Part shown: in pieces, positions 1 to 64,000 of the stretch
Position numbering within the stretch: position 1 is the first letter of the stretch
Layout of the letters: each line of letters opens with the position of its first letter
NCBI RefSeq assembly: GCF_002797755.1
Contig: NZ_PGFI01000011.1
Span: forward strand, 248,001 to 312,000
Source of the DNA: Brevirhabdus pacifica
Lineage (GTDB): Bacteria; Pseudomonadota; Alphaproteobacteria; Rhodobacterales; Rhodobacteraceae
Length of the DNA stretch: 64,000 nt
Direction of reading: 5' to 3'
The notes under the pieces: generated by a model
Database searches by the model: none
What the model saw: the letters and a program-made list of their open reading frames with translations, nothing else
Told to the model about the DNA's origin: nothing
Position numbers and translations under genes: made by a program

Positions 1-360
1 GTAGGTTTTCCAGCCCGGCTTCATCTCAAGCCTCAGCGCGGCCATCAGCGTGCCGTCAGCCTGGCGCCAGCCGGGCAGGATCTCGGCCTGGGCGACCGGA
101 TCCTTGAGCGAAACCACGACCCCGGCAGCGTCCGGGCCGTCGGCCTGATCCATGGTGCCGCCATGACCCGACGCCCCCTCGGCCGCCCCGCCCTGAACCA
201 GAGGAGGCCCGGCCGGAGCCGGCGTGGCAACGGCCAGCGCGGCCAGACCCAGCACCCCCGCCAGACAGCCGCGCAGCCGCCCGGACCGGTGGGGCCGGGG
301 GGCGGTGCGAACAGAGGTCGCGACGCGGGAAGTCTCAAGAGGGATCAGGGTTTTGGTCAT
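1..360 (-). CDS. DsbD-domain protein (thiol:disulfide interchange), partial
   Basis: The first 120 codons are present, read leftward from ATG 358-360; the C-terminus lies beyond the left edge. After an Arg-rich start there is a hydrophobic stretch (about residues 30-48, ending in an Ala-Pro-Ala run) that looks like a signal peptide. A Gly/Ala linker follows, and then a conserved-looking segment ending PGWRQADGTLMAALRLEMKP and GWKTY. That segment matches the start of the N-terminal DsbD/ScsB domain found in periplasmic thiol:disulfide interchange proteins. In Rhodobacterales such a gene commonly lies divergent from yqgE, as here. No cysteine pair can be checked in the visible part, so whether this is a transmembrane reductase or only a soluble domain is open. 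Confidence 0.7.
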   Translation of the reverse strand, partial: MTKTLIPLETSRVATSVRTAPRPHRSGRLRGCLAGVLGLAALAVATPAPAGPPLVQGGAAEGASGHGGTMDQADGPDAAGVVVSLKDPVAQAEILPGWRQADGTLMAALRLEMKPGWKTY

Positions 361-537
361 GCGGGACAGGATAGGCGAACGGCGTGCGGGGAACAGTCAC
401 TTGTTGGAGAGAGGGCGTGAGCGTGGCACGGCTGCAAAAGCGCCGCCCCCTGGCTCCGCGCCTTGGGACAGGCGATTGCACGAATTAGCGCTCACCGCCT
501 CTTGCGCCGCGCCGCCCGCGACCTCATCCTAGAATCC

Positions 538-1110
538 ATGAACGAGATTTCCGAAAGCCCCCTTTGCGGCAAGCTGCTGATCGCGATGCCCGGAATGGGC
601 GATCCGCGTTTCGACCGAAGCGTGATCTTCGTCTGCGCCCATTCGGACGAGGGGGCGCTGGGCCTGATCGTCAACAAGCCGACGCCGGACCTGTCGGCCC
701 GCGACCTGCTTGAACAGCTTGGGATCACCCCGGCGGGCGACCTGCCCCCCATCAACGTGCATTTCGGCGGGCCGGTGGAGCATGGGCGCGGCTTCGTGCT
801 GCATTCGGCCGACTATTGCTCGGACAATTCGACCATGCAGGTCAGCACCAGCTTCGGCATGACCGCCACGTTGGACATTCTCGAGGATATCGCGCGCGGC
901 GACGGGCCCCGTCAAAGCCTTCTGGCGCTTGGTTATTCCGGCTGGGGGCCGGGGCAGCTTGAGGATGAGCTTCAGCGCAACGGCTGGCTGACCGGCGATG
1001 CCACGCCCGAGATCGTCTTCGGCTCGGACGCGCGGGGCAAGTGGGAAGAGGCGCTGAAATCCATCGGGATCGACCCGCTGATGCTGTCGTCCGAGGGCGG
1101 GCGCGCCTGA
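538..1110 (+). CDS. yqgE: YqgE/AlgH family protein (UPF0301)
   Basis: A 190-residue protein starting MNEISESPLCGKLLIAMPGM, with the family hallmarks: the MPGMGDPRFDRSVIFVCAH block, GALGLIVNKP, and an FGGPVEHGRGFVLHS block. The biochemical function of the family is not established; in Pseudomonas, AlgH affects alginate and other regulation. The reading frame is open upstream to 463, but conservation begins at the ATG at 538, so I chose that start. It is convergent with sua5, with a terminator-like hairpin between the two stop codons. Confidence 0.93.
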   Translation: MNEISESPLCGKLLIAMPGMGDPRFDRSVIFVCAHSDEGALGLIVNKPTPDLSARDLLEQLGITPAGDLPPINVHFGGPVEHGRGFVLHSADYCSDNSTMQVSTSFGMTATLDILEDIARGDGPRQSLLALGYSGWGPGQLEDELQRNGWLTGDATPEIVFGSDARGKWEEALKSIGIDPLMLSSEGGRA

Positions 1111-1112
1111 GC

Positions 1113-1132
1113 GGGCGGTTGCCGCCCCTTTT
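1113..1132. terminator. Terminator between yqgE and sua5
   Basis: A 6-bp GC stem (GGGCGG/CCGCCC) with a 3-nt loop is followed by CTTTT, immediately after the yqgE stop. Its T-run is on the + strand, so it fits yqgE best. It lies between two convergent genes. Confidence 0.6.
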
Positions 1133-1141
1133 CACCTGAAA

Positions 1142-2134
1142 TCAGGCGTCGCGCGGGGCGGCGGCGCGGCGCAGCCGGTCGTTGATCGCCTTGCCCAGCC
1201 CATGCTCGGGCACTGGTGCGACCGCGATCCGGCTCAGCCCCGCCTGACGGGCTTGCGCATCGACCCGCCGCAGCATGTCGAAGAGGTTCGCCGCCGCCTC
1301 GTGCAGATCGCCGCTGGGCGACAGGTTCAGCGCGGCCGTCCGATCCTTGTCCGCACCAAAGCCCAGCAGGACCTCGTCCGGCCCCACCTCCGACGCATTC
1401 AGCCGCACCCGCGCCTCTGGGGCGTAATGCGAGGCCAGCTGCCCGGGGGCGCTGGGCGCATTCTCGGCCACGGGGGCCTCGGGCTCCAGCGGGGCGCCGA
1501 GGGCGGCCTCGATCGCCTCGGCGGGGATGCCGCCGGGGCGCAGCAATCGGGCGGGCGCGCCCGCCGTGCCGGGCCGCAGGATGGTCGATTCGACGCCGAC
1601 ATCGCAGGGGCCGCCGTCCAGGACAGCCTCGATCCGTCCGCCAAGGCCGCCGTCCCCGGTGCCGAGGACATGGGCGGCACTCGTGGGGCTGATCCGGCCC
1701 GAGGCATTGGCCGAGGGGGCGGCCAGCGGGCGGCCGACGCGTTCCAGCAATTCGTGGGCAAGCGGATGGGCGGGCATGCGGATCGCCACCGTCTCCAGGC
1801 CCGCCGTGACCAGCCGCGACAGCGGCGCTTCGGGGCGCAGCGGCAGCACCAGCGTCAGCGCGCCGGGCCAGAAGGCGGCCGCCAGGCGCTCTGCCTCGGG
1901 GGAAAACTCGGCATAGCGGCGTGCCTGATCGACCGATGAGACGTGGACGATCAGCGGATTGAAGCTGGGCCGGCCCTTGGCCTCGAAGATGCGTGCCACC
2001 GCCCGGTCGTCGGCGGCGTCGGCGCCCAGCCCGTAGACCGTCTCGGTCGGGAAGGCCACGAGGGCGCCGCCGCGCAGCAGTTCCGCCGCCCGGTCCAGCC
2101 CCTGTCCGTCGGCGGAAAGGTGCAACGTCTTCAT
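1142..2134 (-). CDS. L-threonylcarbamoyladenylate synthase (Sua5/TsaC)
   Basis: 330 residues. The enzyme makes threonylcarbamoyl-AMP from threonine, bicarbonate and ATP, the first step of t6A37 tRNA modification in the cytoplasm. Visible motifs are the YrdC-domain TETVYGL (30-36) and KGRPSFNPL (53-61), the ATP/substrate-binding lysine-arginine signature. Length supports the long Sua5 form: a YrdC domain of about 200 residues, a linker, and a C-terminal Sua5 domain (QLASHYAPEARVRL onwards), rather than the short TsaC. It starts at ATG 2132-2134 and is divergent from the acyl-CoA dehydrogenase gene. Confidence 0.93.
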   Translation of the reverse strand: MKTLHLSADGQGLDRAAELLRGGALVAFPTETVYGLGADAADDRAVARIFEAKGRPSFNPLIVHVSSVDQARRYAEFSPEAERLAAAFWPGALTLVLPLRPEAPLSRLVTAGLETVAIRMPAHPLAHELLERVGRPLAAPSANASGRISPTSAAHVLGTGDGGLGGRIEAVLDGGPCDVGVESTILRPGTAGAPARLLRPGGIPAEAIEAALGAPLEPEAPVAENAPSAPGQLASHYAPEARVRLNASEVGPDEVLLGFGADKDRTAALNLSPSGDLHEAAANLFDMLRRVDAQARQAGLSRIAVAPVPEHGLGKAINDRLRRAAAPRDA

Positions 2135-2290
2135 ATTTACCCTCCGATGACGCCGCGTCCCGATTGAGCGGTGCAGACGCCTTGTCTACCGTTCGCAAAA
2201 ATTTGGCAACATCCGCCGGGTCGCGTCGACGCGCGGCTCGGTCCCGCCGGGGCGCCGGGATGTTTCGCAATGAATTGGAGAACGCATCAC

Positions 2291-4018
2291 ATGGCCTACC
2301 GCGCACCCGTGACGGATTACCAATACATCCTGGACCACGTCGTGGATTTTCCCCTGCTGTCCGACACCGAGCGTTTCGGCGACGCGACCTCCGAGACCAG
2401 CCTTGCGATCATCTCGGAAGCCGGCCGCCTGTGCGAGGAGGTCCTGGCCCCCCTTCAGCGAGAGGGTGACCTGCACCCCGCACACCTGGAAAACGGCGTC
2501 GTGCGCACCTCGCCCGGATTCGCCGAAGGCTATGCCGCAGTGGCCGAGGGCGGCTGGGTCGGCATCTCCGCCCCTGAGGAATATGGCGGCATGGGCCTGC
2601 CGCTGGCGATCACCAGCGTCGTCAACGACATGATGTCCTCGGCCTGCCTGGCGTTGCAGCTGAACCCGCTGATGACCCAGGGCCAGATCGAGGCGCTGGA
2701 GCATCACGCATCGGACGAGATCAAGCGGGTCTACCTGCCCCGGCTGATCTCGGGCGAATGGTCGGGCACGATGAACCTGACAGAGCCGCAGGCCGGTTCG
2801 GACGTGGGCGCCCTGCGCAGCCGCGCCGTCGACAATGGCGACGGCAGCTTTGCGATCACCGGGCAGAAGATCTTCATCAGCTGGGGCGACAACGACTTCA
2901 CCGGCAACGTCTGCCATCTGGTGCTGGCCCGTCTGCCGGGCGCGCCCGAGGGCACCCGCGGCATCGGCCTTTTCATGGTGCCCAAGCGCATCCCCGATGC
3001 CGAGGGTCAGCCCGGCGCAGCCAACAGCCTGCGGGTCGTCTCGCTCGAGCACAAGATGGGGCTGCACGGCTCGCCGACGGCGGTGATGGAATTCGACGGC
3101 GCCACCGGCTGGATGATCGGAGAGCCGAACAAGGGCATGGCGGCCATGTTCACCATGATGAACAACGCCCGGCTGGGCGTCGGCCTGCAAGGGATCGGCG
3201 TGGCCGAGGGGGCATATCAGCACGCCCTGGCCCACGCGCTGGAACGGCGCCAGGGGCGCACCCCGCTGGGTGACGGTGCCGGACCCATCGCCGATCACGC
3301 CGACGTCCGCCGGATGCTGATGCAGATGAAGGCCGAGGTTTTCGGCGCCCGGGCGATTGCCCTCGGCTGCGCCGTCTCGGCCGACATGGCGCGGGCCACC
3401 GGCAAGCCCGAATGGCGCGACCGCGCCGCCTTCCTGACCCCCATCGCCAAGGCTTTCGGCACCGATATCGGCGTCGAGGTCTCGCAGATGGGGATCCAGG
3501 TTCACGGCGGCATGGGCTACATCGAGGAAACGGGCGCCAGCCAATACCTGCGCGATGTCCGCGTCACCGCGATCTACGAGGGAACGAACGGCATCCAGGC
3601 GATGGACCTGGTCGGGCGCAAGCTGGCCGACGGCGGCGAGGCCGCGACCCGGTTGCTGGATGACATCGAGGCCTGCGCCGAGGGGGCGCGCGCCGACATG
3701 CCCGAGCTGGCCGAGCCGATCTGGCAAGCCGCCGAGAATCTGCGCGAGGCCTGCGACTGGCTGGTCGCGCGCGAAGATCTCAACGACCGTTTCGCGGGCG
3801 CCACGTCCTTCCTGCGGGCCTTTGCCCGGGTGCTGGGGGCCTGTGCCCACCTGCGCGCTGCGATGGCCGAGAAGGCCCAGGGAGAGGCCGGCCCGCGCCG
3901 GGCCCTGGCGCGGTTCTACGTCGATCGGCTGTTGCCGGAGGCCGCAAGCCTCTGTGTGCAGGCGACGCGCGGGGCGGGTGACCTTTACGGGCTCAGCCAC
4001 GAGGAACTGGCGGGCTGA
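2291..4018 (+). CDS. Acyl-CoA dehydrogenase (DmdC-like, long C-terminal extension)
   Basis: 575 residues. It is a FAD-dependent dehydrogenase of an acyl-CoA thioester that passes electrons to ETF. The N-terminus (MAYRAPVTDYQYILDHV) and the extra C-terminal domain are typical of the about 590-residue subgroup that includes 3-methylmercaptopropionyl-CoA dehydrogenase DmdC. NLTEPQAGSDVGALRSRA is the flavin-binding signature. IYEGTNGIQA carries the likely catalytic base, Glu430. The substrate cannot be decided from sequence: fatty acyl-CoA and MMPA-CoA are both possible, and no dmdB or dmdD lies nearby. The start at 2291 is where family similarity begins, although the frame is open further upstream. 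Confidence 0.9.
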   Translation: MAYRAPVTDYQYILDHVVDFPLLSDTERFGDATSETSLAIISEAGRLCEEVLAPLQREGDLHPAHLENGVVRTSPGFAEGYAAVAEGGWVGISAPEEYGGMGLPLAITSVVNDMMSSACLALQLNPLMTQGQIEALEHHASDEIKRVYLPRLISGEWSGTMNLTEPQAGSDVGALRSRAVDNGDGSFAITGQKIFISWGDNDFTGNVCHLVLARLPGAPEGTRGIGLFMVPKRIPDAEGQPGAANSLRVVSLEHKMGLHGSPTAVMEFDGATGWMIGEPNKGMAAMFTMMNNARLGVGLQGIGVAEGAYQHALAHALERRQGRTPLGDGAGPIADHADVRRMLMQMKAEVFGARAIALGCAVSADMARATGKPEWRDRAAFLTPIAKAFGTDIGVEVSQMGIQVHGGMGYIEETGASQYLRDVRVTAIYEGTNGIQAMDLVGRKLADGGEAATRLLDDIEACAEGARADMPELAEPIWQAAENLREACDWLVAREDLNDRFAGATSFLRAFARVLGACAHLRAAMAEKAQGEAGPRRALARFYVDRLLPEAASLCVQATRGAGDLYGLSHEELAG

Positions 4019-4183
4019 TCCGGGCGGGCACCGGCTGGGGGGGCAACCGGGCGGTCCGCGCCCTGTCACCCGTTGGCCGCGCCCGCGCCCCTGCGCCGAT
4101 ATGCGCATCATGCGGGGCGTGACACCCCCGGATTTTTTCAGTATCTGCTGACCAACTCAAACAACGCCAGACGGAGTTTCGAC

Positions 4184-4318
4184 ATGGCCGAACACAAGCA
4201 CGGCACGATGGACATCACGACCCAGGAAAAGACCTTCGAAGGGTTCGTGAAGATCACCATTCGCATGGTCATCGCGATCATCGTTGCGCTGATCCTTCTC
4301 GCACTTATAAACGGCTGA
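4184..4318 (+). CDS. aa3-type cytochrome c oxidase subunit IV
   Basis: A 44-residue protein starting MAEHKHGTMDITTQEKTF, with a soluble N-terminus and one transmembrane helix (about 24-43). This is the small bacterial aa3 oxidase subunit IV known from Paracoccus and Rhodobacter; in the Paracoccus crystal structure it is a single helix bound to subunits I-III, and it is dispensable for activity. The main oxidase subunits are not in this window, which is usual for these genomes. A lipoprotein gene follows 34 bp downstream on the same strand, so the two may be cotranscribed. Confidence 0.9.
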   Translation: MAEHKHGTMDITTQEKTFEGFVKITIRMVIAIIVALILLALING

Positions 4319-4352
4319 GAAAGCCGGCCATAACAAACAGCAGCGAGGCAGA

Positions 4353-4946
4353 ATGCTCAGAACGATCCTTCCGTTGGTAACCATTCTTTTCCTCGCCGCC
4401 TGTGGCGCCGATAATATCTATGCCTCGGACGAGGCGGTGGCACGCGCAGCCTTCGTCAATCCCGAGCCGGCCTCGATCACGCTGGTGACGGCGATCAACA
4501 ACCGCTCGGGCGAGGGCGGGCATACGGCGGTGATCGTGAACGGCAGCCAGCAGGTGCTGTGGGATCCCGCCGGGACCTGGTATCACCGCAGCGCGCCCGA
4601 GCGTCATGACCTGCACTACGGTTTCACCAACACGCTGCGCGAGTTCTTCTACGACTATCACGCGCGGGAAACCTTCCACCTGGTGGTGCAGGAGGTCCCG
4701 GTGACCCGGGCCGTCGCGGACCAGGCGATCCGCGCCTTTGCGGCCCAGGGGGCGGCACCGAAATCCTTCTGTTCGAACTATACCAGCAAGGCGCTGCGCA
4801 CCGTTCCGGGGTTCGAGAACATGCCGGTCAGCTTTTTCCCGAAGACGACGATGAACGCCTTTGCCCAACTGCCGGGCGTGAAGACGCGCAAGATCTATGA
4901 CGACGATTCGGACAACAACAAGTCCAAGCTGGCGGCGGGCAACTGA
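4353..4946 (+). CDS. Lipoprotein, possible permuted papain-like (NlpC/P60) fold
   Basis: 197 residues. The first 17 residues form a lipoprotein signal ending in the lipobox LAAC (Cys17), so the mature protein should be membrane-anchored. I do not recognise a named family. GEGGHTAVIVNG (His57), then LWDPAGTW (Asp71), and later KSFCSNYTSKAL (Cys140) give a His-first, Cys-last order. That order is seen in permuted NlpC/P60-LRAT-type enzymes, which suggests a cysteine hydrolase or acyltransferase; this is inference. The C-terminus is an acidic and lysine-rich tail. The gene follows the small oxidase subunit by 34 bp and ends before a strong terminator. Confidence 0.85.
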   Translation: MLRTILPLVTILFLAACGADNIYASDEAVARAAFVNPEPASITLVTAINNRSGEGGHTAVIVNGSQQVLWDPAGTWYHRSAPERHDLHYGFTNTLREFFYDYHARETFHLVVQEVPVTRAVADQAIRAFAAQGAAPKSFCSNYTSKALRTVPGFENMPVSFFPKTTMNAFAQLPGVKTRKIYDDDSDNNKSKLAAGN

Positions 4947-4978
4947 CCCGGCCTCTACCGCGTTACGGAAACTGACCG

Positions 4979-5004
4979 AAGGCCGCGCCCAGCGCGGCCT
5001 TTTT
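4979..5004 (+). terminator. Rho-independent terminator after the lipoprotein gene
   Basis: An 8-bp GC stem, GGCCGCGC/GCGCGGCC, extended by A-T pairs, has a 3-nt loop and is followed by five T. It lies 32 bp after the stop codon, a textbook intrinsic terminator for the subunit IV-lipoprotein unit. Confidence 0.85.
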
Positions 5005-5077
5005 CATTGCCGGTTTTGTTGCCGGCAGTGCAGTGCATCCGGCTCCGGCACTGGCCAGAACGCCAATGCCGTCCCCC

Positions 5078-5407
5078 TCAGCCCAGCAGCCACAGCATGG
5101 TGTAAAGCGTCGCCGCCCCCGCGGTGATCGAGGCCAGCACGTTGCGCGTCGTCAGGCCCACGCCCAGGGTCGCGGCAGCGGCCAGGATGCGCGGCAGGTC
5201 GGTCGCGCCGCCCGTTGCCTGCGGCCACACGACCAGCGGCGCCACCAGCCCCGGCATCACCGCCACGGCCGTGTAACGCAGGTGGCGCAGGGCCCAGTCG
5301 GGCAGACGCCGGTTGCCGATCAGCCCCAGAAAGGAAAACCGGATCAGAAAGGTGCCGGACCCCAGCGCCACGATGATCAGCCAGATGGTCGCGTCGGAAT
5401 AGTTCAT
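5078..5407 (-). CDS. azlD: AzlD family branched-chain amino-acid export subunit
   Basis: 109 residues, almost wholly hydrophobic, with about four membrane segments. LRYTAVAVMPGLVAPLVV and RNVLASITAGAATLYTMLWL are typical of AzlD. AzlD works with AzlC as an inner-membrane exporter of branched-chain amino acids (BrnFE type). The start at ATG 5405-5407 overlaps the azlC stop in an ATGA, which fixes the reading and implies coupled translation. A longer open frame exists upstream but runs inside azlC. Confidence 0.88.
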   Translation of the reverse strand: MNYSDATIWLIIVALGSGTFLIRFSFLGLIGNRRLPDWALRHLRYTAVAVMPGLVAPLVVWPQATGGATDLPRILAAAATLGVGLTTRNVLASITAGAATLYTMLWLLG

Positions 5408-6129
5408 GCCTTCGTCTCCTTGCGCCGGGCGGCGCGGCGGGTCGTCTGCCGCTCGATCTCGGCGCCGACCATCATCGCCAGCGCGGCGGCGATCAGCAGG
5501 CCGCTGTTGTAGGGCAGGAAACTGAGGCTCAGCGCCACCGCGATTGACACCAGAGCCGCTCCCACATGGGCGAAGGTGCGCAGCGCCGGTGCGATGATCG
5601 CGAGGAAGGTGATAGGCACCGCGAAATCCAGCGCCCAAGCCTCGGGGATCCGTGCGCCCACCGCCGCGCCGACATAGGTCGCCACGTACCATGGAATGCA
5701 GACGGGGGTCATCGTGCCGAAGAAATAGACCACCCGGTCGCGCACGCTCATCTCGGGGCGCTTTTCATATTCCGCGATCGAGACGGCATAGCTTTGATCG
5801 ACCAGGAAATAGGCGGCAAGCGCGCGCTGCCACAGGGGCGCCGCGCCGAGGTAGGGCGTCAGCGAGGCCGAGTACATCGCCATGCGCATGTTGACCGCCA
5901 GCGCGGTCGCCAGCACCATCAGCACCGGCGCGTTGTCGGTCATCAGCTGAAGCGCCGCGAATTGCGACGCCCCCGCGATCACCAGCACCGAAAAGCCCAT
6001 CACCTTGAGAAGATCAAGCCCGGCTTCGGTCGCCACCACCCCGAAAAGCAGGGCGAACGGCACCACTACAAGAAGAAACGGGGCCCCGTTTCTGAAGCCC
6101 CTCCAAAAGTGGTCTCGCGATCTGGACAT
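5404..6129 (-). CDS. azlC: AzlC family branched-chain amino-acid export permease
   Basis: 241 residues. After a short basic N-terminus (MSRSRDHFWRGFRNGAPFLL) come several hydrophobic helices. FSVLVIAGASQFAALQLM and VDQSYAVSIAEYEKRPE are AzlC/BrnF signatures. This is the large subunit of the two-component exporter with AzlD, whose gene overlaps by four bases. It is divergent from fdhD across a 72-bp spacer that must hold both promoters. Confidence 0.9.
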   Translation of the reverse strand: MSRSRDHFWRGFRNGAPFLLVVVPFALLFGVVATEAGLDLLKVMGFSVLVIAGASQFAALQLMTDNAPVLMVLATALAVNMRMAMYSASLTPYLGAAPLWQRALAAYFLVDQSYAVSIAEYEKRPEMSVRDRVVYFFGTMTPVCIPWYVATYVGAAVGARIPEAWALDFAVPITFLAIIAPALRTFAHVGAALVSIAVALSLSFLPYNSGLLIAAALAMMVGAEIERQTTRRAARRKETKA

Positions 6130-6201
6130 AGGCTCTTCCCTGCTTCAGTCTCCGCCAGCAATAGCCATCCTGACCACCGGCGAAAAGGCCAGAAACCAGC
6201 C

Positions 6202-7071
6202 ATGACACAGGATATCCTGATCGGACCGGACCCCGACAACCCGCGCCTGACGCGGCCCGTCGAGGGGCTGGACCACACCGGCGCTGCCGTCACGCTGAAG
6301 GTGGTCGAGGAACGGCCGCTGACGATCTTCCTCAACAGCCGCGAGATCGTCACCGCCATGACCATCGGGGATTACCCCGAATATCTGGCCCTTGGCTTCC
6401 TGACCAACCAGAACATGCTGCGCGCCGATGACGAGGTCACCGGCATCGATTATGACGAAGAGCTGGAGACCGTCGTTGTGCGTACCGCGGTCGAGACCGA
6501 CCACGAGGAAAAGCTTCAGAAGAAGACCCGCACCTCGGGCTGCGCCGTGGGCACGGTCTTCGGCGACATGATGGAGGGGCTTGAAGGGCTCAGCCTGCCG
6601 GCGACGCCGGTCCGCAGCTCATGGCTCTATGCGCTGGCGCGGCAGATCAACACCATGCCCAGCCTCTACCTCGAGGCGGGTGCCATCCATGGCAGTGTGC
6701 TGTGCCACCAGGACCAGCCGCTGGTCTACATGGAAGATGTCGGCCGCCACAACGCCGTGGACAAGATCGCGGGCTGGATGCGGGCGACCGGCACGGATCC
6801 GGCCGACAAGATCCTCTACACCACCGGGCGCCTGACATCCGAGATGGTGATCAAGACCGCGATGATGGGCATCCCGGTGCTGGCCTCGCGCTCGGGCTTC
6901 ACCGCCTGGGGGGTCGAGATCGCGCGCCAGGTCGGCTTGACGGTGATCGGCCGGATGCGCGGTCAACGCTTTGTCTGCCTCAGCGGGCAGGAACGCCTGA
7001 TCCTCGACGCCGACCCCGCGACGGTCGCGCCAGAGGATCGCCGCTCGGGCCGTAAGGGTGCGGGTGCATGA
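6202..7071 (+). CDS. fdhD: Formate dehydrogenase accessory sulfurtransferase FdhD
   Basis: 289 residues. FdhD moves sulfur from a cysteine desulfurase to the molybdenum cofactor before its insertion into formate dehydrogenase. Family blocks visible: RPLTIFLNSREIVTAMTIGD, EDVGRHNAVDKIAGW, ILYTTGRLTSEMVIKTAMMG. The swivel-loop motif is reduced to SGCAVG (Cys114), with Gly where many relatives have the second Cys of CxxC. The start MTQDIL at 6202 is where similarity begins. It is the first gene of fdhD-mobA-mobB-moeA, and its stop overlaps the mobA start in an ATGA. Confidence 0.93.
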   Translation: MTQDILIGPDPDNPRLTRPVEGLDHTGAAVTLKVVEERPLTIFLNSREIVTAMTIGDYPEYLALGFLTNQNMLRADDEVTGIDYDEELETVVVRTAVETDHEEKLQKKTRTSGCAVGTVFGDMMEGLEGLSLPATPVRSSWLYALARQINTMPSLYLEAGAIHGSVLCHQDQPLVYMEDVGRHNAVDKIAGWMRATGTDPADKILYTTGRLTSEMVIKTAMMGIPVLASRSGFTAWGVEIARQVGLTVIGRMRGQRFVCLSGQERLILDADPATVAPEDRRSGRKGAGA

Positions 7072-7691
7072 GCGGCACCTGCGGCGTCATCCTGGCCGGA
7101 GGGCTGTCGCGCCGCATGGGCGGCGGCGACAAGGGCCTGTTGGAACTGGGCGGACTCAGCCTGATGGAGCGGGTGCGCGACCGGCTTGCGCCCCAGGTCG
7201 AGGCGATGGCGCTGAACGCCAACGGCGATCCCGCGCGCTTTGCCGAGCTGGGCCTGCCGGTGGTTGCCGACAGTGTCGAGGGGTTCGCCGGACCGCTGGC
7301 CGGGGTGCTGGCGGGGCTGGATTGGGCCGCCGGGCAGGGGGCCACGCATATCGTCACCGCGGCCGCCGACACGCCCTTCTTTCCCCGCGATCTGGCCGAC
7401 CGGCTGCGGACGGCCGCCGAAAGCTCGGGCCAGCCCATCGCGCTGGCGGCGACCCCCGATCCCGAACGGGGCCTGGCGCGGCACCCAACCTTCGGCTACT
7501 GGCCCGTCGCCCTGCGCGAGGATCTGCGCCGCGCCCTGGCCGAGGGGACCCGCAAGGTGGTCGCCTGGACCGACCGCCACGGCACCGCCGCCGCCCGGTT
7601 CGATTGCGCCGGGCACGATCCCTTCTTCAACGTCAACACGCCCGAAGACATGATCCGGGCCAAGGAAATCCTGAAGGAGGGCGCGGCATGA
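7068..7691 (+). CDS. mobA: Molybdenum cofactor guanylyltransferase MobA
   Basis: 207 residues. It joins GMP to molybdenum cofactor to give the MGD form used by DMSO-reductase-family enzymes such as formate dehydrogenase. The nucleotide-binding signature VILAGGLSRRMGGGDKGL is at 7-24, and the NTP-transferase core includes AAADTPFFPRDLADRL. NVNTPEDM near the end is typical. It overlaps fdhD and mobB by four bases each, so translation is probably coupled along the operon. Confidence 0.94.
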   Translation: MSGTCGVILAGGLSRRMGGGDKGLLELGGLSLMERVRDRLAPQVEAMALNANGDPARFAELGLPVVADSVEGFAGPLAGVLAGLDWAAGQGATHIVTAAADTPFFPRDLADRLRTAAESSGQPIALAATPDPERGLARHPTFGYWPVALREDLRRALAEGTRKVVAWTDRHGTAAARFDCAGHDPFFNVNTPEDMIRAKEILKEGAA

Positions 7692-8182
7692 GGGTCTACG
7701 GTGTCGTCGGCTGGAAGAACGCTGGCAAGACCGGGCTGATGGAGCGGCTCGTCGCCGAGATCTCGGCGCGCGGCTTCTCGGTCTCGACCATCAAGCATGC
7801 CCACCACAGTTTCGACGTGGACCACCCGGGCAAGGACAGCCACCGCCACCGCCAGGCAGGTGCGACCGAGGTGCTGCTGTCCTCGGGGACGCGCTGGGCG
7901 CTGATGCACGAGTTGCGCGGTCACGAGGAGCCGCCGCTGGAATTGCTGCTGTCCAAGCTGGCGCCTGTCGATCTGATCCTGGTCGAGGGCTACAAGCGTG
8001 ACGACCACCCCAAGGTCGAGGCCTTCCGCGCCGAGACCGGCAATTCGCTGATCGCGCCCGGTGATCCGACCATCCGCGCCGTCGCCGCCGACACCGCGCT
8101 CGAGGTGGAGGGGCGTCCGGTCTTCGACCTGAACGCGACCGCGCGCATCGCCGATTTCATCCTGCGCGAGGTCGGGCTTTGA
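7688..8182 (+). CDS. mobB: Molybdopterin-guanine dinucleotide biosynthesis protein MobB
   Basis: 164 residues. It is a P-loop GTP-binding protein that assists MobA in making MGD; its role is auxiliary in E. coli. The Walker A motif is GWKNAGKTGL (8-17), followed by the MobB blocks STIKHAHHSFDVDHPGKDS and LILVEGYKRDDHPKVE. The ATG overlaps the mobA stop in an ATGA. A longer in-frame reading exists upstream inside mobA but has no similarity there. Confidence 0.94.
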   Translation: MRVYGVVGWKNAGKTGLMERLVAEISARGFSVSTIKHAHHSFDVDHPGKDSHRHRQAGATEVLLSSGTRWALMHELRGHEEPPLELLLSKLAPVDLILVEGYKRDDHPKVEAFRAETGNSLIAPGDPTIRAVAADTALEVEGRPVFDLNATARIADFILREVGL

Positions 8183-9465
8183 GCGGCCCCTCGCCAACGG
8201 ACGGGACCCTGCGCCCGCCGCCCCTGCGCAACGACTGTTTCGCGCTGCCCGCCGGGGTCGACTGGACCCCGGTCGATGACGCGATGGCACAGTTGCGCGA
8301 CGGTCTGCACGCGGTGACCGGGGTGATCCGCCTGCCGGTTGACGAGGCCGCCGGCCGCGTTCTGGCCGAGCCGGTTGCCGCCCTCCGCTCCAACCCGCCG
8401 ATGCCCAACTCGGCCGTCGATGGCTATGGCTTTGCCCATGCCGCGACCGGGTCGGGCCCGCAGCAATTGCCCCTGGTCGAGGGGCGCGCCGCCGCCGGCG
8501 TGCCATTCGAGGGCGGGGTGCCCCTGGGCCAGGCGATCCGCATCCTGACCGGCGCGATCCTGCCCGAGGGGGTGGATACGGTCGTGCTGGAAGAGGATGT
8601 CACCACCGACGGCGCCAACGTGGCCTTTCACGGCCCCCTGCGGGCGGGGTCCAATACCCGAAAGGCCGGTGAGGACGTGGTCGCGGGCGCACAGGTCTTC
8701 GACGCGGGCCACCGGCTGGGCGCGCCGGACCTGGCGCTGCTCTCGGCCCTCGGGGTGGCCGAGGTTTCGGTGCGCGAGCCGCTGCGTGTGGGCGTGTTAT
8801 CGACGGGGGATGAACTGGTCGCCGCCGGCCAGCCCGCCGGGCCCGGCCAGATATTCGACGCCAACCGCCCCATGCTGCTGGCGATGTTGCGCCGCTGGGG
8901 CGTGGTGGCTGTGGACATGGGACACGTCGGCGACGACCGCGCCGCCCTGGCCGAACGGCTGGACGACGCGCGCGACCGCTGCGACGCGCTGCTGACCTCG
9001 GGCGGGGCCTCTGCGGGCGACGAGGATCACGTCTCGGCACTGCTGGCCGAGACCGGATCGCTGCGCAACTGGCGCATCGCGCTGAAGCCGGGGCGTCCGC
9101 TGGCGCTGGCGCTATGGCAGGGAATGCCGGTCTTCGGCCTGCCGGGAAATCCGGTCGCCGCCTTCGTCTGCACCCTTCTTTTCGCCCGGCCGGCCTTCGC
9201 CGTGCTGGAAGGCGCGGAGTGGAGCGCGCCGCAGGGCTTCACCGTGCCCGCCGCCTTCAAGAAGAACAAGAAGCCCGGCCGCCGCGAGTACCTGCGCGCC
9301 CGGCTTGACGCTGAGGGACGGGCCGAGGTCTTTGTCTCGGAAGGCTCGGGGCGGATCTCGGGGCTGAGCTGGGCGACCGGGCTGGTCGAGCTTGAGGACG
9401 GCGCCCGCGACGTGCGGCCGGGGGATCCGGTACGCTTCCTGCCTTATGCGAGCTTCGGCCTGTAG
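8179..9465 (+). CDS. moeA: Molybdopterin molybdenumtransferase MoeA
   Basis: 428 residues with a TTG start that overlaps the mobB stop. Conserved MoeA sequence (RNDCFALPAGVDWTPVDDA) begins well before the first internal ATG at 8284, so the upstream start is needed. MoeA inserts molybdate into adenylylated molybdopterin. Motifs: PMPNSAVDGYGFA, ILTGAILPEGVDTVV, TSGGASAGDEDHV and GLPGNPVAAFV (about 320-330). It is the last gene of the cofactor operon, and the gene beyond is on the other strand. Confidence 0.94.
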   Translation: MSGPSPTDGTLRPPPLRNDCFALPAGVDWTPVDDAMAQLRDGLHAVTGVIRLPVDEAAGRVLAEPVAALRSNPPMPNSAVDGYGFAHAATGSGPQQLPLVEGRAAAGVPFEGGVPLGQAIRILTGAILPEGVDTVVLEEDVTTDGANVAFHGPLRAGSNTRKAGEDVVAGAQVFDAGHRLGAPDLALLSALGVAEVSVREPLRVGVLSTGDELVAAGQPAGPGQIFDANRPMLLAMLRRWGVVAVDMGHVGDDRAALAERLDDARDRCDALLTSGGASAGDEDHVSALLAETGSLRNWRIALKPGRPLALALWQGMPVFGLPGNPVAAFVCTLLFARPAFAVLEGAEWSAPQGFTVPAAFKKNKKPGRREYLRARLDAEGRAEVFVSEGSGRISGLSWATGLVELEDGARDVRPGDPVRFLPYASFGL

Positions 9466-9500
9466 CCGGGGGTGACGCCGCGCGCGCGGCGATGCCCAAA

Positions 9501-10532
9501 TCAGTCGAAGGTGCCCGAGACCCGGCCCACCAGCATGAAGGCCCGCGCGGTGCGCGTCTCGGCCAGGGCCGCGATGTCCTGATCGCTGGCGCCCTTCTCG
9601 AACTCGACAAAGCTGCGGTCAAACTGGCGCAGGAAGTGATGCGCCACGTCGCGGAAAACGGCATCGGACTTCATCCGGCCTGATGTCAGCGCCAGGCTGG
9701 AGCGGTCGCGGACCCCGGCCAGCGCCGCCACAGGCTTGCCCCGCTCGCCCTTGGCAAAGCGGCGCCAGACCTCGGGGCGGGCGCGGTCGGGGCGCAGATC
9801 GTCCATGTAGATCCCGTCCTGGCTGAGCAGGGTCAGCAGATCCTCGGAGGCGCGGATCAGCGTGGCGATGCGCCGGTCGGCCAGCGCCAGCCGCAGGGCG
9901 CGGAAACCCTCGCGGTCGTTGGCATCCTCGGGGAAGTTCATGGCCTTGATGAAATCGGCGATCGAGATCGGCACGCCCAGGTCCTCGGCCGGGGTGCCCA
10001 GGGCCAGGCTGGGCTGATCGACATGGGGCTTGCCGGCGGCGCCGGCGACCGGGGTGCCGGCCAGGGGCGCATGCATCGGCCGTTCGCCCGAGCGCACGGA
10101 ATGGAACATGGCCAGCGCCTCCTCGGTGGCGCGCTGGGCCTCGACAAGCTGTTCGATCTTGCGCGTCAGGCCGGGGTCCAGACTTGCGTTGTTGCTGTGG
10201 CTCTGGACCACGTAGGCGTTGCGCAGCGCGTCGATCGAGGCCTGAAGGCGCGCCGACTCGGCCTTCATCATGCGCGAGGTGCGCGCGGCCACGGCCGCCA
10301 CCCAGATCAGCGCCAGCGGCAGGAAGATCGCGACGAAGATCATGATCGTGGTCGCGGGATTGCCGCCCTCGCCCGACGCCGGCGGGATCACGTAAAGATA
10401 GACGAAGACCAGCGCCACCCAGACGAAGCTGAGGATCGCCGCCACGATCTCGGTGGCCGAGATCGCGTTTTCCCCCGCGCCGTCGCGCCCGCCGAAAAGC
10501 GGGGGCGTCTGGCGGTTCCTGTCAGTGACCAT
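9501..10532 (-). CDS. Conserved membrane protein of unknown function
   Basis: 343 residues, not recognised as a named family beyond similar proteins in Rhodobacterales. Two transmembrane helices are visible (about 29-50 and 62-83). A basic and probably coiled stretch follows (RTSRMMKAESARLQASIDAL), then a Pro/Gly/Ala linker near 160-180. The large C-terminal soluble domain contains ISIADFIKAMNFPEDANDREG, DLLTLLSQDGIYMDDLRPD and a terminal VGRVSGTFD. It lies 30 bp after greA on the same strand, so the two are probably cotranscribed. Its topology, with both helices at the N-terminus, leaves the main domain on one side of the membrane. Confidence 0.85.
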   Translation of the reverse strand: MVTDRNRQTPPLFGGRDGAGENAISATEIVAAILSFVWVALVFVYLYVIPPASGEGGNPATTIMIFVAIFLPLALIWVAAVAARTSRMMKAESARLQASIDALRNAYVVQSHSNNASLDPGLTRKIEQLVEAQRATEEALAMFHSVRSGERPMHAPLAGTPVAGAAGKPHVDQPSLALGTPAEDLGVPISIADFIKAMNFPEDANDREGFRALRLALADRRIATLIRASEDLLTLLSQDGIYMDDLRPDRARPEVWRRFAKGERGKPVAALAGVRDRSSLALTSGRMKSDAVFRDVAHHFLRQFDRSFVEFEKGASDQDIAALAETRTARAFMLVGRVSGTFD

Positions 10533-10562
10533 GCGGTGTCCTGTCCATCAGCCCGCGGCGGG

Positions 10563-11033
10563 CTAATGATATCCGATTTCAAGAACTTCGTAGCTGCGCG
10601 TGCCGCCGGGGGTGCGCACTTCGACGCTATCACCTTCCTCCTTGCCGATCAAAGCGTGGGCAAGGGGGGACTTGATGTTCAGGCGGCCCTTTTCGATGTC
10701 GGCCTCGGGCTCACCGACGATCTGGTAGGTCTTCTCTTCGTCGGTGTCCTCGTCGACAAGCTTGACCGTCGCGCCGAACTTGATGTTGCCGGACATCTTG
10801 GACGTGTCGATCACGTCGGCGCGCGAGATGATCGACTCCAGCTCCTTGACCCGGCCCTCGATGAAGCTCTGCTTTTCGCGGGCGGCGTGATACTCGGCAT
10901 TCTCGGAAAGGTCGCCATGTTCACGCGCCTCGGCGATCGCGCGGATGACGGCCGGGCGCTGGACGGACTTCAGGTTCTTCAGTTCGGCCTCCAGCGCCTG
11001 GTGGCCGCTGCGCGTCATGGGTATCTTTTCCAC
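10563..11033 (-). CDS. greA: Transcription elongation factor GreA
   Basis: 156 residues, the standard GreA length. GreA binds the RNA polymerase secondary channel and stimulates cleavage of backtracked transcripts. The N-terminal coiled coil begins [20 protein letters not shown] and has the acidic tip [20 protein letters not shown]. The C-terminal FKBP-like domain ends with [18 protein letters not shown]. The start is GTG (11031-11033), supported by the conserved MEKIPMT and a GGAGG seven bases upstream, rather than the internal ATG at 11018. Confidence 0.96.
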
Positions 11034-11222
11034 GTCTCATCCTCCGGTCCGTGGGCGTCCTGGCGCGGGCGCCCCTCGGGCGCATCACTGCGCCCTGCTG
11101 TTTCGCTTAACTGAACCAACCGCCGAGCGGATGGCAAGCGATAACTGGGGCTTGGCGCCCCGCGCGGCAACCGCTTGCCGCGTGTCGCGACGTCGTTGCC
11201 GCCACGTGCCGGGAGGGACAGA

Positions 11223-11251
11223 TTGACGTGTCGGTCAGCGCTGGGATATTT
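11223..11251 (+). promoter_or_regulatory. Candidate sigma70-type promoter of the ETF-QO gene
   Basis: TTGACG is separated by 17 bases from ATATTT, about 70 bp before the ETF-QO start. The -35 is good and the -10 is weak. Found by eye only. Confidence 0.4.
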
Positions 11252-11319
11252 GCCATTGGGTAACAAGCATATGAAACATCCCCGGCGGTGCCGTGCCGTC
11301 AGCCAGAAGGAAGCCGAAC

Positions 11320-12969
11320 ATGTCCGACTCCGCGCGCGAAACCATGGAATACGACGTCGTGATCGTGGGTGCCGGCCCGGCCGGCCTCAGCGCCGCGATC
11401 CGCCTCAAGCAGTTGAACGCCGACCTTGATGTCGTGGTGCTGGAAAAGGGATCGGAAGTGGGCGCGCATATCCTGTCGGGCGCGGTTCTGGATCCCTCGG
11501 GCCTTGATGCGCTGCTGCCCGACTGGCGCAACATGGGCGCGCCGATCAACGTCGAGGTCAAGCGCGACGAATTCCACATGCTGGGAGAGTCCGGCTCGGT
11601 CCGCATCCCGAACTTCCTGATGCCGCCGCTGATGTCGAACCACGGCAACTACATCGTGTCGATGGGCAATGTCTGCCGCTGGATGGCCGAACAGGCCGAG
11701 GCGCTGGGGGTCGAGATCTTCCCCGGCATGTCCTGCTCGGCGTTGGTCTATCGCGAGGATGGCAGCGTTAAGGGCGTGGTCGCCGGCGAATTCGGCCTGA
11801 ACACCGATGGCACCCCCGGCCCCAACTATGAACCGGGCATGGAGCTGCACGGCAAATACGTTCTGCTGGGCGAGGGTGTCCGCGGATCGCTTTCCAAGCA
11901 GGTGATCGAGAAGTTCGCCCTCGACGGCGACAGCGACGTGCAGAAATACGGCCTTGGCATGAAGGAGATCTGGGAGATCGACCCCGCCAAGCACCAGCAG
12001 GGCAAGGTCGTGCACACCATGGGATGGCCGCTGGGCGGCAACGCGGGCGGCGGGTCCTTCATCTACCACCTGGACAACAACCAAGTCTATGTCGGCTTTG
12101 TCGTGCACCTGAACTACGCCAACCCCTACCTGTTCCCCTACATGGAGTTTCAGCGCTTCAAGCACCACCCGATGGTGGCCGAGCTCTTGGAAGGCGGCAA
12201 GCGCGTGGCCTACGGCGCGCGCGCCATCTCCGAGGGCGGTTGGCAGTCGCTGCCCAAGCTGGCCTTTCCGGGGGGCGCGCTGCTGGGCTGTTCGGCGGGC
12301 ATGGTCAACGTGCCGCGCATCAAGGGCAACCACAACGCGATGCTGTCGGGCAAGGCCGCGGCCGAGGCCATCGTCGAGGCGCTGGCCGCCGGCCGCTCGG
12401 CCGACGTGCTGGACGGGTATGACGGGGCCGTCCGCGACGGCGCCATCGGCCGCGACCTGCGCCCCGTGCGCAACGTCAAGCCGCTGTGGTCGCGCTTCGG
12501 GCTGCTGGCCTCGCTTACCGTCGGCGGGCTGGACATGTGGACCAACAACCTTTTCGGCTTCTCGCTTTTCGGCACGCTCAAGCACCAGAAGACCGACGCC
12601 GAGGCGACCGAGCTGGCCGAGCAGCACAAGCCCATCGACTATCCCCGTCCCGACGGGGTGCTGAGCTTTGACCGGCTGACCAACGTCAGCTTCTCGATGA
12701 CCAACCACGAGGAAAACCAGCCCTGCCACCTCAAGCTGCGGGATGCCGATACGCCGGTGAAGGTGAACCTGCCGCTCTATGCCGGCCCCTCGGCGCGCTA
12801 CTGCCCCGCGGGCGTCTACGAGTTCGTGGGAGAGGGCGAGGCGGTCAAGTTCCAGATCAATTTCCAGAACTGCGTCCACTGCAAGACCTGTGACATCAAG
12901 GACCCCAGTCAGAACATCGTCTGGACCACCCCGCAGGGAGGCGATGGTCCGAACTACCCGAACATGTAA
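11320..12969 (+). CDS. Electron transfer flavoprotein-ubiquinone oxidoreductase
   Basis: 549 residues. It is a membrane-associated FAD/4Fe-4S enzyme that takes electrons from ETF, reduced by acyl-CoA dehydrogenases, and gives them to ubiquinone. VVIVGAGPAGLSAAIRL holds the FAD dinucleotide fold (Gly17, Gly19, Gly22). The C-terminal cluster cysteines are Cys495 (YCPAGVYE) and Cys518, Cys521, Cys524 (NCVHCKTCD). ATG 11320 has an AAGGA ribosome site and starts MSDSARETMEYD. It links to the acyl-CoA dehydrogenase encoded at 2.3-4.0 kb by pathway, not by operon. Confidence 0.96.
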   Translation: MSDSARETMEYDVVIVGAGPAGLSAAIRLKQLNADLDVVVLEKGSEVGAHILSGAVLDPSGLDALLPDWRNMGAPINVEVKRDEFHMLGESGSVRIPNFLMPPLMSNHGNYIVSMGNVCRWMAEQAEALGVEIFPGMSCSALVYREDGSVKGVVAGEFGLNTDGTPGPNYEPGMELHGKYVLLGEGVRGSLSKQVIEKFALDGDSDVQKYGLGMKEIWEIDPAKHQQGKVVHTMGWPLGGNAGGGSFIYHLDNNQVYVGFVVHLNYANPYLFPYMEFQRFKHHPMVAELLEGGKRVAYGARAISEGGWQSLPKLAFPGGALLGCSAGMVNVPRIKGNHNAMLSGKAAAEAIVEALAAGRSADVLDGYDGAVRDGAIGRDLRPVRNVKPLWSRFGLLASLTVGGLDMWTNNLFGFSLFGTLKHQKTDAEATELAEQHKPIDYPRPDGVLSFDRLTNVSFSMTNHEENQPCHLKLRDADTPVKVNLPLYAGPSARYCPAGVYEFVGEGEAVKFQINFQNCVHCKTCDIKDPSQNIVWTTPQGGDGPNYPNM

Positions 12970-13063
12970 CAATTGCATCAGCAGAGGGTCCCCGGGCCCG
13001 GGGTGGATTGCTCCGGGCCGCGCGTGGTCGTAACCTGTGCCGCAGTTTTATGAGGACCTCCGC

Positions 13064-14752
13064 ATGACACGTTTTCGCAGACTGATGAGTTCCGTGGCCC
13101 TCGGGGTGATCGCTTTCTCAGTCCCCCTTGAAGCCGGGGCCAAGGGGCTTGCGGGGTCCTATCTGGCCGCGCGCCAGGCCAGCGCCGACAACGAGTTTCG
13201 CATAGCGGCGCAATACTATACCCGCGCCTTGGCCGAGGATCGCGACAACGCCATCCTGATGGAAAGCCTGATCGTCTCGTACATGGGGCTGGGACAGATC
13301 GACAAGGCGATCACCGTCGCGCGCCAGATGGAAAGCGCCAAGGCCGACAGCCAGATCGCACAGCTGATTCTTTTGGGCGATGCGATTCGCAACGGCGGCG
13401 ACGCGGCGGCCTATTCCGAGAGCGTGGGCGAGCTGGTGAGCGGATTGGTGCTTGCCTGGGACCTGCTGGGCGAGGGTAAGATGACCGAGGCGCTGGCCCG
13501 GTTCGACACGCTGATCGCGACGCCGGGGCTGAAGGAATTCGGCGCCTATCACAAGGCGCTGGCGCTGGGTCTTGCGGGCGACATGGAAGGCGCCGACGCG
13601 ATCCTGTCCGGCAAGGCCGAAGGGGCGCTTCAGATGACGCGCCGGGGCGTGCTGACCCATGCCAGCGTTCTCAGCCAGCTTGACCGGGACGGCGATGCGA
13701 TCGAACTGATCGAAACTGCGCTGCCCGATACCTCGGACCCCGAGATCATCGCCGCCCTCGAGACGCTTGAGGCGGGCGAGACCCTGGCCTTCGACATGGT
13801 GACCAGCGCCCAGGACGGCCAGGCCGAGGTGTTCTATACCGTCGCCGCCGCCCTGCGCGGCGAGACCCCCGACAGCCTGACGCTGCTGTATTCGCGCATT
13901 GCCGAGTATCTTCAGCCCGATCACATCGACGCCCTGCTGCTGAGCGCGGGACTGCTGGAATCGCTGGGTCAGCGGGACCTGGCCACCGCCGCCTACGACC
14001 GGGTGCCGGCGGACGATCCGGCCTACCACATCGCCGCCATCGGCCGGGCCGAGACGCTTCAGGACATCGGTAAACCCGACGCCGCGGTCGAGGTTCTGCA
14101 ACAGCTGGGCAAGACCCACGGTCAGATCGCCTCGGTCCACGTGACGCTGGGCGACATGCTGCGCCGCCTCAACCGCTACGAGGAGGCCGAAGAGGCCTAC
14201 ACCCGCGCGCTGGAGCTGGTGCCGCATCCCTCGGCCTCGCAATGGGTGGTCTATTATGCCCGTGGCATCAGCCGCGAACGCCAGAACGAGTGGACCATCG
14301 CCGAGGGCGATTTCCGTAAGGCGCTGGAGCTTCGCCCCAACCAGCCGCTGGTCCTGAACTACTTGGGCTATTCCTTCGTCGAGCAGGACAAGAACCTGGA
14401 CGAGGCGCTGGAGATGATCGAGCTGGCGGTCGCCGAGCGGCCCAACGACGGTTACATCACCGACAGTCTGGGCTGGGTCCTCTATCGTCTTGGCCGCTAC
14501 GAGGAAGCGGTGCCGCATATGGAACGCGCGGTCGAGCTGATGCCGCTGGACCCGATCATCAACGATCACCTGGGCGACGTTCTGTGGCGCGTCGGCCGGG
14601 AGCGCGAGGCCGAATTCCAGTGGAAGCGTGCCCTGTCCTTCAAGCCCGAGGAACGCGACGAGAAGCGCATCCTGCGCAAGCTGGACGTGGGCCTGGACAT
14701 GGTCCTCTCGGAAGAGGCAAAGGCACCGGTCACGGTGGCGAATGACGGCTGA
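13064..14752 (+). CDS. Secreted TPR-repeat protein
   Basis: 562 residues. The N-terminus ([20 protein letters not shown], then PLEAGAKG) is a signal peptide, so the protein is expected in the periplasm or at the outer membrane. The rest is made of tetratricopeptide repeats. The clearest are [20 protein letters not shown] near the start, and [37 protein letters not shown] and [20 protein letters not shown] near the end. TPR arrays are scaffolds; a specific partner cannot be read from the sequence. The stop overlaps the ispE start, an arrangement that suggests translational coupling. The start has TGAGGA upstream. Confidence 0.88.
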
Positions 14753-15731
14753 GGAACACGCCACGGAATTCGTCAAAGAATACGCCCCGGCCAAGATCAA
14801 CCTGACGCTGCACGTCACCGGACGGCGCGACGACGGGTATCACTTCCTCGACAGTCTCGTGGCCTTTGTCAGCACGGGCGACATCCTGCATGCCGAACCC
14901 GCCGCCCCGGGGGAGCTTTTGCTGGACCTGGCCGGTCCATTCGGCGCGACCGTGCCGGCGGGCGACGACAACCTTGTCCTGCGGGCGGCGCGGTTTCTTG
15001 CCGCCGAATGCGAAGCCCGGCCCCTTCCGGGGGCGCGGCTGACGCTGGAGAAATTCCTGCCGCCGGCCTCGGGGATCGGGGGCGGATCGGCCGACGCCGC
15101 CGCCGCGATCCGGGCGTTGTCCCGGCTGTGGGGCGTGCCCCTGCCCGAGGGGGCCGCGCTGGTGTCGCTGGGGGCCGACGTGCCCGTCTGTCTGGCCTCC
15201 CGCCCGGCCCGGATGCGCGGGATCGGCCAGACCCTGGGCGCCGTCCCCCCGCTGCCCGAATTCCACATGGTGCTGGTCAACCCGGGCGTCGAGGTGCCGA
15301 CCCCGATGGTGTTCGGCGGGCTTTCGGCCTGCGGCAACGAGCCGATGACCGATCGCATCCCCCGCTTCGGGACCGCCTGGGACCTGGTCACGTGGATGCA
15401 CCTGCAGCGCAATGATCTCGAGGCGCCGGCCATCGCCCGTGCTCCGGTCATCCGCGACGCGATCCTCGCCCTTTCGGGCACGACCGATTGCATGCTGGCG
15501 CGAATGTCGGGTTCGGGTGCAACCTGTTTCGGTATGTTCGAGACCGCGCACGCCGCCCGCGCCGCGGCCCGGGCCATCCGCCGTGCCCATCCCCGCTGGT
15601 GGGTGGAGGCCGCGACACCCCTGGCCGACCTTCCCAGGCAGAGCGCCGGCGTGCCGCTGGAGGATTGCACCGCACCCGGCTCCGGGGAAAGCGACCCGTT
15701 GCATGCTGCGCCGCAATATCCTAACGAGTGA
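14742..15731 (+). CDS. ispE: 4-diphosphocytidyl-2-C-methyl-D-erythritol kinase
   Basis: 329 residues, GHMP kinase family. It phosphorylates CDP-ME in the non-mevalonate (MEP) isoprenoid pathway. Motifs are [21 protein letters not shown] at the N-terminus, the ATP loop [15 protein letters not shown] (about 107-121), and [12 protein letters not shown] in the C-terminal lobe. ATG 14742 lies inside the end of the TPR gene. The C-terminal 40 residues after the kinase core (from about [10 protein letters not shown]) are proline/acid-rich and look variable. The isoprenoid product also feeds the polyprenyl synthase encoded at 35.4 kb. Confidence 0.95.
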
Positions 15732-15770
15732 CGTGCCTGTCACGCAACTTAATGACCTCAAGGATCCGCA

Positions 15771-16736
15771 ATGAGCTTCCGCATCCAGCCCTCGCCCGTT
15801 TCCCGCCCCAACCGCTGCCAGCTTTTCGGCCCGGGCTCCCGCCCTGCGATCTTCGAAAAGATGGCCGCCAGCGCCGCGGATGTGGTGAACCTGGATCTGG
15901 AGGACAGCGTCGCCCCCGATGACAAAGCCCAGGCCCGTCAGAACATCATCGCCGCCATCTCGGATGTGGATTGGGGCGACAAGACGCTGAGCGTCCGGAT
16001 CAACGGTCTGGATACCCCCTGGTGGTATCGCGACGTGGTCGACCTGCTGGAACAAGCCGGCGAGCGGCTGGACCTCATCATGATCCCCAAGGTCGGCTGT
16101 GCGGGTGATCTTTATGCCGTCGACGCCCTTGTCACCGCGATCGAGCGTGCGACGGGCCGCAGCAAGCGGCTGGGCTTCGAGGTCATCATCGAAAGCGCCG
16201 CCGGCATCGCCCATGTCGAAGAGATCGCCGCCGCCTCGGACCGGCTTCAGGCCATGAGCCTGGGGGCCGCCGATTTCGCGGCCTCGATGGGGATGCAGAC
16301 CACTGGCATCGGCGGCACGCAGGAAGGCTATTACATGCTGCGCGAGGGGCAGCAGTACTGGTCCGATCCCTGGCACTGGGCCCAGACCGCGATCGTCGCC
16401 GCCTGCCGCACCCATGGCGTCCTGCCGGTCGACGGGCCCTATGGCGATTTCTCGGACCCCGAGGGCTTCCTGGCTCAGGCGCGCCGCTCGGCCGTGCTGG
16501 GCATGGTCGGCAAATGGGCGATCCACCCCAGCCAGATCCCGCTGTCGAACCAGGTCTTCACCCCCTCGGAAGAGGCCGTGACCGAGGCGCGCGAGATTCT
16601 GGAGGCCATGGAGAAGGCCAAGACCGAAGGATCGGGCGCCACGGTCTACAAGGGACGGCTGGTCGACATCGCCTCGATCAAGCAGGCCGAAGTCATCGTC
16701 CGGCAATCCGAACTGATCGCTGCCCGCCAGGGCTGA
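15771..16736 (+). CDS. mcl1: L-malyl-CoA/beta-methylmalyl-CoA lyase
   Basis: 321 residues, HpcH/HpaI-CitE superfamily. In Rhodobacter sphaeroides, Mcl1 reversibly cleaves malyl-CoA to acetyl-CoA and glyoxylate, and beta-methylmalyl-CoA to propionyl-CoA and glyoxylate, as part of the ethylmalonyl-CoA pathway of acetate assimilation. Visible: the RPNRCQLFGPGSRPAIFEKM start, VVNLDLEDSVAPDDKAQAR with the metal-binding acidic residues, LGFEVIIESAAGIAHVEEI and GKWAIHPSQI. AAGGATC lies just before the ATG. The strong match and the lineage favour malyl-CoA lyase over citrate lyase beta chain. Confidence 0.94.
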   Translation: MSFRIQPSPVSRPNRCQLFGPGSRPAIFEKMAASAADVVNLDLEDSVAPDDKAQARQNIIAAISDVDWGDKTLSVRINGLDTPWWYRDVVDLLEQAGERLDLIMIPKVGCAGDLYAVDALVTAIERATGRSKRLGFEVIIESAAGIAHVEEIAAASDRLQAMSLGAADFAASMGMQTTGIGGTQEGYYMLREGQQYWSDPWHWAQTAIVAACRTHGVLPVDGPYGDFSDPEGFLAQARRSAVLGMVGKWAIHPSQIPLSNQVFTPSEEAVTEAREILEAMEKAKTEGSGATVYKGRLVDIASIKQAEVIVRQSELIAARQG

Positions 16737-16838
16737 GCGACGGCGCCGGTCACGCCTGCCCGAAGGGGCGGCGGCGCAGAACTTGACAGGATGCAGAGAG
16801 CAGGGCGGGGCGGTCAGCCCGCGCCGCCCGGCCTTGGC

Positions 16839-17069
16839 CTAGCGCATGCGGGGCATGGGCCGGATCTGGGGTGCCGACCGCTCGAACCCCGAATAGGACG
16901 GGCCGCCGCCGGGAAGGCCGGAGAGCTGGCCCGAGAACTGGGCCGAGAACGGGCGTTCCAGCACCGGGCCGGGCGTGCGGTTGCGCAGGTATCTCAGACG
17001 GCGCCGGAGAATCGGCCGGGCCAGGTAGATCAGCACCAGAAGGGCAGCGAGGGTTAGCGAGTAATACAT
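16839..17069 (-). CDS. Small single-pass membrane protein, unknown
   Basis: 76 residues. One hydrophobic helix at the very N-terminus (MYYSLTLAALLVLIYLARPI) is followed by a strongly basic patch (RRRLRYLRNR) and a Pro/Gly/Ser-rich tail. By the positive-inside rule the tail should be cytoplasmic. I do not recognise a family. It is convergent with mcl1 and divergent from accA. The composition and a plausible start argue that it is a gene, but no conserved motif proves it. Confidence 0.6.
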   Translation of the reverse strand: MYYSLTLAALLVLIYLARPILRRRLRYLRNRTPGPVLERPFSAQFSGQLSGLPGGGPSYSGFERSAPQIRPMPRMR

Positions 17070-17311
17070 GTGACGTTCATTTCCTGACGTTCTTATCGCT
17101 GGTGTTGTCGCAATTTGCGTTGATCGTTCTAAGGCGCAAATCTGACCGTTTCTTGAACGCCGGGCCGCAGAACTGCCCGAATTCGATCCTCGGAAGCAGC
17201 GTTCCGGTAGGATGACGCGCCGGCCCGCCGGCTGAATCCGACCCTGGCCGGGGATTGTTGCAAAAACCGTCCCCGGGCGTCATATAACCCGGACAACAGG
17301 CGGAGCATTCC

Positions 17312-18274
17312 ATGCAAAACTATCTCGAATTTGAAAAGCCGCTGGCCGAGATCGAGGGCAAGGCCGAGGAATTGCGGGCGATGGCCCGGGCGAATTCCGA
17401 AATGGACGTGGAAAAAGAGGCCGCGGCGCTGGACGCCAAGGCCGACAAGATGCTGCGCGAGCTTTATGCCGAGCTGACCCCCTGGCGCAAATGCCAGGTC
17501 GCCCGGCACCCGAACCGCCCCCATTGCATGGATTACGTGAACCGACTGTTCACCGATTTCATGCCGCTGGCCGGCGATCGCAACTTTGCCGACGACCACG
17601 CCGTGATCGGCGGGCTGGCCCGGCTTGAGGACCGCCCGGTGATGGTGATCGGCCATGAGAAGGGCCACGACACCAAGACCCGGATCGAGCGCAACTTCGG
17701 CATGGCCCGCCCCGAGGGGTATCGCAAGGCAATCCGCCTGATGGATCTGGCCGACCGCTTCCGCCTGCCGGTTGTGACCCTTGTCGACACGCCCGGCGCC
17801 TACCCCGGCAAAGGCGCCGAGGAGCGGGGCCAGTCCGAGGCGATCGCCCGCTCGACCGAGCGCTGCCTGAGCATCGGCGTCCCGCTGGTCTCGGTCATCA
17901 TCGGCGAGGGCGGGTCGGGCGGCGCCGTTGCCTTCGCCACCGCCGACCGGCTGGTGATGCTGGAGCATTCGATCTACTCGGTCATCAGCCCCGAGGGCTG
18001 TGCCTCGATCCTGTGGAAGGATGCCGAGAAGATGCGCGAGGCCGCCGAGGCCCTGCGCCTGACGGCCCAGGACCTCAAGGCACTGGGCGTGATCGACCGG
18101 ATCGTCAAGGAACCCGTGGGTGGCGCCCAGCGGGCCCGCGACGCGGCCATCGACGCCGTCGGTCGCAGCATCGTCGAACTGCTGGAGGAGCTTTCGGGCA
18201 AGGACGGCAAGGCCCTGCGCGACGCGCGGCGGCAGAAATTCCTGGACATGGGATCGAAGGGCCTGGCCGCCTGA
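17312..18274 (+). CDS. accA: Acetyl-CoA carboxylase carboxyltransferase subunit alpha
   Basis: 320 residues, the usual AccA length. It forms the carboxyltransferase with AccD, moving carboxyl from biotin to acetyl-CoA to give malonyl-CoA, the first committed step of fatty-acid synthesis. Blocks: [20 protein letters not shown] at the start, [40 protein letters not shown], and [21 protein letters not shown]. It stands alone, convergent with the histidine kinase gene. The other subunits are not in the window. Confidence 0.97.
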
Positions 18275-18301
18275 TGCGCCAGCGGGCCGGGGCGCGATGC
18301 C

Positions 18302-19738
18302 TCACTTCCGGCCGGCCGCCTTCTTCAGCACGCGACCGAGGCTGACCACCACATCGACCTCGCGGATCGGCTTTTCCAAGACGGGCACGTCGGGGAAGGT
18401 ATTCGCGACCCGGTGCCAGTCGCCGTCGCCGGTCAGGAACACGAAGGGCACCCCCCGCGTCGTCAGCGTCTGCGCCACATCAAGCGATGTGTCGCGGCCG
18501 AGGTTCACATCCAGGATCGCGGCGTCGACCTCGCCCTTCATCGCAGCCTTTGCATCGTCGACCGAGGAGAAAGGGCCTAGCACCACGACCCCCTCATCGG
18601 TCAGGGTCATCTCAAGCGACAGGGCGATCAGCGCTTCATCCTCCAGCACCATCACGCGCTTGCCCTTCAGGTCGGGCATCTCGACGGGCATGACGGTCGT
18701 GCGGGCCACGTCCATGGTCGGGCGCGGTCGGCTGGCCACCAGGTCGATGGTGCAGACCAGCCCGTCGGGCTTGTAGTCCATCTTCACCGTGCCGTCCTGA
18801 CCAAGGGCGGTGTCGAGGATGCGGGCGCCGAAGCCGTACTCGGTGGGCCTTGCCACGCGGGGGCCCCAGACCTCGGTCCAGATGATGCGGGCGACCCCTT
18901 CCTTGCGGGACTCGATACTGATCCGCACGCGCCCCTTGTTGGTGCTGAAGGCACCGTGCTGGCGGGCGTTCGTGACCAGCTCGTGCAGGACCAGCGTGGC
19001 GCTTTCGGCGGTCTTGGAGTGGAGCGCGAAGTCGGTGTCGCCCTCAATGGTGAACCGGTCCGGACGGATGTCCATCGCCGCCATCTCTGCGCGCACGATC
19101 TGGACCAGCGGCACGGGGAAGCTGCCGCGGCTGACGAAAAGATCGTGGGTCCGGCCCAAGGCCGCCAGCCGGTCGCCAAGCACCTTGGCGAAGGCCTTCA
19201 CGCCGGTCGCACGTTCGGCCGTAAGCTGCACCATGGCGCGCAGCATTCCCAGCAGATTGCGCTCGCGGTGGTTCAACTCGGCCTTCAGAAGGCGGGTCTG
19301 CTCCTCTGCGCGGCGCAGGCGGGAGATGTCGAAGACACTGCCCAGCAGGAACTGTTCGCCGCTTTCGGGGTCACGGACAGGCTCGCCATGGGCGCGGATC
19401 CAGCCCTCGTCTCCGTCGGCGCGGATGATCTTGCATTCGAAGGACCAGTGCTGGCTGTTCTCGACGGCGGTCTGGAACAGGGTGCGGACCTTGTCGCGGT
19501 CCTGGGCGACGACATGTTCAAGGAATATCTCGAAGGTCCATTCGGGGAGCACTTCGTCATAGCCGAAGATCTGATCGTGGCGCAGGTTCCGCCAGGCGGT
19601 GCCGTCGGCGACGTTGAGTTGCCACAACCCGACCTCCTGGTCGAGATGATCCAACAGGATGCGGACGCGCCTGTCGTTCCGGCCGGCCTCCGCGCCCTTG
19701 GTGCCAACGGTCCCGCGTTGATCGTCCTGCCCGGTCAT
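18302..19738 (-). CDS. HWE-type hybrid histidine kinase with C-terminal receiver
   Basis: 478 residues, cytoplasmic, no membrane helix. A PAS domain fills about 25-145 (GLWQLNVADG to FLLGSVFDISRLRRAE). Next is an HWE/HisKA_2 kinase core: ELNHRERNLLGMLRAMVQL carries the probable phospho-His, VLHELVTNARQHGAF the N box with a family-typical HE..TNA, and IIWTEVWGPRV and GFGARILDTAL the later boxes. The receiver follows (RVMVLEDEALIALSLEM), with the acceptor Asp in AILDVNLG, Thr in FLTGDG and Lys in LEKP. Signal and output are unknown. It starts at ATG 19738; a GTG two codons earlier is an alternative. It lies 67 bp after plsC on the same strand. Confidence 0.9.
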   Translation of the reverse strand: MTGQDDQRGTVGTKGAEAGRNDRRVRILLDHLDQEVGLWQLNVADGTAWRNLRHDQIFGYDEVLPEWTFEIFLEHVVAQDRDKVRTLFQTAVENSQHWSFECKIIRADGDEGWIRAHGEPVRDPESGEQFLLGSVFDISRLRRAEEQTRLLKAELNHRERNLLGMLRAMVQLTAERATGVKAFAKVLGDRLAALGRTHDLFVSRGSFPVPLVQIVRAEMAAMDIRPDRFTIEGDTDFALHSKTAESATLVLHELVTNARQHGAFSTNKGRVRISIESRKEGVARIIWTEVWGPRVARPTEYGFGARILDTALGQDGTVKMDYKPDGLVCTIDLVASRPRPTMDVARTTVMPVEMPDLKGKRVMVLEDEALIALSLEMTLTDEGVVVLGPFSSVDDAKAAMKGEVDAAILDVNLGRDTSLDVAQTLTTRGVPFVFLTGDGDWHRVANTFPDVPVLEKPIREVDVVVSLGRVLKKAAGRK

Positions 19739-19805
19739 GTGCACTCAAGTCCCAAAGTGATCCGGACCAAGTTGCACGAATGTTCCGGGATTGAAAAGAG
19801 AACTG

Positions 19806-20813
19806 TCAGCTGTCGGTCTCTTTCCCGGTCGTCTTCTCGGGGCCGTCCGGCGCCGGGTCCTCGCCCGCCTCGCTGATGGGCCCGCGAACGGGGCCGGGCA
19901 TCGGGCTGAGCGGGTCGTCGTCAAGGTCTCCCGGCCCGGGCGCGGCACCGAGGCCCGCAACCGCGCCCCCCTCGGCCGTGCCGGTGTCCAGGGTGCCCTC
20001 GGGCCCCGGCACATTCGTTCCGGCGCCGTCCCTGAGAGAGCGTGCGCCCCCCGCGCTAGCAGTCAGGGCGTTGCCCTCGGGCGGGGTGTGGAACCCGGCC
20101 TCGGCCATCAGCTCGATCGACCGCTCTTCGACCTGGCGCGAGAGTTGCGCAAGAAAGCTCGCCTTGTCGACGCCGGCCGGGATCGGCTCCAGAAACTCGA
20201 CCACTGCGCGGCCGGGTTTGCGCATAACAGCCCGCTTCGGCCAGAAGAGGCCCACGTTCGTCGCCACCGGGTAGCAGGGCTGCCCCAGTTGTTCGTACAG
20301 AACGCCCGTGCCCACCTTGTAGGGGGCCGCGACGCCCGGTGCGACCCGGGTGCCCTGGGGGTAGATGATCAGCTGTCCGGCCCGCTGCATCCCGTGGATC
20401 ACGTCGGCCACCATCTTCATCACCGCGCGGCCACGCTTGCCGCGATCCACCGGCACGCAGCCGATGCGCCAGGCGTATTGGCCCAGCACGGGCGCGAACA
20501 GCAATTCGCGCTTCATGATGAACTTGCCCCGGGGGACGCTGTTGAAGATGACGATGATGTCGAAGAACGACTGGTGCTTGGCGGCGATCATGCATTCCTC
20601 GGTGGGCGGGGTGCCGCGAACCTCGGTCTTGATGCCGACGATCCAGCGGGCCGACCAGATGGCATAGCCGCAAAAAGCGTGACAGGCGCCGAAGGCTGCC
20701 CGCCGGCTGAACAGCGCAAAGGGGAAGTAGGCGATGCCGATCACGAACATCGAGGTATAGAGCGAGATGCTGTAGAACAGCGACCGCAGCCACTGGATGC
20801 CGTAGGCGATCAT
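19806..20813 (-). CDS. plsC: 1-acyl-sn-glycerol-3-phosphate acyltransferase PlsC
   Basis: 335 residues. It acylates lysophosphatidic acid to phosphatidic acid at the inner membrane. The N-terminus has a hydrophobic segment (about 10-35). The catalytic HX4D is KHQSFFD (His80, Asp85), and KFIMKRELLFAPVLG and YPQGTR (151-156) match blocks II and III, with Gln where most relatives have Glu. The last 90 or so residues are rich in Gly, Pro, Asp and Glu, look disordered, and exceed the usual 240-260 residue length. The ATG overlaps the ftsX stop, so it is the third gene of ftsE-ftsX-plsC. Confidence 0.92.
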   Translation of the reverse strand: MIAYGIQWLRSLFYSISLYTSMFVIGIAYFPFALFSRRAAFGACHAFCGYAIWSARWIVGIKTEVRGTPPTEECMIAAKHQSFFDIIVIFNSVPRGKFIMKRELLFAPVLGQYAWRIGCVPVDRGKRGRAVMKMVADVIHGMQRAGQLIIYPQGTRVAPGVAAPYKVGTGVLYEQLGQPCYPVATNVGLFWPKRAVMRKPGRAVVEFLEPIPAGVDKASFLAQLSRQVEERSIELMAEAGFHTPPEGNALTASAGGARSLRDGAGTNVPGPEGTLDTGTAEGGAVAGLGAAPGPGDLDDDPLSPMPGPVRGPISEAGEDPAPDGPEKTTGKETDS

Positions 20814-21751
20814 TTGAATCCTCTCAGGGTGCGCAGCGCCGCGGTGCGGGTGGCCAGGAAGGCGACCAGTCCGGCAAGCGGCGGGATCAGAAGCGGCCAG
20901 AGCCAGTGCCAGCCCTGGAATCCAAGACCGGTCAAGAAGCCGCCCGCCGCGTCGGCGCTGGGCAGGGCAAGCACCGCCAGGCCGCCGGCCAGCGTGCCGA
21001 TGGTGGCGCCGCCGATGGCGCGCAGGGTGAAGCGGCGCACGAAGGCGCGCGCGATGAACGTGTCCCGTGCGCCCACGAGGCGCAGGGTGGAAATCAGCCG
21101 GGCGTTGGCGGCCAGGGCGGCCTGGGCCGCGAGGGTGATCATCGCCGCCGTCGAGGCCGCGATCAGCGCCAGCGACAGAAGCCCCAGAAGCCGCAGCCGG
21201 TCGGCCGCGTCGATCAGGGGACGGCGCCAGCGGGTGTGGTCGTCCAGGACCGAGCCGGGGGCCTCGGCGGCCAGCCTCTGGCGCAGGCCCTCTGCGTCAA
21301 AACCCTCGCCCTGCTCGATCACCTCGACGAGGCTGGGCACCGGCAGGTCGGCGACCGGCAGCTCGGGGCCGAACCAGGGTTCCAGCAGCGCGCTCAGCTC
21401 GTCATCCTCCAACACCCGGGCCGAGCGGACGCCGGGGGTGGATTGCAGCACCCTTACCACCGCCTCGGTCTGGGCCGCCATCTGCCCCGCCGGGGCCGAG
21501 ATGCGCACCGTCGAGGTGCGCGCAAGTTCGGCCCCCCAGCGTTCGGCCAGCCGGCCCGTCGCCAGCGAGAGGGCCAGCGCGAAGACACCGAGGAAGGCCA
21601 TGGCGGCGGCGGTAAAGACCGTCAGTCGCGCGGTGAAGCCGGTGGGCGGCACGACCCGGTCGGCGCGGCCCGAGGGCCGGAACACCGCCGCGATGAGGGC
21701 GTGCAGCGGCGCGCTGGCACGGGCGCCTCGGCTGGGGCGCTGCGCGCTCAC
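20810..21751 (-). CDS. ftsX: Cell division protein FtsX
   Basis: 313 residues. FtsX is the membrane partner of FtsE, and together they act at the septum to control peptidoglycan hydrolases. Topology fits: a cytoplasmic N-terminus, TM1 (about 42-66), a periplasmic domain of about 110 residues, and three more helices near 175-195, 230-250 and 280-300. RLISTLRLVGARDTFIARAFVRRFTLRA is the conserved coupling region. The start is GTG (21749-21751), overlapping the ftsE stop. Confidence 0.9.
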   Translation of the reverse strand: MSAQRPSRGARASAPLHALIAAVFRPSGRADRVVPPTGFTARLTVFTAAAMAFLGVFALALSLATGRLAERWGAELARTSTVRISAPAGQMAAQTEAVVRVLQSTPGVRSARVLEDDELSALLEPWFGPELPVADLPVPSLVEVIEQGEGFDAEGLRQRLAAEAPGSVLDDHTRWRRPLIDAADRLRLLGLLSLALIAASTAAMITLAAQAALAANARLISTLRLVGARDTFIARAFVRRFTLRAIGGATIGTLAGGLAVLALPSADAAGGFLTGLGFQGWHWLWPLLIPPLAGLVAFLATRTAALRTLRGFK

Positions 21752-22425
21752 AGGTCCGACCCCGCCAGTTGCAGCCGGCGATTGGCGATGCGCAGGACAC
21801 GCGCCGATACCTCGGCCTTGGTGGCGCGGATCAGGTTCAGATCATGGGTCGCGATGACGATGGTCTTGCCCATCTTGTTCAGCTCGACCAGCAGGGTCAG
21901 AAGGCGCAGGCTCATCTCCCAGTCGATGTTGCCGGTCGGCTCGTCCGCGATGATGACATCGGGCGACATGATGACGGCCCGCGCCAGTGCCGCGCGCTGT
22001 CGCTCGCCGCCAGAAAGTTCCGGGGGCAGGGCGCGGGCGCGCTCGGCCAGGCCGACCCAGCCCAGAAGCTCGTCCAGGTTGATGGAATCCGCGTTCATGT
22101 CGTGGCCCGAAACCTCCAGCGGCAGGGCGATATTCTCGCGCAGGCTGAGGTGGTCGAGGAACTGGCAATCCTGATGGACCACCCCGACGCGGCGGCGCAG
22201 GCGGGCGACATCGTCGCGATCCATCTGGCGCACGTCCTGGCCCAGCAGCCGCACGGTGCCCGCGCTGGGCACCAGTTCGGCGTAGCACAGTTTCAGAAAG
22301 GTGGTCTTGCCGGCACCGGAAGGGCCGGTCAGGAAGTGAAAGCTGCCCGCCCCCAATTGCAGGGACATGTCGCTGAGTAGTTCCGCGCCGCCATAGGAGT
22401 AGGCGGCGTTTTCCAGTTCGATCAA
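21748..22425 (-). CDS. ftsE: Cell division ATP-binding protein FtsE
   Basis: 225 residues with the chosen start. It is an ABC ATPase: Walker A GPSGAGKTTFLKL, Q loop VVHQDCQFLDHLSLRENIAL, signature LSGGERQRAALARA, Walker B VIIADEPTGNID, and H loop IATHD. No ATG gives a sensible N-terminus. TTG at 22423-22425 has GAGGGG seven bases upstream and yields MIELENAAYSYGG, the normal FtsE start. Another TTG at 22482 adds 19 residues without similarity and lacks a ribosome site. It overlaps ftsX by four bases. Confidence 0.93.
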   Translation of the reverse strand: MIELENAAYSYGGAELLSDMSLQLGAGSFHFLTGPSGAGKTTFLKLCYAELVPSAGTVRLLGQDVRQMDRDDVARLRRRVGVVHQDCQFLDHLSLRENIALPLEVSGHDMNADSINLDELLGWVGLAERARALPPELSGGERQRAALARAVIMSPDVIIADEPTGNIDWEMSLRLLTLLVELNKMGKTIVIATHDLNLIRATKAEVSARVLRIANRRLQLAGSDL

Positions 22426-22591
22426 TTCCGGCCCCTCGATCTGCAAGGCCGTGAGTGTCGCGCAACACGCGACGGGTTTCAATCGGAGGAAGGGTCAATT
22501 ACTTTGAATTAACAGGCTTTGATTGATAAAAGCCGATGAAATCGAAGCGAGCCGGAAAATACCGGACGCCGAGCAGTGAGCGAGGTCGTAA

Positions 22592-23869
22592 ATGCGACTG
22601 ATTTGCCCGAATTGTGATGCGCAATACGAGGTGGGCGACGGCGTCATTCCGCCCGAAGGGCGCGATGTCCAGTGTTCCAATTGCGGGCACACCTGGTTCC
22701 AGGTCTCCGAAACGGCGGATGGCCGCCCGGATGAACCCGTCACCACGCCGCCACCCCATGTCGCCCAGCCGCGAAGCCGGGGCATGCGACAGGACTCGCG
22801 TATCCACGACCCGGTCGGGGGTGCGACGGCCGCTGCGGCGGCGGGTCAGGATGTGGCATCGGACGCGGCAACGGATGCCGGTTCGCCCCAGGCGGGTCAG
22901 GACAACGGCGAGGCCGCCGCCTTCTTCGGCGACGTGGCGGCCGATGCCGGCGACAGCCAGCGCGACGATACCCAGCTTTACGAGGATGACGAGGAGCTGG
23001 CCGGCAGCGCGCCGACCTCCGCCCCCGCAGCGGATGACGCGGAGGAGGACGAGTTCGAGGCCTCCCTGCGCGCTGCGCTGGGCGATGATGGCCTGCCCGA
23101 GGACGGGGATGACGAGGAGGAGGGCGGAGACCATGCGGCCCCCGACGCCGACCGCGCGACCCCCGAGGATCCCGCCGGCACATCGCTTCCCGCCGGCGGC
23201 CCGCTGTCCCAGCGCGAACAGATCCCCCGCCGCCCGCTCGATCCCGAAGTGGCCGAGGTCCTGCGCGAAGAGGCCCGCCGCGAGGCCGAGGCCCGCCGCG
23301 CCGAAATCAACCGCCTGGAAAGCCAACCCGACCTGGGCCTGGATTCGGGCGCGCCCCACGACGCGACCGCCGCCCGAAGCCGCCTGCCCAGCTGGCAGGA
23401 AGGCGATGAGCCCGAGATGCCCGCCCCTTCCGCGCAAGCCTCAGCGCAGGCCGCCGCCGAGGCCGGTGCCGCCGGAGCAGCCGCCGGTGCCCATGGCCAC
23501 GCGACGGCGATCCCCGGCCGCCCGGGCGTCGATCAGGACGACCGCAGCGAGATGTTCCCCGATATCGAAGAGGTCAATTCCTCGCTGACCGCGACCACGG
23601 ATCGCTCTGCCGATCCCGACGCGCCCGTCACCGAGGAGGACGCCGCCGAGGAAAGTCAGCGCACGGGCTTCCGGCTGGGGTTTCTTCTTATGGTGCTGCT
23701 GGCCGCCGCCGGGGTGGCGCTTTACCGCTTTGCCCCCGAGGTGGTCGACCGCATCCCCGAGGCGGGGCCACTGCTTGACCGCTATGTCGAGACTGTGGAC
23801 GTGGCCCGCCTGCGCCTCGACGACTGGGCGCGGCTGATGGTCGAAAAGATCGGCAACCTGGGCGGCTAA
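22592..23869 (+). CDS. MJ0042-type zinc-ribbon membrane protein
   Basis: 425 residues. The N-terminal 36 residues are a zinc ribbon of the MJ0042/PF13717 type with Cys5, Cys8, Cys28 and Cys31 (LICPNCDAQYEV, VQCSNCGHTWF). A very long acidic and Ala/Pro-rich region follows (about 45-345) and looks disordered. One transmembrane helix is near 352-372 (LGFLLMVLLAAAGVALYRFA), followed by a short C-terminal segment. The function of these proteins is unknown; similar ones occur beside ftsEX in Rhodobacterales. It is divergent from ftsE. Confidence 0.88.
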   Translation: MRLICPNCDAQYEVGDGVIPPEGRDVQCSNCGHTWFQVSETADGRPDEPVTTPPPHVAQPRSRGMRQDSRIHDPVGGATAAAAAGQDVASDAATDAGSPQAGQDNGEAAAFFGDVAADAGDSQRDDTQLYEDDEELAGSAPTSAPAADDAEEDEFEASLRAALGDDGLPEDGDDEEEGGDHAAPDADRATPEDPAGTSLPAGGPLSQREQIPRRPLDPEVAEVLREEARREAEARRAEINRLESQPDLGLDSGAPHDATAARSRLPSWQEGDEPEMPAPSAQASAQAAAEAGAAGAAAGAHGHATAIPGRPGVDQDDRSEMFPDIEEVNSSLTATTDRSADPDAPVTEEDAAEESQRTGFRLGFLLMVLLAAAGVALYRFAPEVVDRIPEAGPLLDRYVETVDVARLRLDDWARLMVEKIGNLGG

Positions 23870-23977
23870 ACCGCATCTGGCTTCGGTGCCCTCAAGCGGG
23901 GCAGATGTTTCCACCTGCCTGGCGCCCAGCCCGGAGCGGCCCGGGTCAAGGCCGCAATCCGTGTGGGTCTGTCCGGC

Positions 23978-26857
23978 TCAGAACTGTTCCAGCAAGCGCC
24001 GCAGGTAATCCAGCTCCTCGCTGGGGCGGGTCTGATCGCCCGAGCGGCGGCGGATCTCGTCCAGCAACTCGCGGGCGCGGCGATAGACATCCTCGCCATC
24101 GCTCAGCGCATCGTCCGAGCCGACGCGCCCCTGGTTTCCGGCCTCGCGGCCAAGCGGATCACGCCCCTCACCCGAGGGGCCCTGGGCGCGGCCGTTCTGT
24201 TGTCCCTGTCCCTGCTGGCCCGGCTGCTGGTCGGCCATGGCGTCGCCAAGATTGCGCATGCCTTCGCGCAGGGCCTCCACGGCCTCGGACTGGCGGTCCA
24301 GCGCATCCGAGGTCAGCCCCTCGCGCAAGGCATCCTCGGCCTGGTCCATCGCCCGGCCGGCCCGGTCCAGCGCCTCGCGGGCGGCCTCGCCGGCCTCGGT
24401 GCCGGCGCCGGGAAGGTTGCGGGTCTGGCGGCTGAGCTGGTCGCGCAGGGCGCGCTGACGATCGGCAAGACCCTGGGGCCCGCCGGGCGTTGCGTCGGGA
24501 TTGCCCTGGCCCTGGCCGGCGCTGCCGCCAGGCTGCCCGGGCTGATCGCCGGGGCGGGATCCGGGCTGGTTGCCCTGGCGATCGCCCGGTTGCCCCTGTC
24601 CGGGTTGCTGACCAGGTTGCTGGCCCGGCTGTTGACCGGGTTGTTGGCCCGGTTGTTGGCCCGGTTGCTGTCCGGGGCGCTGGCCTTGCTGTTGGCCCTG
24701 CTGGCCGGGGTTGAACCGCTGTTGCAGGTCGCGGAACGCCTCGTCCGACAGGTTCTGCTGTTCGCGCAGCGTCTCGGACAGGCCCTGCATCGACTGCTGG
24801 CCCTGATCGCCCTGCTGTCCCTGCTGCCCCTGCTGGCGCGAGATGCGCATGTTCTCCATCATCTGGCGAAGCTGGTCCAGAAGCTGCTGCGCCTCGGCGG
24901 TGCGGCCCTGGCGCATCAGCTCCTCGATCCGGTCCATCATCTGCTGAAGCTGGTCGCCGGTGATCTGCTGTCCCTGCTGGTCGGCCTCGGCCTGCTGGTT
25001 CTCGTCGCGGCGGGCCTGCTCGGCCATCTCGCGGATATAGTCCTGCATCGCCTCGCGCAGTTCCTGCATCAGCCGGGCGATCTCGTCCTCGGGGGCGTTG
25101 TTGCGCATGGCCTCGGACAGGCGATCCTCGGCCCGGCGCAGGCGTTCAAGGGCCGACGACAGGTCGCCATCCTCGAACATCAGCGCGGCGTTCCACAGCA
25201 TCGTGGCCACCTCGTCGCGCATCGCGGGCGTCAGCCCGTTGACCACGGGCACGAGGCGCGGGGCCTCGGCGGCGCGGGGCGCGGCGGTTTTGTCCCCGAT
25301 TTTGTCCTCGGGCGTGGCTGCGGCGGCGGGTGTATCCGCGCCCTCGGCCAGGGGAACGCCCCGCCCCTCCATCGCGGCTTCCAGGCGGTGCAGGGCCAGG
25401 CGCAGGCGCAGGTAGCCCTTCTCGTTCTTGATGAACCCATCGGGGTAGGCGGTCATGGCGCGCAGGATCTGTGCCACGCGCGGCGCGTTTTCGCGGGTCC
25501 ACAGCAGGTCGCGGCGCTGTTCGACGATGCCGGCGGCAAGCGGGTCGTAGAAGCTTCGGCGCGGCAGGTCGATATCGGTGACCCGGACCTCGCCGGTCTG
25601 GCCGATGGCGTCGCGCACCTCCAGCCGCAGGGTGACGGGCAGGCCGGCCCAGGCATGTTCGGCAAAGCGTTCGACCAGAACCTCTTCGAAGGTCGAGCGG
25701 TCGCCGGCGATGGTCATCGGCAGGTCGATGGTGATCGGATCACGGGGTTCGGGCGTGGGAGCCAGCCCGTGGCGGCGCGGCAGGCGGGGCAGGTCAAGCT
25801 CCAGCACCGCGCTGCCGCCCTCGACACCGTGATCGTCCGTCGCGCGGAAGCCTTGCCGCATCTCGCCATCGGCGCGACCCTCGAAGGGGGCCGTGACCTC
25901 GACCGTGGGGGCCATGTCCGCCAGCACGTCGATCTGCCAGTCGCGCGGCTGCGCGCCGGTGATCCGCAGGCTTCCCGAGCGGCTGACCACCCCCTCGAAA
26001 CCGCCGCCGACCAGTTCCTCGGCCTGCTGGGCCTCGGGGCCGGCCTCGGCGGTTGCCGCATCATCCGGGGCGGGCAGGGGGGCGGTCACGTCCTGTTCGA
26101 CCGTGATCGCACCAAGCTGTCCGTAGAAGCGCAGCACCAACCGGCTGCCCTCGGGCAGTTCCAGCGGGCCGGACGGGATGTCGTTGAGATAGAGGCCCGG
26201 CCGACCGGTATGAAGCGGCGGCTCGACCCAGCCTTCCCAGCTGGGACCGGCGGCGACGGCTGTTCCGCCGGCGCCCGGCACGCCCGCCACGTCGCGCAGG
26301 TGCCAGACCGAGCCGAAGATCAGCGCGGCGGCAAAGGCGGTTGCCGCGATCAGGCGCAAGGCCATGGGATCGTCGCGCGCGACCCGCAGGTCGGGGCGGA
26401 CCGGGCGCGCGGTCTTCAGCCGCTCGCCCATGCGGGCGACGTGGGCGGTCCAGACGGCGCGGGATCGCGGATCGTTCTGCCCGATGGCCTGGCTGTCACG
26501 CAGGGCCGCGATGGGCCGGCCCTTGAGGGTGGCGTCGATCCGGGCCAACGCCTCTTCGCGGCTGGGCCAGACGAAGCGCCGGAGGCCACGAAAACCCAGC
26601 CAGCCCGCCAGCAACAGGACCGCACCGCCGGCGAGGACGAGCGCGCGGGCCGAAAGCGGCGCCGCCCCGCCCAGCATCACCGCCGCCAGTGTTGCCAGGA
26701 TCAGTGTCCAGAGGGGCCAGAAGGCGCGGGTGATCCGTTCGGCCAGCATACCGGCCCGCGTCACCACGAGGGGGCGGGCCAGGCTGCGCAGTGCCGCGGC
26801 GGCGTCCCGGTCGGGGCCGGGTTCGCGCGGCTGGGCGTCGGGGTGGTTCGGATCCAT
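23978..26857 (-). CDS. TIGR02302/DUF4175 family membrane protein
   Basis: 959 residues. Two or three hydrophobic helices lie near the N-terminus (about 40-90, and near 155-170). A long periplasmic-type region follows, and then a Gln/Gly/Pro-rich C-terminal third. This layout matches the alphaproteobacterial TIGR02302 family, whose function is unknown. The low-complexity region includes six tandem GQQP units, encoded by near-identical 12-bp repeats at 24605-24676. Coiled segments rich in Gln and Met (around 610-690) precede it. It starts at ATG 26855-26857 and ends 108 bp beyond the convergent zinc-ribbon gene. Confidence 0.9.
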   Translation of the reverse strand: MDPNHPDAQPREPGPDRDAAAALRSLARPLVVTRAGMLAERITRAFWPLWTLILATLAAVMLGGAAPLSARALVLAGGAVLLLAGWLGFRGLRRFVWPSREEALARIDATLKGRPIAALRDSQAIGQNDPRSRAVWTAHVARMGERLKTARPVRPDLRVARDDPMALRLIAATAFAAALIFGSVWHLRDVAGVPGAGGTAVAAGPSWEGWVEPPLHTGRPGLYLNDIPSGPLELPEGSRLVLRFYGQLGAITVEQDVTAPLPAPDDAATAEAGPEAQQAEELVGGGFEGVVSRSGSLRITGAQPRDWQIDVLADMAPTVEVTAPFEGRADGEMRQGFRATDDHGVEGGSAVLELDLPRLPRRHGLAPTPEPRDPITIDLPMTIAGDRSTFEEVLVERFAEHAWAGLPVTLRLEVRDAIGQTGEVRVTDIDLPRRSFYDPLAAGIVEQRRDLLWTRENAPRVAQILRAMTAYPDGFIKNEKGYLRLRLALHRLEAAMEGRGVPLAEGADTPAAAATPEDKIGDKTAAPRAAEAPRLVPVVNGLTPAMRDEVATMLWNAALMFEDGDLSSALERLRRAEDRLSEAMRNNAPEDEIARLMQELREAMQDYIREMAEQARRDENQQAEADQQGQQITGDQLQQMMDRIEELMRQGRTAEAQQLLDQLRQMMENMRISRQQGQQGQQGDQGQQSMQGLSETLREQQNLSDEAFRDLQQRFNPGQQGQQQGQRPGQQPGQQPGQQPGQQPGQQPGQQPGQGQPGDRQGNQPGSRPGDQPGQPGGSAGQGQGNPDATPGGPQGLADRQRALRDQLSRQTRNLPGAGTEAGEAAREALDRAGRAMDQAEDALREGLTSDALDRQSEAVEALREGMRNLGDAMADQQPGQQGQGQQNGRAQGPSGEGRDPLGREAGNQGRVGSDDALSDGEDVYRRARELLDEIRRRSGDQTRPSEELDYLRRLLEQF
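24605..24676. repeat. Six 12-bp tandem repeats coding for GQQP
   Basis: On the + strand the unit is close to TTGTTGGCCCGG, with units starting at 24605, 24617, 24629, 24641, 24653 and 24665. Two adjacent copies are identical and the others differ at one to three bases. The repeat is in frame with the TIGR02302 gene, so copy-number change would lengthen or shorten the protein by four residues. Confidence 0.9.
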
Positions 26858-26945
26858 CGCTCACTCCGGGGCCGCGGTGACCCCGGACAGTCGCGTCGCG
26901 GCGCGTCCCGAGGGCGCTGCGGGCGGAATCAGAGGGCGCGCGGGG

Positions 26946-28211
26946 CTATAGCCACTCGGGCAGCTTATCGCGGTTGATGATGTCGTCATAGGTAGGCCGG
27001 GGACGAATTACGGCAAATTGATCCCCGCGCACCAGAACCTCGGGGATGAGGGGGCGGGTGTTGTATTCCGACGACATGACCGCGCCATAGGCCCCGGCCG
27101 AGCGGAAGGCGACCAGATCCCCCGAGGCGAGCGGCGGCATCGGACGCTGCTTGGCGAATGTGTCGCCGCTTTCGCAGACCGGGCCGACGATGTCGATCGG
27201 TGCCAGCGGGGTGTCGGAGGACGGCTCAATAAGCGGCACGATGTCGTGGTAGGCGCCGTACATCGACGGGCGCAGCAGGTCGTTCATCGCGGCGTCCACG
27301 ATCAGGAAATCGCGCCCTTCGCCAGACTTGAGGTAGATGACCGACGATACCAGGATGCCCGCGTTGCCCGCGATCAGGCGACCCGGCTCGATCTCGATCT
27401 CGCAATCCAGGTGGCCGAGGGTGCGGCGTACCATGTCGCCGTAATCCTGCGGCAGGGGCGGCACCTCGTTCGAGCGGGTGTAGGGGATGCCCAGCCCGCC
27501 GCCCAGGTCGAGGCGGCGGATGTCGTGCCCCTCGGCGCGCAGCTGGCGGGTCAGCTCGGCGACCTTGGTGTAAGCCTGTTCGAACGGCTCCAGCTCGACC
27601 AGCTGGCTGCCGATGTGCACGTCGATGCCGACCACCTCGAGGCCCGGCAGCGCCGCGGCCTCGGCAAAGACAGCACTGGCGCGCGAGATCGGAATGCCGA
27701 ACTTGTTCTCGGACTTGCCGGTGGCGATCTTCTCATGGGTGCGGGCATCGACATCGGGGTTGATGCGGATGGTGACGGGGGCCACCTTGCCCATGCTTTC
27801 GGCAACACCGGACAGCAGGGCCATCTCGGGCTCGGACTCGATGTTGAACTGGCGGATGCCACCCTCAAGCGCCTGGCGCATCTCGGCCTCGGTCTTGCCG
27901 ACACCGGAAAAGACGATGCGTTCGCCGGGGACGCCGGCGGCGCGGGCACGGGCGTATTCGCCGCCCGAGACCACATCCATCCCGGCCCCGGCATCGGCCA
28001 GAAGCTTCAGCACGGCCTGGTTGGAATTCGACTTCATCGCGAAGCAGACCAGGTGATCCATGCCCGACAGCGCCTCGTCGAACAGGCGGAAATGGCGCAG
28101 AAGCGTGGCCTCGGAATAGATGTAGACGGGGGTGCCGACCGCGCGGGCGATCTCGGACACGGGCACATCCTCGGCATGAAGCTGGCCGTCCCTGTAAAGA
28201 AAATGATCCAT
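26946..28211 (-). CDS. lysA: Diaminopimelate decarboxylase
   Basis: 421 residues, fold-type III PLP enzyme. It decarboxylates meso-diaminopimelate to L-lysine, the last step of lysine synthesis. The PLP lysine is Lys60 in CFAMKSNSNQAVL. Other blocks are IRINPDVDARTHEKIATG, DLGGGLGIPYT, EPGRLIAGNAG (PLP phosphate and substrate) and GPVCESGDTFAKQR with the catalytic cysteine of the partner subunit. It is the last gene of argH, lptM-like and lysA on the minus strand, 118 bp after the small lipoprotein gene. Confidence 0.96.
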   Translation of the reverse strand: MDHFLYRDGQLHAEDVPVSEIARAVGTPVYIYSEATLLRHFRLFDEALSGMDHLVCFAMKSNSNQAVLKLLADAGAGMDVVSGGEYARARAAGVPGERIVFSGVGKTEAEMRQALEGGIRQFNIESEPEMALLSGVAESMGKVAPVTIRINPDVDARTHEKIATGKSENKFGIPISRASAVFAEAAALPGLEVVGIDVHIGSQLVELEPFEQAYTKVAELTRQLRAEGHDIRRLDLGGGLGIPYTRSNEVPPLPQDYGDMVRRTLGHLDCEIEIEPGRLIAGNAGILVSSVIYLKSGEGRDFLIVDAAMNDLLRPSMYGAYHDIVPLIEPSSDTPLAPIDIVGPVCESGDTFAKQRPMPPLASGDLVAFRSAGAYGAVMSSEYNTRPLIPEVLVRGDQFAVIRPRPTYDDIINRDKLPEWL

Positions 28212-28329
28212 CCCGTCGGTCCTTCTGATGGTCGTGGTCGTGACGATCCGCAGGGCGCCCTGGCGCCGTTCGTGCGGGTCATAGCAGATGCGCGGGGCGG
28301 ATCAATCGCCGCCCTTGGCCCGGGCGTCC

Positions 28330-28506
28330 CTACTCGGTGAGGGGTTTGGGAAAGACCTCAGGCGTGGCGGGGGTCTTTTCGACCGGCGCCGCGTCGGGGT
28401 CGGTGCCGGGCGGCACGGGGCGGCCGTCGACGCCGCATCCCGCAAGCCCCAGCAGCATCAGGGCCGCAATCCCCCCGAGGGCGGCGCGCAACTTCACGCG
28501 GTCCAT
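28330..28506 (-). CDS. Small lipoprotein, LptM (YifL)-like
   Basis: 58 residues, too short for many gene callers. The N-terminus [20 protein letters not shown] leads to LAGCG, a lipobox with Cys24, then [13 protein letters not shown] and a Pro-rich tail. Size, a Cys-Gly followed by a Gly-x-Pro motif, and position just before lysA match the LptM/lipoprotein-19 family. In E. coli LptM stabilises the oxidised, mature LptD-LptE translocon at the outer membrane. The ATG lies 10 bp inside the end of argH. Assignment rests on pattern and context, not on a search. Confidence 0.75.
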
Positions 28507-29897
28507 CCGGCCTGGACCTCGCGCCAGCGGGCGACCTGCTTGCGCACCTGGGCGGGTGCCGTGCCCCCGTAGGAGACGCGGCTTGCGACCGAGTTCTCGA
28601 CCCCCAGCACGTCGAAGACGCCCTGGGTGATGGCAGGGTTCACCGACTGCATCTCTTCCAGGGTCAGGTCCGGCAGGTCACAGCCCTTCTTCTCGGCCAT
28701 CGCGACCAGCGCGCCGGTCGCGTGGTGGGCGTCGCGGAACGGCAGCCCCGCCTCGCGCACCAGCCAGTCGGCCAGGTCCGTCGCGGTCGAGAAGCCCGAG
28801 CCTGCGGCGGCGGCCAGGGACTCGCGGTTGGCGGTCATGTCGCGCACCATCCCCTCCATCGCGGCCAGCGCCAGCATCAGGCTGTCGGCGGCATCGAAGA
28901 CCTGTTCCTTGTCTTCCTGCATGTCCTTGGAATAGGCCAGCGGCAGGCCCTTCATCACCGTGAACAGCGCCACCATTGCCCCCAGGATCCGACCGATCTT
29001 GGCGCGGATCAGTTCGGCCGCGTCGGGGTTCTTCTTCTGCGGCATGATCGACGAGCCGGTCGAGAACCGGTCCGACAGCGCGACAAAGCGGAACTGGGCC
29101 GAGGACCAGATCACCAGCTCTTCGGCGAAACGGCTGAGGTGCATGGCGCAGATGGTCGCCGCCGACAGGTAATCCAGCGCGAAATCGCGATCCGACACCG
29201 CGTCGAGCGAGTTTGCCGAGGGCCGGTCGAAGCCCAGCGCCTCTGCCGTCACGTGCCGGTCGATCGGGAAGGACGTGCCCGCAAGTGCCGCAGCGCCCAG
29301 GGGGCATTCGTTCATCCGAACCCGGGCGTCGCGGAAGCGCGAAAGATCCCGGCCGAACATCTCGACATAGGCCATCATGTGGTGGCCCCAAGTGACGGGC
29401 TGCGCGGTCTGAAGATGGGTGAAGCCGGGCATGACCCAGTCGGCGCCGGCCTCGGCCTGGCCCAGAAGCGCGTCGATCAGAGCCTCAAGGCCACGGGTTG
29501 CGGCATCGATCTGGTCGCGGGTCCACAGCTTGAAATCCGTTGCAACCTGGTCGTTGCGCGACCGGGCGGTGTGCAGCCGGCCGGCCGCGTCGCCGATGCG
29601 CTCGCGCAGGCGGCTCTCGACGTTCATGTGGATGTCCTCGAGCGCGGTCGAGAAGGGAAAATCCCCCTGTTCGATTTCGCCCAGGATGGCGGTCAGCCCC
29701 TCGCCGATGGCGTCGGCGTCGGCCTCGCTGAGGATGCCCGAAGCGGCCAGCATCGCGGCATGGGCGCGCGACCCGGCGATGTCCTGGGCGTAGAGGCGCT
29801 TGTCAAACCCGATCGAGGCGTTGATCGCCTCCATGATGGCATCGGGTCCGGCGGCAAAGCGGCCGCCCCACATCGTGTTCTGGGTCTTGTCGGTCAT
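28494..29897 (-). CDS. argH: Argininosuccinate lyase
   Basis: 467 residues, fumarase/aspartase superfamily. It splits argininosuccinate into arginine and fumarate. The start [20 protein letters not shown] is the conserved N-terminus. The family signature [12 protein letters not shown] carries the mobile loop with the catalytic serine, and [16 protein letters not shown] is also typical. The frame is open far upstream through the tag gene but without similarity, so ATG 29895-29897 is used. Its 3' end overlaps the small lipoprotein gene by 13 bp. Confidence 0.97.
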
Positions 29898-29998
29898 CGG
29901 TGGCGGCCTCTGGTGGCTGTTTGGGCGTGCGAACCCTCTACACAAGGGCGCAGCCCTGTGCAAATGGCGCGCACACGCCTTGGGCCCATCGCGGGATG

Positions 29999-30565
29999 CT
30001 ACCCGGCCAGCTCGGCGTGGCGAGGACAGTCGGCGACGTGATCGTTGATCAGCCCCGCCGCCTGCATGAAGGCATAGGTCGTGGTCGGCCCGCAAAAGCG
30101 GAACCCCTCGGCCTTGAGCTTCTTGGCCAGCGCGGTGGCCTCGGGCGTGACGGAAGGCAGGTCGGCATGCTGCCGCCGCCCCTCCTGTCGCGGGGTGCCG
30201 CCGACGCTGTCCCAGACCAGGTCCGAGAAGGCGCCGGGCCGGGCCTCTTCCAGCCGGCACCACTGGCGGGCGTTCGACAGGGTGGCCTCGATCTTGCCGC
30301 GGTGACGGACGATGCCGGCATCGCCCAGCAGACGCTCGACCTCGGGCGCGCCCCAGCCGGCCAGGATCTGGGGCCGGAACCCGGCAAAGGCAGCGCGGAA
30401 ATTCTCGCGCTTGCGCAGGATGGTGATCCAGCTCAGCCCGGCCTGGAACCCCTCCAGCGTCAGCATCTCGAAAAGCTCGCGGCTGTCGCGCCGGGGCACG
30501 CCCCATTCGCGATCGTGATACTCGACGTAAAGCGGGTCATCGCCGCACCATTCGCATCTTGGCAT
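29999..30565 (-). CDS. tag: DNA-3-methyladenine glycosylase I
   Basis: 188 residues. It removes 3-methyladenine from alkylated DNA. The N-terminus [22 protein letters not shown] and the C-terminal [12 protein letters not shown] carry the zinc snap: Cys4, His17, and His176 and Cys180 by count. [16 protein letters not shown] is the helix-hairpin-helix region and [17 protein letters not shown] is a conserved block. It is divergent from the EAL gene and lies 101 bp before argH on the same strand. Confidence 0.95.
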
Positions 30566-30641
30566 GTTCGCCCCCCACGTCCCGTTTCACCGCTTCTTAA
30601 AGCTTATCGCCCACACCGGAGGACGAGCAAAGGGGAAGATC

Positions 30642-31487
30642 ATGCATCATCCGGAAGTCTACAACGGGGAAGAACCGGGCGATCCCATCGGCGTCGCGGT
30701 CGCCAAGCGGGATGCCCGGACATTGGACATGGTCCAGGCCGCGATCCTGTCCGACAACGTGCTGCTGGCCTACCAGCCGGTGGTCCAGGCCGCCGATCCC
30801 GGTCGCGTCGCCTTTCACGAGGGGCTGATCCGCGTCGTCGATCCCGGCGGGCGGGTGATCCCGGCGCGCAATTTCGTGGGCGTGGCCGAAACGCTGGAAC
30901 TTGGGCGCCAGATCGACTGCCGCTCGCTGGAACTGGGCCTGCGCGCCCTGGCCGAGAACGAGATGCTGCGCCTGTCGATCAACATGTCCGCCCGCTCGGT
31001 CGGATACGAACCCTGGGTGCAGACGCTGGAACGCGGCCTTGGACGGTCGTCGACCGTGGCCGAGCGGCTGATCCTCGAAATCACGGAATCCTCGGCCATC
31101 GTGATGCCCGATGTGGTCTCGTTCTTCATGCGGCGGTTGCAGGCGCGGGGGATCTCCTTCGCGCTGGACGATTTCGGCTCGGGCTACACCGCTTTCCGGC
31201 ACCTCCGCGACCTTTACTTCGACATCGTCAAGATCGACGGGCAGTTCATCCGCAATATTCATGCCGAGCCCGATAACCAGGTATTGGCCCAGGCGCTGGT
31301 CTCGATCGCGCGCCATTTCGACATGTTCACCGTTGCCGAATCGGTCGAACGGGCCGCCGATGCCGAATTTCTGCGCGAGACTGGTGTCGATTGCCTGCAG
31401 GGCTATTATTACGGGGCGCCGACCATCCGCCCGGCCTGGGACAAGACCCGGGTCACTGGCGGGCGGGGCGACCTGCGGCAGGCCTGA
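30642..31487 (+). CDS. Stand-alone EAL-domain protein (c-di-GMP phosphodiesterase-like)
   Basis: 281 residues, one EAL domain, no GGDEF, PAS or membrane segment. The metal and catalytic residues appear complete: Glu60 (EGLIR in place of EALLR), Asn114 (NMS), Glu146 (EITES), Asp176-Asp177 (DDFGSGYT), Lys197 (VKIDG), Glu233 (AESVE) and Gln253 (LQGYYYG). Activity as a phosphodiesterase is therefore plausible, although EGL and AESVE are departures from EAL and AEGVE. ATG 30642 follows AGGGGAAGATC. Its input signal and partners are not visible; neighbours are unrelated. Confidence 0.88.
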   Translation: MHHPEVYNGEEPGDPIGVAVAKRDARTLDMVQAAILSDNVLLAYQPVVQAADPGRVAFHEGLIRVVDPGGRVIPARNFVGVAETLELGRQIDCRSLELGLRALAENEMLRLSINMSARSVGYEPWVQTLERGLGRSSTVAERLILEITESSAIVMPDVVSFFMRRLQARGISFALDDFGSGYTAFRHLRDLYFDIVKIDGQFIRNIHAEPDNQVLAQALVSIARHFDMFTVAESVERAADAEFLRETGVDCLQGYYYGAPTIRPAWDKTRVTGGRGDLRQA

Positions 31488-31609
31488 TCGGCCCGGGGTA
31501 GGGCGGCCGGGGACTGGTTGGGTCGGCGAGTGGGCCGAGGCGTGCGGGGCGCTTGTCCCAAGTGCGCCGGTCGGGCCCGGAAAGGGGCCTTGGTTCCGCG
31601 TGTCAGTGG

Positions 31610-31643
31610 GGCGCGGGCCAAGCCCCGGGGCTGGGCCCGCGCC
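31610..31643. repeat. 34-bp near-perfect palindrome upstream of phaA
   Basis: The arms GGCGCGGGCC and GGCCCGCGCC enclose AGCCCC/GGGGCT with one A-G mismatch per half and no loop. It gives a 17-bp arm cruciform with no T-run. It lies about 120-150 bp after the EAL gene and 135 bp before phaA. Confidence 0.8.
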
Positions 31644-31646
31644 ATG

Positions 31647-31681
31647 TTGCGCCCGCAACATTCCTCTCGCAGATGCAGCAA
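31647..31681. promoter_or_regulatory. TGC-rich element, possible PhaR operator of phaA
   Basis: TTGC-N4-GCAA at 31647-31658 is followed at 31669-31681 by GCAGATGCAGCAA. PhaR repressors of Paracoccus and Rhodobacter are reported to bind TGC-rich half-sites of this kind upstream of PHB genes. The match and the position, about 100-130 bp before phaA, support it. No binding data are implied. Confidence 0.4.
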
Positions 31682-31777
31682 GCCGGGTATGCGAAAGGGC
31701 CCAAAGGCGGTATAGACAGGCCATCTGTTCGCCCGCGAACCTTTCCGCGCATTAACCTAACCCCGGAGTTTTCCTGA

Positions 31778-32953
31778 ATGACCAACGTAGTGATCGCCTC
31801 TGCCGCACGCACGGCCGTCGGCAGCTTCAACGGCGCCTTCGCCGACACCCCCGCCCACGAGCTGGGCGCCACCGTCCTGAAGGAGCTGGTCGCCCGCGCC
31901 GGTGTCGAGGCCGCCGATGTCGACGAGACGATCCTGGGTCAGGTGCTGACCGCCGGGCAGGGACAGAACCCGCCCCGCCAGGCCCACATCCTGGCCGGTC
32001 TGCCGCAGGAAAGCGCCGCCTGGGGCATCAACCAGGTCTGCGGTTCGGGCCTGCGCGCCGTGGCGCTGGCCGCCCAGCACATCCAGCTGGGTGACGCGGG
32101 CATCGTCGCCGCAGGCGGCATGGAAAGCATGAGCCTTTCGCCCCATGTCGCGCACATGCGCTCGGGCCAGAAGATGGGCGACATGAAGTTCATCGACTCG
32201 ATGATCCGCGACGGCCTCTGGGATGCCTTCAACGGCTATCACATGGGTCAGACCGCCGAGAACGTCGCCGAGAAATGGCAGATCAGCCGCGACCAGCAGG
32301 ACGAGTTCGCCGTCGCCAGCCAGAACAAGGCCGAGGCCGCCCAGAAAGCCGGCAAGTTCGCCGACGAGATCGTCGCCTTCACCGTCAAGACCCGCAAAGG
32401 TGACATCGTCGTCGACCAGGACGAGTATATCCGCCACGGGGCCACGATCGAGGCGATGCAGAAACTGCGGCCTGCCTTCGCCAAGGATGGCAGCGTCACC
32501 GCCGCCAACGCCTCGGGTCTGAACGACGGCGCGGCCGGCGCGCTGCTGATGACCGCCGACGAGGCAGAGCGCCGGGGCATCGAACCGCTGGCGCGCATCG
32601 TCTCCTACGCGACCGCCGGCTTGGACCCCGCGATCATGGGCGTCGGCCCGATCCATGCCTCGCGCAAGGCGCTGGAAAAGGCCGGCTGGAAGCCCACCGA
32701 CCTGGACCTGGTCGAGGCGAACGAGGCGTTCGCTGCCCAGGCCTGCGCCGTCAACAAGGACATGGGCTGGGACCCGGCGGTCGTGAACGTCAACGGTGGC
32801 GCCATCGCCATCGGCCACCCCATCGGCGCCTCTGGCGCGCGCGTCCTCAACACCCTCCTGTTCGAGATGAAGCGCCGGGGCGCCAAGAAGGGCCTTGCTA
32901 CCCTGTGCATCGGCGGTGGCATGGGTGTTGCCATGTGCGTCGAACGCCCCTGA
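31778..32953 (+). CDS. phaA: Acetyl-CoA C-acetyltransferase (beta-ketothiolase)
   Basis: 391 residues, the standard biosynthetic thiolase length. It condenses two acetyl-CoA into acetoacetyl-CoA. Catalytic residues: Cys88 in [13 protein letters not shown], His347 in [10 protein letters not shown], and Cys377 in [12 protein letters not shown]. It is followed 83 bp later by phaB, forming the polyhydroxybutyrate precursor pair. The same enzyme also supplies acetoacetyl-CoA to the ethylmalonyl-CoA pathway in which mcl1 acts. PHB synthase (phaC) is not in this window. Confidence 0.96.
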
Positions 32954-32958
32954 CCCCA

Positions 32959-32991
32959 AAAAGCGCGCGCAATATTATTGCGCGCGCTTTT
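32959..32991. terminator. Perfect 16-bp hairpin between phaA and phaB
   Basis: The arms AAAAGCGCGCGCAATA and TATTGCGCGCGCTTTT are exact complements around a single T. As RNA it is a strong stem with A and U tracts, so it can terminate on either strand. It starts five bases after the phaA stop and ends 45 bp before phaB, so it may set the ratio of phaA to phaB transcript or protect 3' ends. Confidence 0.85.
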
Positions 32992-33036
32992 AATATTGAG
33001 TAACACAATTACCTGTAGACTTTCCGGGAGGAACAC

Positions 33037-33762
33037 ATGAGCAGAGTAGCACTCGTCACCGGCGGCTCGCGCGGCATCGGGGCGGCGATCTCGACCGCGT
33101 TGAAGAAGGCCGGCTATTCGGTGGCGGCCACCTACGCGGGCAACGACGACAAGGCGCGCGCTTTCACCGACGAGACGGGGATCAAGACCTACAAGTGGAA
33201 CGTGGCCGATTACGACGCCTGCGTCGACGGCATCCACCAGGTCGAAGGGGATCTTGGCCCGGTCGAGGTGCTGGTCAACAACGCCGGGATCACCCGCGAC
33301 GCGCCCTTCCACAAGATGACCCCCGAGCAGTGGAAAGAGGTGATGGATACCAACCTGTCCGGTGTCTTCAACATGACCCACCCGGTCTGGCCCGGGATGC
33401 GCGAACGCAAGTTCGGCCGCATCATCACCATCAGCTCGATCAACGGGCAGAAGGGCCAGTTCGCCCAGACCAACTATGCCGCGGCCAAGGCCGGCGACAT
33501 CGGTTTCACCAAGGCGCTGGCCCAGGAAGGCGCCCGCGCCGGCATCACGGTCAACGCGATCTGCCCCGGCTACATCAACACCGAGATGATGAGCACCATC
33601 CCCGAAAAGGTGATGAACGAGGTGATCCTGCCGCAGATCCCCGTCGGTCGCCTGGGCGAAGCCGACGAGATCGCCCGTGCGGTGGTTTTCCTGGCATCCG
33701 ACGACGCGGGGTTCATCACCGGATCGACCCTGACCGCCAACGGCGGCCAGTACATGGCCTGA
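33037..33762 (+). CDS. phaB: Acetoacetyl-CoA reductase
   Basis: 241 residues, short-chain dehydrogenase. It reduces acetoacetyl-CoA to (R)-3-hydroxybutyryl-CoA with NADPH. The cofactor motif is TGGSRGIGAAI (8-18), NNAG is in VLVNNAGITRDAPFHKM, and the catalytic Tyr-Lys are in NYAAAKAGDIGFTKAL. The ITRDAPFHKM and QTNYAAAKAG blocks distinguish PhaB from FabG reasonably well. GGGAGGAACAC lies just before the ATG. Confidence 0.95.
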   Translation: MSRVALVTGGSRGIGAAISTALKKAGYSVAATYAGNDDKARAFTDETGIKTYKWNVADYDACVDGIHQVEGDLGPVEVLVNNAGITRDAPFHKMTPEQWKEVMDTNLSGVFNMTHPVWPGMRERKFGRIITISSINGQKGQFAQTNYAAAKAGDIGFTKALAQEGARAGITVNAICPGYINTEMMSTIPEKVMNEVILPQIPVGRLGEADEIARAVVFLASDDAGFITGSTLTANGGQYMA

Positions 33763-34078
33763 GCCACGGCCGGCTTTTGCCGTCCATCGCCCGAAACCAC
33801 GGCGCCGTCCCTCCGGGGCGGCGCTGTTTTCGTTTCAAAGGGGGTATCGCGCCCTCACCAAGGGCTTGAGCGATTTGGAATGTCGAAAGGGGGAGGGACG
33901 TGGGCCCGGCGGGCCGAGACATGTGGAGCACCCCTAAAGGGCAGCCGGCGGTTTTTGCAAATCAGCGTCGGGAACATGTCCCGACGCCGGAAGTCTTTCC
34001 AGGAAGTTTCCACGTGGCCGGGCTTGCAGGTGCCTTTCAGGGCGCAGCCGCGGCCTTGGTTGGCCGGGTGTGAACCGG
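33763..34078. other. 316-bp convergent intergenic region with inverted repeats
   Basis: It lies between the ends of phaB (+) and the ydcH-like gene (-). It holds a phaB terminator (33802-33830), a perfect 9-bp inverted repeat GCGTCGGGA/TCCCGACGC with a 5-nt loop (33965-33987), and right after it two short near-copies, GGAAGTCTTTCC (33989-34000) and GGAAGTTTCC (34002-34011). A possible ORF on the + strand has no protein-like features. No promoter is expected here, so the structure may be 3' regulatory or a small RNA. Confidence 0.6.
33802..33830 (+). terminator. Rho-independent terminator after phaB
   Basis: GCGCCGTCCC pairs with GGGGCGGCGC (one G-T wobble) across a 3-nt loop, followed by TGTTTT. 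It lies 40 bp after the phaB stop codon. Confidence 0.7.
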
Positions 34079-34243
34079 CTAGCGACTGAGCCTTTCGATC
34101 TCTTCCTTGAGTCTCAATTTCTGTTTCTTGAGTTCAGCGATCCGAAGAGCGTCTACCGAGGGGCTGCGATGCGCCTCCTTGACCTCGTCGTTAAGAGTTT
34201 GATGCTTCTTGCGGAGTTCCTGCACATGCGAACTCAATGCCAT
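34079..34243 (-). CDS. YdcH family protein (DUF465)
   Basis: 54 residues. The sequence is MALSSHVQELRKKHQTLNDE followed by a charged helix with ALRIAELKKQKLRLKEEIERL. This heptad-like two-helix layout is the DUF465/YdcH signature. The role of the family is unknown. The start at ATG 34241-34243 has AGGAG upstream, so I prefer it to a longer frame beginning at 34282. Confidence 0.88.
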   Translation of the reverse strand: MALSSHVQELRKKHQTLNDEVKEAHRSPSVDALRIAELKKQKLRLKEEIERLSR

Positions 34244-34345
34244 TCCGAAGTCTCCTCTTGCTGTAGAACTAGAGTGCAGCACATTTGGCGAGTCGTGTCA
34301 CCTATGGCGCTGCGTCCCTTCGATATGGGATGTCGCAAAATTCTT

Positions 34346-35146
34346 TCAATTTGATCGAAAAGCTGTCAGCGGCTCTCCGCCACGCAATATTCGCAAAGTC
34401 TCGGGGCTGAAGGCGCCGCCCCCATCCTCGTGGTCGGCGCCTTCGTGCATGACCAGCGGGGGCAGCAGGCGGAAGGCGCCGCGCCCACCCTTGCGGCCCA
34501 GCAGCAGAATGCGTCCGGCAGGCCGCCCGGCGCGCCCCGCCAGCGGCAGGACCGAGACCGTGCCGATCCGTCCGTCCAAGGCCCGCAGCAGGTCTGGCAG
34601 ACGTTCGGCCAGGTGCACGACGCCCAGCCAGCCGCCGGGCCGCAGCCGCCGGGTGGCGGCATCGGTCCATGTGGCGAGGGGCAGATCCTCGCGGTTGGCG
34701 GTCTCCCGCCCGGGGTCGGCGGCGGGGGTGCCGTCGCCCGTGGCAAAGAAGGGCGGGTTCATCATCACGTGATCGAAGCTGCGCCGCGCCTCGGGCGGCA
34801 GGCGGGCCAGATCGGCGGTCAGCACCTCCATCGCGATCCCGTTGCGGGCGGCGTTGCGCCGGGCCAGCGCGGCATAGGCCGGCTGCAACTCGACCCCGGT
34901 GGGGCGGGCGCCGGTGCGATGGGCCAGGCACAGCGACGCGACGCCAGCGCCACAGCCCAGTTCCAGAACCTCCTCCCCCTCGCGGGTGGGCATCGCGGCG
35001 GCCAGCATCACGGGGTCCGTCGCGGCCCTGTATCCACGGCGCGGTTGCAGGATCTGCAGGGCGCCGCCAAGGAACCCGTCGTCGGTCAGGTCGTCATCCG
35101 GGGGCGTGTCGCCTTGGCCGGGCGGGGGGCTGTCGGGCAGGGTCAC
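34346..35146 (-). CDS. Class I SAM methyltransferase, TrmN6 (YfiC)-like
   Basis: 266 residues from a GTG start. The SAM-binding motif is VLELGCGAGVASLCLAHR. The catalytic NPPF is in FDHVMMNPPFFATG, typical of N6-adenine methyltransferases, and GGALQILQPRRGYRAATDPV is the family N-terminal block. The nearest characterised relative is TrmN6, which methylates A37 of tRNA1(Val). GTG at 35144-35146 has TGAGG upstream and lies just after the stop of the DUF2007 gene; an ATG at 35179 is possible but would overlap that gene. The two genes are likely cotranscribed. Confidence 0.88.
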   Translation of the reverse strand: MTLPDSPPPGQGDTPPDDDLTDDGFLGGALQILQPRRGYRAATDPVMLAAAMPTREGEEVLELGCGAGVASLCLAHRTGARPTGVELQPAYAALARRNAARNGIAMEVLTADLARLPPEARRSFDHVMMNPPFFATGDGTPAADPGRETANREDLPLATWTDAATRRLRPGGWLGVVHLAERLPDLLRALDGRIGTVSVLPLAGRAGRPAGRILLLGRKGGRGAFRLLPPLVMHEGADHEDGGGAFSPETLRILRGGEPLTAFRSN

Positions 35147-35153
35147 GGATGCC

Positions 35154-35372
35154 TCAGCCGGCGGAGGGGTGCAGATCATTGTCGCGCAGGATGGCGCGCG
35201 CCAAGTGCAGATCCTCGCCGCGCACCATCAGGCGCCGGGGCAGGACGCCGATCGATCCTTCCAGCACGCTCATGTGGACGTCCATCTGAAACGTCTCTAT
35301 ATCCTCGCCCTTGAGGAGGGCCGAGGCGAAGGCGATGACCGTCGGGTCGTTGCTGCGCAAAAGCTCTTTCAT
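35154..35372 (-). CDS. DUF2007 family small protein
   Basis: 72 residues starting MKELLRSNDPTVIAFASALL. The whole length matches the DUF2007 domain (a small ferredoxin-like fold called a putative signal-transducing protein), with LLKGEDIETFQMDVHMS and RRLMVRGEDLHLARAIL. No biochemical role is known. It is divergent from the polyprenyl synthase gene across 55 bp, and followed by the methyltransferase gene on the same strand. Confidence 0.88.
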   Translation of the reverse strand: MKELLRSNDPTVIAFASALLKGEDIETFQMDVHMSVLEGSIGVLPRRLMVRGEDLHLARAILRDNDLHPSAG

Positions 35373-35427
35373 GAGAGTGACTAAAGGACAGACCGCCGGG
35401 TTTGTCCATCGGAACGGCAGGGTGGAC

Positions 35428-36426
35428 ATGGGACTCGATACCGCGATTGCGAAGCCGCACGACGAACTTCGGTCACTGCTTGCCGGGGACCTGGACGCCG
35501 TCAACCACCTGATCCGCGAGCGCATGGCCTCGGAGCACGCGCCGCGCATCCCCGAGGTGACGGCCCATCTGGTCGAGGCGGGCGGCAAGCGGGTGCGCCC
35601 GATGCTGACCCTCGCGGCGGCGCGCATGTGCGGCTATGACGGGGCCCATCACGTCAAGCTTGCCGCGACGGTCGAGTTCATCCACACCGCGACGCTTCTG
35701 CATGACGACGTGGTCGACGAAAGCGGCCAGCGGCGCGGCCGGCCCTCGGCCAACCTGCTTTGGGACAACAAGTCCAGCGTGCTTGTGGGCGACTATCTTT
35801 TCGCGCGCTCCTTCCAGCTGATGATCGAGACGGGATCGATGCGGGTCCTCGACATCCTGGCCAACGCCAGCGCCACCATCGCCGAGGGCGAGGTGCTGCA
35901 ACTGACTGCGGCGCAGGACCTGGCCACTGACGAGGCGACCTATATCCAAATCGTGCGCGGCAAGACGGCGGCCCTTTTCGCGGCCGCGACCGAGGTCGGC
36001 GGCGTCATCGCCGGCGCCCCCGAGGACCAGGTCGCCGCCCTTCATGCCTATGGCGACGCGCTGGGCATCGCCTTCCAGATCGCCGACGATCTTCTGGATT
36101 ACGGCGGCACCGCCGCCATCGGCAAGAACATCGGCGACGATTTCCGCGAGCGGAAGATGACCCTGCCGGTGATCCACGCCGTCGCGGCGGCAGAAGGCGA
36201 AGAGGCCGCGTTCTGGAATCGCGTCATCGCCCGGGGCCGCCAGCAGGAGGGCGATCTGGAGCAGGCGATCGAGCTCTTCCGCCGTCACGGATCGCTGGAC
36301 GCCACCCGCGACAAGGCTCTGGGCTGGGCCAAGAAGGCCAAGGATGCGCTGGCGCCGCTGCCCGAGGGGCGCATCCGCGAGCTGATGCGCGACCTGGCCG
36401 ATTACGTCGTCGAGCGGATCAACTGA
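35428..36426 (+). CDS. Polyprenyl diphosphate synthase (probably for the ubiquinone side chain)
   Basis: 332 residues, trans-prenyltransferase. FARM: LLHDDVVDESGQRRG; SARM: FQIADDLLDYGG; both aspartate-rich metal sites are intact. GGKRVRPMLTLAAARM binds diphosphate. Size and sequence fit octaprenyl/decaprenyl synthases; since Rhodobacterales make ubiquinone-10, a decaprenyl product is likely but not provable from motifs. It would work with COQ9, encoded at 49.6 kb. ATG 35428 is the conserved start, although the frame is open further up. Confidence 0.93.
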   Translation: MGLDTAIAKPHDELRSLLAGDLDAVNHLIRERMASEHAPRIPEVTAHLVEAGGKRVRPMLTLAAARMCGYDGAHHVKLAATVEFIHTATLLHDDVVDESGQRRGRPSANLLWDNKSSVLVGDYLFARSFQLMIETGSMRVLDILANASATIAEGEVLQLTAAQDLATDEATYIQIVRGKTAALFAAATEVGGVIAGAPEDQVAALHAYGDALGIAFQIADDLLDYGGTAAIGKNIGDDFRERKMTLPVIHAVAAAEGEEAAFWNRVIARGRQQEGDLEQAIELFRRHGSLDATRDKALGWAKKAKDALAPLPEGRIRELMRDLADYVVERIN

Positions 36427-36496
36427 TCCATCCCCTTTTCCCGCGCCGCCCCCGCCGCGGGGTGCCGCGCCGCTGACCAACCGCCGGAGACCGCGC

Positions 36497-37468
36497 GTGC
36501 CCAGCAGCCTGACCGTCACCGCCGAAAGCTTCCGGCTGAGCGAGACCTTCACCATTTCCCGCGGCTCCCGCGACCGGGCCGAGGTGCTTTGCGTCCGTAT
36601 CGCCGCTGACGGCTTCGAAGGGCGGGGCGAATGTGTCCCCTATGCGCGCAACGGTGAAAGCCTTGCCTCGGTGACGGCGCAGATCGCCGCACTGGACCCG
36701 GTGCCTGACCGGCGCAGCCTGCAAGAGATGCTGTCGCCGGGTGCCGCGCGCAACGCGGTGGACTGTGCCCTTTGGGACCTGGAGGCCAAGCGCACGGGCC
36801 GACGCGCCTGGGAGCTGGCGGGGCTGGAGGCGCCGGGGCCGGTCCAGACCGCCTTCACCCTGTCGCTGGCCGCCCCCGACGCGATGGAGGCCGCCGCCCG
36901 TCGCCATGCCCATCGCCCGCTGCTGAAGGTCAAACTGGGCACGCCCGACGACATGCCGCGCCTTGAGGCCGTGCGCCGGGGTGCCCCCCGCGCGCGCATC
37001 ATCGTCGATGCCAACGAAGGCTGGAGCGCCGGGATCTACGCCGATCTTGCCCCGCACCTGGCGCGGCTGGGCGTGGCGCTGGTCGAACAGCCCCTGCCTG
37101 CGGGCCAGGACGCCGAGCTGGACGGGCTGGCCCGCCCGGTGCCGCTTTGTGCCGACGAATCCTGCCACACCCGGGCCGGCCTGGCCGAACTGTCGGGCCG
37201 CTATGACATGGTCAACATCAAGCTGGACAAGACCGGCGGCCTGACCGAGGCGCTGGCCCTGCGCGTCGAGGCACGGGCGGCGGGCTTTGGCATCATGGTC
37301 GGCTGCATGGTCGGCACCTCGCTTGCCATGGCGCCCGCGACCCTGCTTGCGCAGGGGGCCGAGCTGACGGACCTTGACGGGCCGCTTCTGCTGGCCGAAG
37401 ACCGCAACCGACCACTTCATTACGATCAGGCCGGAGTGCACCCGCCCGAGGCGGAGCTCTGGGGATGA
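36497..37468 (+). CDS. Enolase-superfamily dipeptide epimerase / DgcA-like racemase
   Basis: 323 residues, GTG start. MLE-type barrel: the acid-base lysines sit in LLKVKLG and NIKLDKTGG, and the metal ligands in IIVDANEGW, LVEQPLP and CADESCHT. GCMVGTSLAMAPA closes the barrel. This pattern belongs to L-Ala-D/L-Glu epimerases and the related DgcA (N-acetyl-D-glutamate racemase) group; the substrate cannot be separated by eye. It lies 13 bp before a D-amino-acid aminotransferase gene, which supports a role in D-glutamate or cell-wall peptide metabolism. Confidence 0.88.
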   Translation: MPSSLTVTAESFRLSETFTISRGSRDRAEVLCVRIAADGFEGRGECVPYARNGESLASVTAQIAALDPVPDRRSLQEMLSPGAARNAVDCALWDLEAKRTGRRAWELAGLEAPGPVQTAFTLSLAAPDAMEAAARRHAHRPLLKVKLGTPDDMPRLEAVRRGAPRARIIVDANEGWSAGIYADLAPHLARLGVALVEQPLPAGQDAELDGLARPVPLCADESCHTRAGLAELSGRYDMVNIKLDKTGGLTEALALRVEARAAGFGIMVGCMVGTSLAMAPATLLAQGAELTDLDGPLLLAEDRNRPLHYDQAGVHPPEAELWG

Positions 37469-37481
37469 GAAAGGAAGCTCA

Positions 37482-38333
37482 ATGAGCCGCATCGTCTATG
37501 TGAACGGAGACTACCTTCCCGAGGAAGAGGCCAAGATCTCGATCTTCGACCGTGGCTTCCTGATGGCCGACGGGGTCTACGAGGTCACCAGCGTGCTGGA
37601 CGGCAAGCTGCTGGAGTTCGAGGGCCACCTGAACCGGCTGAAACGCTCCCTGTCCGAGCTGGACATGGCCCAGCCGCCGCAGTTCGATGACCTACTCGAG
37701 ATCCACCGCAAGCTGGTCGCCGACAACGACGTGACCGAAGGCGGCGTCTACCTTCAGATCACGCGCGGCGCGGCTGATCGCGATTTCGCCTATCCCAAGG
37801 ACGCGACGCCGACGATGGTGCTGTTCACCCAGTCCAAGGTGGTCGAACACGCCCCCGCCGCCCAGACCGGGATCAAGGTCATCTCGATCGAGGATATCCG
37901 CTGGGGCCGTCGCGACATCAAGACGGTGCAGCTTCTCTACCCGTCGATGGGCAAGATGATGGCCAAGGCCGCCGGCAAGGATGACGCCTGGATGGTCGAG
38001 GATGGCGAGGTGACCGAGGGCACATCGAACAACGCCTATATCGTGAAGGGCAACACGATCATCACCCGGGCGCTTTCCAACGACATCCTGCACGGCATCA
38101 CCCGTGCCAGTGTCCTGCGTTACGCCCGCGAAGCCCAGATGAGGGTCGAAGAGCGCAGCTTCACCATCGAAGAGGCCCAAGCCGCAGACGAGGCCTTCAT
38201 CACCTCGGCCTCGACCTTCGTGATGCCGGTGGTCGAGATCGACGGCGAGGCGATCGGCGAAGGCGCCCCCGGCGCCCACGCCAAGCGCCTGCGCGAAATC
38301 TACATCGAGGAAAGCCGCAAGCGCGCGGTCTGA
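37482..38333 (+). CDS. dat: D-amino-acid aminotransferase (class IV)
   Basis: 283 residues, fold-type IV PLP enzyme. MSRIVYVNGDYLPEEEAKIS, FDRGFLMADGVYEV and EVTEGTSNNAYIV are class IV signatures; the PLP lysine lies in LLYPSMGKMMAKAAG. It moves amino groups between D-amino acids and 2-oxo acids, typically D-alanine and D-glutamate. AAGGAAGCTC precedes the ATG. It is the second gene of a pair with the epimerase and is followed by a strong terminator. Confidence 0.9.
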   Translation: MSRIVYVNGDYLPEEEAKISIFDRGFLMADGVYEVTSVLDGKLLEFEGHLNRLKRSLSELDMAQPPQFDDLLEIHRKLVADNDVTEGGVYLQITRGAADRDFAYPKDATPTMVLFTQSKVVEHAPAAQTGIKVISIEDIRWGRRDIKTVQLLYPSMGKMMAKAAGKDDAWMVEDGEVTEGTSNNAYIVKGNTIITRALSNDILHGITRASVLRYAREAQMRVEERSFTIEEAQAADEAFITSASTFVMPVVEIDGEAIGEGAPGAHAKRLREIYIEESRKRAV

Positions 38334-38363
38334 CCGCCCCGGGGCGCCGGCACCCTCCAATCG

Positions 38364-38398
38364 AAACCCCGCCGGTGGCAGCCACCGGCGGGGTTTTT
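38364..38398 (+). terminator. Rho-independent terminator after dat
   Basis: Perfect 16-bp arms (AAACCCCGCCGGTGGC and its complement) around a single base, followed by a run of T. It lies 31 bp after the stop codon. The gene beyond is on the opposite strand and the A-tract also permits termination there. Confidence 0.9.
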
Positions 38399-38439
38399 CA
38401 TGTCCGGGGCAGGGCGCACTTGCCCTGCACGCAGGGCGA

Positions 38440-38736
38440 TCAGTCGTGGGGTGCGGACTTGCTGAAGGCGTCGGCCTGCTCGGCCGTGGCCTCGGTCTGG
38501 TATTTGTCGCGCCACTCGGAATAGGGCATGCCGTAGACGATCTCGCGGCTCTGGTCCTTGTCCATATCCATCCCCCGTTCGGCCGCCGCCTCCTGATACC
38601 AGCGCGACAGGCAGTTGCGACAGAAACCGGCCAGGTTCATCATGTCGATGTTCTGCACGTCGGTGCGTTCGGCCAGATGGTCGCGCAGCCGGCGGAACGC
38701 GGCGGCCTCAAGTTCGGTGCGGGTCTTGTCGTCCAT
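38440..38736 (-). CDS. DUF1244 family protein
   Basis: 98 residues. It contains the family core: FRRLRDHLAERTDVQNIDMM, NLAGFCRNCLSRWYQEAA and YGMPYSEWRDKYQTEAT. CRNC is a conserved cysteine pair. The function of DUF1244 proteins is unknown; they are widespread in Proteobacteria and almost always alone or next to N-formylglutamate amidohydrolase, as here. The gap to that gene is 30 bp on the same strand, so cotranscription is likely. Confidence 0.92.
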   Translation of the reverse strand: MDDKTRTELEAAAFRRLRDHLAERTDVQNIDMMNLAGFCRNCLSRWYQEAAAERGMDMDKDQSREIVYGMPYSEWRDKYQTEATAEQADAFSKSAPHD

Positions 38737-38766
38737 GGGTCGTATCCTTTCACGGATGGGAAAATG

Positions 38767-39501
38767 TCATAGCTTGGCGGCGGCCTCTTGCAGGACCGGC
38801 GCCAGGATGCCGGCCCAGTAGGCCTGTTCTTCGTCGGTGCGGATCAGGTCGTGGCGCACCTCGATCAGCAGATTGGGCCGACCTGTCGACAGGGCGTGCC
38901 GATCCACCGAGTCGCCCGGCAGATGGCCTGAATAGGGCTGGTTGTCCCCGATACAGAGGTTGGGATCCTGCGACAGCCGTTCGATCACGGGGTCCGACAG
39001 GCGGGTGTCGCCCGAATGCAGAAAGCCCACGTGCCAGGGCCGGGGGGCGCGGCCCACCAGCTTGGGCCCGAAACTGTGCACGGCGATATAGGGCGTCTCG
39101 GGCGCACGCGCCGCCAGCCGCGCCACCGCGTCGTGGTAGGGCCGATGGTAGTGTTCGCGCCGGCGCTCGGTTTCGGCCGCGTCGATGTTGCGGTTCTGCG
39201 GGATGATCGTGCCGTCATAGAGCTGCATGATCTGGGTCGGGTCCTCGTCGCCGCGGTTGGGGTCGATCACCAGCCGCGAGAAGGTCGACAGAACCGCCGG
39301 GCAATCCAGCATCCGCGCCAGATGACGGGTGACACCGGCGGCGCCGACGTCATAGGCGATGTGGCGCTCCATGTCCTCGTCCGACAGGCCCAGGTCACCG
39401 CCGCCGATTTCCTCGGGGACGCGGTTCGTGGCGTGATCGCAGGTCAGAAGCCACGGGCCGGGGCGGTCCTCGTTGATGATCTCGAAGGCGGGTTGAGGCA
39501 T
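38767..39501 (-). CDS. N-formylglutamate amidohydrolase family protein
   Basis: 244 residues. LLTCDHATNRVPEE near the N-terminus is the family metal-binding block, followed by STFSRLVIDPNRGDEDPTQ, EHYHRPYHDAV and IAVHSFGP. HutG-type members release glutamate from N-formylglutamate in histidine degradation, but no hut genes are nearby and the family includes members of unknown substrate. ATG 39499-39501 has AGGAG seven bases upstream and is preferred over the GTG at 39507, which lies too close to it. Confidence 0.9.
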   Translation of the reverse strand: MPQPAFEIINEDRPGPWLLTCDHATNRVPEEIGGGDLGLSDEDMERHIAYDVGAAGVTRHLARMLDCPAVLSTFSRLVIDPNRGDEDPTQIMQLYDGTIIPQNRNIDAAETERRREHYHRPYHDAVARLAARAPETPYIAVHSFGPKLVGRAPRPWHVGFLHSGDTRLSDPVIERLSQDPNLCIGDNQPYSGHLPGDSVDRHALSTGRPNLLIEVRHDLIRTDEEQAYWAGILAPVLQEAAAKL

Positions 39502-39636
39502 CGTCACACTCCTGTTTCCTTGTGCTGCTGTTTATTCAACGCGCGGCAAAAGCACCAGTTGCCCGCCTATCGGAATTCGGCCATATCTTTCCCCGGCCCA
39601 CGAAAACAGAAGCATTAATGAAAGGATGGCGACGTT

Positions 39637-41082
39637 ATGAGACGCCTTCGCAAAGTCAAGATTGTGGCCACGTTGGGCCCCGCTTCGAGCACCTACGAGA
39701 CAATCCGCGCCCTTTACGATGCAGGCGCCGACGTGTTCCGCCTGAACATGAGCCACGGCACCCAGGAAGAGCAGCGCGCCCGCCACACCATCATCCGCCA
39801 GGTCGAAAAAGACGTCGAGCGTCCGATCGCCATCCTCGCCGACCTCCAGGGTCCCAAGCTGCGCGTGGGCACTTTCGCCAACGGCGCCGAGGAACTGACC
39901 GAGGGCCAGGCCTTCCGCCTGGATCTGACCGACGCCCCCGGCGACGCCACCCGCGTCACCCTTCCGCATCCCGAGATCTTCGCCGCCCTCGAACCCGGTG
40001 CCAGCCTGCTGGTCAACGACGGCAAGATCCGCCTGAAAGTCGAATCCTGCGGTGCTGACTATGCCGACTGCATCGTCCGCGTCGGCGGCACCATCTCGGA
40101 CCGCAAGGGCGTCAACGTTCCCGACGTCGTGCTGCCGCTTGCGGCCCTGTCGGACAAGGACCGCGAGGATCTGGAGTTTGCCTGTGAACTGGGCGTCGAC
40201 TGGCTGGCGCTGTCCTTCGTGCAGCGCGCCGCCGATGTCGAGGAAGGCCGCGAGCTGGTCCGTGGTCGCGCCGCGATCATGTCCAAGATCGAAAAGCCGG
40301 CCGCGATCCAGGCCTTTGACGAGATCCTCGAAGCCTCCGACGGCATCATGGTCGCCCGTGGCGATCTGGGCGTCGAGCTGCCGATCCAGAATGTCCCCCC
40401 GATCCAGAAGCGCATGATCCGCAAGTGTCGCGCCAAGGCCAAGCCGGTGATCGTGGCGACCCAGATGCTGGAAAGCATGATCGAAAGCCCGCTGCCCACC
40501 CGCGCCGAGGTCTCGGACGTGGCGACCGCGATCTACGAAGGGGCCGACGCCGTCATGTTGAGCGCCGAGTCGGCCGCCGGCTCTTACCCGGTCGAGGCCG
40601 TGCGCACGATGGACGACGTCGCCCGCGAGGTCGAGGCAGACCCCAACTACCGCCAGATCATCGCCGCCGCCCGCACGGGCGAGAAGGCCTCGGTCGCCGA
40701 TGCCATCGTCACCGCCGCCCGCGAGATCGCCGAGACGACCGACATCAAGGCCATCTGCTGTTTCACCCATTCGGGCACGACCGCCAGTCTGGTGGCGCGC
40801 GAACGTCCCTTCGTGTCGCTCCTGGCGCTGACCCCGCTGATCGGCACCGCGCGCAAGCTGGTCCTGTCCTGGGGCCTGCACTGTGTGGTGACCGACGAGG
40901 TGGACCGCTTCAAGATGGCCGTGGTCAGCGCCGCCCGCGCCGCCCGCGCCGACGGCTTCGCCACCACCGAGGACCAGATCGTCGTGACCGCCGGTGTGCC
41001 GTTCAACGTGCCCGGCACCACCAACATCCTGCGCGTCGCCCCCTGCGACGAGCGTCTGATCTTCAAGAGCGACCCCGAGTAA
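39637..41082 (+). CDS. pyk: Pyruvate kinase
   Basis: 481 residues. It converts phosphoenolpyruvate and ADP to pyruvate and [40 protein letters not shown] with the catalytic lysine, and [16 protein letters not shown] are family blocks. The C-terminal allosteric domain is present ([20 protein letters not shown]). Length is that of full bacterial enzymes. It stands alone on the + strand before rpmI-rplT. Confidence 0.97.
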
Positions 41083-41228
41083 GGGGCCGCCTGGCGGATC
41101 CATCGCAACCCCGGCTTTGCCCCTTGTCAGTCTGGGCAAAGCCGCTTATACGGCCCCTTCAATCGCGCGACCGGCCCGTAGTGGCATGCCGAGTCGCGTG
41201 CGCACCGCCCGACCAAGAGGAGACGGAA

Positions 41229-41429
41229 ATGCCCAAGATGAAGACCAAGTCGAGCGCCAAGAAGCGCTTCAAGATGACGGCCTCGGGCCGCGTCAAGGCA
41301 GGCCAGGCCGGCAAACGGCACGGCATGATCAAGCGGACGAACAAGTTCCTGCGGGACGCACGCGGCACCACGCTGCTGAGCAAGCCCGACGAGAACATCG
41401 TCAAAAAATACATGCCTTACGCGCGCTGA
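41229..41429 (+). CDS. rpmI: 50S ribosomal protein L35
   Basis: 66 residues, starting [20 protein letters not shown] and containing [19 protein letters not shown] and VKKYMPYAR, the standard L35 sequence. AGGAGACGGAA precedes the ATG. It is 19 bp before rplT, forming the usual pair. infC, which often precedes them, is not adjacent here; pyk is. Confidence 0.97.
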
Positions 41430-41447
41430 TCCCGAGGAGCTTAGAAC

Positions 41448-41810
41448 ATGTCCCGAGTCAAAGGTGGCACGACCACTCACGCCCGTCACAAGAAGGTCAT
41501 CAAGGCAGCCAAAGGTTACTATGGCCGTCGCAAGAACGCCTTCCGCACCGCAACCCAGGCCGTCGACAAGGCGAACCAGTACGCGACACGCGATCGCAAG
41601 GCCCGCAAGCGCAATTTCCGCGCCCTGTGGATCCAGCGAATCAACGCCGCCGTCCGTCTGCATGACGACAGCCTGACCTACTCGCGCTTCATCAACGGTC
41701 TCGGCCTCGCCGGTATCGAAGTTGACCGCAAGGTTCTGGCCGACCTGGCCGTGCACGAGCCCGAAGCATTCGGCGCCATCGTCGACCAGGCGAAAGCCGC
41801 GCTGAACTGA
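41448..41810 (+). CDS. rplT: 50S ribosomal protein L20
   Basis: 120 residues, starting [20 protein letters not shown] and containing [20 protein letters not shown] and [21 protein letters not shown]20 is an early assembly protein of the large subunit and represses its own operon in some bacteria by binding leader RNA. GAGGAGCTTAGAAC precedes the ATG. A terminator follows. Confidence 0.97.
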
Positions 41811-41843
41811 TCTGGCAGGGTGCCTCGCACCCGCAGATATCGC

Positions 41844-41878
41844 AAAGGCCTCCGAACCTCCGGGTCCGGGGGCCTTTT
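41844..41878 (+). terminator. Rho-independent terminator after rplT
   Basis: AAAGGCCTCCG pairs with CGGGGGCCTTT (one wobble) across an 11-nt loop, ending in TTTT. It lies 34 bp after the rplT stop codon. Confidence 0.75.
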
Positions 41879-41971
41879 GCGTTCCGGGCTGCGGCGCCGC
41901 CGCGCCCGCCCTGCGGCTTGCATTCCGGCCGCGTTCTCAGTAGCTGAACCCAAGCAGAACGAGGGCCCGAC

Positions 41972-43045
41972 ATGGATGAACTGAGGCAGAAATACCTTGC
42001 CGCGACCGCCGATGCCGCCGATGAGGCAGCACTTGAGGCGATCCGCGTCCAGGCGCTGGGCAAGAAGGGCGAGATCAGCCTGAAGATGCGCGAGCTGGGC
42101 AAGATGACCCCGGAAGAGCGCACGACCGCCGGCCCCGCCCTCAACGCCCTCAAGGACGAGATCAACTCGGCCCTGGCCGCCAAGCGCGCCGCCCTGGGCG
42201 ATGCCGCGCTTGAGGCCCGTCTGCGCGACGAGTGGCTGGACGTGACCCTGCCCGGGCGCCCGCGCCGCACAGGCACGATCCACCCGATCAGCCAGGTCAC
42301 CGAAGAGGTTACCGCGATCTTCGCCGACATGGGCTTCTCGGTCGCCGAGGGTCCCCAGATCGAAAGCGACTGGTTCAATTTCGACGCGCTGAACATCCCC
42401 GGCCACCACCCGGCCCGCGCCGAGATGGATACGTTCTACATGGCCCGCGCCGAAGGGGACGATCGTCCGCCCCACGTCCTGCGCACCCACACCAGCCCGG
42501 TCCAGATCCGCACGATGCAGGAGCGTGGCGCGCCCCTGCGGATCATCGCGCCCGGCCGCGTCTATCGCTGCGACTACGACCAGACCCACACGCCGATGTT
42601 CCACCAGGTCGAGGGGCTTGCCCTGGACAAGGATCTGTCGATGGCGAACCTGAAATGGGTGCTGGAGGAGTTCGTCCGCGCCTTCTTCGAAGTTGACGAG
42701 GTCGAGCTTCGGTTCCGCGCCAGCCATTTCCCGTTCACCGAACCCTCTGCCGAGGTCGACATCCGCTGTTCCTGGGAGGGTGGTCAGCTTCGCGTAGGCG
42801 AGGGTGACGACTGGCTTGAGATCCTGGGCAGCGGCATGGTCCACCCCAAGGTCCTGGCCGCCGGCGGCATCGACGCCGACACCTGGCAGGGCTTTGCGTT
42901 CGGCATGGGGATCGACCGGCTGGCAATGCTGAAATACGGCATCCCCGACCTGCGGGCCTTTTTCGACAGCGATCTGCGCTGGCTACGCCACTATGGCTTT
43001 GCCTCGCTGGACCAGCCGACCCTGCGCGGCGGCCTCAGCCGCTGA
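41972..43045 (+). CDS. pheS: Phenylalanine-tRNA ligase alpha subunit
   Basis: 357 residues, class II aminoacyl-tRNA synthetase. It carries the catalytic site of the (alpha-beta)2 enzyme. The N-terminal coiled coil covers about 1-85. Motif 2 is [23 protein letters not shown] and motif 3 is [37 protein letters not shown] is also typical. pheT follows, but after an unusual 729-bp gap with a terminator. Confidence 0.97.
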
Positions 43046-43097
43046 TACGCGGGGCGCCCGGCATTTCGGGCGCAGGTGAGGATGCTCTCCAGAACAT

Positions 43098-43133
43098 GAA
43101 AGGGCGCCCCCGGTATGTCGGCGGCGCCCTTTC
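43098..43133 (+). terminator. Hairpin after pheS, probable terminator
   Basis: The exact 11-bp arms GAAAGGGCGCC and GGCGCCCTTTC enclose a 14-nt loop. The T-run after it is short and interrupted. It lies 50 bp after the pheS stop. Confidence 0.55.
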
Positions 43134-43206
43134 CGTTTCCCTCTGGAGGGGAAAGTCGTCGTGCCGGGCGAACCGGCACGGGTTATCTCGTCGGGGCCTG
43201 CCCTTG

Positions 43207-43407
43207 TCAGAGCACCAGGTCCAGGATCCTTGCCGGCGACACGGCACAGATCACGCGGTCAACCTCGGACCAGGGCGTGACGCTCTGGCAGAAAGCGCCG
43301 TTCGCCCCGTTGGCATTCGAAGACAACCCGATGCCCACGGCCACGGCAAGGAAGAACAGCACGATCCGCGACAGGGACGCGGCATATGCAAGGAAAGACG
43401 GCAACAT
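43207..43407 (-). CDS. Possible small secreted or membrane protein
   Basis: 66 residues, MLPSFLAYAASLSRIVLFFL then AVAVGIGLSS, a basic-poor hydrophobic N-terminus that could be a signal peptide or a single helix. NANGANGAFCQSVTPWSEVD and RVICAVSPARILDLVL follow, with two cysteines. No ribosome site of note is seen. It is not a family I recognise; its location in the pheS-pheT gap and its composition make it plausible, not proven. Confidence 0.45.
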   Translation of the reverse strand: MLPSFLAYAASLSRIVLFFLAVAVGIGLSSNANGANGAFCQSVTPWSEVDRVICAVSPARILDLVL

Positions 43408-43475
43408 TTCAGGCCCCTTCGTCCTGGTCGATCAAGCGCCCCCACGCTGATCCCACCATATTGGCGGCGAATTCG

Positions 43476-43507
43476 GGCGAAAATGTGGCATGTGGCGAAA
43501 ATGTGGC
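43476..43507. repeat. 14-bp direct repeat upstream of pheT
   Basis: GGCGAAAATGTGGC occurs at 43476-43489 and again at 43494-43507, 18 bp start to start, about 270 bp before pheT. Confidence 0.85.
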
Positions 43508-43774
43508 GCAACAATGGGGCAAAGAGGGCAGTATTGCGGACCGCGCCCGTGCCAATCAGGGGCGCGGCGGCCAAGGGACCGGGCCTTGCGCCGTCGGACC
43601 GCGATCACGCGCCCCCTTTTCGCCGCCTTTGTCGGTCCTGCGATTCGCCCACTGCCCCCAGGCCCGCCCCAATTCCTTCGCCAAGGATCGCGAGCGCCGG
43701 GCGGCCCCTTCCGCCCCCCGGCGCTTTGGGCTAAAGACGGCCCTGATGCGCGATACGGCAAAGGACCTGCACCC

Positions 43775-46195
43775 ATGAAATTCACGGTATCCTGGCTTGG
43801 GGATCATCTGGAAACCGACGCCTCGGTCGACGAGATCTGCGACACGCTGACCGACTTGGGGCTTGAGGTCGAAGGGGTCGAGAACCCCGCCGACACGCTG
43901 GGCGCCTTCCGCATCTGCCGCGTGATCGAGGCCGGACCCCATCCCGATGCCGACCGTCTGCGCCTGTGCCGGGTCGAAACCTGGCCCCAGGGCCCCGACG
44001 GCCCCACGGAAGAGGTGCAGGTTGTCTGCGGGGCGCCCAACGCGCGCACCGGGCTGGTGGGCGTCTTCGCCCCCGTCGGCACCCATGTCCCCGGCACCGG
44101 CGTCGATCTGAAGCCCGGCGTCATCCGGGGCGTGGAATCGAACGGCATGCTGTGTTCCGAGCGCGAGCTGATGCTGTCGGACAACCATGATGGCATCATC
44201 GACCTGCCCGAGGACGCGCCGCTGGGCGAAAGGTTCATCGACTACCGGGGCGTCAACGACCCGGTGATCGAGATTGCGATCACCCCCAACCGCCCCGACG
44301 CGCTGGGCGTTCGCGGGATCGCCCGCGACCTGGCCGCCCGCGGCCTCGGCCGGCTGAAGGACGCGCCCGCCGTCAGCGTCGCTTCGGGCGGTCCCAGCCC
44401 GATCAACGTCTCCATCGATGACGACGTGCTGGCCGACGGTGCCTGCCCGGTGTTCTGCGGCCGGATGATCCGGGGCGTGCGCAACGGCCCCAGCCCCGAG
44501 TGGATGCAAAAGCGCCTGCGCGCCATCGGGCTGCGGCCGATCTCGGCGCTGGTCGATGTGACCAACTTCCTGACCTATGACCGCAACCGCCCCCTGCACG
44601 TCTTCGATGTCGACAAGGTTCAGGGGGACCTGCGGGTTCATTACGCCAAGGGCGGCGAGCGGCTGGTCGCGCTGGACGACAAGGAATACGAACTGGGCGC
44701 CGGGATGATGGTGATCTCGGACGACCAGGGCGTCGAGAGCATCGCAGGCATCATGGGCGGCGCGCCCACCGGCTGCACCGAGGAGACGGTCAACGTCTTC
44801 GTCGAAAGCGCCTACTGGAACCCGGTGGCGATCGCCCACGCAGGCCGCGCGCTCAAGATCAACTCGGATGCGCGTTACCGTTTTGAACGGGGGATCGACC
44901 CTGCCTTCACGCCCGAGGGGCTGGATATCGCGACCGCGCTGATCCTCGAGATCTGCGGCGGCGAGGCTTCGGAGGTCGTCTGCGCCGGTGCCGTGCCCGA
45001 CACCGACCGCGCCTACCGGCTGGACACCGACCGGGTGCAGTCGCTGGTCGGCATGGACATTCCCGCCGACACCCAGCGCCAGACCCTGACCGCCCTCGGC
45101 TTCCGCCTCGAGGGGGACATGGCCCATGTTCCCAGCTGGCGCCCCGATGTGATGGGACAGGCCGACCTGGTCGAGGAAGTGGCGCGCATCGCCTCGCTGA
45201 CCCGCCTTGAGGGGCGGCCGATGCCGCGCGTGCCGGGCGTTCCGCGCCCCATCCTCACCCCGCTGCAGCGTCGCGAATCCGCGGCCCGTCGCGCCGGCGC
45301 GGCGCTGGGTTACAACGAATGCGTCACCTACAGCTTCATCGACCAGCCGACAGCGGCGATGTTCGGCGGCGGCGACTTTGCCACCATGCTGGAAAACCCG
45401 ATCTCCAGCGACATGAGCCACATGCGCCCCTCGCTGCTGCCGGGGCTGCTTCAGGCCGCTGCGCGCAACCAGGCCCGGGGTTTCACCGACCTGGCCCTGT
45501 TCGAGGTCGGCCCCGTCTTCGAGGGCGGTGAGCCCGAGGATCAGCGCTTGCAGATGTCAGGCCTGCTGGTCGGTCACAACTCGCCGCGCGAACCCCATGG
45601 CGGCCGCCGCCCGGTCGACATCTACGACGCCAAGGCCGACGCCGAGGCCGTGCTGGCCGAGCTGGGCGCACCCGCCAAGGTTCAGATCGCCCGCGGTGCC
45701 GAGGAATGGTGGCATCCCGGCCGCCACGGCGTGATGCGTCTGGGACCCAAAAAGGTCCTGGCCGTCTTCGGCGAGCTGCATCCCAAGGTGCTGAACGCGC
45801 TGGACATCAAGGGCCCGGCGGTGGCTTTCACCATCTGGCCGTCCGAGGTGCCGGTGCCCAAAGCCAAGGGCGCGACCCGCCCGGCGCTGGAGATGCGCGA
45901 CCTTCAGGCGGTCGAGCGTGACTTCGCCTTCGTCGTCGACGAGGGGGTCGAGGCGCTGGGCCTCGTCAACGCCGCGGCCGGCGCCAACAAGGCCCTGATC
46001 GAGGATGTCCGCGTCTTCGACGAGTTCACCGGCGACAAGGCGCGTACCCAGATGGGCGAGGGCAAGAAATCCCTGGCGATCACCGTCCGGCTTCAACCCC
46101 GCGACAAGACCCTGACCGAGGCCGATATCGAGGCCGTCAGCGCCAAGATTGTGGAGAAGGTCGCGAAGGCCACGGGCGGCACGCTGCGCGGCTGA
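43775..46195 (+). CDS. pheT: Phenylalanine-tRNA ligase beta subunit
   Basis: 806 residues, the usual PheT length. Domains in order: an OB-fold tRNA-binding domain (about 40-150, RICRVIEAGPHPDADRLRLC), B3/B4 editing domain (about 210-380), B5 (about 400-475), the catalytic-like core, and a C-terminal FDX-ACB anticodon domain (about 710-806, ending KVAKATGGTLRG). ATG 43775 gives MKFTVSWLGDHLETDASVDE, the conserved start; an open frame further upstream has no similarity. It pairs with PheS. Confidence 0.96.
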   Translation: MKFTVSWLGDHLETDASVDEICDTLTDLGLEVEGVENPADTLGAFRICRVIEAGPHPDADRLRLCRVETWPQGPDGPTEEVQVVCGAPNARTGLVGVFAPVGTHVPGTGVDLKPGVIRGVESNGMLCSERELMLSDNHDGIIDLPEDAPLGERFIDYRGVNDPVIEIAITPNRPDALGVRGIARDLAARGLGRLKDAPAVSVASGGPSPINVSIDDDVLADGACPVFCGRMIRGVRNGPSPEWMQKRLRAIGLRPISALVDVTNFLTYDRNRPLHVFDVDKVQGDLRVHYAKGGERLVALDDKEYELGAGMMVISDDQGVESIAGIMGGAPTGCTEETVNVFVESAYWNPVAIAHAGRALKINSDARYRFERGIDPAFTPEGLDIATALILEICGGEASEVVCAGAVPDTDRAYRLDTDRVQSLVGMDIPADTQRQTLTALGFRLEGDMAHVPSWRPDVMGQADLVEEVARIASLTRLEGRPMPRVPGVPRPILTPLQRRESAARRAGAALGYNECVTYSFIDQPTAAMFGGGDFATMLENPISSDMSHMRPSLLPGLLQAAARNQARGFTDLALFEVGPVFEGGEPEDQRLQMSGLLVGHNSPREPHGGRRPVDIYDAKADAEAVLAELGAPAKVQIARGAEEWWHPGRHGVMRLGPKKVLAVFGELHPKVLNALDIKGPAVAFTIWPSEVPVPKAKGATRPALEMRDLQAVERDFAFVVDEGVEALGLVNAAAGANKALIEDVRVFDEFTGDKARTQMGEGKKSLAITVRLQPRDKTLTEADIEAVSAKIVEKVAKATGGTLRG

Positions 46196-46345
46196 ACATG
46201 TGGGGGCGGGAAGCCGCCCCTGCGATCCCTCAGTCGGGACGGACCGTCGCGCACCTGGGCGCGCGCCTTGCGCGGCCCGGCTGCCGGCGCTACCCACGGT
46301 GGCAAAGGCCGACCGGCCACAACACCCAGACCGAAAGGACCGACC

Positions 46346-46795
46346 ATGACCCTGAATGTCTATCTCTCCGGCGAGATCCACACCGACTGGCGCGAGCAGA
46401 TCACCGAGGGCGCCGAGGGGCTGGACGTGCGTTTCAGCGCGCCGGTCACCGACCACGATGCCTCGGACGATTGCGGCGTCGCGATCCTTGGGGCCGAGGA
46501 CAGCAAGTACTGGCACGACCACAAGGGCGCGATGGTCAACGCGATCCGCACACGCAAGGGCCTCGAGGAGGCCGACGTCGTCGTCGTGCGCTTCGGCGAC
46601 AAGTACAAGCAGTGGAACGCGGCCTTCGACGCGGGCTATGCCGCGGCCCTTGGCAAGTCGCTGATCGTGCTGCACGGCCCCGACCACCAGCACGCCCTGA
46701 AAGAGGTGGACGCCGCCGCCTTGGCCGTCGCCGAAACCCCCCAGCAGGTCGTCTCGATCCTGCGCTATGTGATGACCGGCAAGCTGCCGACCTGA
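46346..46795 (+). CDS. ytoQ: YtoQ family protein
   Basis: 149 residues. The sequence MTLNVYLSGEIHTDWREQI, VTDHDASDDCGVAILG and DKYKQWNAAFDAGYAAALGK matches the YtoQ family almost throughout. Such proteins resemble nucleoside 2-deoxyribosyltransferase-like folds, but the function is not known. The ATG at 46346 lies after GAAAGGACCGACC. The frame is open upstream to 46268 without similarity. Neighbours pheT and mscL are unrelated. Confidence 0.9.
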   Translation: MTLNVYLSGEIHTDWREQITEGAEGLDVRFSAPVTDHDASDDCGVAILGAEDSKYWHDHKGAMVNAIRTRKGLEEADVVVVRFGDKYKQWNAAFDAGYAAALGKSLIVLHGPDHQHALKEVDAAALAVAETPQQVVSILRYVMTGKLPT

Positions 46796-46921
46796 TCCAG
46801 GCCGACCACCGGCAAACCGGACCGAAGGCTGCCGGGGCTTGCCCCCGGCCCCTTTGCGCCCGAAAATCCCCCCGCATGAAACGAGCCCCGCCCCAAGGCG
46901 GGCAAAGCCGGAGGGACGCGC

Positions 46922-47356
46922 ATGCTGAACGAATTCAAGGATTTCATCGCCAAGGGCAATGTCATGGACATGGCCGTGGGCATCATCATCGGGGCCGCCT
47001 TCACGGCGATCGTCAAGTCGATGGTGGACGACCTGTTGAACCCGGTCATCGGGATCTTCACCGGCGGGGTCGATTTTTCCAACAAGTTCTGGGTGATGAG
47101 CGGGCCGAACACCTACGCCTCGCTGGACGAGGCCCGCGCCGCGGGCGAGGCGGTCTTCGCCTACGGCAGCTTCGTCACGGCGGTCGTCAATTTCCTGATC
47201 GTGGCCTTCGTCGTCTTCATGCTGGTGAAATGGGTCAACCGCATCCGGGCCATGGCCGAAAAGCCCGACGATGTCGCCCCCGAGGTGCACACCGGCCCTT
47301 CGGAAAAGGACCTGCTGGTCGAGATCCGCGATGCGCTGGTCGCCGGGCGCGGCTGA
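46922..47356 (+). CDS. mscL: Large-conductance mechanosensitive channel
   Basis: 144 residues. It forms a pentameric channel in the inner membrane that opens on high membrane tension and releases solutes under osmotic downshock. N-terminus [20 protein letters not shown] and TM1 with [20 protein letters not shown] are hallmarks; TM2 is [19 protein letters not shown] (about 82-100). The C-terminal cytoplasmic bundle is present. CGGAGGGACGC precedes the ATG, and a terminator follows. Confidence 0.96.
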
Positions 47357-47370
47357 CGGACCGGAAGGAC

Positions 47371-47401
47371 AGGGGCGCCCCTAGGCGGGACGCCCCTTTT
47401 T
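47371..47401. terminator. Terminator between mscL and ald
   Basis: AGGGGCG pairs with CGCCCCT across a 13-nt loop and is followed by TTTT on the + strand. It separates two convergent genes. Confidence 0.65.
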
Positions 47402-47407
47402 ACGGGA

Positions 47408-48526
47408 TCAGGCGGCCAGAGCGTCGGCCACCGGCAGCACGTCCAGCTTCAGCGCCTCGCCCACGGCGGGGTGGGTGATCCGCCCGGCATGAACGTTGAG
47501 CCCTGCCGAAAGATGCGGATCGTCGGCGCAGGCCTGCCGCCAGCCCTTGTCGGCCAGCGCCAGCATGTAGGGCATGGTCGCGTTGCCGAGGGCAATGGTC
47601 GCCGTGCGCGCCACGGCGCCGGGCATGTTGGCGACGCAGTAATGCATGATCCCGTCGACCTCGAAGACCGGATCCTGGTGGGTGGTCGCGCGCGAAGTCT
47701 CGAAGCAGCCGCCTTGGTCGATGGCGACATCCACGATCGCCGCACCCGGCTTCATCGTCTTCAACTGCTCCCGGGTGACCAGCTTGGGGGCCGCCGCCCC
47801 GGGCACGAGGACCGCGCCGATCACCAGGTCGGCCTCGGTCACCAGCTCGGCCAGGTTGCCCTGGGAGGCGAAGCGCGTGGCGAAAACCCCGCCGAAGACG
47901 TCATCTAGGTAGCGCATCCGGGGCAGGGAGCGGTCAAGCACCGTCACCGCCGCCCCCATGCCCGCCGCGACCCGGGCCGCATGGGTGCCGACGACGCCGC
48001 CGCCGATCACCACCACGTTGGCAGGGCCCACGCCCGGCACGCCGCCCATCAGCACGCCGCGCCCGCCGTTGGCCTTCTGGAGGGTCCAAGCGCCCATCTG
48101 CGGCGCCAGCTTGCCGGCCACCTCGGACATGGGGGCCAGCAGGGGCAGGCCGCCCTGGGCGTCGGTCACCGTCTCGTAGGCGATGGCGGTGCAGCCCGAG
48201 GCCATCAGGTCGCGGGTCTGCTCGGGGTCCGGGGCCAGGTGAAGGTAGGTGAACAGGATCTGGCCCTCGCGCAGCATCGCGCGTTCGCCCGCCTGGGGTT
48301 CCTTGACCTTGACGATCATCTCGGCCTGCTCGAACAGGCTGGCGGCATCGGGCAGGATGCGGGCGCCGGCCTCTTCATAGGCGGCGTCGTCGAAACCCGC
48401 GCCGATCCCGGCGCCGGCCTGGATCAGCACCTCGTGACCGTGGGTGACGGCCTCGCGCGCCGCGTGGGGCGTCATCCCGACACGGAACTCCTGCGGTTTT
48501 ATCTCGGTGGGGCATCCGATGATCAT
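47408..48526 (-). CDS. ald: Alanine dehydrogenase
   Basis: 372 residues. It interconverts L-alanine with pyruvate, NAD and ammonia. MIIGCPTEIKPQEFRVGMTP and AGAGIGAGFDDAAYEEAGA are the N-terminal blocks; the NAD site is VVIGGGVVGTHAARVAAGMG; MHYCVANMPGAVARTATIAL is near the substrate site. ATG 48524-48526 has GGAGACC upstream. It is divergent from an Lrp/AsnC regulator, the usual partner that activates ald with amino-acid effectors. Confidence 0.96.
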   Translation of the reverse strand: MIIGCPTEIKPQEFRVGMTPHAAREAVTHGHEVLIQAGAGIGAGFDDAAYEEAGARILPDAASLFEQAEMIVKVKEPQAGERAMLREGQILFTYLHLAPDPEQTRDLMASGCTAIAYETVTDAQGGLPLLAPMSEVAGKLAPQMGAWTLQKANGGRGVLMGGVPGVGPANVVVIGGGVVGTHAARVAAGMGAAVTVLDRSLPRMRYLDDVFGGVFATRFASQGNLAELVTEADLVIGAVLVPGAAAPKLVTREQLKTMKPGAAIVDVAIDQGGCFETSRATTHQDPVFEVDGIMHYCVANMPGAVARTATIALGNATMPYMLALADKGWRQACADDPHLSAGLNVHAGRITHPAVGEALKLDVLPVADALAA

Positions 48527-48599
48527 GGCGGGTCTCCCTTTCCCTGGTGATGAGTCGATTGTGCCAGATTTCGCCTGCAATCGGGTCGCAAATTATATA

Positions 48600-48619
48600 G
48601 CATTCCGGATGAGCAATGC
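48600..48619. promoter_or_regulatory. Possible operator between ald and the Lrp-type regulator
   Basis: GCATT-N10-AATGC (48600-48619) lies in the divergent region, beside an A/T-rich run AATTATATAG (48591-48600). The spacing suits a dimeric helix-turn-helix protein such as the adjacent Lrp/AsnC regulator. By eye only. Confidence 0.3.
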
Positions 48620-48661
48620 AGGATCGTCCGAGGGAACGGGCGATAATCGGGAGGATTTTGC

Positions 48662-49126
48662 ATGGATGAGATGATCGACGCCACCGATCGCGCACTGCTT
48701 AGGGCCCTCCAGGGCCAGGGTCGGCTGTCGAATGCCGAGCTGGGGGCAAGGGTGAACCTGTCGCCCTCGGCCTGTCACCGGCGGGTTCAGCGGCTGGAGC
48801 GCGCGGGACTGATCCGCGAATACGTGGCCTTGGCCGACGGGCGCAAGCTGGGCCGCCCGACCCTGGTTTTCGTCGAGATCACCTTGAGCGCCCAGGCCGA
48901 CGAGGTGCTGGACGCGTTCGAGCGGGAGGTCGCGCTGATCCCGGACGTGCTGGAGTGTCACCTGATGGCGGGACAGGCGGATTATCTGCTGAAGGTGGTG
49001 GTGCGTGACGCCGACGATTTCGCGCGCATCCACCGCCGGTTTCTGGCGCGCCTGCCGGGTGTGGCGCAGATGCATTCATCCTTTGCCCTGCGCACCGTGT
49101 CCCACACGACGGCGATCCCTATCTGA
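48662..49126 (+). CDS. Lrp/AsnC family transcriptional regulator
   Basis: 154 residues. The N-terminal winged helix-turn-helix (about 8-55) has DRALLRALQGQGRLSNAELG and LSPSACHRRVQRLERAGLI. The C-terminal RAM effector domain has ECHLMAGQADYLLKVVVRDA and the dimer-type ARLPGVAQMHSSFALRTV. Divergent from ald, it fits the AldR/BkdR-like regulators that respond to alanine or other amino acids. Starts at ATG 48662 after GGGAGGATTTTGC. Confidence 0.93.
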   Translation: MDEMIDATDRALLRALQGQGRLSNAELGARVNLSPSACHRRVQRLERAGLIREYVALADGRKLGRPTLVFVEITLSAQADEVLDAFEREVALIPDVLECHLMAGQADYLLKVVVRDADDFARIHRRFLARLPGVAQMHSSFALRTVSHTTAIPI

Positions 49127-49274
49127 GAAACCGGCAAGGGGGCATCATCGGGGAAGAGGGCCGTTACCCGGGCCCCAGAAACGACAAACCCCCGGGCGTT
49201 AACACGGGGGTCGTCTGGACGACGGGGTGACCCGCCTATTCGCAATCGATCCGACAGGATCCAAGCCGTAAGGC

Positions 49275-49481
49275 TCAGAGCATGCCTTCGCGCTGTGCTT
49301 TCTTCCGGGCCAGCTTGCGCGCCCGGCGAATGGCTTCAGCTTTCTCACGAGCCCGCTTTTCAGAGGGTTTCTCGTAGTGCTGCCGAAGTTTCATCTCACG
49401 GAAAACGCCTTCGCGCTGGAGCTTCTTCTTCAGCGCACGAAGCGCCTGATCGACGTTGTTGTCGCGAACACTCACCTGCAT
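49275..49481 (-). CDS. rpsU: 30S ribosomal protein S21
   Basis: 68 residues, [20 protein letters not shown] then [20 protein letters not shown], with a basic tail [21 protein letters not shown]21 helps base-pairing of the ribosome with mRNA start regions. It is divergent from coq9 across about 100 bp. AAAGGTGGTG lies upstream of the ATG. Confidence 0.97.
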
Positions 49482-49584
49482 ATGGTGTCACCACCTTTCT
49501 AAGTTGAAGTTGCATCGGTACGCAGGAAGTGGCCGTATAGCAAAGCCGCATTAGCTTGTCCACCATGCCATGCAGGAGGATCCA

Positions 49585-50289
49585 ATGACCCCGGATACCA
49601 CGATCACGCCGCTCGAGCGGCTCATCGACGCGGCGCTGCCCCACGTGGCGTTCGACGGCTGGACACAGGCGACCTGGGACGCGGCAGTGACCGATTCCGG
49701 CGTGGATCCGGCGACGGCACGGGCGCTTTGCCCGCGCGGCGCGGTCGATCTTGCGCTGTCCTTTCACCGCCGCGGCGACAGGCTGATGGTCGAGCGGCTG
49801 AAGGCCGAGGATCTGTCGGCCCTGCGCTTTCGCGACCGCATCCAGCGCGCCGTGCGCTACCGGATCGAAATTGTCGCCCCCCACAAGGAGGCGGTGCGCC
49901 GGGGCACGACCCTGTTCTCGCTGCCGCAATACATGCCCGACGGGGCGGGGGCGATCTGGGGCACTGTCGATGCCATCTGGACGGCACTGGGCGACCCCTC
50001 GGACGACATCAACTGGTACACGAAGCGCGGCACGCTGGGCGCGGTCTATGGTGCGACGGTCCTGTTCTGGCTGGGCGACGATTCGCCGGGGTGGATGAAC
50101 ACCTGGGACTTCCTTGAACGGCGCATCGACAACGTCATGCAGATCGAGAAGGCCAAGGGGACCATGCGCAAGAATCCCCTGCTGCGCCCCTTGATCGCGG
50201 GGCCTGCCTGGCTCACACGGGGGGTGAAGGCGCCTGGGCGGGGTCGGTTCCGGGGCATGCCCGGGTCGATCAACCGCCAGGGCTGGTAA
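49585..50289 (+). CDS. coq9: COQ9 family ubiquinone biosynthesis protein
   Basis: 234 residues. The COQ9 domain spans most of it: ERLIDAALPHVAFDGWTQA at the start, then FRDRIQRAVRYRIEIVAPHK, LFSLPQYMPDGAGAIWGTVD and DDINWYTKRGTLGAVYGATV. In eukaryotes COQ9 is a lipid-binding partner of COQ7 in ubiquinone synthesis. A strong AGGAGG lies five bases before ATG 49585; the alternative ATG at 49570 would overlap that site. The TetR-like fold of the family is not a DNA-binding claim here. Confidence 0.93.
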   Translation: MTPDTTITPLERLIDAALPHVAFDGWTQATWDAAVTDSGVDPATARALCPRGAVDLALSFHRRGDRLMVERLKAEDLSALRFRDRIQRAVRYRIEIVAPHKEAVRRGTTLFSLPQYMPDGAGAIWGTVDAIWTALGDPSDDINWYTKRGTLGAVYGATVLFWLGDDSPGWMNTWDFLERRIDNVMQIEKAKGTMRKNPLLRPLIAGPAWLTRGVKAPGRGRFRGMPGSINRQGW

Positions 50290-50344
50290 CGACGGCGCAG
50301 GCGCTGCCGCCCGCAGGCCGTGCGCGCAAAGGCAAGGAGACGGC

Positions 50345-51316
50345 ATGAAGGCGATCGAGATTTCCCGGCCCGGCGGGCCCGAGGTACTGACCCCGGTGGA
50401 ACGCCCCGCCCCCCGTCCCGGCCATGGGGAGATCCTGATCCGCGTCGCCTATGCCGGGGTGAACCGCCCCGATGCCCTGCAACGCGCGGGCCGCTACGAT
50501 CCGCCCCCGGGCGCAAGCCCGCTGCCGGGGCTCGAGGTCTCGGGCGAGGTGGCTGCACTGGGCGCCGGTGTCACCGGCTGGCGCGTCGGCGACCGGGTCT
50601 GTGCCCTGACACCCGGCGGCGGCTACGCCGAGGAGGTTGTCACCCACGCGGCCCACGCGCTGCCGATCCCCGAGGAAATGGACCTGCGCGAAGCCGCCGG
50701 CCTGCCCGAGACCTGTTTCACCGTATGGACCAACGTCTTCCAGCGCGGCCGGCTTCAGGCGGGCGACCGGTTCATGGTTCACGGCGGCACCTCTGGCATC
50801 GGCACGACCGCCATCCAGATAGCCAATGCGCTGGGGTCACGGGTGTTCGCGACGGCGGGTTCCGATGACAAGGTCCGGGTCTGCGAGGAACTGGGCGCCG
50901 AGCGCGCCTTCAACTACCGGACGCAGGATTTCACAGCCCTGATGCAGGAGCAGGGCGGCGCCGACGTGATCCTCGACATGGTCGGCGGGCCCTATATCCA
51001 GCGCAACCTCGACGCCCTGGCGGTCGAGGGGCGGCTGGTGCAGATCGCCTTCCTGCAGGGCCCAGAGGTGCAGGTGAATTTCACCAAGCTGATGGCCCGT
51101 CGACTGACCTTCACCGGCTCGACCCTGCGCCCGCAAAGCGATCTGGCCAAGGCGCGCATCGCCGATGAGCTGCGCCGCCACGTCTGGCCCTTGCTGGCCG
51201 GCGGCCGCATGGCGCCGGTCATCGACAGCGAGTTCGCGCTGGAGGATGCCGCCGGTGCCCACGCCCGCCTGGACGAAAGCGATCACGTCGGCAAGGTGCT
51301 GCTGAAGGTGGGCTGA
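50345..51316 (+). CDS. NAD(P)H quinone oxidoreductase (QOR, MDR family)
   Basis: 323 residues. Medium-chain reductase fold without the zinc ligands of alcohol dehydrogenase. The N-terminal part has PRPGHGEILIRVAYAGVNRP, and the Rossmann motif is VHGGTSGIGTTAIQIANALG. GADVILDMVGGPYIQRNLDAL is a quinone-reductase block of the PIG3/TP53I3 type. It likely reduces quinones or other enones with NADPH. It is 55 bp after coq9, same strand, but a direct link to ubiquinone is inference. Confidence 0.9.
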   Translation: MKAIEISRPGGPEVLTPVERPAPRPGHGEILIRVAYAGVNRPDALQRAGRYDPPPGASPLPGLEVSGEVAALGAGVTGWRVGDRVCALTPGGGYAEEVVTHAAHALPIPEEMDLREAAGLPETCFTVWTNVFQRGRLQAGDRFMVHGGTSGIGTTAIQIANALGSRVFATAGSDDKVRVCEELGAERAFNYRTQDFTALMQEQGGADVILDMVGGPYIQRNLDALAVEGRLVQIAFLQGPEVQVNFTKLMARRLTFTGSTLRPQSDLAKARIADELRRHVWPLLAGGRMAPVIDSEFALEDAAGAHARLDESDHVGKVLLKVG

Positions 51317-51346
51317 CCCGACGTCGTTGGCCGGATCAGGCGCGGA

Positions 51347-52708
51347 TCAGGCTTGGGGGTCAGTGTTGGGATCAACCTCGCATGGGTCGGCCCGGTCCGC
51401 CTGCTGTTCGTCGCCACGGCCTTTCGCCCCCGGGCCAACCCGCTGGCCCAGTGCGCCCAGTGCCTCGCGGATGGCCTCGCGATCCTCGGACATGAAATCC
51501 GACATGCCGGCCCTTTTCAGCAACAGCGTCGCCTGTTCTTCCAGGTGGGGGCGGGCGCGGGGATCGGCGATCTCGTCCAGTTGGCACAGCGCCCGCGCCA
51601 GGTGTGTCGCGAACAGCAGGTTGCTGCCCATGGCGTCGCGCAGGGGGGTGAAGGCCAGTTCCACCAGCTCTCCGACCGACGTGCCGGGCACGATCAGCCT
51701 CACCTGGCCGCCGGGGCCCGCCAAGTGCCGCCCGTCGCTCATCAAAGCCAGGGGCCGGCGCAGGGCCGAGGCAAGGCGGTTGAGGCATGCGATCGCCGTG
51801 AACGTGTCGTTGACGCCGGGCGACAGGCCGCGCAGGGCAATCTCGATCAGCAGCCGGATCGAGAAATCGACCGACTGGGCCTGGCTGCGCGACGAGGAGA
51901 GGGTGATCGCCTTCAGCATTGCCTCGGCGGTCTCGTCGGTCAGACGTGACTGTCCCTCGACCTCCAGCAGGGTGCCGCCCGCCAGCACGAACGCCCCGAT
52001 GCCGACGCTGAACCGCAGGGTCAGGTCCCGCTCGGTCGCGATGGCGATCAGCCGCGCGATGTCCAGTTGGGTCAGGTAGCCGTCCTCGGGGGCAAGCAGC
52101 CGGCAGCGGGGGGCGTCGGGCATCCGGGGGGGCGGGAGCGCGCCGCGGTCCAGGATCTCCTCCATCTCGCCGGCCAGGGTGTGGCCGATGGCGCTGATCT
52201 CGTCGTCGATGGTCACGTTGGCGGCGACATGGCGCACGAAATAGATCAGCTGCACCACGCAGATCAGCGCCAGCAGCGCCGTCAGCATGGTCGTGACCTC
52301 GGGGACGAACTCGTCGTGGGTGGCGAAGAGCGCGTTGAGCGCGAAAAGGAAGGTGCCGCCGAAGATGCCGGCCGTAAGCTGGATCGTCAGCTCGGAGGTG
52401 AAGCGTTGCAGAAGGCGGGGTCCCACGTTGCCCGCCGCCAGAGTGAAGACGATCAGCGTCAGCGAATAGGCCAGCGACAGCGCGGTGATGGCGCCCGTGG
52501 CGACCGCCGCGTGGAAGGTGATGGCCGTGCCCGCAGGCGGGGCCAGCGACAGGGCGTGCCAGCCGTTGCGGTCCAGCACGACGTCCAGCCACACCGACAG
52601 CGCGCCAAGCGCCAGCAGCCCGGCCGCGATCAGGGCGGGCAGGGTGAAGAAGATCAGGAAGGGCCGGTGAATGCCGCGCTGCCCGCGAATTGCCTTGCGG
52701 CCCCTCAT
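51347..52708 (-). CDS. DUF2254 family membrane protein
   Basis: 453 residues. Four transmembrane segments are visible: about 16-37, 63-90, 105-130 and 140-160. The soluble C-terminal half has GYLTQLDIARLIAIATERDL and ALRGLSPGVNDTFTAIACLN, both typical of DUF2254. The function is unknown. Its start overlaps the RNase T2 stop in an ATGA, so the two are translated from one transcript. The tail is acidic and low complexity. Confidence 0.9.
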   Translation of the reverse strand: MRGRKAIRGQRGIHRPFLIFFTLPALIAAGLLALGALSVWLDVVLDRNGWHALSLAPPAGTAITFHAAVATGAITALSLAYSLTLIVFTLAAGNVGPRLLQRFTSELTIQLTAGIFGGTFLFALNALFATHDEFVPEVTTMLTALLALICVVQLIYFVRHVAANVTIDDEISAIGHTLAGEMEEILDRGALPPPRMPDAPRCRLLAPEDGYLTQLDIARLIAIATERDLTLRFSVGIGAFVLAGGTLLEVEGQSRLTDETAEAMLKAITLSSSRSQAQSVDFSIRLLIEIALRGLSPGVNDTFTAIACLNRLASALRRPLALMSDGRHLAGPGGQVRLIVPGTSVGELVELAFTPLRDAMGSNLLFATHLARALCQLDEIADPRARPHLEEQATLLLKRAGMSDFMSEDREAIREALGALGQRVGPGAKGRGDEQQADRADPCEVDPNTDPQA

Positions 52709-53379
52709 CGGATGCCATCCATCAGCGCGCCCTGCATCCGGCAGTCCCGCCGCGTGTCGGCGCCACAGCGGCGCAGGCCCAGGTCGCGGTCCATGCAGAT
52801 GCGGACCTCCTGGATGCGGTCGGCCTTGCAGGTGACGGTGATCATGTCAGCGTCCATTCCGGGATTGGCTTGCAGGAACGCCTCCTCGACCACCGCTGCA
52901 GGCAGGCGCACGCTTTTGCGCAGCTTGCCGAAGACTTCGGGGACGGTGATCGCCCCGTAGGCCTCGCGGGCGGTATCGAAATAGGTGTCTGCCGCAAGGC
53001 CCGAGCATCGGCCATGCTTCTTCCACTGGTGCCAGGCCAGCCCCGAGGATCCCATGATGTCGGTCATCGCGGCGGTCATGCGCCGCGACGGATCCCGCGC
53101 CCCGGTGCGGCAATAGCTGGGCCAGCCCCGTTCGTTCTGGGGCCACAGACCGTGCAGGGTCCAGCCATAGTCATGGCGCGGATCGCATTGGTCGGCTTCG
53201 CGGGCGTCGCCTTCCACCGCGCACCAGTTGGGCGACCAGCTGAGGCTGAGGACGTAATAGTCGAAATCGCCAGCCCGTTCGCCTTCGGCAGCGGCAGGGG
53301 CGGCAAGCCCCGTGAGAAGGGCTGCGATCAGCGTCGTCACAAGGGCAAGGGCAGGAAGCAGCCGGGCGGCTGGGTGCAT
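52705..53379 (-). CDS. RNase T2 family protein, periplasmic
   Basis: 224 residues. A cleaved signal peptide is likely (MHPAARLLPALALVTTLIAA onward, ending in APAAA-E). RNase T2 enzymes cut RNA to 2',3'-cyclic nucleotides. CAS I is YGWTLHGLWPQN (His76). CAS II is HQWKKHGRCS (117-126), with Gln118 at the position of the catalytic Glu of the usual HEWxKHG; Lys121 and His122 are kept. Several cysteines fit disulfides. It is cotranscribed with the DUF2254 gene. ATG 53377-53379 follows GGAAAGAGAAA. Confidence 0.9.
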   Translation of the reverse strand: MHPAARLLPALALVTTLIAALLTGLAAPAAAEGERAGDFDYYVLSLSWSPNWCAVEGDAREADQCDPRHDYGWTLHGLWPQNERGWPSYCRTGARDPSRRMTAAMTDIMGSSGLAWHQWKKHGRCSGLAADTYFDTAREAYGAITVPEVFGKLRKSVRLPAAVVEEAFLQANPGMDADMITVTCKADRIQEVRICMDRDLGLRRCGADTRRDCRMQGALMDGIR

Positions 53380-53503
53380 TTTCTCTTTCCTCCGGGTCGG
53401 GGGATCACTATATAGCCCACAGCTTCCCCGAAAACGAGGAATGGTTCCACCAAGGAGCCGCCGATTTCCCGGCACGGGGAAGATGTGTCAAAGGAGACGT
53501 TCG

Positions 53504-54277
53504 ATGAACAAACCGATTATGGCGAAAGCGACGGCAGTCTGGCTGGTCGACAACACCACCCTGACCTTCCGGCAGATCGCGGAGTTCGTCGGCATGCATG
53601 AGCTGGAGGTTCAGGGCATCGCCGATGGCGACGTGGCCCAGGGCGTCAAGGGCTTCGATCCGGTGGCCAACAACCAGCTGGACCAGGCCGATATCGACAA
53701 GGCCGAGAAGAACCCGCTGATCAACCTGAAACTGAAGTTCAATGCCGCCGCCGTGGGCGAGGAAAAGCGCCGTGGCCCGCGCTATACCCCCCTCAGCAAG
53801 CGCCAGGACCGCCCGGCGTCGATCCTGTGGCTGGTCAAGTTCCACCCCGAGCTGACCGACGGCCAGATCAGCAAGCTGGTCGGCACCACCAAGCCGACGA
53901 TCCAGGCCATCCGCGAGCGGACCCACTGGAACATCGCCAACATCCAGCCGATCGACCCGGTCGCGCTGGGCCTGTGCCGTCAGTCTGAACTGGACGCCGC
54001 CGTGCAGAAGGCCGCCGCCAAGCGGGCGCGCGATGGCGAGGTGATGACCGACGACGAACGGCGCAAGCTGGTCTCGACTGAGCAGTCGCTGGGCATGGAC
54101 ACCGAGCCCCGGATCCCGACCGCGATCTCGGGCCTCGAGACCTTCAGCCTGAGCGACAAGGAAGAGCCCGAGGAAGAGGATGACGATCCCCGCAAGGGCG
54201 GCGACATCGTCGATGCCGACAGCTTCTTCAACCTGCCGTCGGATCAGCCCGACCTGGACGACGAAGACGACAAGTGA
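53504..54277 (+). CDS. trcR: Cell cycle transcriptional regulator TrcR (DUF1013)
   Basis: 257 residues. Almost all of it matches the DUF1013 family: MNKPIMAKATAVWLVDNTTL, TFRQIAEFVGMHELEVQGIA, then RPASILWLVKFHPELTDGQI and LVGTTKPTIQAIRERTHWN. The two repeats look like helix-turn-helix segments. TrcR has been described as a regulator of ctrA-related cell-cycle transcription in Rhodobacterales/Rhizobiales. The C-terminal 60 residues are very acidic (EEPEEEDDD). AAAGGAGACG precedes ATG 53504. Confidence 0.88.
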   Translation: MNKPIMAKATAVWLVDNTTLTFRQIAEFVGMHELEVQGIADGDVAQGVKGFDPVANNQLDQADIDKAEKNPLINLKLKFNAAAVGEEKRRGPRYTPLSKRQDRPASILWLVKFHPELTDGQISKLVGTTKPTIQAIRERTHWNIANIQPIDPVALGLCRQSELDAAVQKAAAKRARDGEVMTDDERRKLVSTEQSLGMDTEPRIPTAISGLETFSLSDKEEPEEEDDDPRKGGDIVDADSFFNLPSDQPDLDDEDDK

Positions 54278-54338
54278 TCGCGCAGGGCCGGGTGAGCGCC
54301 CGGTCAGCCGCGCACCGGCCCTGAGGGGCAGGATCCAG

Positions 54339-54371
54339 GGCCCTCCGCAGAAATGCGGGGGGCCTTTTTTC
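54339..54371 (+). terminator. Rho-independent terminator after trcR
   Basis: GGCCCTCCGC pairs with GCGGGGGGCC (one wobble) over a 6-nt loop and is followed by six T. It lies 61 bp after the stop codon. Confidence 0.8.
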
Positions 54372-54399
54372 TTTGCGGCGTCTTCCTGCGGGGACGACC

Positions 54400-54813
54400 T
54401 CAGGCCTTGGCGTCAAGGTCCAGCGGCTTGCCGTTCTCCTTCAGAAAATCGTCACCGGGGGCGCTGTCCAGCAAGTCCAGCACACGCTCGCACGGGCGGC
54501 AGAGGCGCACGCCCTTGGGGGTGCAGACGATGGGCCGGTTCACCAGCACCGGGTGGGCCAGCATCTGCTCGATCAGGGTCTCGTCGCTGACCGAGGGGTC
54601 CAGCAGGCCCAGCTCCTCGGCGGGGGATTTGCCGGTGCGCAGGGCATCGCGGGGGGGCATTCCGGCGGCGGCGAAAAGGGCCAGAAGCTGCGGCCGGGTC
54701 CAGCCGGTCTTCATGTATTCTACGACCTCGGGCTCGATGCCGCTGGCGCGGATGATGGCCAGGGTGTTTCGCGAGGTGCCGCAGCTTGGGTTGTGGTGGA
54801 TGACGACCTGCAT
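54400..54813 (-). CDS. arsC: Arsenate reductase (glutaredoxin-type) ArsC
   Basis: 137 residues. It reduces As(V) to As(III) with glutathione and glutaredoxin. Catalytic Cys11 is in HHNPSCGTSRNTLAIIR, and the family blocks EVVEYMKTGWTR and HPVLVNRPIVCTPKGVRLC are present. It lies one base after the aqpS stop, the third gene of arsR-aqpS-arsC. The start ATG 54811-54813 is fixed by the Cys motif; the open frame reaching to 55197 is antisense to nothing and lacks similarity. Confidence 0.93.
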   Translation of the reverse strand: MQVVIHHNPSCGTSRNTLAIIRASGIEPEVVEYMKTGWTRPQLLALFAAAGMPPRDALRTGKSPAEELGLLDPSVSDETLIEQMLAHPVLVNRPIVCTPKGVRLCRPCERVLDLLDSAPGDDFLKENGKPLDLDAKA

Positions 54814-54814
54814 G

Positions 54815-55510
54815 TCAGTTTGCTCCGCTAGGGGTCGGGGCGGCCTGCCGCGCGGCATCGCGCAAAAGCCAGCCGCAGACCGCGACCGCGGCCATTGCGC
54901 CTGCGCCCTCGGCCAGAATGAAGAAGGGCACGTCCCTCGGCCTGATGCCGGCGAAGGTGTCCGAGAAGGCCCGTGCCACGGCCACCGCCGGGTTGGCGAA
55001 GGACGTGGACGAGGTGAACCAGTAGGCCGCCGTGATGTAAAGCCCGACCAGCCACGGCAAGGCCTCGGCGCGGAAGCGGGCGCCGGACAGGATCGTCGCC
55101 ACCAGCCCAAAGGTCGCCACCCCCTCGGCCAGCCACTGGCCGGGCCCTGTGCGCACGGTCGCTGAGTATTGCACGATGGGAAGGTCGAACATGGCATGGG
55201 CCACGACCCCGCCCAGCAGCGCGCCCGCGACCTGCGCCATGATGTAGGGTACCAACTCGGTCCGGGGCAGGCCGCCGCCGATGGCCATCGCCAGCGAGAT
55301 GGCGGGGTTGAAATGCGCCCCCGAAATCGGCCCTAGAATGGTGATCAGAACCACCAGTATCGCCCCTGTCGGCAGCGTATTGCCCAGCAGGGCCAGCGCC
55401 GTGTCATTGGTCAGGCCGGCCGCCATGATGCCGGACCCCACGACCGTGCCCAGCAGGAAGGCGGTGCCAAGGAACTCTGCCGCGAGGCGACGGCGCAGAT
55501 CGAAGATCAT
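54815..55510 (-). CDS. aqpS: Aquaglyceroporin AqpS-like arsenite channel
   Basis: 231 residues, MIP family with six membrane helices. The two NPA motifs are both intact: HFNPAISLA (Asn68) and SFANPAVAVAR (Asn173). Being between arsR and arsC, it is likely the AqpS type, which in Sinorhizobium meliloti carries arsenite out of the cell; this operon has no visible arsB or acr3. Its ATG overlaps the arsR stop in an ATGA. Confidence 0.9.
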   Translation of the reverse strand: MIFDLRRRLAAEFLGTAFLLGTVVGSGIMAAGLTNDTALALLGNTLPTGAILVVLITILGPISGAHFNPAISLAMAIGGGLPRTELVPYIMAQVAGALLGGVVAHAMFDLPIVQYSATVRTGPGQWLAEGVATFGLVATILSGARFRAEALPWLVGLYITAAYWFTSSTSFANPAVAVARAFSDTFAGIRPRDVPFFILAEGAGAMAAVAVCGWLLRDAARQAAPTPSGAN

Positions 55511-55857
55511 GGGGTGGTCTCCGTCGCGGCGTCGCAGGCGATGGCGTCGATCACCGGCTGGCAAAGCGCCGGGCTGCCGCCGCAGCAATCCTTCATCAGG
55601 TATCCAAGCAGGCTGCGCATCCCCTCCAGATCGGCCTGATAGCGGATTTCGCGACCGTGACGATCGCGCCGCACCAGCCCGGCCCGCAGCAGCACCGCAA
55701 GATTCGCCGACATGGTGTTCTGTCGGGCATCGAGGGCCTGCGCGATCTCGCCCGCCGGCATGCCCTCGGGGCCGGCCTGAACAAGCAGGCGGAAGGCGGC
55801 AAGGCGGCTTTCCTGTCCAAGGGCGGCAAAGGCGGTGATGGCGCGATTCATATCCAT
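55507..55857 (-). CDS. arsR: ArsR family transcriptional repressor
   Basis: 116 residues, winged helix-turn-helix. The recognition helix region is QALDARQNTMSANLAVLLRAG, and the wing has RRDRHGREIRYQADLEGMRS. Cysteines KDCCGGSPALCQ near the C-terminus could bind arsenite; the classical ELCVCDL motif is absent. It likely represses the arsR-aqpS-arsC operon. The start may be ATG 55857 or 55851, with a palindrome at the start codon. No ribosome site is evident, so translation may be leaderless. Confidence 0.88.
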   Translation of the reverse strand: MDMNRAITAFAALGQESRLAAFRLLVQAGPEGMPAGEIAQALDARQNTMSANLAVLLRAGLVRRDRHGREIRYQADLEGMRSLLGYLMKDCCGGSPALCQPVIDAIACDAATETTP

Positions 55858-55876
55858 GAATCATGGATTATGGATA
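55851..55876. promoter_or_regulatory. Palindromic candidate ArsR operator
   Basis: ATCCATG-AAT-CATGGAT (55852-55868) is a perfect 7-bp inverted repeat with a 3-nt spacer, and TATCCAT/ATGGATA (55851-55857 and 55870-55876) gives an overlapping one. It sits at the arsR start codon. Confidence 0.6.
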
Positions 55877-56017
55877 TATGTTATTCCGGTCAAGCCCTCC
55901 GTCGTCCTCCCGCCATCCTCCCGTCGTCCTGCAATCGGACCAATGCGGCCCAACTCAGACCACAAAGCCCGGCAAGATCCTGCGTGTGTGTGAGTATGAT
56001 TAACGAGGCCCGATCCG

Positions 56018-56869
56018 ATGAACATCCGCGTGAATGAACCCGTCTCCGTCCCGTCCGAACTGCGCGTGCTGGAACGCCGCCTGCATCTGGAGAAGACCAA
56101 GGCGGATCACATGGACCTCTTCGGAGAGGAGCCCCCGGCCGAGCTGCTCACCCCCTACCGGCTGGGCGCCGAGTCGCTTTCCCGCAGCGCCCTGCTTCAG
56201 AAGAAATACACCGACCGCGCCCGCAACATATCCCGCTGCTGGAACCGTACGCAGCTGTTCCTGCCCGAGCTTCTGCTGCCCGGCGCACCGCAGCGGGTGC
56301 TGGAGATGTCGACCGCCCACGGCGCCATGCTGGAGATCCTGCGCCACTATGGCCATGACGTGACCGGCAATGATTACGCCAACATGATGAAAAGCCGCGG
56401 CGGCCGCGACAGCAGCTATTTCCGCAAGGTGAACGACGAAGGGTTCGCCCGTTTCCGTGACGACTACGGCAACCGGCTGGACCCCGAGGCCGATGACGCG
56501 CCCGACTGGCCCTATCGCCACATCACCAACGCGATAAACCTGCCGATGGAGATCTTCGACGCGGGCGTCACCCCCTATCCGCTGGTCGACAAGTCCTTCG
56601 ACGTGCTGATCTGCTTTCAGGCGATCGAGCATTATTGCCGCCCCTCGGGCTGGGCCGCCGTGCTGGACGAGTTCTGTCGGATCACGCGCAAGACCATCGT
56701 TGTCGTCCCGAACCCGCTTACCGAAGGCTTGCAGGCCGATCCCGACTACTCCGCCGAGTATCGCCAGGTCATGCTGGATCTGCGGCGGTTCGACCGGAAC
56801 GGGTTCCGCTGCACCTCGGTTCACATGCACTGGTCCCAGCCCAGCGGCTTCAAGCTGACGGCTGTCTGA
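56018..56869 (+). CDS. SAM-dependent methyltransferase domain protein, orphan
   Basis: 283 residues. RVLEMSTAHGAMLEILRHYG is a SAM-binding-like motif I, with Met-Ser-Thr where Asp/Glu-x-Gly-x-Gly is usual. VTGNDYANMM could be motif II, SFDVLICFQAIEHYCRPSGW motif III/IV and RITRKTIVVVPNPL motif V. The N-terminal 90 residues are basic and helical (LERRLHLEKTKADHMDLFGE) without a recognised domain. I cannot assign a substrate. It is convergent with recR and has no operon partners. Confidence 0.85.
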   Translation: MNIRVNEPVSVPSELRVLERRLHLEKTKADHMDLFGEEPPAELLTPYRLGAESLSRSALLQKKYTDRARNISRCWNRTQLFLPELLLPGAPQRVLEMSTAHGAMLEILRHYGHDVTGNDYANMMKSRGGRDSSYFRKVNDEGFARFRDDYGNRLDPEADDAPDWPYRHITNAINLPMEIFDAGVTPYPLVDKSFDVLICFQAIEHYCRPSGWAAVLDEFCRITRKTIVVVPNPLTEGLQADPDYSAEYRQVMLDLRRFDRNGFRCTSVHMHWSQPSGFKLTAV

Positions 56870-56897
56870 GACCGCTCGCGACCCAGAATTTTTTGGC

Positions 56898-57563
56898 TCA
56901 GAATTTGCGGCGGGCTTTCAGCGCGGCGGTGATCGTGCCGTCGTCCAGATAATCCAGCTCTCCGCCGATGGGCACGCCCTGGGCAAGCGAGGTGACCTCG
57001 ACCCCCTCGCCCAATTGCTCGGCGATGTAGAAGGCGGTGGTCTGCCCGTCCACGGTGGCGTTGAGGGCCAGCACCACCTCGGAGACATGTTCGCTGACCA
57101 CCCGGTCCAGCAGCTTGGGAATGCGCAATTCCTCGGGCCCGATGTCATCCAGCGCCGAGAGGGTGCCCCCCAGTACGTGGTAACGGCCCTTGAAGACGCC
57201 CGAGCGTTCCATGGCCCAAAGATCGGCGACATCGCCCACGACACAGATTTGGCCGTTGGCGCGGGCGTTGTTCTGGCAGATGGGGCAGAGGTCGGCGGTG
57301 CCGATATTGCCACAGTTCAGGCATTCGCGCGCGGTGTCGGCGACGGTGCGCATCGCCTCGGCCAAGGGGGCAAGCTGCCGGCCCCGGTGCTTGACCAGGT
57401 GCAGCACGGCCCGCCGGGCCGAGCGCGGGCCAAGCCCGGGCAGCCGCGCCATCAGGTCGATCAGCGCATCGATGGCGCCGGTATCGGTGGCGGCCCCCAT
57501 CCGGTCGGGCTCCGGCGACGCGGGGGCGCCGCCGGTCCCGTTATCGGGATCCTCGTCGATCAT
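56898..57563 (-). CDS. recR: Recombination protein RecR
   Basis: 221 residues, slightly long at the N-terminus. RecR works with RecO and RecF in loading RecA at gaps. Hh[22 protein letters not shown]4 zinc finger: [20 protein letters not shown]. Toprim: [26 protein letters not shown] 57561-57563 has GAGG six bases upstream. It is third of dnaX-ybaB-recR on the minus strand, a conserved order. A shorter start at 57500 is possible. Confidence 0.96.
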
Positions 57564-57614
57564 CGCGGACCTCGGGTCATCTGGGGCATCCGGCGCGCTT
57601 CAGCCTCCGGTTCC

Positions 57615-57968
57615 TCAGAAGGGCAGCTTCATGTCGGCCGGAAGACCCATGGCCTCGGTGATCTTGGCCATCTCTTCCTGCGACTTGTCCTTGGCCTTCT
57701 GCTGCGCGTCCTTGATCGCGGCCAGGATCAGATCCTCGACCACTTCGCGGTTCTCGGCATTGAAGAGCGAGGGGTCAATCTCCAGCCCCGTCAGCTCGCC
57801 CTTGGCCGTGGCCGTCGCCTTGACCATGCTGGCGCCGGCCTCGCCGGTGACGGTGGTCGCGGCCAGTTCTTCCTGCAGCTCGGTCATCCGGGTCTGCATC
57901 TCCTGCGCGGCTTTCATCATCTTGGTCATGTCGCCAAGACCACCCAATCCGCCAAGTCCTTTCAGCAT
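57615..57968 (-). CDS. ybaB: YbaB/EbfC nucleoid-associated protein
   Basis: 117 residues. MLKGLGGLGGLGDMTKMMKA at the start and EMQTRMTELQEELAATTVTG then GLEIDPSLFNAENREVVEDL are family blocks. It is a small dimeric DNA-binding protein found between dnaX and recR in most bacteria. The ATG is 13 bp after the dnaX stop and recR begins 52 bp after its own stop. Confidence 0.95.
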   Translation of the reverse strand: MLKGLGGLGGLGDMTKMMKAAQEMQTRMTELQEELAATTVTGEAGASMVKATATAKGELTGLEIDPSLFNAENREVVEDLILAAIKDAQQKAKDKSQEEMAKITEAMGLPADMKLPF

Positions 57969-57980
57969 CTCATGCTACTC

Positions 57981-59822
57981 CTATGTTTCTTCGAAGGGGT
58001 CCCATTCGTCGTCCACCTCGGGCAGGGCCTGGATCGCGGCCTCGGCCTGGATGGTCTCGAAGGGGATTACGTTGGAAATCTTCGCCCCGGGAAAGGCGTC
58101 CATCACGGCCTGCACCAGCGGGTGCTTGGCGGCCTCTCGCTCCATCGCCAGGCGCTCGGCGTCGCGGCCCTCGGCGATGGTCTCGCCTCCGCCCTCGGCG
58201 GTGACGCTGACGGCCCAGCGGGCGCCCGTCCAGCCCTGAAGCCGCTGGCCAAGGCGTTGGGCCAGATCGCGAGGGGCGCGGTCATCGGGCTGAAACTCGA
58301 TGCGGCCGGGCTGGTAGGACACCAGCCGCAGCGTGGTCTCGACCTCGACCAGAAGTTTCACGTCCCGGTTCTGACGGATCAGTTCGACCACTGACTGGAA
58401 GGTGGCAAAGCGGGCAAGGGCTGTTTGCTGAGAGGGGGCGGCGGCGGTTGCGGGGATGGCGCTGCCGGATCCACCGCCAGCCGTAACGGGGGCCGAGCCG
58501 CTGGCCTGTGGCGTGCCGGGGGGCGGGGTGTGGGTGGGCACGTGCCCCGAGCCCTGCTGCGACCCGCCCTGATGCCCACTTTGGCCGCCGGCCGAGGGGC
58601 CGGGCGCACCGGCGCCACCGCCAGGGGCCGAAAACGCACCGGCGGGCGGCGCGGCGGGCGTGTCCTGAAGCCTGCGGATCAATTCCTCGGGCGAAGGCAG
58701 GGTCGAGACATGGGTCAGCCGGATCACCGCCATCTCGGCGGCCATCATGGCGTTGGGTGCGGCCGAGACCTCCTCGAGCGCCTTCAGCAGCATCTGCCAC
58801 ATGCGCGTCATCGCCCGCATCGGCAGACGCTGGGCCAGGCCTTGGCCGCGCGCGCGCTCGTCGGGGCCGACGGTGGGATCCTCCGCCGCCTCGGGGGTGA
58901 TCTTGATGACCGAGATCCAATGGGTGATCTCGGCCAGATCGCGCAGCACCGCCAGCGGGTCGGCCCCGTCGGAATACTGTGCCGACAGCTCGTTCAGCGC
59001 ACCCGCCGCGTCGCCGGCCATCACCAGCTCGTAAAGGTCCAGCACCCGGCCCCGGTCAGCCAGACCCAGCATGGCGCGCACCTGATCGGCGGTGGTCTCG
59101 CCCGCGCCGTGGCTGATGGCCTGATCCAGAAGGCTCATGGCGTCGCGCACCGATCCCTCGGCGGCGCGGGTGATCAGCGCCAGCGCGTCGTCGTTGATCT
59201 GGGCGCTTTCCTTGCCGGCGATGGATTGTAGATGGGCGATCATCACCTCGGGCTCGATCCGGCGCAGGTCGAAGCGCTGACAGCGCGACAGCACGGTGAC
59301 GGGCACCTTGCGGATCTCGGTGGTGGCGAAGATGAACTTCACGTGGGCGGGGGGTTCTTCCAGCGTCTTCAGCAGCGCGTTGAACGCGCTGTTGGACAGC
59401 ATGTGAACCTCGTCGATGATGTAGATCTTGTAGCGGGCGCTGGCGGCCCGGTAATGCACGCTGTCGATGATCTCGCGGATGTCGCCGACGCCGGTGCGGC
59501 TGGCGGCGTCCATCTCCATCACGTCGACGTGGCGCCCCTCGGCGATGGCGACGCAATGCTCGCAGGTGCCGCAGGGATCGGTCGTGGGGCCGCCCTCGCC
59601 ATCGGTGCCGACACAGTTCATGCCCTTGGCGATGATCCGCGCCGTCGTCGTTTTGCCGGTGCCCCGGATGCCGGTCAGGATGAAGGCCTGGGCGATGCGG
59701 TCGGCGGCAAAGGCGTTGCGCAGGGTGCGCACCATCGCGTCCTGTCCGATCAGGTCAGCGAATGTGGCGGGCCGGTATTTGCGGGCCAGAACCTGGTAGC
59801 CGGTGTCGGGAGAGTCGCTCAT
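57981..59822 (-). CDS. dnaX: DNA polymerase III subunits gamma and tau
   Basis: 613 residues. Clamp-loader ATPase core: Walker A GIRGTGKTTTARII, zinc module CGTCEHC, DEVHMLS box, and sensor-1 ATTEIRKVP. A long Gly/Ser/Pro linker (about 395-450) is followed by the C-terminal tau region ending DEWDPFEET. The start ATG 59820-59822 gives MSDSPDTGYQVLARKYRPAT and has GAGGTTTC upstream. A possible programmed frameshift to make gamma was not identified. It leads the dnaX-ybaB-recR unit. Confidence 0.96.
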   Translation of the reverse strand: MSDSPDTGYQVLARKYRPATFADLIGQDAMVRTLRNAFAADRIAQAFILTGIRGTGKTTTARIIAKGMNCVGTDGEGGPTTDPCGTCEHCVAIAEGRHVDVMEMDAASRTGVGDIREIIDSVHYRAASARYKIYIIDEVHMLSNSAFNALLKTLEEPPAHVKFIFATTEIRKVPVTVLSRCQRFDLRRIEPEVMIAHLQSIAGKESAQINDDALALITRAAEGSVRDAMSLLDQAISHGAGETTADQVRAMLGLADRGRVLDLYELVMAGDAAGALNELSAQYSDGADPLAVLRDLAEITHWISVIKITPEAAEDPTVGPDERARGQGLAQRLPMRAMTRMWQMLLKALEEVSAAPNAMMAAEMAVIRLTHVSTLPSPEELIRRLQDTPAAPPAGAFSAPGGGAGAPGPSAGGQSGHQGGSQQGSGHVPTHTPPPGTPQASGSAPVTAGGGSGSAIPATAAAPSQQTALARFATFQSVVELIRQNRDVKLLVEVETTLRLVSYQPGRIEFQPDDRAPRDLAQRLGQRLQGWTGARWAVSVTAEGGGETIAEGRDAERLAMEREAAKHPLVQAVMDAFPGAKISNVIPFETIQAEAAIQALPEVDDEWDPFEET

Positions 59823-59932
59823 GAAACCTCGGTGCATGTCGGTCCGCACAAACCTAAGGCCAGCAGGGGGCAAGGTCCACCGCTAGTCTGTGCGCGGGGT
59901 GCATGACATGGGGGCGCGTGCGGGGTGTCGGA

Positions 59933-60364
59933 TCAGAGCAGCCACAGCACGACGCCCACCGCGACCGCGCCCACGGACAGGCCGTTGGCAAGAAAGGTGA
60001 TGCGGCTGCTGTCGAGGGGTCGGGCAGTATGACGTTCCATCCGGCCGAGGGTGCGGCAGGCCTCGCGCCGGGCGACCCAGAAGACCACGATCGCGAGCGC
60101 AATGAAGATCGTCGCCACCAGCTTGGCGACCCATGTGGGATCGAAGGCGCCGAAGACGGCCCGCAGGCCGATGGCCACCGCAAGGGATGCCATGCCCGTG
60201 CGCAGCCAGCCCGCGAAGGTGCGTTCATTGGCCAGCAGGGTGCGGTCCTCGGCCCAGAACGTGCGCTTCTCGGCCAGGCTTGGGCCGCGCTCGGCCTCGT
60301 CAACGGGCGGCTCTTGCACGCGGCGATCGTCGGGCGCATCGGTCTGGGTCCGGGCATCGTCCAT
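59933..60364 (-). CDS. DUF202 (YidH-like) membrane protein
   Basis: 143 residues. The N-terminal 30 residues are acidic and polar. EDRTLLANERTFAGWLRTGM is the DUF202 signature, followed by three helices (about 58-75, 80-97 and 128-142). The family has no established function. ATG 60362-60364 is chosen because the upstream frame runs into the SRP RNA gene. It sits between dnaX and the SRP RNA, both on the same strand. Confidence 0.9.
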   Translation of the reverse strand: MDDARTQTDAPDDRRVQEPPVDEAERGPSLAEKRTFWAEDRTLLANERTFAGWLRTGMASLAVAIGLRAVFGAFDPTWVAKLVATIFIALAIVVFWVARREACRTLGRMERHTARPLDSSRITFLANGLSVGAVAVGVVLWLL

Positions 60365-60454
60365 GCCATGGTTGTAGGGCAGAGGGGCGCGGTGCCAAGG
60401 CCCGAGGGGCGGGGCGGCAGGTGGGACCGGCTTCACGACGCGATGTGTGGGAAA

Positions 60455-60553
60455 GGTGAGAGGCTGGACACGACCCGAGCAAAACTTGTTGCGGCTGCTT
60501 CCTTCCGGACCTGACCGGGTTGGCAAGGCGCCCGCCCGCGCCAACCTCTCACC
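60455..60553 (-). ncRNA. ffs: Signal recognition particle small RNA (4.5S type)
   Basis: A 99-nt hairpin. The ends GGTGAGAGG and CCTCTCACC pair. The apex carries the universal domain IV: GGTCAGGTCCGGAAGGAAGC (minus strand, near 60500-60524), including the GGAA tetraloop and asymmetric bulges that bind Ffh. Its position next to dnaX is common in Alphaproteobacteria. Confidence 0.93.
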
Positions 60554-60623
60554 CCGGCATATATGCGCTGAGCGGGCGGGGCGCAAGACGCCAGCAGCCC
60601 CGCGGGTGCCAATCCGGGCAGGC

Positions 60624-62717
60624 CTAGAGGTTCACGCGCAGCAGGGCAAAACCGTCAGGCCGGTCGCCCAGATCCTCGACCCCCAGCACTTCCAGCATGT
60701 CCGTGCATTCGCGCGCCCGGGGCGCGGTCGCGAAGCTGACGCTGGTCCCCGGCATCGGGCAGAAGCCCCAGCGCCGGGGCTGGGGCGGCGGGCTTGAGGG
60801 TTCGCGGGCCAAGTGGGCGACAAGCACGTCGCGCATCGCCGGATCCGACAGCTCATCCGGGGCGCGCAGGTCGATCCGGGGCACGGGCTTGCCGCCCGCC
60901 AGACGCCGCGCCGCCTGCAAACGGTTGATGCGATAGTCGCTGGCCGCGACGATGAAACGCTGCTCCGGCTCGACCGGTTGGCCTGCCAGCCGGAGGCCCC
61001 GGATGCGGTGGCTCAACGGGTCCGCAAACTGGAAGGCGGCGTCGTAGCGGGCCGGGCGCGCAAGGTCCACGCGGAACTCCAGCGGCCAGACCATCTCGAA
61101 ATTGTAACCAGGAAACCTCTCGCGCAGGAGGGGATGGTCGCGGGCGCCGTGGGGCACCTGGTTGTAGGCACTGACCGCGCATTCCAGCCATTCCAGCACT
61201 TGCCGGCCCGTCAGGCTCACCGCGCTCAGGCGATTAGGAAAGGGGTAGATGTCGGCGATGTTGCGCAAGGTAAGTTCGCCCGGGGCGATGTCGGTGTAAT
61301 TGTCGGGCCCGGCCAGCCCGCCGGTGCGGAAGGGGGCGGCCGCCGCGAGCACGATCGCCCCTTCGTCGGGGCCGCCGCGCAAATGCTCCTCGACGAATGC
61401 CTGCTGGGCCCGGGCCACCAGGCAGGACACCGGATCAGGCATCAGCCGCGCGAAGAAGCTGTGAAGCCGGCGGTGGCTGTATCCGACCTTGCGGCGGATG
61501 TGCTTGATGACGCTGCGGTGGTCGGGTTCGACCTTGGCCAACACCCGTTCGCAGCTTTCCACGGTGGGAGAGACTTCGCCCGTCGGGCCGACCGAGAAGA
61601 TCGCCGCCACCTCGGACCGGTGATCGGCGACGTGCCAGCCCCTCTCGGTGCGTGCCAGCGTCAGATCGATGATCCCCAGGTGCGACCCGTTCGAGCCGGG
61701 TTGCACCGCGGGCTTGCCGAAAAGGGTGCCGTTGACGGGGTCGATGGCAGAGCGGACGGGCGCGTCGTCCGGGGCCTCGGCGCGGTAGCCGCGCGCCTCG
61801 ACGGGCCCGGCCCCCGCTACTCCGGCAAGCGCGTGCAGACCCAGGACCCTCTCTCCTTGCCCGTCCCCGGCGGTCGCATCCTCGTTGACCGCGTGGGGCG
61901 GGAAAAGCTGGTGGGAATGGCCGGCCAGCACCACGTCGATCCCGTCCAGCGCGGCCAGTGCAGCCGCCGCGTTCTCGGCGCCCCGGTCTGGGCAGGCCTC
62001 GCCCAGGCCCGAATGGCAGAGAGCAATCACTATGTCTGCGCCCGCCGCGCGCAGCTCGGGCAGCCATTTGCGGGCGGATGCGACGATGTCCTGCACGATT
62101 ATGCTGTCGCCCAGGTGGGACTCCCACACGGCGGTCTGCGGCGGCAGGAAGCCAAGCACGCCGAAGGTAAGCTGCCGGGTTCGACCCTCGGTGTCCTGCA
62201 CCTGCCGGGGCAGAAGCAGGTAGGGGGCGAACTGTGCGGGCACGTCGCCCGGAAGGGGGGGCGCCATGGCGGACGCGCCGTCGGGGGCGTGCCGATGTTC
62301 GAGGTTGCTGACGGCGACGGGGTGACGCGCCCCGCGCAGCACCTGCTGAAGATGCCTCAGCCCGTAGCTGAAGTCATGGTTGCCGATGGTGGCCGCGTCA
62401 TACCCCATCTCGTTCAGGGCCTTGATCATCGGATGGATCGCGGGGCCCAGGCCTTGCCGCCGGGCGGTGGCATCCAGATCGCCCATCACAGTTCCCTGCA
62501 ACAGGTCGCCTACGTCGAAAAGCAGATGGTTGGCCGCCGTGCTGCGCCGTGCCCGGATCAGCGAGGCCGTCCGCGCGAAGCCGACCCGGTGGTTGGGACG
62601 GTCAGCGGTATAGTCATAGGGCAGGATATGCATGTGCAGATCGGCCGTCGCCATGATCCGTAGGTGCACGTGAAAAGGGGAATTGGCGAAAGACTGGAAA
62701 TCATGCTCGGACTTCAT
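60624..62717 (-). CDS. 2',3'-cyclic-nucleotide 2'-phosphodiesterase/3'-nucleotidase family protein
   Basis: 697 residues. Calcineurin-like metal site: MATADLHMHILPYDYTA, FDVGDLLQGTVMG, TIGNHDFSYG, and LAGHSHQLFP. A C-terminal 5'-nucleotidase domain follows (ELTLRNIADIYPFPNRLSAV and GYNFEMVWPLEF). CpdB-type enzymes normally act in the periplasm on RNA breakdown products, but this N-terminus (MKSEHDFQSFANSPFHVHLR) does not look like a signal peptide. It is divergent from nudC. AGCGGGATGAA-like upstream signals were not clear. Confidence 0.9.
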   Translation of the reverse strand: MKSEHDFQSFANSPFHVHLRIMATADLHMHILPYDYTADRPNHRVGFARTASLIRARRSTAANHLLFDVGDLLQGTVMGDLDATARRQGLGPAIHPMIKALNEMGYDAATIGNHDFSYGLRHLQQVLRGARHPVAVSNLEHRHAPDGASAMAPPLPGDVPAQFAPYLLLPRQVQDTEGRTRQLTFGVLGFLPPQTAVWESHLGDSIIVQDIVASARKWLPELRAAGADIVIALCHSGLGEACPDRGAENAAAALAALDGIDVVLAGHSHQLFPPHAVNEDATAGDGQGERVLGLHALAGVAGAGPVEARGYRAEAPDDAPVRSAIDPVNGTLFGKPAVQPGSNGSHLGIIDLTLARTERGWHVADHRSEVAAIFSVGPTGEVSPTVESCERVLAKVEPDHRSVIKHIRRKVGYSHRRLHSFFARLMPDPVSCLVARAQQAFVEEHLRGGPDEGAIVLAAAAPFRTGGLAGPDNYTDIAPGELTLRNIADIYPFPNRLSAVSLTGRQVLEWLECAVSAYNQVPHGARDHPLLRERFPGYNFEMVWPLEFRVDLARPARYDAAFQFADPLSHRIRGLRLAGQPVEPEQRFIVAASDYRINRLQAARRLAGGKPVPRIDLRAPDELSDPAMRDVLVAHLAREPSSPPPQPRRWGFCPMPGTSVSFATAPRARECTDMLEVLGVEDLGDRPDGFALLRVNL

Positions 62718-62772
62718 CGACAGGTCCCGAATTGGCAGAGGGCCTTTTGGCCGCTAGAAGATGAGCTGAAAT

Positions 62773-62814
62773 GTGTATACACGTTATGGTTGTTTTTACA
62801 TGTGTGAAACAACC
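62773..62814. promoter_or_regulatory. AT-rich inverted repeats between the nucleotidase gene and nudC
   Basis: GTGTATACAC (62773-62782) is a perfect 10-bp palindrome. GGTTGTTT (62788-62795) and AAACAACC (62807-62814) are exact 8-bp arms with an 11-nt spacer. They lie in the 181-bp divergent region, which is AT-richer than the rest of the window. Confidence 0.5.
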
Positions 62815-62898
62815 GATGCGTTAGGTCAACTGTCTTTGTGCAGCGGGCCCATCGCCAATGACCGCCATGGATTACCGGGCGTCGACGGAGGCAGGGAC

Positions 62899-63861
62899 AT
62901 GAAGATCGCCGAAAGCGTCACCTTCGGAGGGGCGGGGCTGGACCGGTCCGGCATGGCACGGCGCGACCCCGAGGGGGTGGCCGCCCTGCAGCGCGACCCC
63001 TCCACCCGCTTTCTGGCCCTGTGGCGGGGCAAGCCGCTGATCGATGCGCAGCGCCGGGACCGGCTGATCTGGCTGGAGGGGGGCGATCCGCTGCTGGAGG
63101 GGGCGCCGGTCGTCTTCCTGTGCCACGCTGGCGGGACGGCCCGCTTTGCCGCCGACGTCTCGGCCTGGACCCCCGCCGAGGCCGACAAGCCGGAGGGCGC
63201 AGCCTTCTTCGACGCCAGCGAACAGCCCGCCCCGGGACAGCCCGGGGATCACCGCTTCGTCGAGTTGCGGGGCGTGATGGCCGGCCTTTCGGCCGCCGAG
63301 GCCGAGATGGTCGCGACGGGCAAGTCGGTTCTGGACTGGCACAACAGCCACCGCTTCTGTTCGACCTGCGGCGCCCAGAGCCGCGCCACCTCGGGCGGCT
63401 GGCAGCGCGATTGCGACGCCTGCGGGCGGCATCACTTCCCGCGCTGCGACCCGGTCGTCATCATGCTGGTGCGCCATGGCAACGACGTGCTGCTCGGCCG
63501 TTCCCACCATTGGCCCGAGGGGATGTATTCGCTTCTGGCCGGCTTCGTGGAGCCGGGCGAGACGATCGAGGCCGCCGTGCGCCGCGAGGTCGCCGAGGAG
63601 ACCGGCGTCAAGGTTGGCGAAGTCGGCTACCTTGCCAGCCAGCCCTGGCCTTACCCTTCTTCGCTGATGATCGGCTGTCACGGCCGCGCCGAAAGCCGCG
63701 ATCTGCGCATCGACCCGGTCGAGATTGATGACGCGCTCTGGCTCTCGCGCGAGGAGGTGATGGACGTTTTCGCCGGGCGGCGCCGGGACATCGCCCCCGC
63801 CCGTCACGGGTCGATCGCACGGTTCCTACTGTGGAACTGGCTTGCGGATCGGCTGGATTGA
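62899..63861 (+). CDS. nudC: NAD(+) diphosphatase NudC (Nudix)
   Basis: 320 residues. It cuts NADH/NAD into NMN and AMP and can also remove NAD caps from RNA. N-terminal domain (about 1-130), zinc ribbon FCSTCGAQ and CDACGRHHFPR, and the Nudix box GFVEPGETIEAAVRREVAEE (215-234) with the following TGV. SQPWPYPSSLMIGC is the NudC-specific tail motif. ATG 62899 follows GGAGGCAGGGAC. It is divergent from the nucleotidase gene, and the next gene is an SRPBCC protein on the same strand. Confidence 0.95.
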   Translation: MKIAESVTFGGAGLDRSGMARRDPEGVAALQRDPSTRFLALWRGKPLIDAQRRDRLIWLEGGDPLLEGAPVVFLCHAGGTARFAADVSAWTPAEADKPEGAAFFDASEQPAPGQPGDHRFVELRGVMAGLSAAEAEMVATGKSVLDWHNSHRFCSTCGAQSRATSGGWQRDCDACGRHHFPRCDPVVIMLVRHGNDVLLGRSHHWPEGMYSLLAGFVEPGETIEAAVRREVAEETGVKVGEVGYLASQPWPYPSSLMIGCHGRAESRDLRIDPVEIDDALWLSREEVMDVFAGRRRDIAPARHGSIARFLLWNWLADRLD

Positions 63862-63927
63862 CGGAAGACTGCGCCCGTTCCTGACCCCGCCGAAGCTGGC
63901 GGACCCCAACTGACAAGGCCCTCTTGA

Positions 63928-64000
63928 ATGCAATTCTCCACCAAAGAAGATGTCGACGCCCCGATCGAATACGTCTTCGCGCAACTCAGCGATTTCGACG
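63928..64000 (+). CDS. SRPBCC family protein, partial (5' end)
   Basis: Only the first 24 residues are present, MQFSTKEDVDAPIEYVFAQL then SDFD, running off the right edge. This is the start of a START/polyketide cyclase-like SRPBCC domain as found in Rhodobacterales. The ligand is unknown. It begins 66 bp after nudC on the same strand. Confidence 0.65.
   Translation, partial: MQFSTKEDVDAPIEYVFAQLSDFD

Follow-up and report, generated by a model that had tools for sequence, protein, structure and literature searches.

Unpermuted NlpC/P60 enzymes usually act as amidases or peptidases on peptidoglycan. The characterised permuted members of this papain-like superfamily are instead described as acting on or binding lipids and as having hydrophobic pockets (PMC3142127, PMC12994826). 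Lnb (PF13387, Lnb_N, formerly DUF4105), the lipoprotein N-acyltransferase of Bacteroides, is reported to have a permuted NlpC/P60 core, and the same source describes Tox-Act1 as a phospholipase (PMC12994826). In Staphylococcus aureus, the N-acylation of lipoproteins requires LnsA, an exported permuted NlpC/P60 protein of 189 amino acids (PMC7387801). Lipoprotein modification is also connected with copper. In the Lit2/Lgt2 operons of Listeria and Enterococcus, as described in PMC8275575, a lipoprotein-modifying gene (lit2) and a second lgt (lgt2) sit with copper resistance genes on mobile DNA, Lit being a membrane enzyme of a fold unseen before. In Escherichia coli, copper is reported to impair lipoprotein acylation and block maturation in a way that resembles Lgt depletion, and the cutE locus to harbour lnt (PMC6538781); L,D-transpeptidases are reported to be inhibited by copper as well (PMC8263019).

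Here we analysed a 64,000-nucleotide stretch of the Brevirhabdus pacifica genome (contig NZ_PGFI01000011.1, positions 248,001–312,000; hereafter the window), in which a small lipoprotein gene follows the gene for subunit IV of an aa3-type cytochrome c oxidase (Table 1). Its product resembles LnsA by description, being small, exported and probably of the permuted NlpC/P60 fold, but LnsA requires a membrane partner, LnsB (PMC7387801). Lnb_N matches (n = 30) lie in open frames of 330–830 codons, whereas the window protein is a free-standing lipoprotein of 197 amino acids. Its closest structural match, TseH (6v98), is a type VI secretion effector injected as an antibacterial, in contrast to a lipoprotein whose gene is present nearly family-wide beside oxidase or copper genes. 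The enzymes of the YaeF/YiiX type (PF05708, Peptidase_C92; 2if6 and 3kw0) share the fold and the His-acid-Cys order, but we found no significant sequence similarity to them, and the window family differs in consisting of lipoproteins, found here only in Rhodobacteraceae.

Table 1 Features of the lipoprotein locus (window coordinates; protein residues numbered from the start of the lipoprotein).
Feature	Position	Strand	Basis or remark
Terminator-like hairpin and T-tract in the acyl-CoA dehydrogenase/subunit IV gap	4113–4130	+	Consensus scan, weak
aa3-type cytochrome c oxidase subunit IV (COX4_pro_2), 44 aa	4184–4318	+	PF07835
Lipoprotein gene, 197 aa	4353–4946	+	Predicted permuted papain-like (NlpC/P60) fold
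Lipoprotein signal peptide, lipobox LAAC at 14–17, C17	4353–4403	+	Sequence
Codon of candidate catalytic His57	4521–4523	+	In predicted strand 55–63
Codon of candidate third residue Asp71	4563–4565	+	Just past predicted strand 67–70
Codon of candidate nucleophile Cys140	4770–4772	+	Near N-terminal end of predicted helix 137–148
Intrinsic terminator 3′ of the lipoprotein gene	4978–5003, core 4981–4999	+	Direct folding

Translation of the gene bore out the lipoprotein with a Cys17 lipobox proposed in the preliminary description, and C17 is present in all 82 aligned homologues, of which 24 also match the LPAM_1 model at E ≤ 1. The protein has two cysteines only, C17 and C140, and no CxxC motif; the candidate residues lie in the contexts GGHTAV (H57), LWDPAG (D71) and SFCSNYTSKAL (C140). 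The upstream gene, placed in the same account at a distance of 34 bp, indeed ends 34 nt before the lipoprotein gene and encodes a member of PF07835 (E 4.3e-14, 52.9 bits against a cut-off of 22). The common terminator claimed for the two genes also stands: direct folding revealed a strong hairpin 3′ of the lipoprotein gene (−24.9 kcal/mol, z −5.22, none of 200 shuffles as good), which a consensus scan of positions 4019–5080 had missed, and that scan reported no terminator in the gap between the genes. Its sole site lies 5′ of the pair and is weak (one site against a shuffle mean of 1.0); this hairpin would make the pair a transcription unit of its own. By its position, the lipoprotein gene is probably cotranscribed with that of subunit IV.

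The window protein matched no Pfam family at E ≤ 10, Peptidase_C92 and Lnb_N included, and came near the cut-off of no NCBIfam family, a CopZ match (E 0.13, 12.7 bits against a cut-off of 85) being due to chance. A profile search of the PDB found no relative (best E 0.24, at the level of chance). When the 82 homologues were scanned with Pfam, lipoprotein signal models recurred and the remaining matches were weak and scattered. Among the 25 of 29 families listed for these homologues, neither Peptidase_C92 nor Lnb_N nor a peptidoglycan-binding domain appeared, and DUF6491 (seven members, best E 0.021) and HMA (three members, 0.14) were taken as chance. Searches made without locus tags or accessions found no published description of the family among the titles and abstract openings listed.

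The gene is nevertheless widespread. A match was present in 337 of 394 Rhodobacteraceae genomes, each of a different genus, and in 146 of 149 Rhodobacterales genomes, all listed as Rhodobacteraceae; in a class-level sample, with up to eight candidates per genome scored in the matches listed, five of 385 genomes matched and all five were Rhodobacteraceae. A deeper profile again found none in the 57 Rhodobacteraceae genomes without a match. The family is thus near-universal in Rhodobacteraceae (in the GTDB sense) and was found only there in the genomes searched, and it is dispensable, since 57 of the 394 genomes are without the gene. In four genomes (G811, G848, G120 and G797) the match holds one in-frame stop codon, suggesting gene loss in some lineages. 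The genome of the window itself gave one further match, which was weak (E 0.07) and was set aside. The same genome has no Lnb_N match at E ≤ 1e-4; two other Rhodobacteraceae genomes, G075 and G076, also hold a strong match to this domain.

No row of the 82-row alignment departs from H57 or C140, and 81 rows have aspartate at position 71; the 14 invariant columns, in an alignment with a mean column identity of 57%, include H57, D86, G90, H103, R105, G133, C140 and P163, together with P72 and G74. A larger alignment, with copies from copper islands (see below) among its 103 rows (96 distinct), has H57, H103 and C140 in every row and D71 in 102, the remaining row having asparagine. The His57-Asp71-Cys140 order pointed out earlier is real, its non-conservation in homologues was not seen, and the conservation of the three residues is far from chance.

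To predict the fold, we used an AlphaFold2 model of the window protein based on the 82-row alignment (pLDDT 92.3, pTM 0.86), together with a model (pLDDT 91.5) of an island copy that shares 44% identity with the window protein. The first model places the three residues relative to secondary-structure elements as given in Table 1. Foldseek found nothing significant in the PDB (best E 0.13); the Mediator subunits and other entries topping its list, with probabilities of at most 0.15, were taken as noise because a slower aligner ranked permuted papain-like enzymes clearly first. On this aligner's scale, where a Z of 8–9 is middling by its own note and one of about 8 can reflect a common arrangement, the window model (999 chains aligned) matched TseH with Z 8.6 (130 residues aligned, 3.7 Å), YiiX with 8.1 (125, 3.3 Å) and 3kw0 of Bacillus cereus with 6.8 (124, 3.7 Å), and the following row reached only 3.4. 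The island-copy model (992 chains aligned) again gave TseH (Z 9.0, 133 aligned, 4.0 Å), 3kw0 (6.8) and RID (6.8), YiiX being absent from its list. Its fourth row, a DUF862 deSUMOylase that is also of a permuted fold, reached Z 3.7 and so did not stand apart from unrelated rows at 3.5. PMC12994826 and PMC3142127 describe TseH and RID as permuted.

The spacing of the residues agrees with these matches. His and acid are 14 positions apart in the window protein, compared with 15 in the solved BcPPNE (His49 and Glu64; PMC3142127), and the His-to-Cys distance of 83 lies within the 79–85 of the five out of eight Peptidase_C92 sequences in which the pattern located the cysteine. Profile–profile alignment with hhalign was not significant, either against the eight Peptidase_C92 sequences (probability below 0.2%) or against Lnb_N (0.5–1.4%, p 0.037–0.086), represented by 33 sequences and later by 28, without L172, L177, L185, L186 and L150. 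The local Lnb_N alignment placed C140 on the conserved cysteine, and the global and low-threshold alignments placed H57 on the conserved histidine as well; a claim of homology from these non-significant alignments was rejected, and they serve as a mapping only. The NlpC/P60 tyrosine is not clearly present in the window family, residue 132 being tyrosine in 46 and asparagine in 24 of 82 rows and glutamine in the window protein; in papain, Gln19 is reported to occupy the place of this tyrosine (PMC3142127). Because one superfamily alone came out on top for both models and the residue spacing agrees with it, the lipoprotein likely has a permuted NlpC/P60 (papain-like) fold. The likeness to permuted NlpC/P60 and LRAT enzymes suspected in the preliminary description thus gained support from the predicted structures, with TseH, YiiX and 3kw0 as the best matches, and none from profile searches of Pfam and the PDB.

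We then examined the pairing with subunit IV, from which a link to respiration had been suggested if gene order proved conserved. The subunit IV gene lies directly upstream on the same strand at 84 of 99 loci, some of them duplicates. Twelve of the other 15 were sorted as island copies and three were not, so that the adjacency holds at 84 of 87 loci outside islands. The pair is itself part of a larger conserved block, which in the window spans positions 2228–7071 and whose order, common to many loci, is acyl-CoA dehydrogenase, an MBL-fold protein, subunit IV, the lipoprotein, AzlD/AzlC and FdhD; the MBL-fold gene is absent from the gap at 4019–4183 of the window. The megaplasmid of Ruegeria sp. 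TM1040 has the ordinary arrangement, with subunit IV, a 'hypothetical protein', AzlD, AzlC and FdhD.

There is an even chance, in our estimate, that the lipoprotein gene adjoins subunit IV merely through conservation of this whole block, for reasons unrelated to respiration; such an origin of the adjacency is compatible with any reading of the protein's function. Consistent with it, 51 subunit-IV-linked loci (of 60 with longer flanks) keep the MBL-fold gene in 45 cases, the acyl-CoA dehydrogenase in 40, AzlD in 36, AzlC in 35 and FdhD in 15, and either partner can be lost alone: of the 57 genomes that lack the lipoprotein, 45 retain subunit IV, and two (G338 and G362) of seven lipoprotein-bearing genomes checked for PF07835 had no hit. 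The G338 locus retains both block and lipoprotein but has no subunit IV reading frame between the MBL-fold gene and the lipoprotein gene, and in another of the seven genomes (G264) PF07835 lies on a different contig from the lipoprotein. On the other hand, the pair persists at three loci (L057, L091 and L096) whose 2.5-kb flanks contain none of the seven block genes looked for, and four genomes (G169, G198, G201 and G221) have duplicate lipoprotein genes that adjoin subunit IV. G198 and G221 have one copy on either side of subunit IV, one of the G221 copies being a weak partial match. Conservation of the pairing is thus established, while its value as proof of a respiratory function is weakened by the block, by the losses of single partners and by copies found in islands, which point away from a respiratory role.

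More than one lipoprotein match occurred in 22 of the 337 genomes, some of these being tandem copies or fragments. We examined ten second copies (L187–L196) with 16–17 kb around each; at L190 and L194–L196 the simple gene caller had missed the lipoprotein gene, which was placed by coordinates. Clustering resolved two types of copper-resistance island, with four (type I) and six (type II) loci, whose genes were named from Pfam matches of one representative per type (L187 and L191) and of a regulator from L194. Type I islands encode cytochromes c, a ferric-reductase-like protein, PBP2, a ScsC-like DsbA, DUF411, a multicopper oxidase, a redoxin, two SCO1 proteins, PCuAC and LNT, the LNT cluster being present in three of the four loci and outside or absent from the stretch in L189. 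Type II islands encode two heavy-metal P-type ATPases, LGT (in six of six loci), DUF302, an EF-hand protein, two L,D-transpeptidases, DsbB, a multicopper oxidase, DUF305, a glutaredoxin/MauE protein and a MerR regulator.

Such islands also travel on plasmids. Public plasmid sequences held the lipoprotein gene in 39 records, 31 of them predicted to be conjugative, and wherever these are annotated it is labelled 'hypothetical protein'. Six of nine records inspected carry copper islands: type II with lgt in Dinoroseobacter shibae pDSHI03, Sagittula sp. P11 and Phaeobacter pGal_B134, and type I in Gemmobacter fulvus, Gemmobacter aquarius and Tabrizicola piscis, with lnt in both Gemmobacter plasmids and none within the stretch shown in the third. 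The G. fulvus record and L190 are evidently one plasmid. In all three type I plasmids the lipoprotein gene lies directly 5′ of the DUF411 gene on the same strand. The other three records were plasmid P2 of Sulfitobacter mediterraneus, the Ruegeria sp. TM1040 megaplasmid with its ordinary arrangement, and one without annotation. On P2 (L208) the lipoprotein gene directly follows DUF411, in the vicinity of genes for a cation exporter and an L,D-transpeptidase; this metal cluster is small, and Rieske (petA) and sterol desaturase family genes are close by.

In maximum-likelihood trees, which were midpoint-rooted and of which the first had a bootstrap that had not settled, the type I copies formed one group and the type II copies another (bootstrap 100 each), in separate places among the subunit-IV-linked genes. 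These sequence trees suggest that copper islands have apparently captured copies of the lipoprotein twice, the direction, probably from chromosome to island, being read from the nesting of the groups. A third, independent capture on the Sulfitobacter plasmid was considered and rejected, that copy being sister to type II. Every one of the 16 rows assigned to islands, two of them (L035 and L089) by sequence alone, retains H57, D71, H103 and C140. This recruitment to copper islands is the most informative new fact about the family. Beside the copper genes at L187–L196, L200–L202 and L210–L212 lie spare envelope-building genes, namely lgt or lnt and those for L,D-transpeptidases, PBP2, an M23 peptidase and DsbA/DsbB. 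The islands look like kits of spare envelope enzymes, into which the lipoprotein would fit as a further cysteine enzyme.

Guided by these results and by the LnsA, Lnb and Lit2 precedents, we propose, at a little short of even likelihood, that the lipoprotein is a membrane-anchored envelope enzyme of permuted papain-like fold that performs thiol acyl chemistry on lipoproteins or phospholipids. The predicted fold, the His-Asp-Cys residues and the preference of permuted members for lipids together suggest a thiol enzyme working through an acyl-thioester. Cys140 would be the nucleophile, His57 the general base and Asp71 the residue that orients His57; an acyl-thioester would form on Cys140, with water, an alcohol or an amine as the acceptor. 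Fold and context would make the acyl groups of lipoproteins or phospholipids the likeliest substrates, and the protein may thereby tailor the lipid state of the envelope. With such a substrate the enzyme would matter under copper stress, and this would account for the apparently twofold capture of a copy by copper islands alongside a spare Lgt or Lnt. Computation backs the structural match, the conserved residues, the gene context and the two island clades; catalysis, acyl chemistry, substrate, localisation, co-transcription and the copper rationale we infer. Against the proposal stand the lack of significant sequence similarity to permuted NlpC/P60 families, the middling Z scores with nothing significant from Foldseek, the tyrosine that is not clearly present and the dispensability of the gene. 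The proximity to lgt or lnt may also be incidental, because the island neighbours include cytochromes, PBP2 and P-type ATPases that are unrelated to lipoproteins; in one of the three type I plasmids lnt is outside or absent from the stretch. A 102-kb plasmid of D. shibae, whose annotation includes many genes for the transport of copper and cobalt, is reported to have changed no copper resistance (PMC9426580), but it is none of the plasmids inspected here, and that result speaks neither way.

The copper-related settings, oxidase subunit IV on the one hand and islands on the other, could also be explained by an accessory lipoprotein, a reused papain-like scaffold that holds copper through Cys140, His57 and perhaps His103 and helps to build or protect the copper enzyme cytochrome aa3, the island copies being spares. 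SCO1 in two copies, PCuAC, DUF411 and a multicopper oxidase in type I islands, P-type ATPases and a multicopper oxidase in type II, the invariance of H103 and C140, and the position directly before a same-strand DUF411 gene in three plasmids would all suit such a protein. We nevertheless consider it unlikely: the predicted fold and the His-acid-Cys spacing are those of an enzyme, C17 and C140 are the only cysteines of the window protein, which has no CxxC, and the occurrence of subunit IV in most genomes without the lipoprotein, like the two of seven lipoprotein-bearing genomes without PF07835, speaks against it too.

Two further readings keep the fold and change the role. That the protein does no chemistry at all and serves in structure or binding, with a papain-like fold conserved for stability, seems improbable: the signature tyrosine is not conserved and profile similarity to active families is not significant, as this reading would have it, but H57 and C140 are unchanged in every one of 103 rows in a family with a mean column identity of 57% and 14 invariant columns. 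More improbable still is a peptidoglycan amidase or peptidase of which islands keep a spare copy as they do of other cell-wall enzymes. The L,D-transpeptidases, PBP2 and M23 peptidase of the islands would be its natural company, and copper inhibition is reported for the first of these (PMC8263019); the described permuted members, however, act on or bind lipids (PMC3142127, PMC12994826), and the 25 families listed for the 82 members, out of 29, include no peptidoglycan-binding domain.

Returning to the proposed envelope thiol acyl-enzyme, its most specific form is doubtful but possible: a hitherto unnamed lipoprotein-tailoring enzyme of Rhodobacteraceae that transfers or removes acyl chains on other lipoproteins or phospholipids and was captured twice independently by islands because copper attacks lipoprotein maturation. 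If true, it would be to Alphaproteobacteria what the copper-linked Lit2/Lgt2 systems are to Firmicutes, with a different fold, the islands combining lgt or lnt with the lipoprotein where the Firmicutes operons have a membrane enzyme. The gene is present in 337 of 394 genomes of Rhodobacteraceae, one per genus, yet it belongs to no Pfam or NCBIfam family. Were it to encode a thiol acyl-enzyme acting on lipoproteins, it would represent a new branch of Gram-negative lipoprotein maturation and give a concrete reason for the presence of envelope-building genes in copper islands. With this family, the reason for the joint spread of lipoprotein acylation genes and copper resistance becomes testable in harmless aquatic bacteria.
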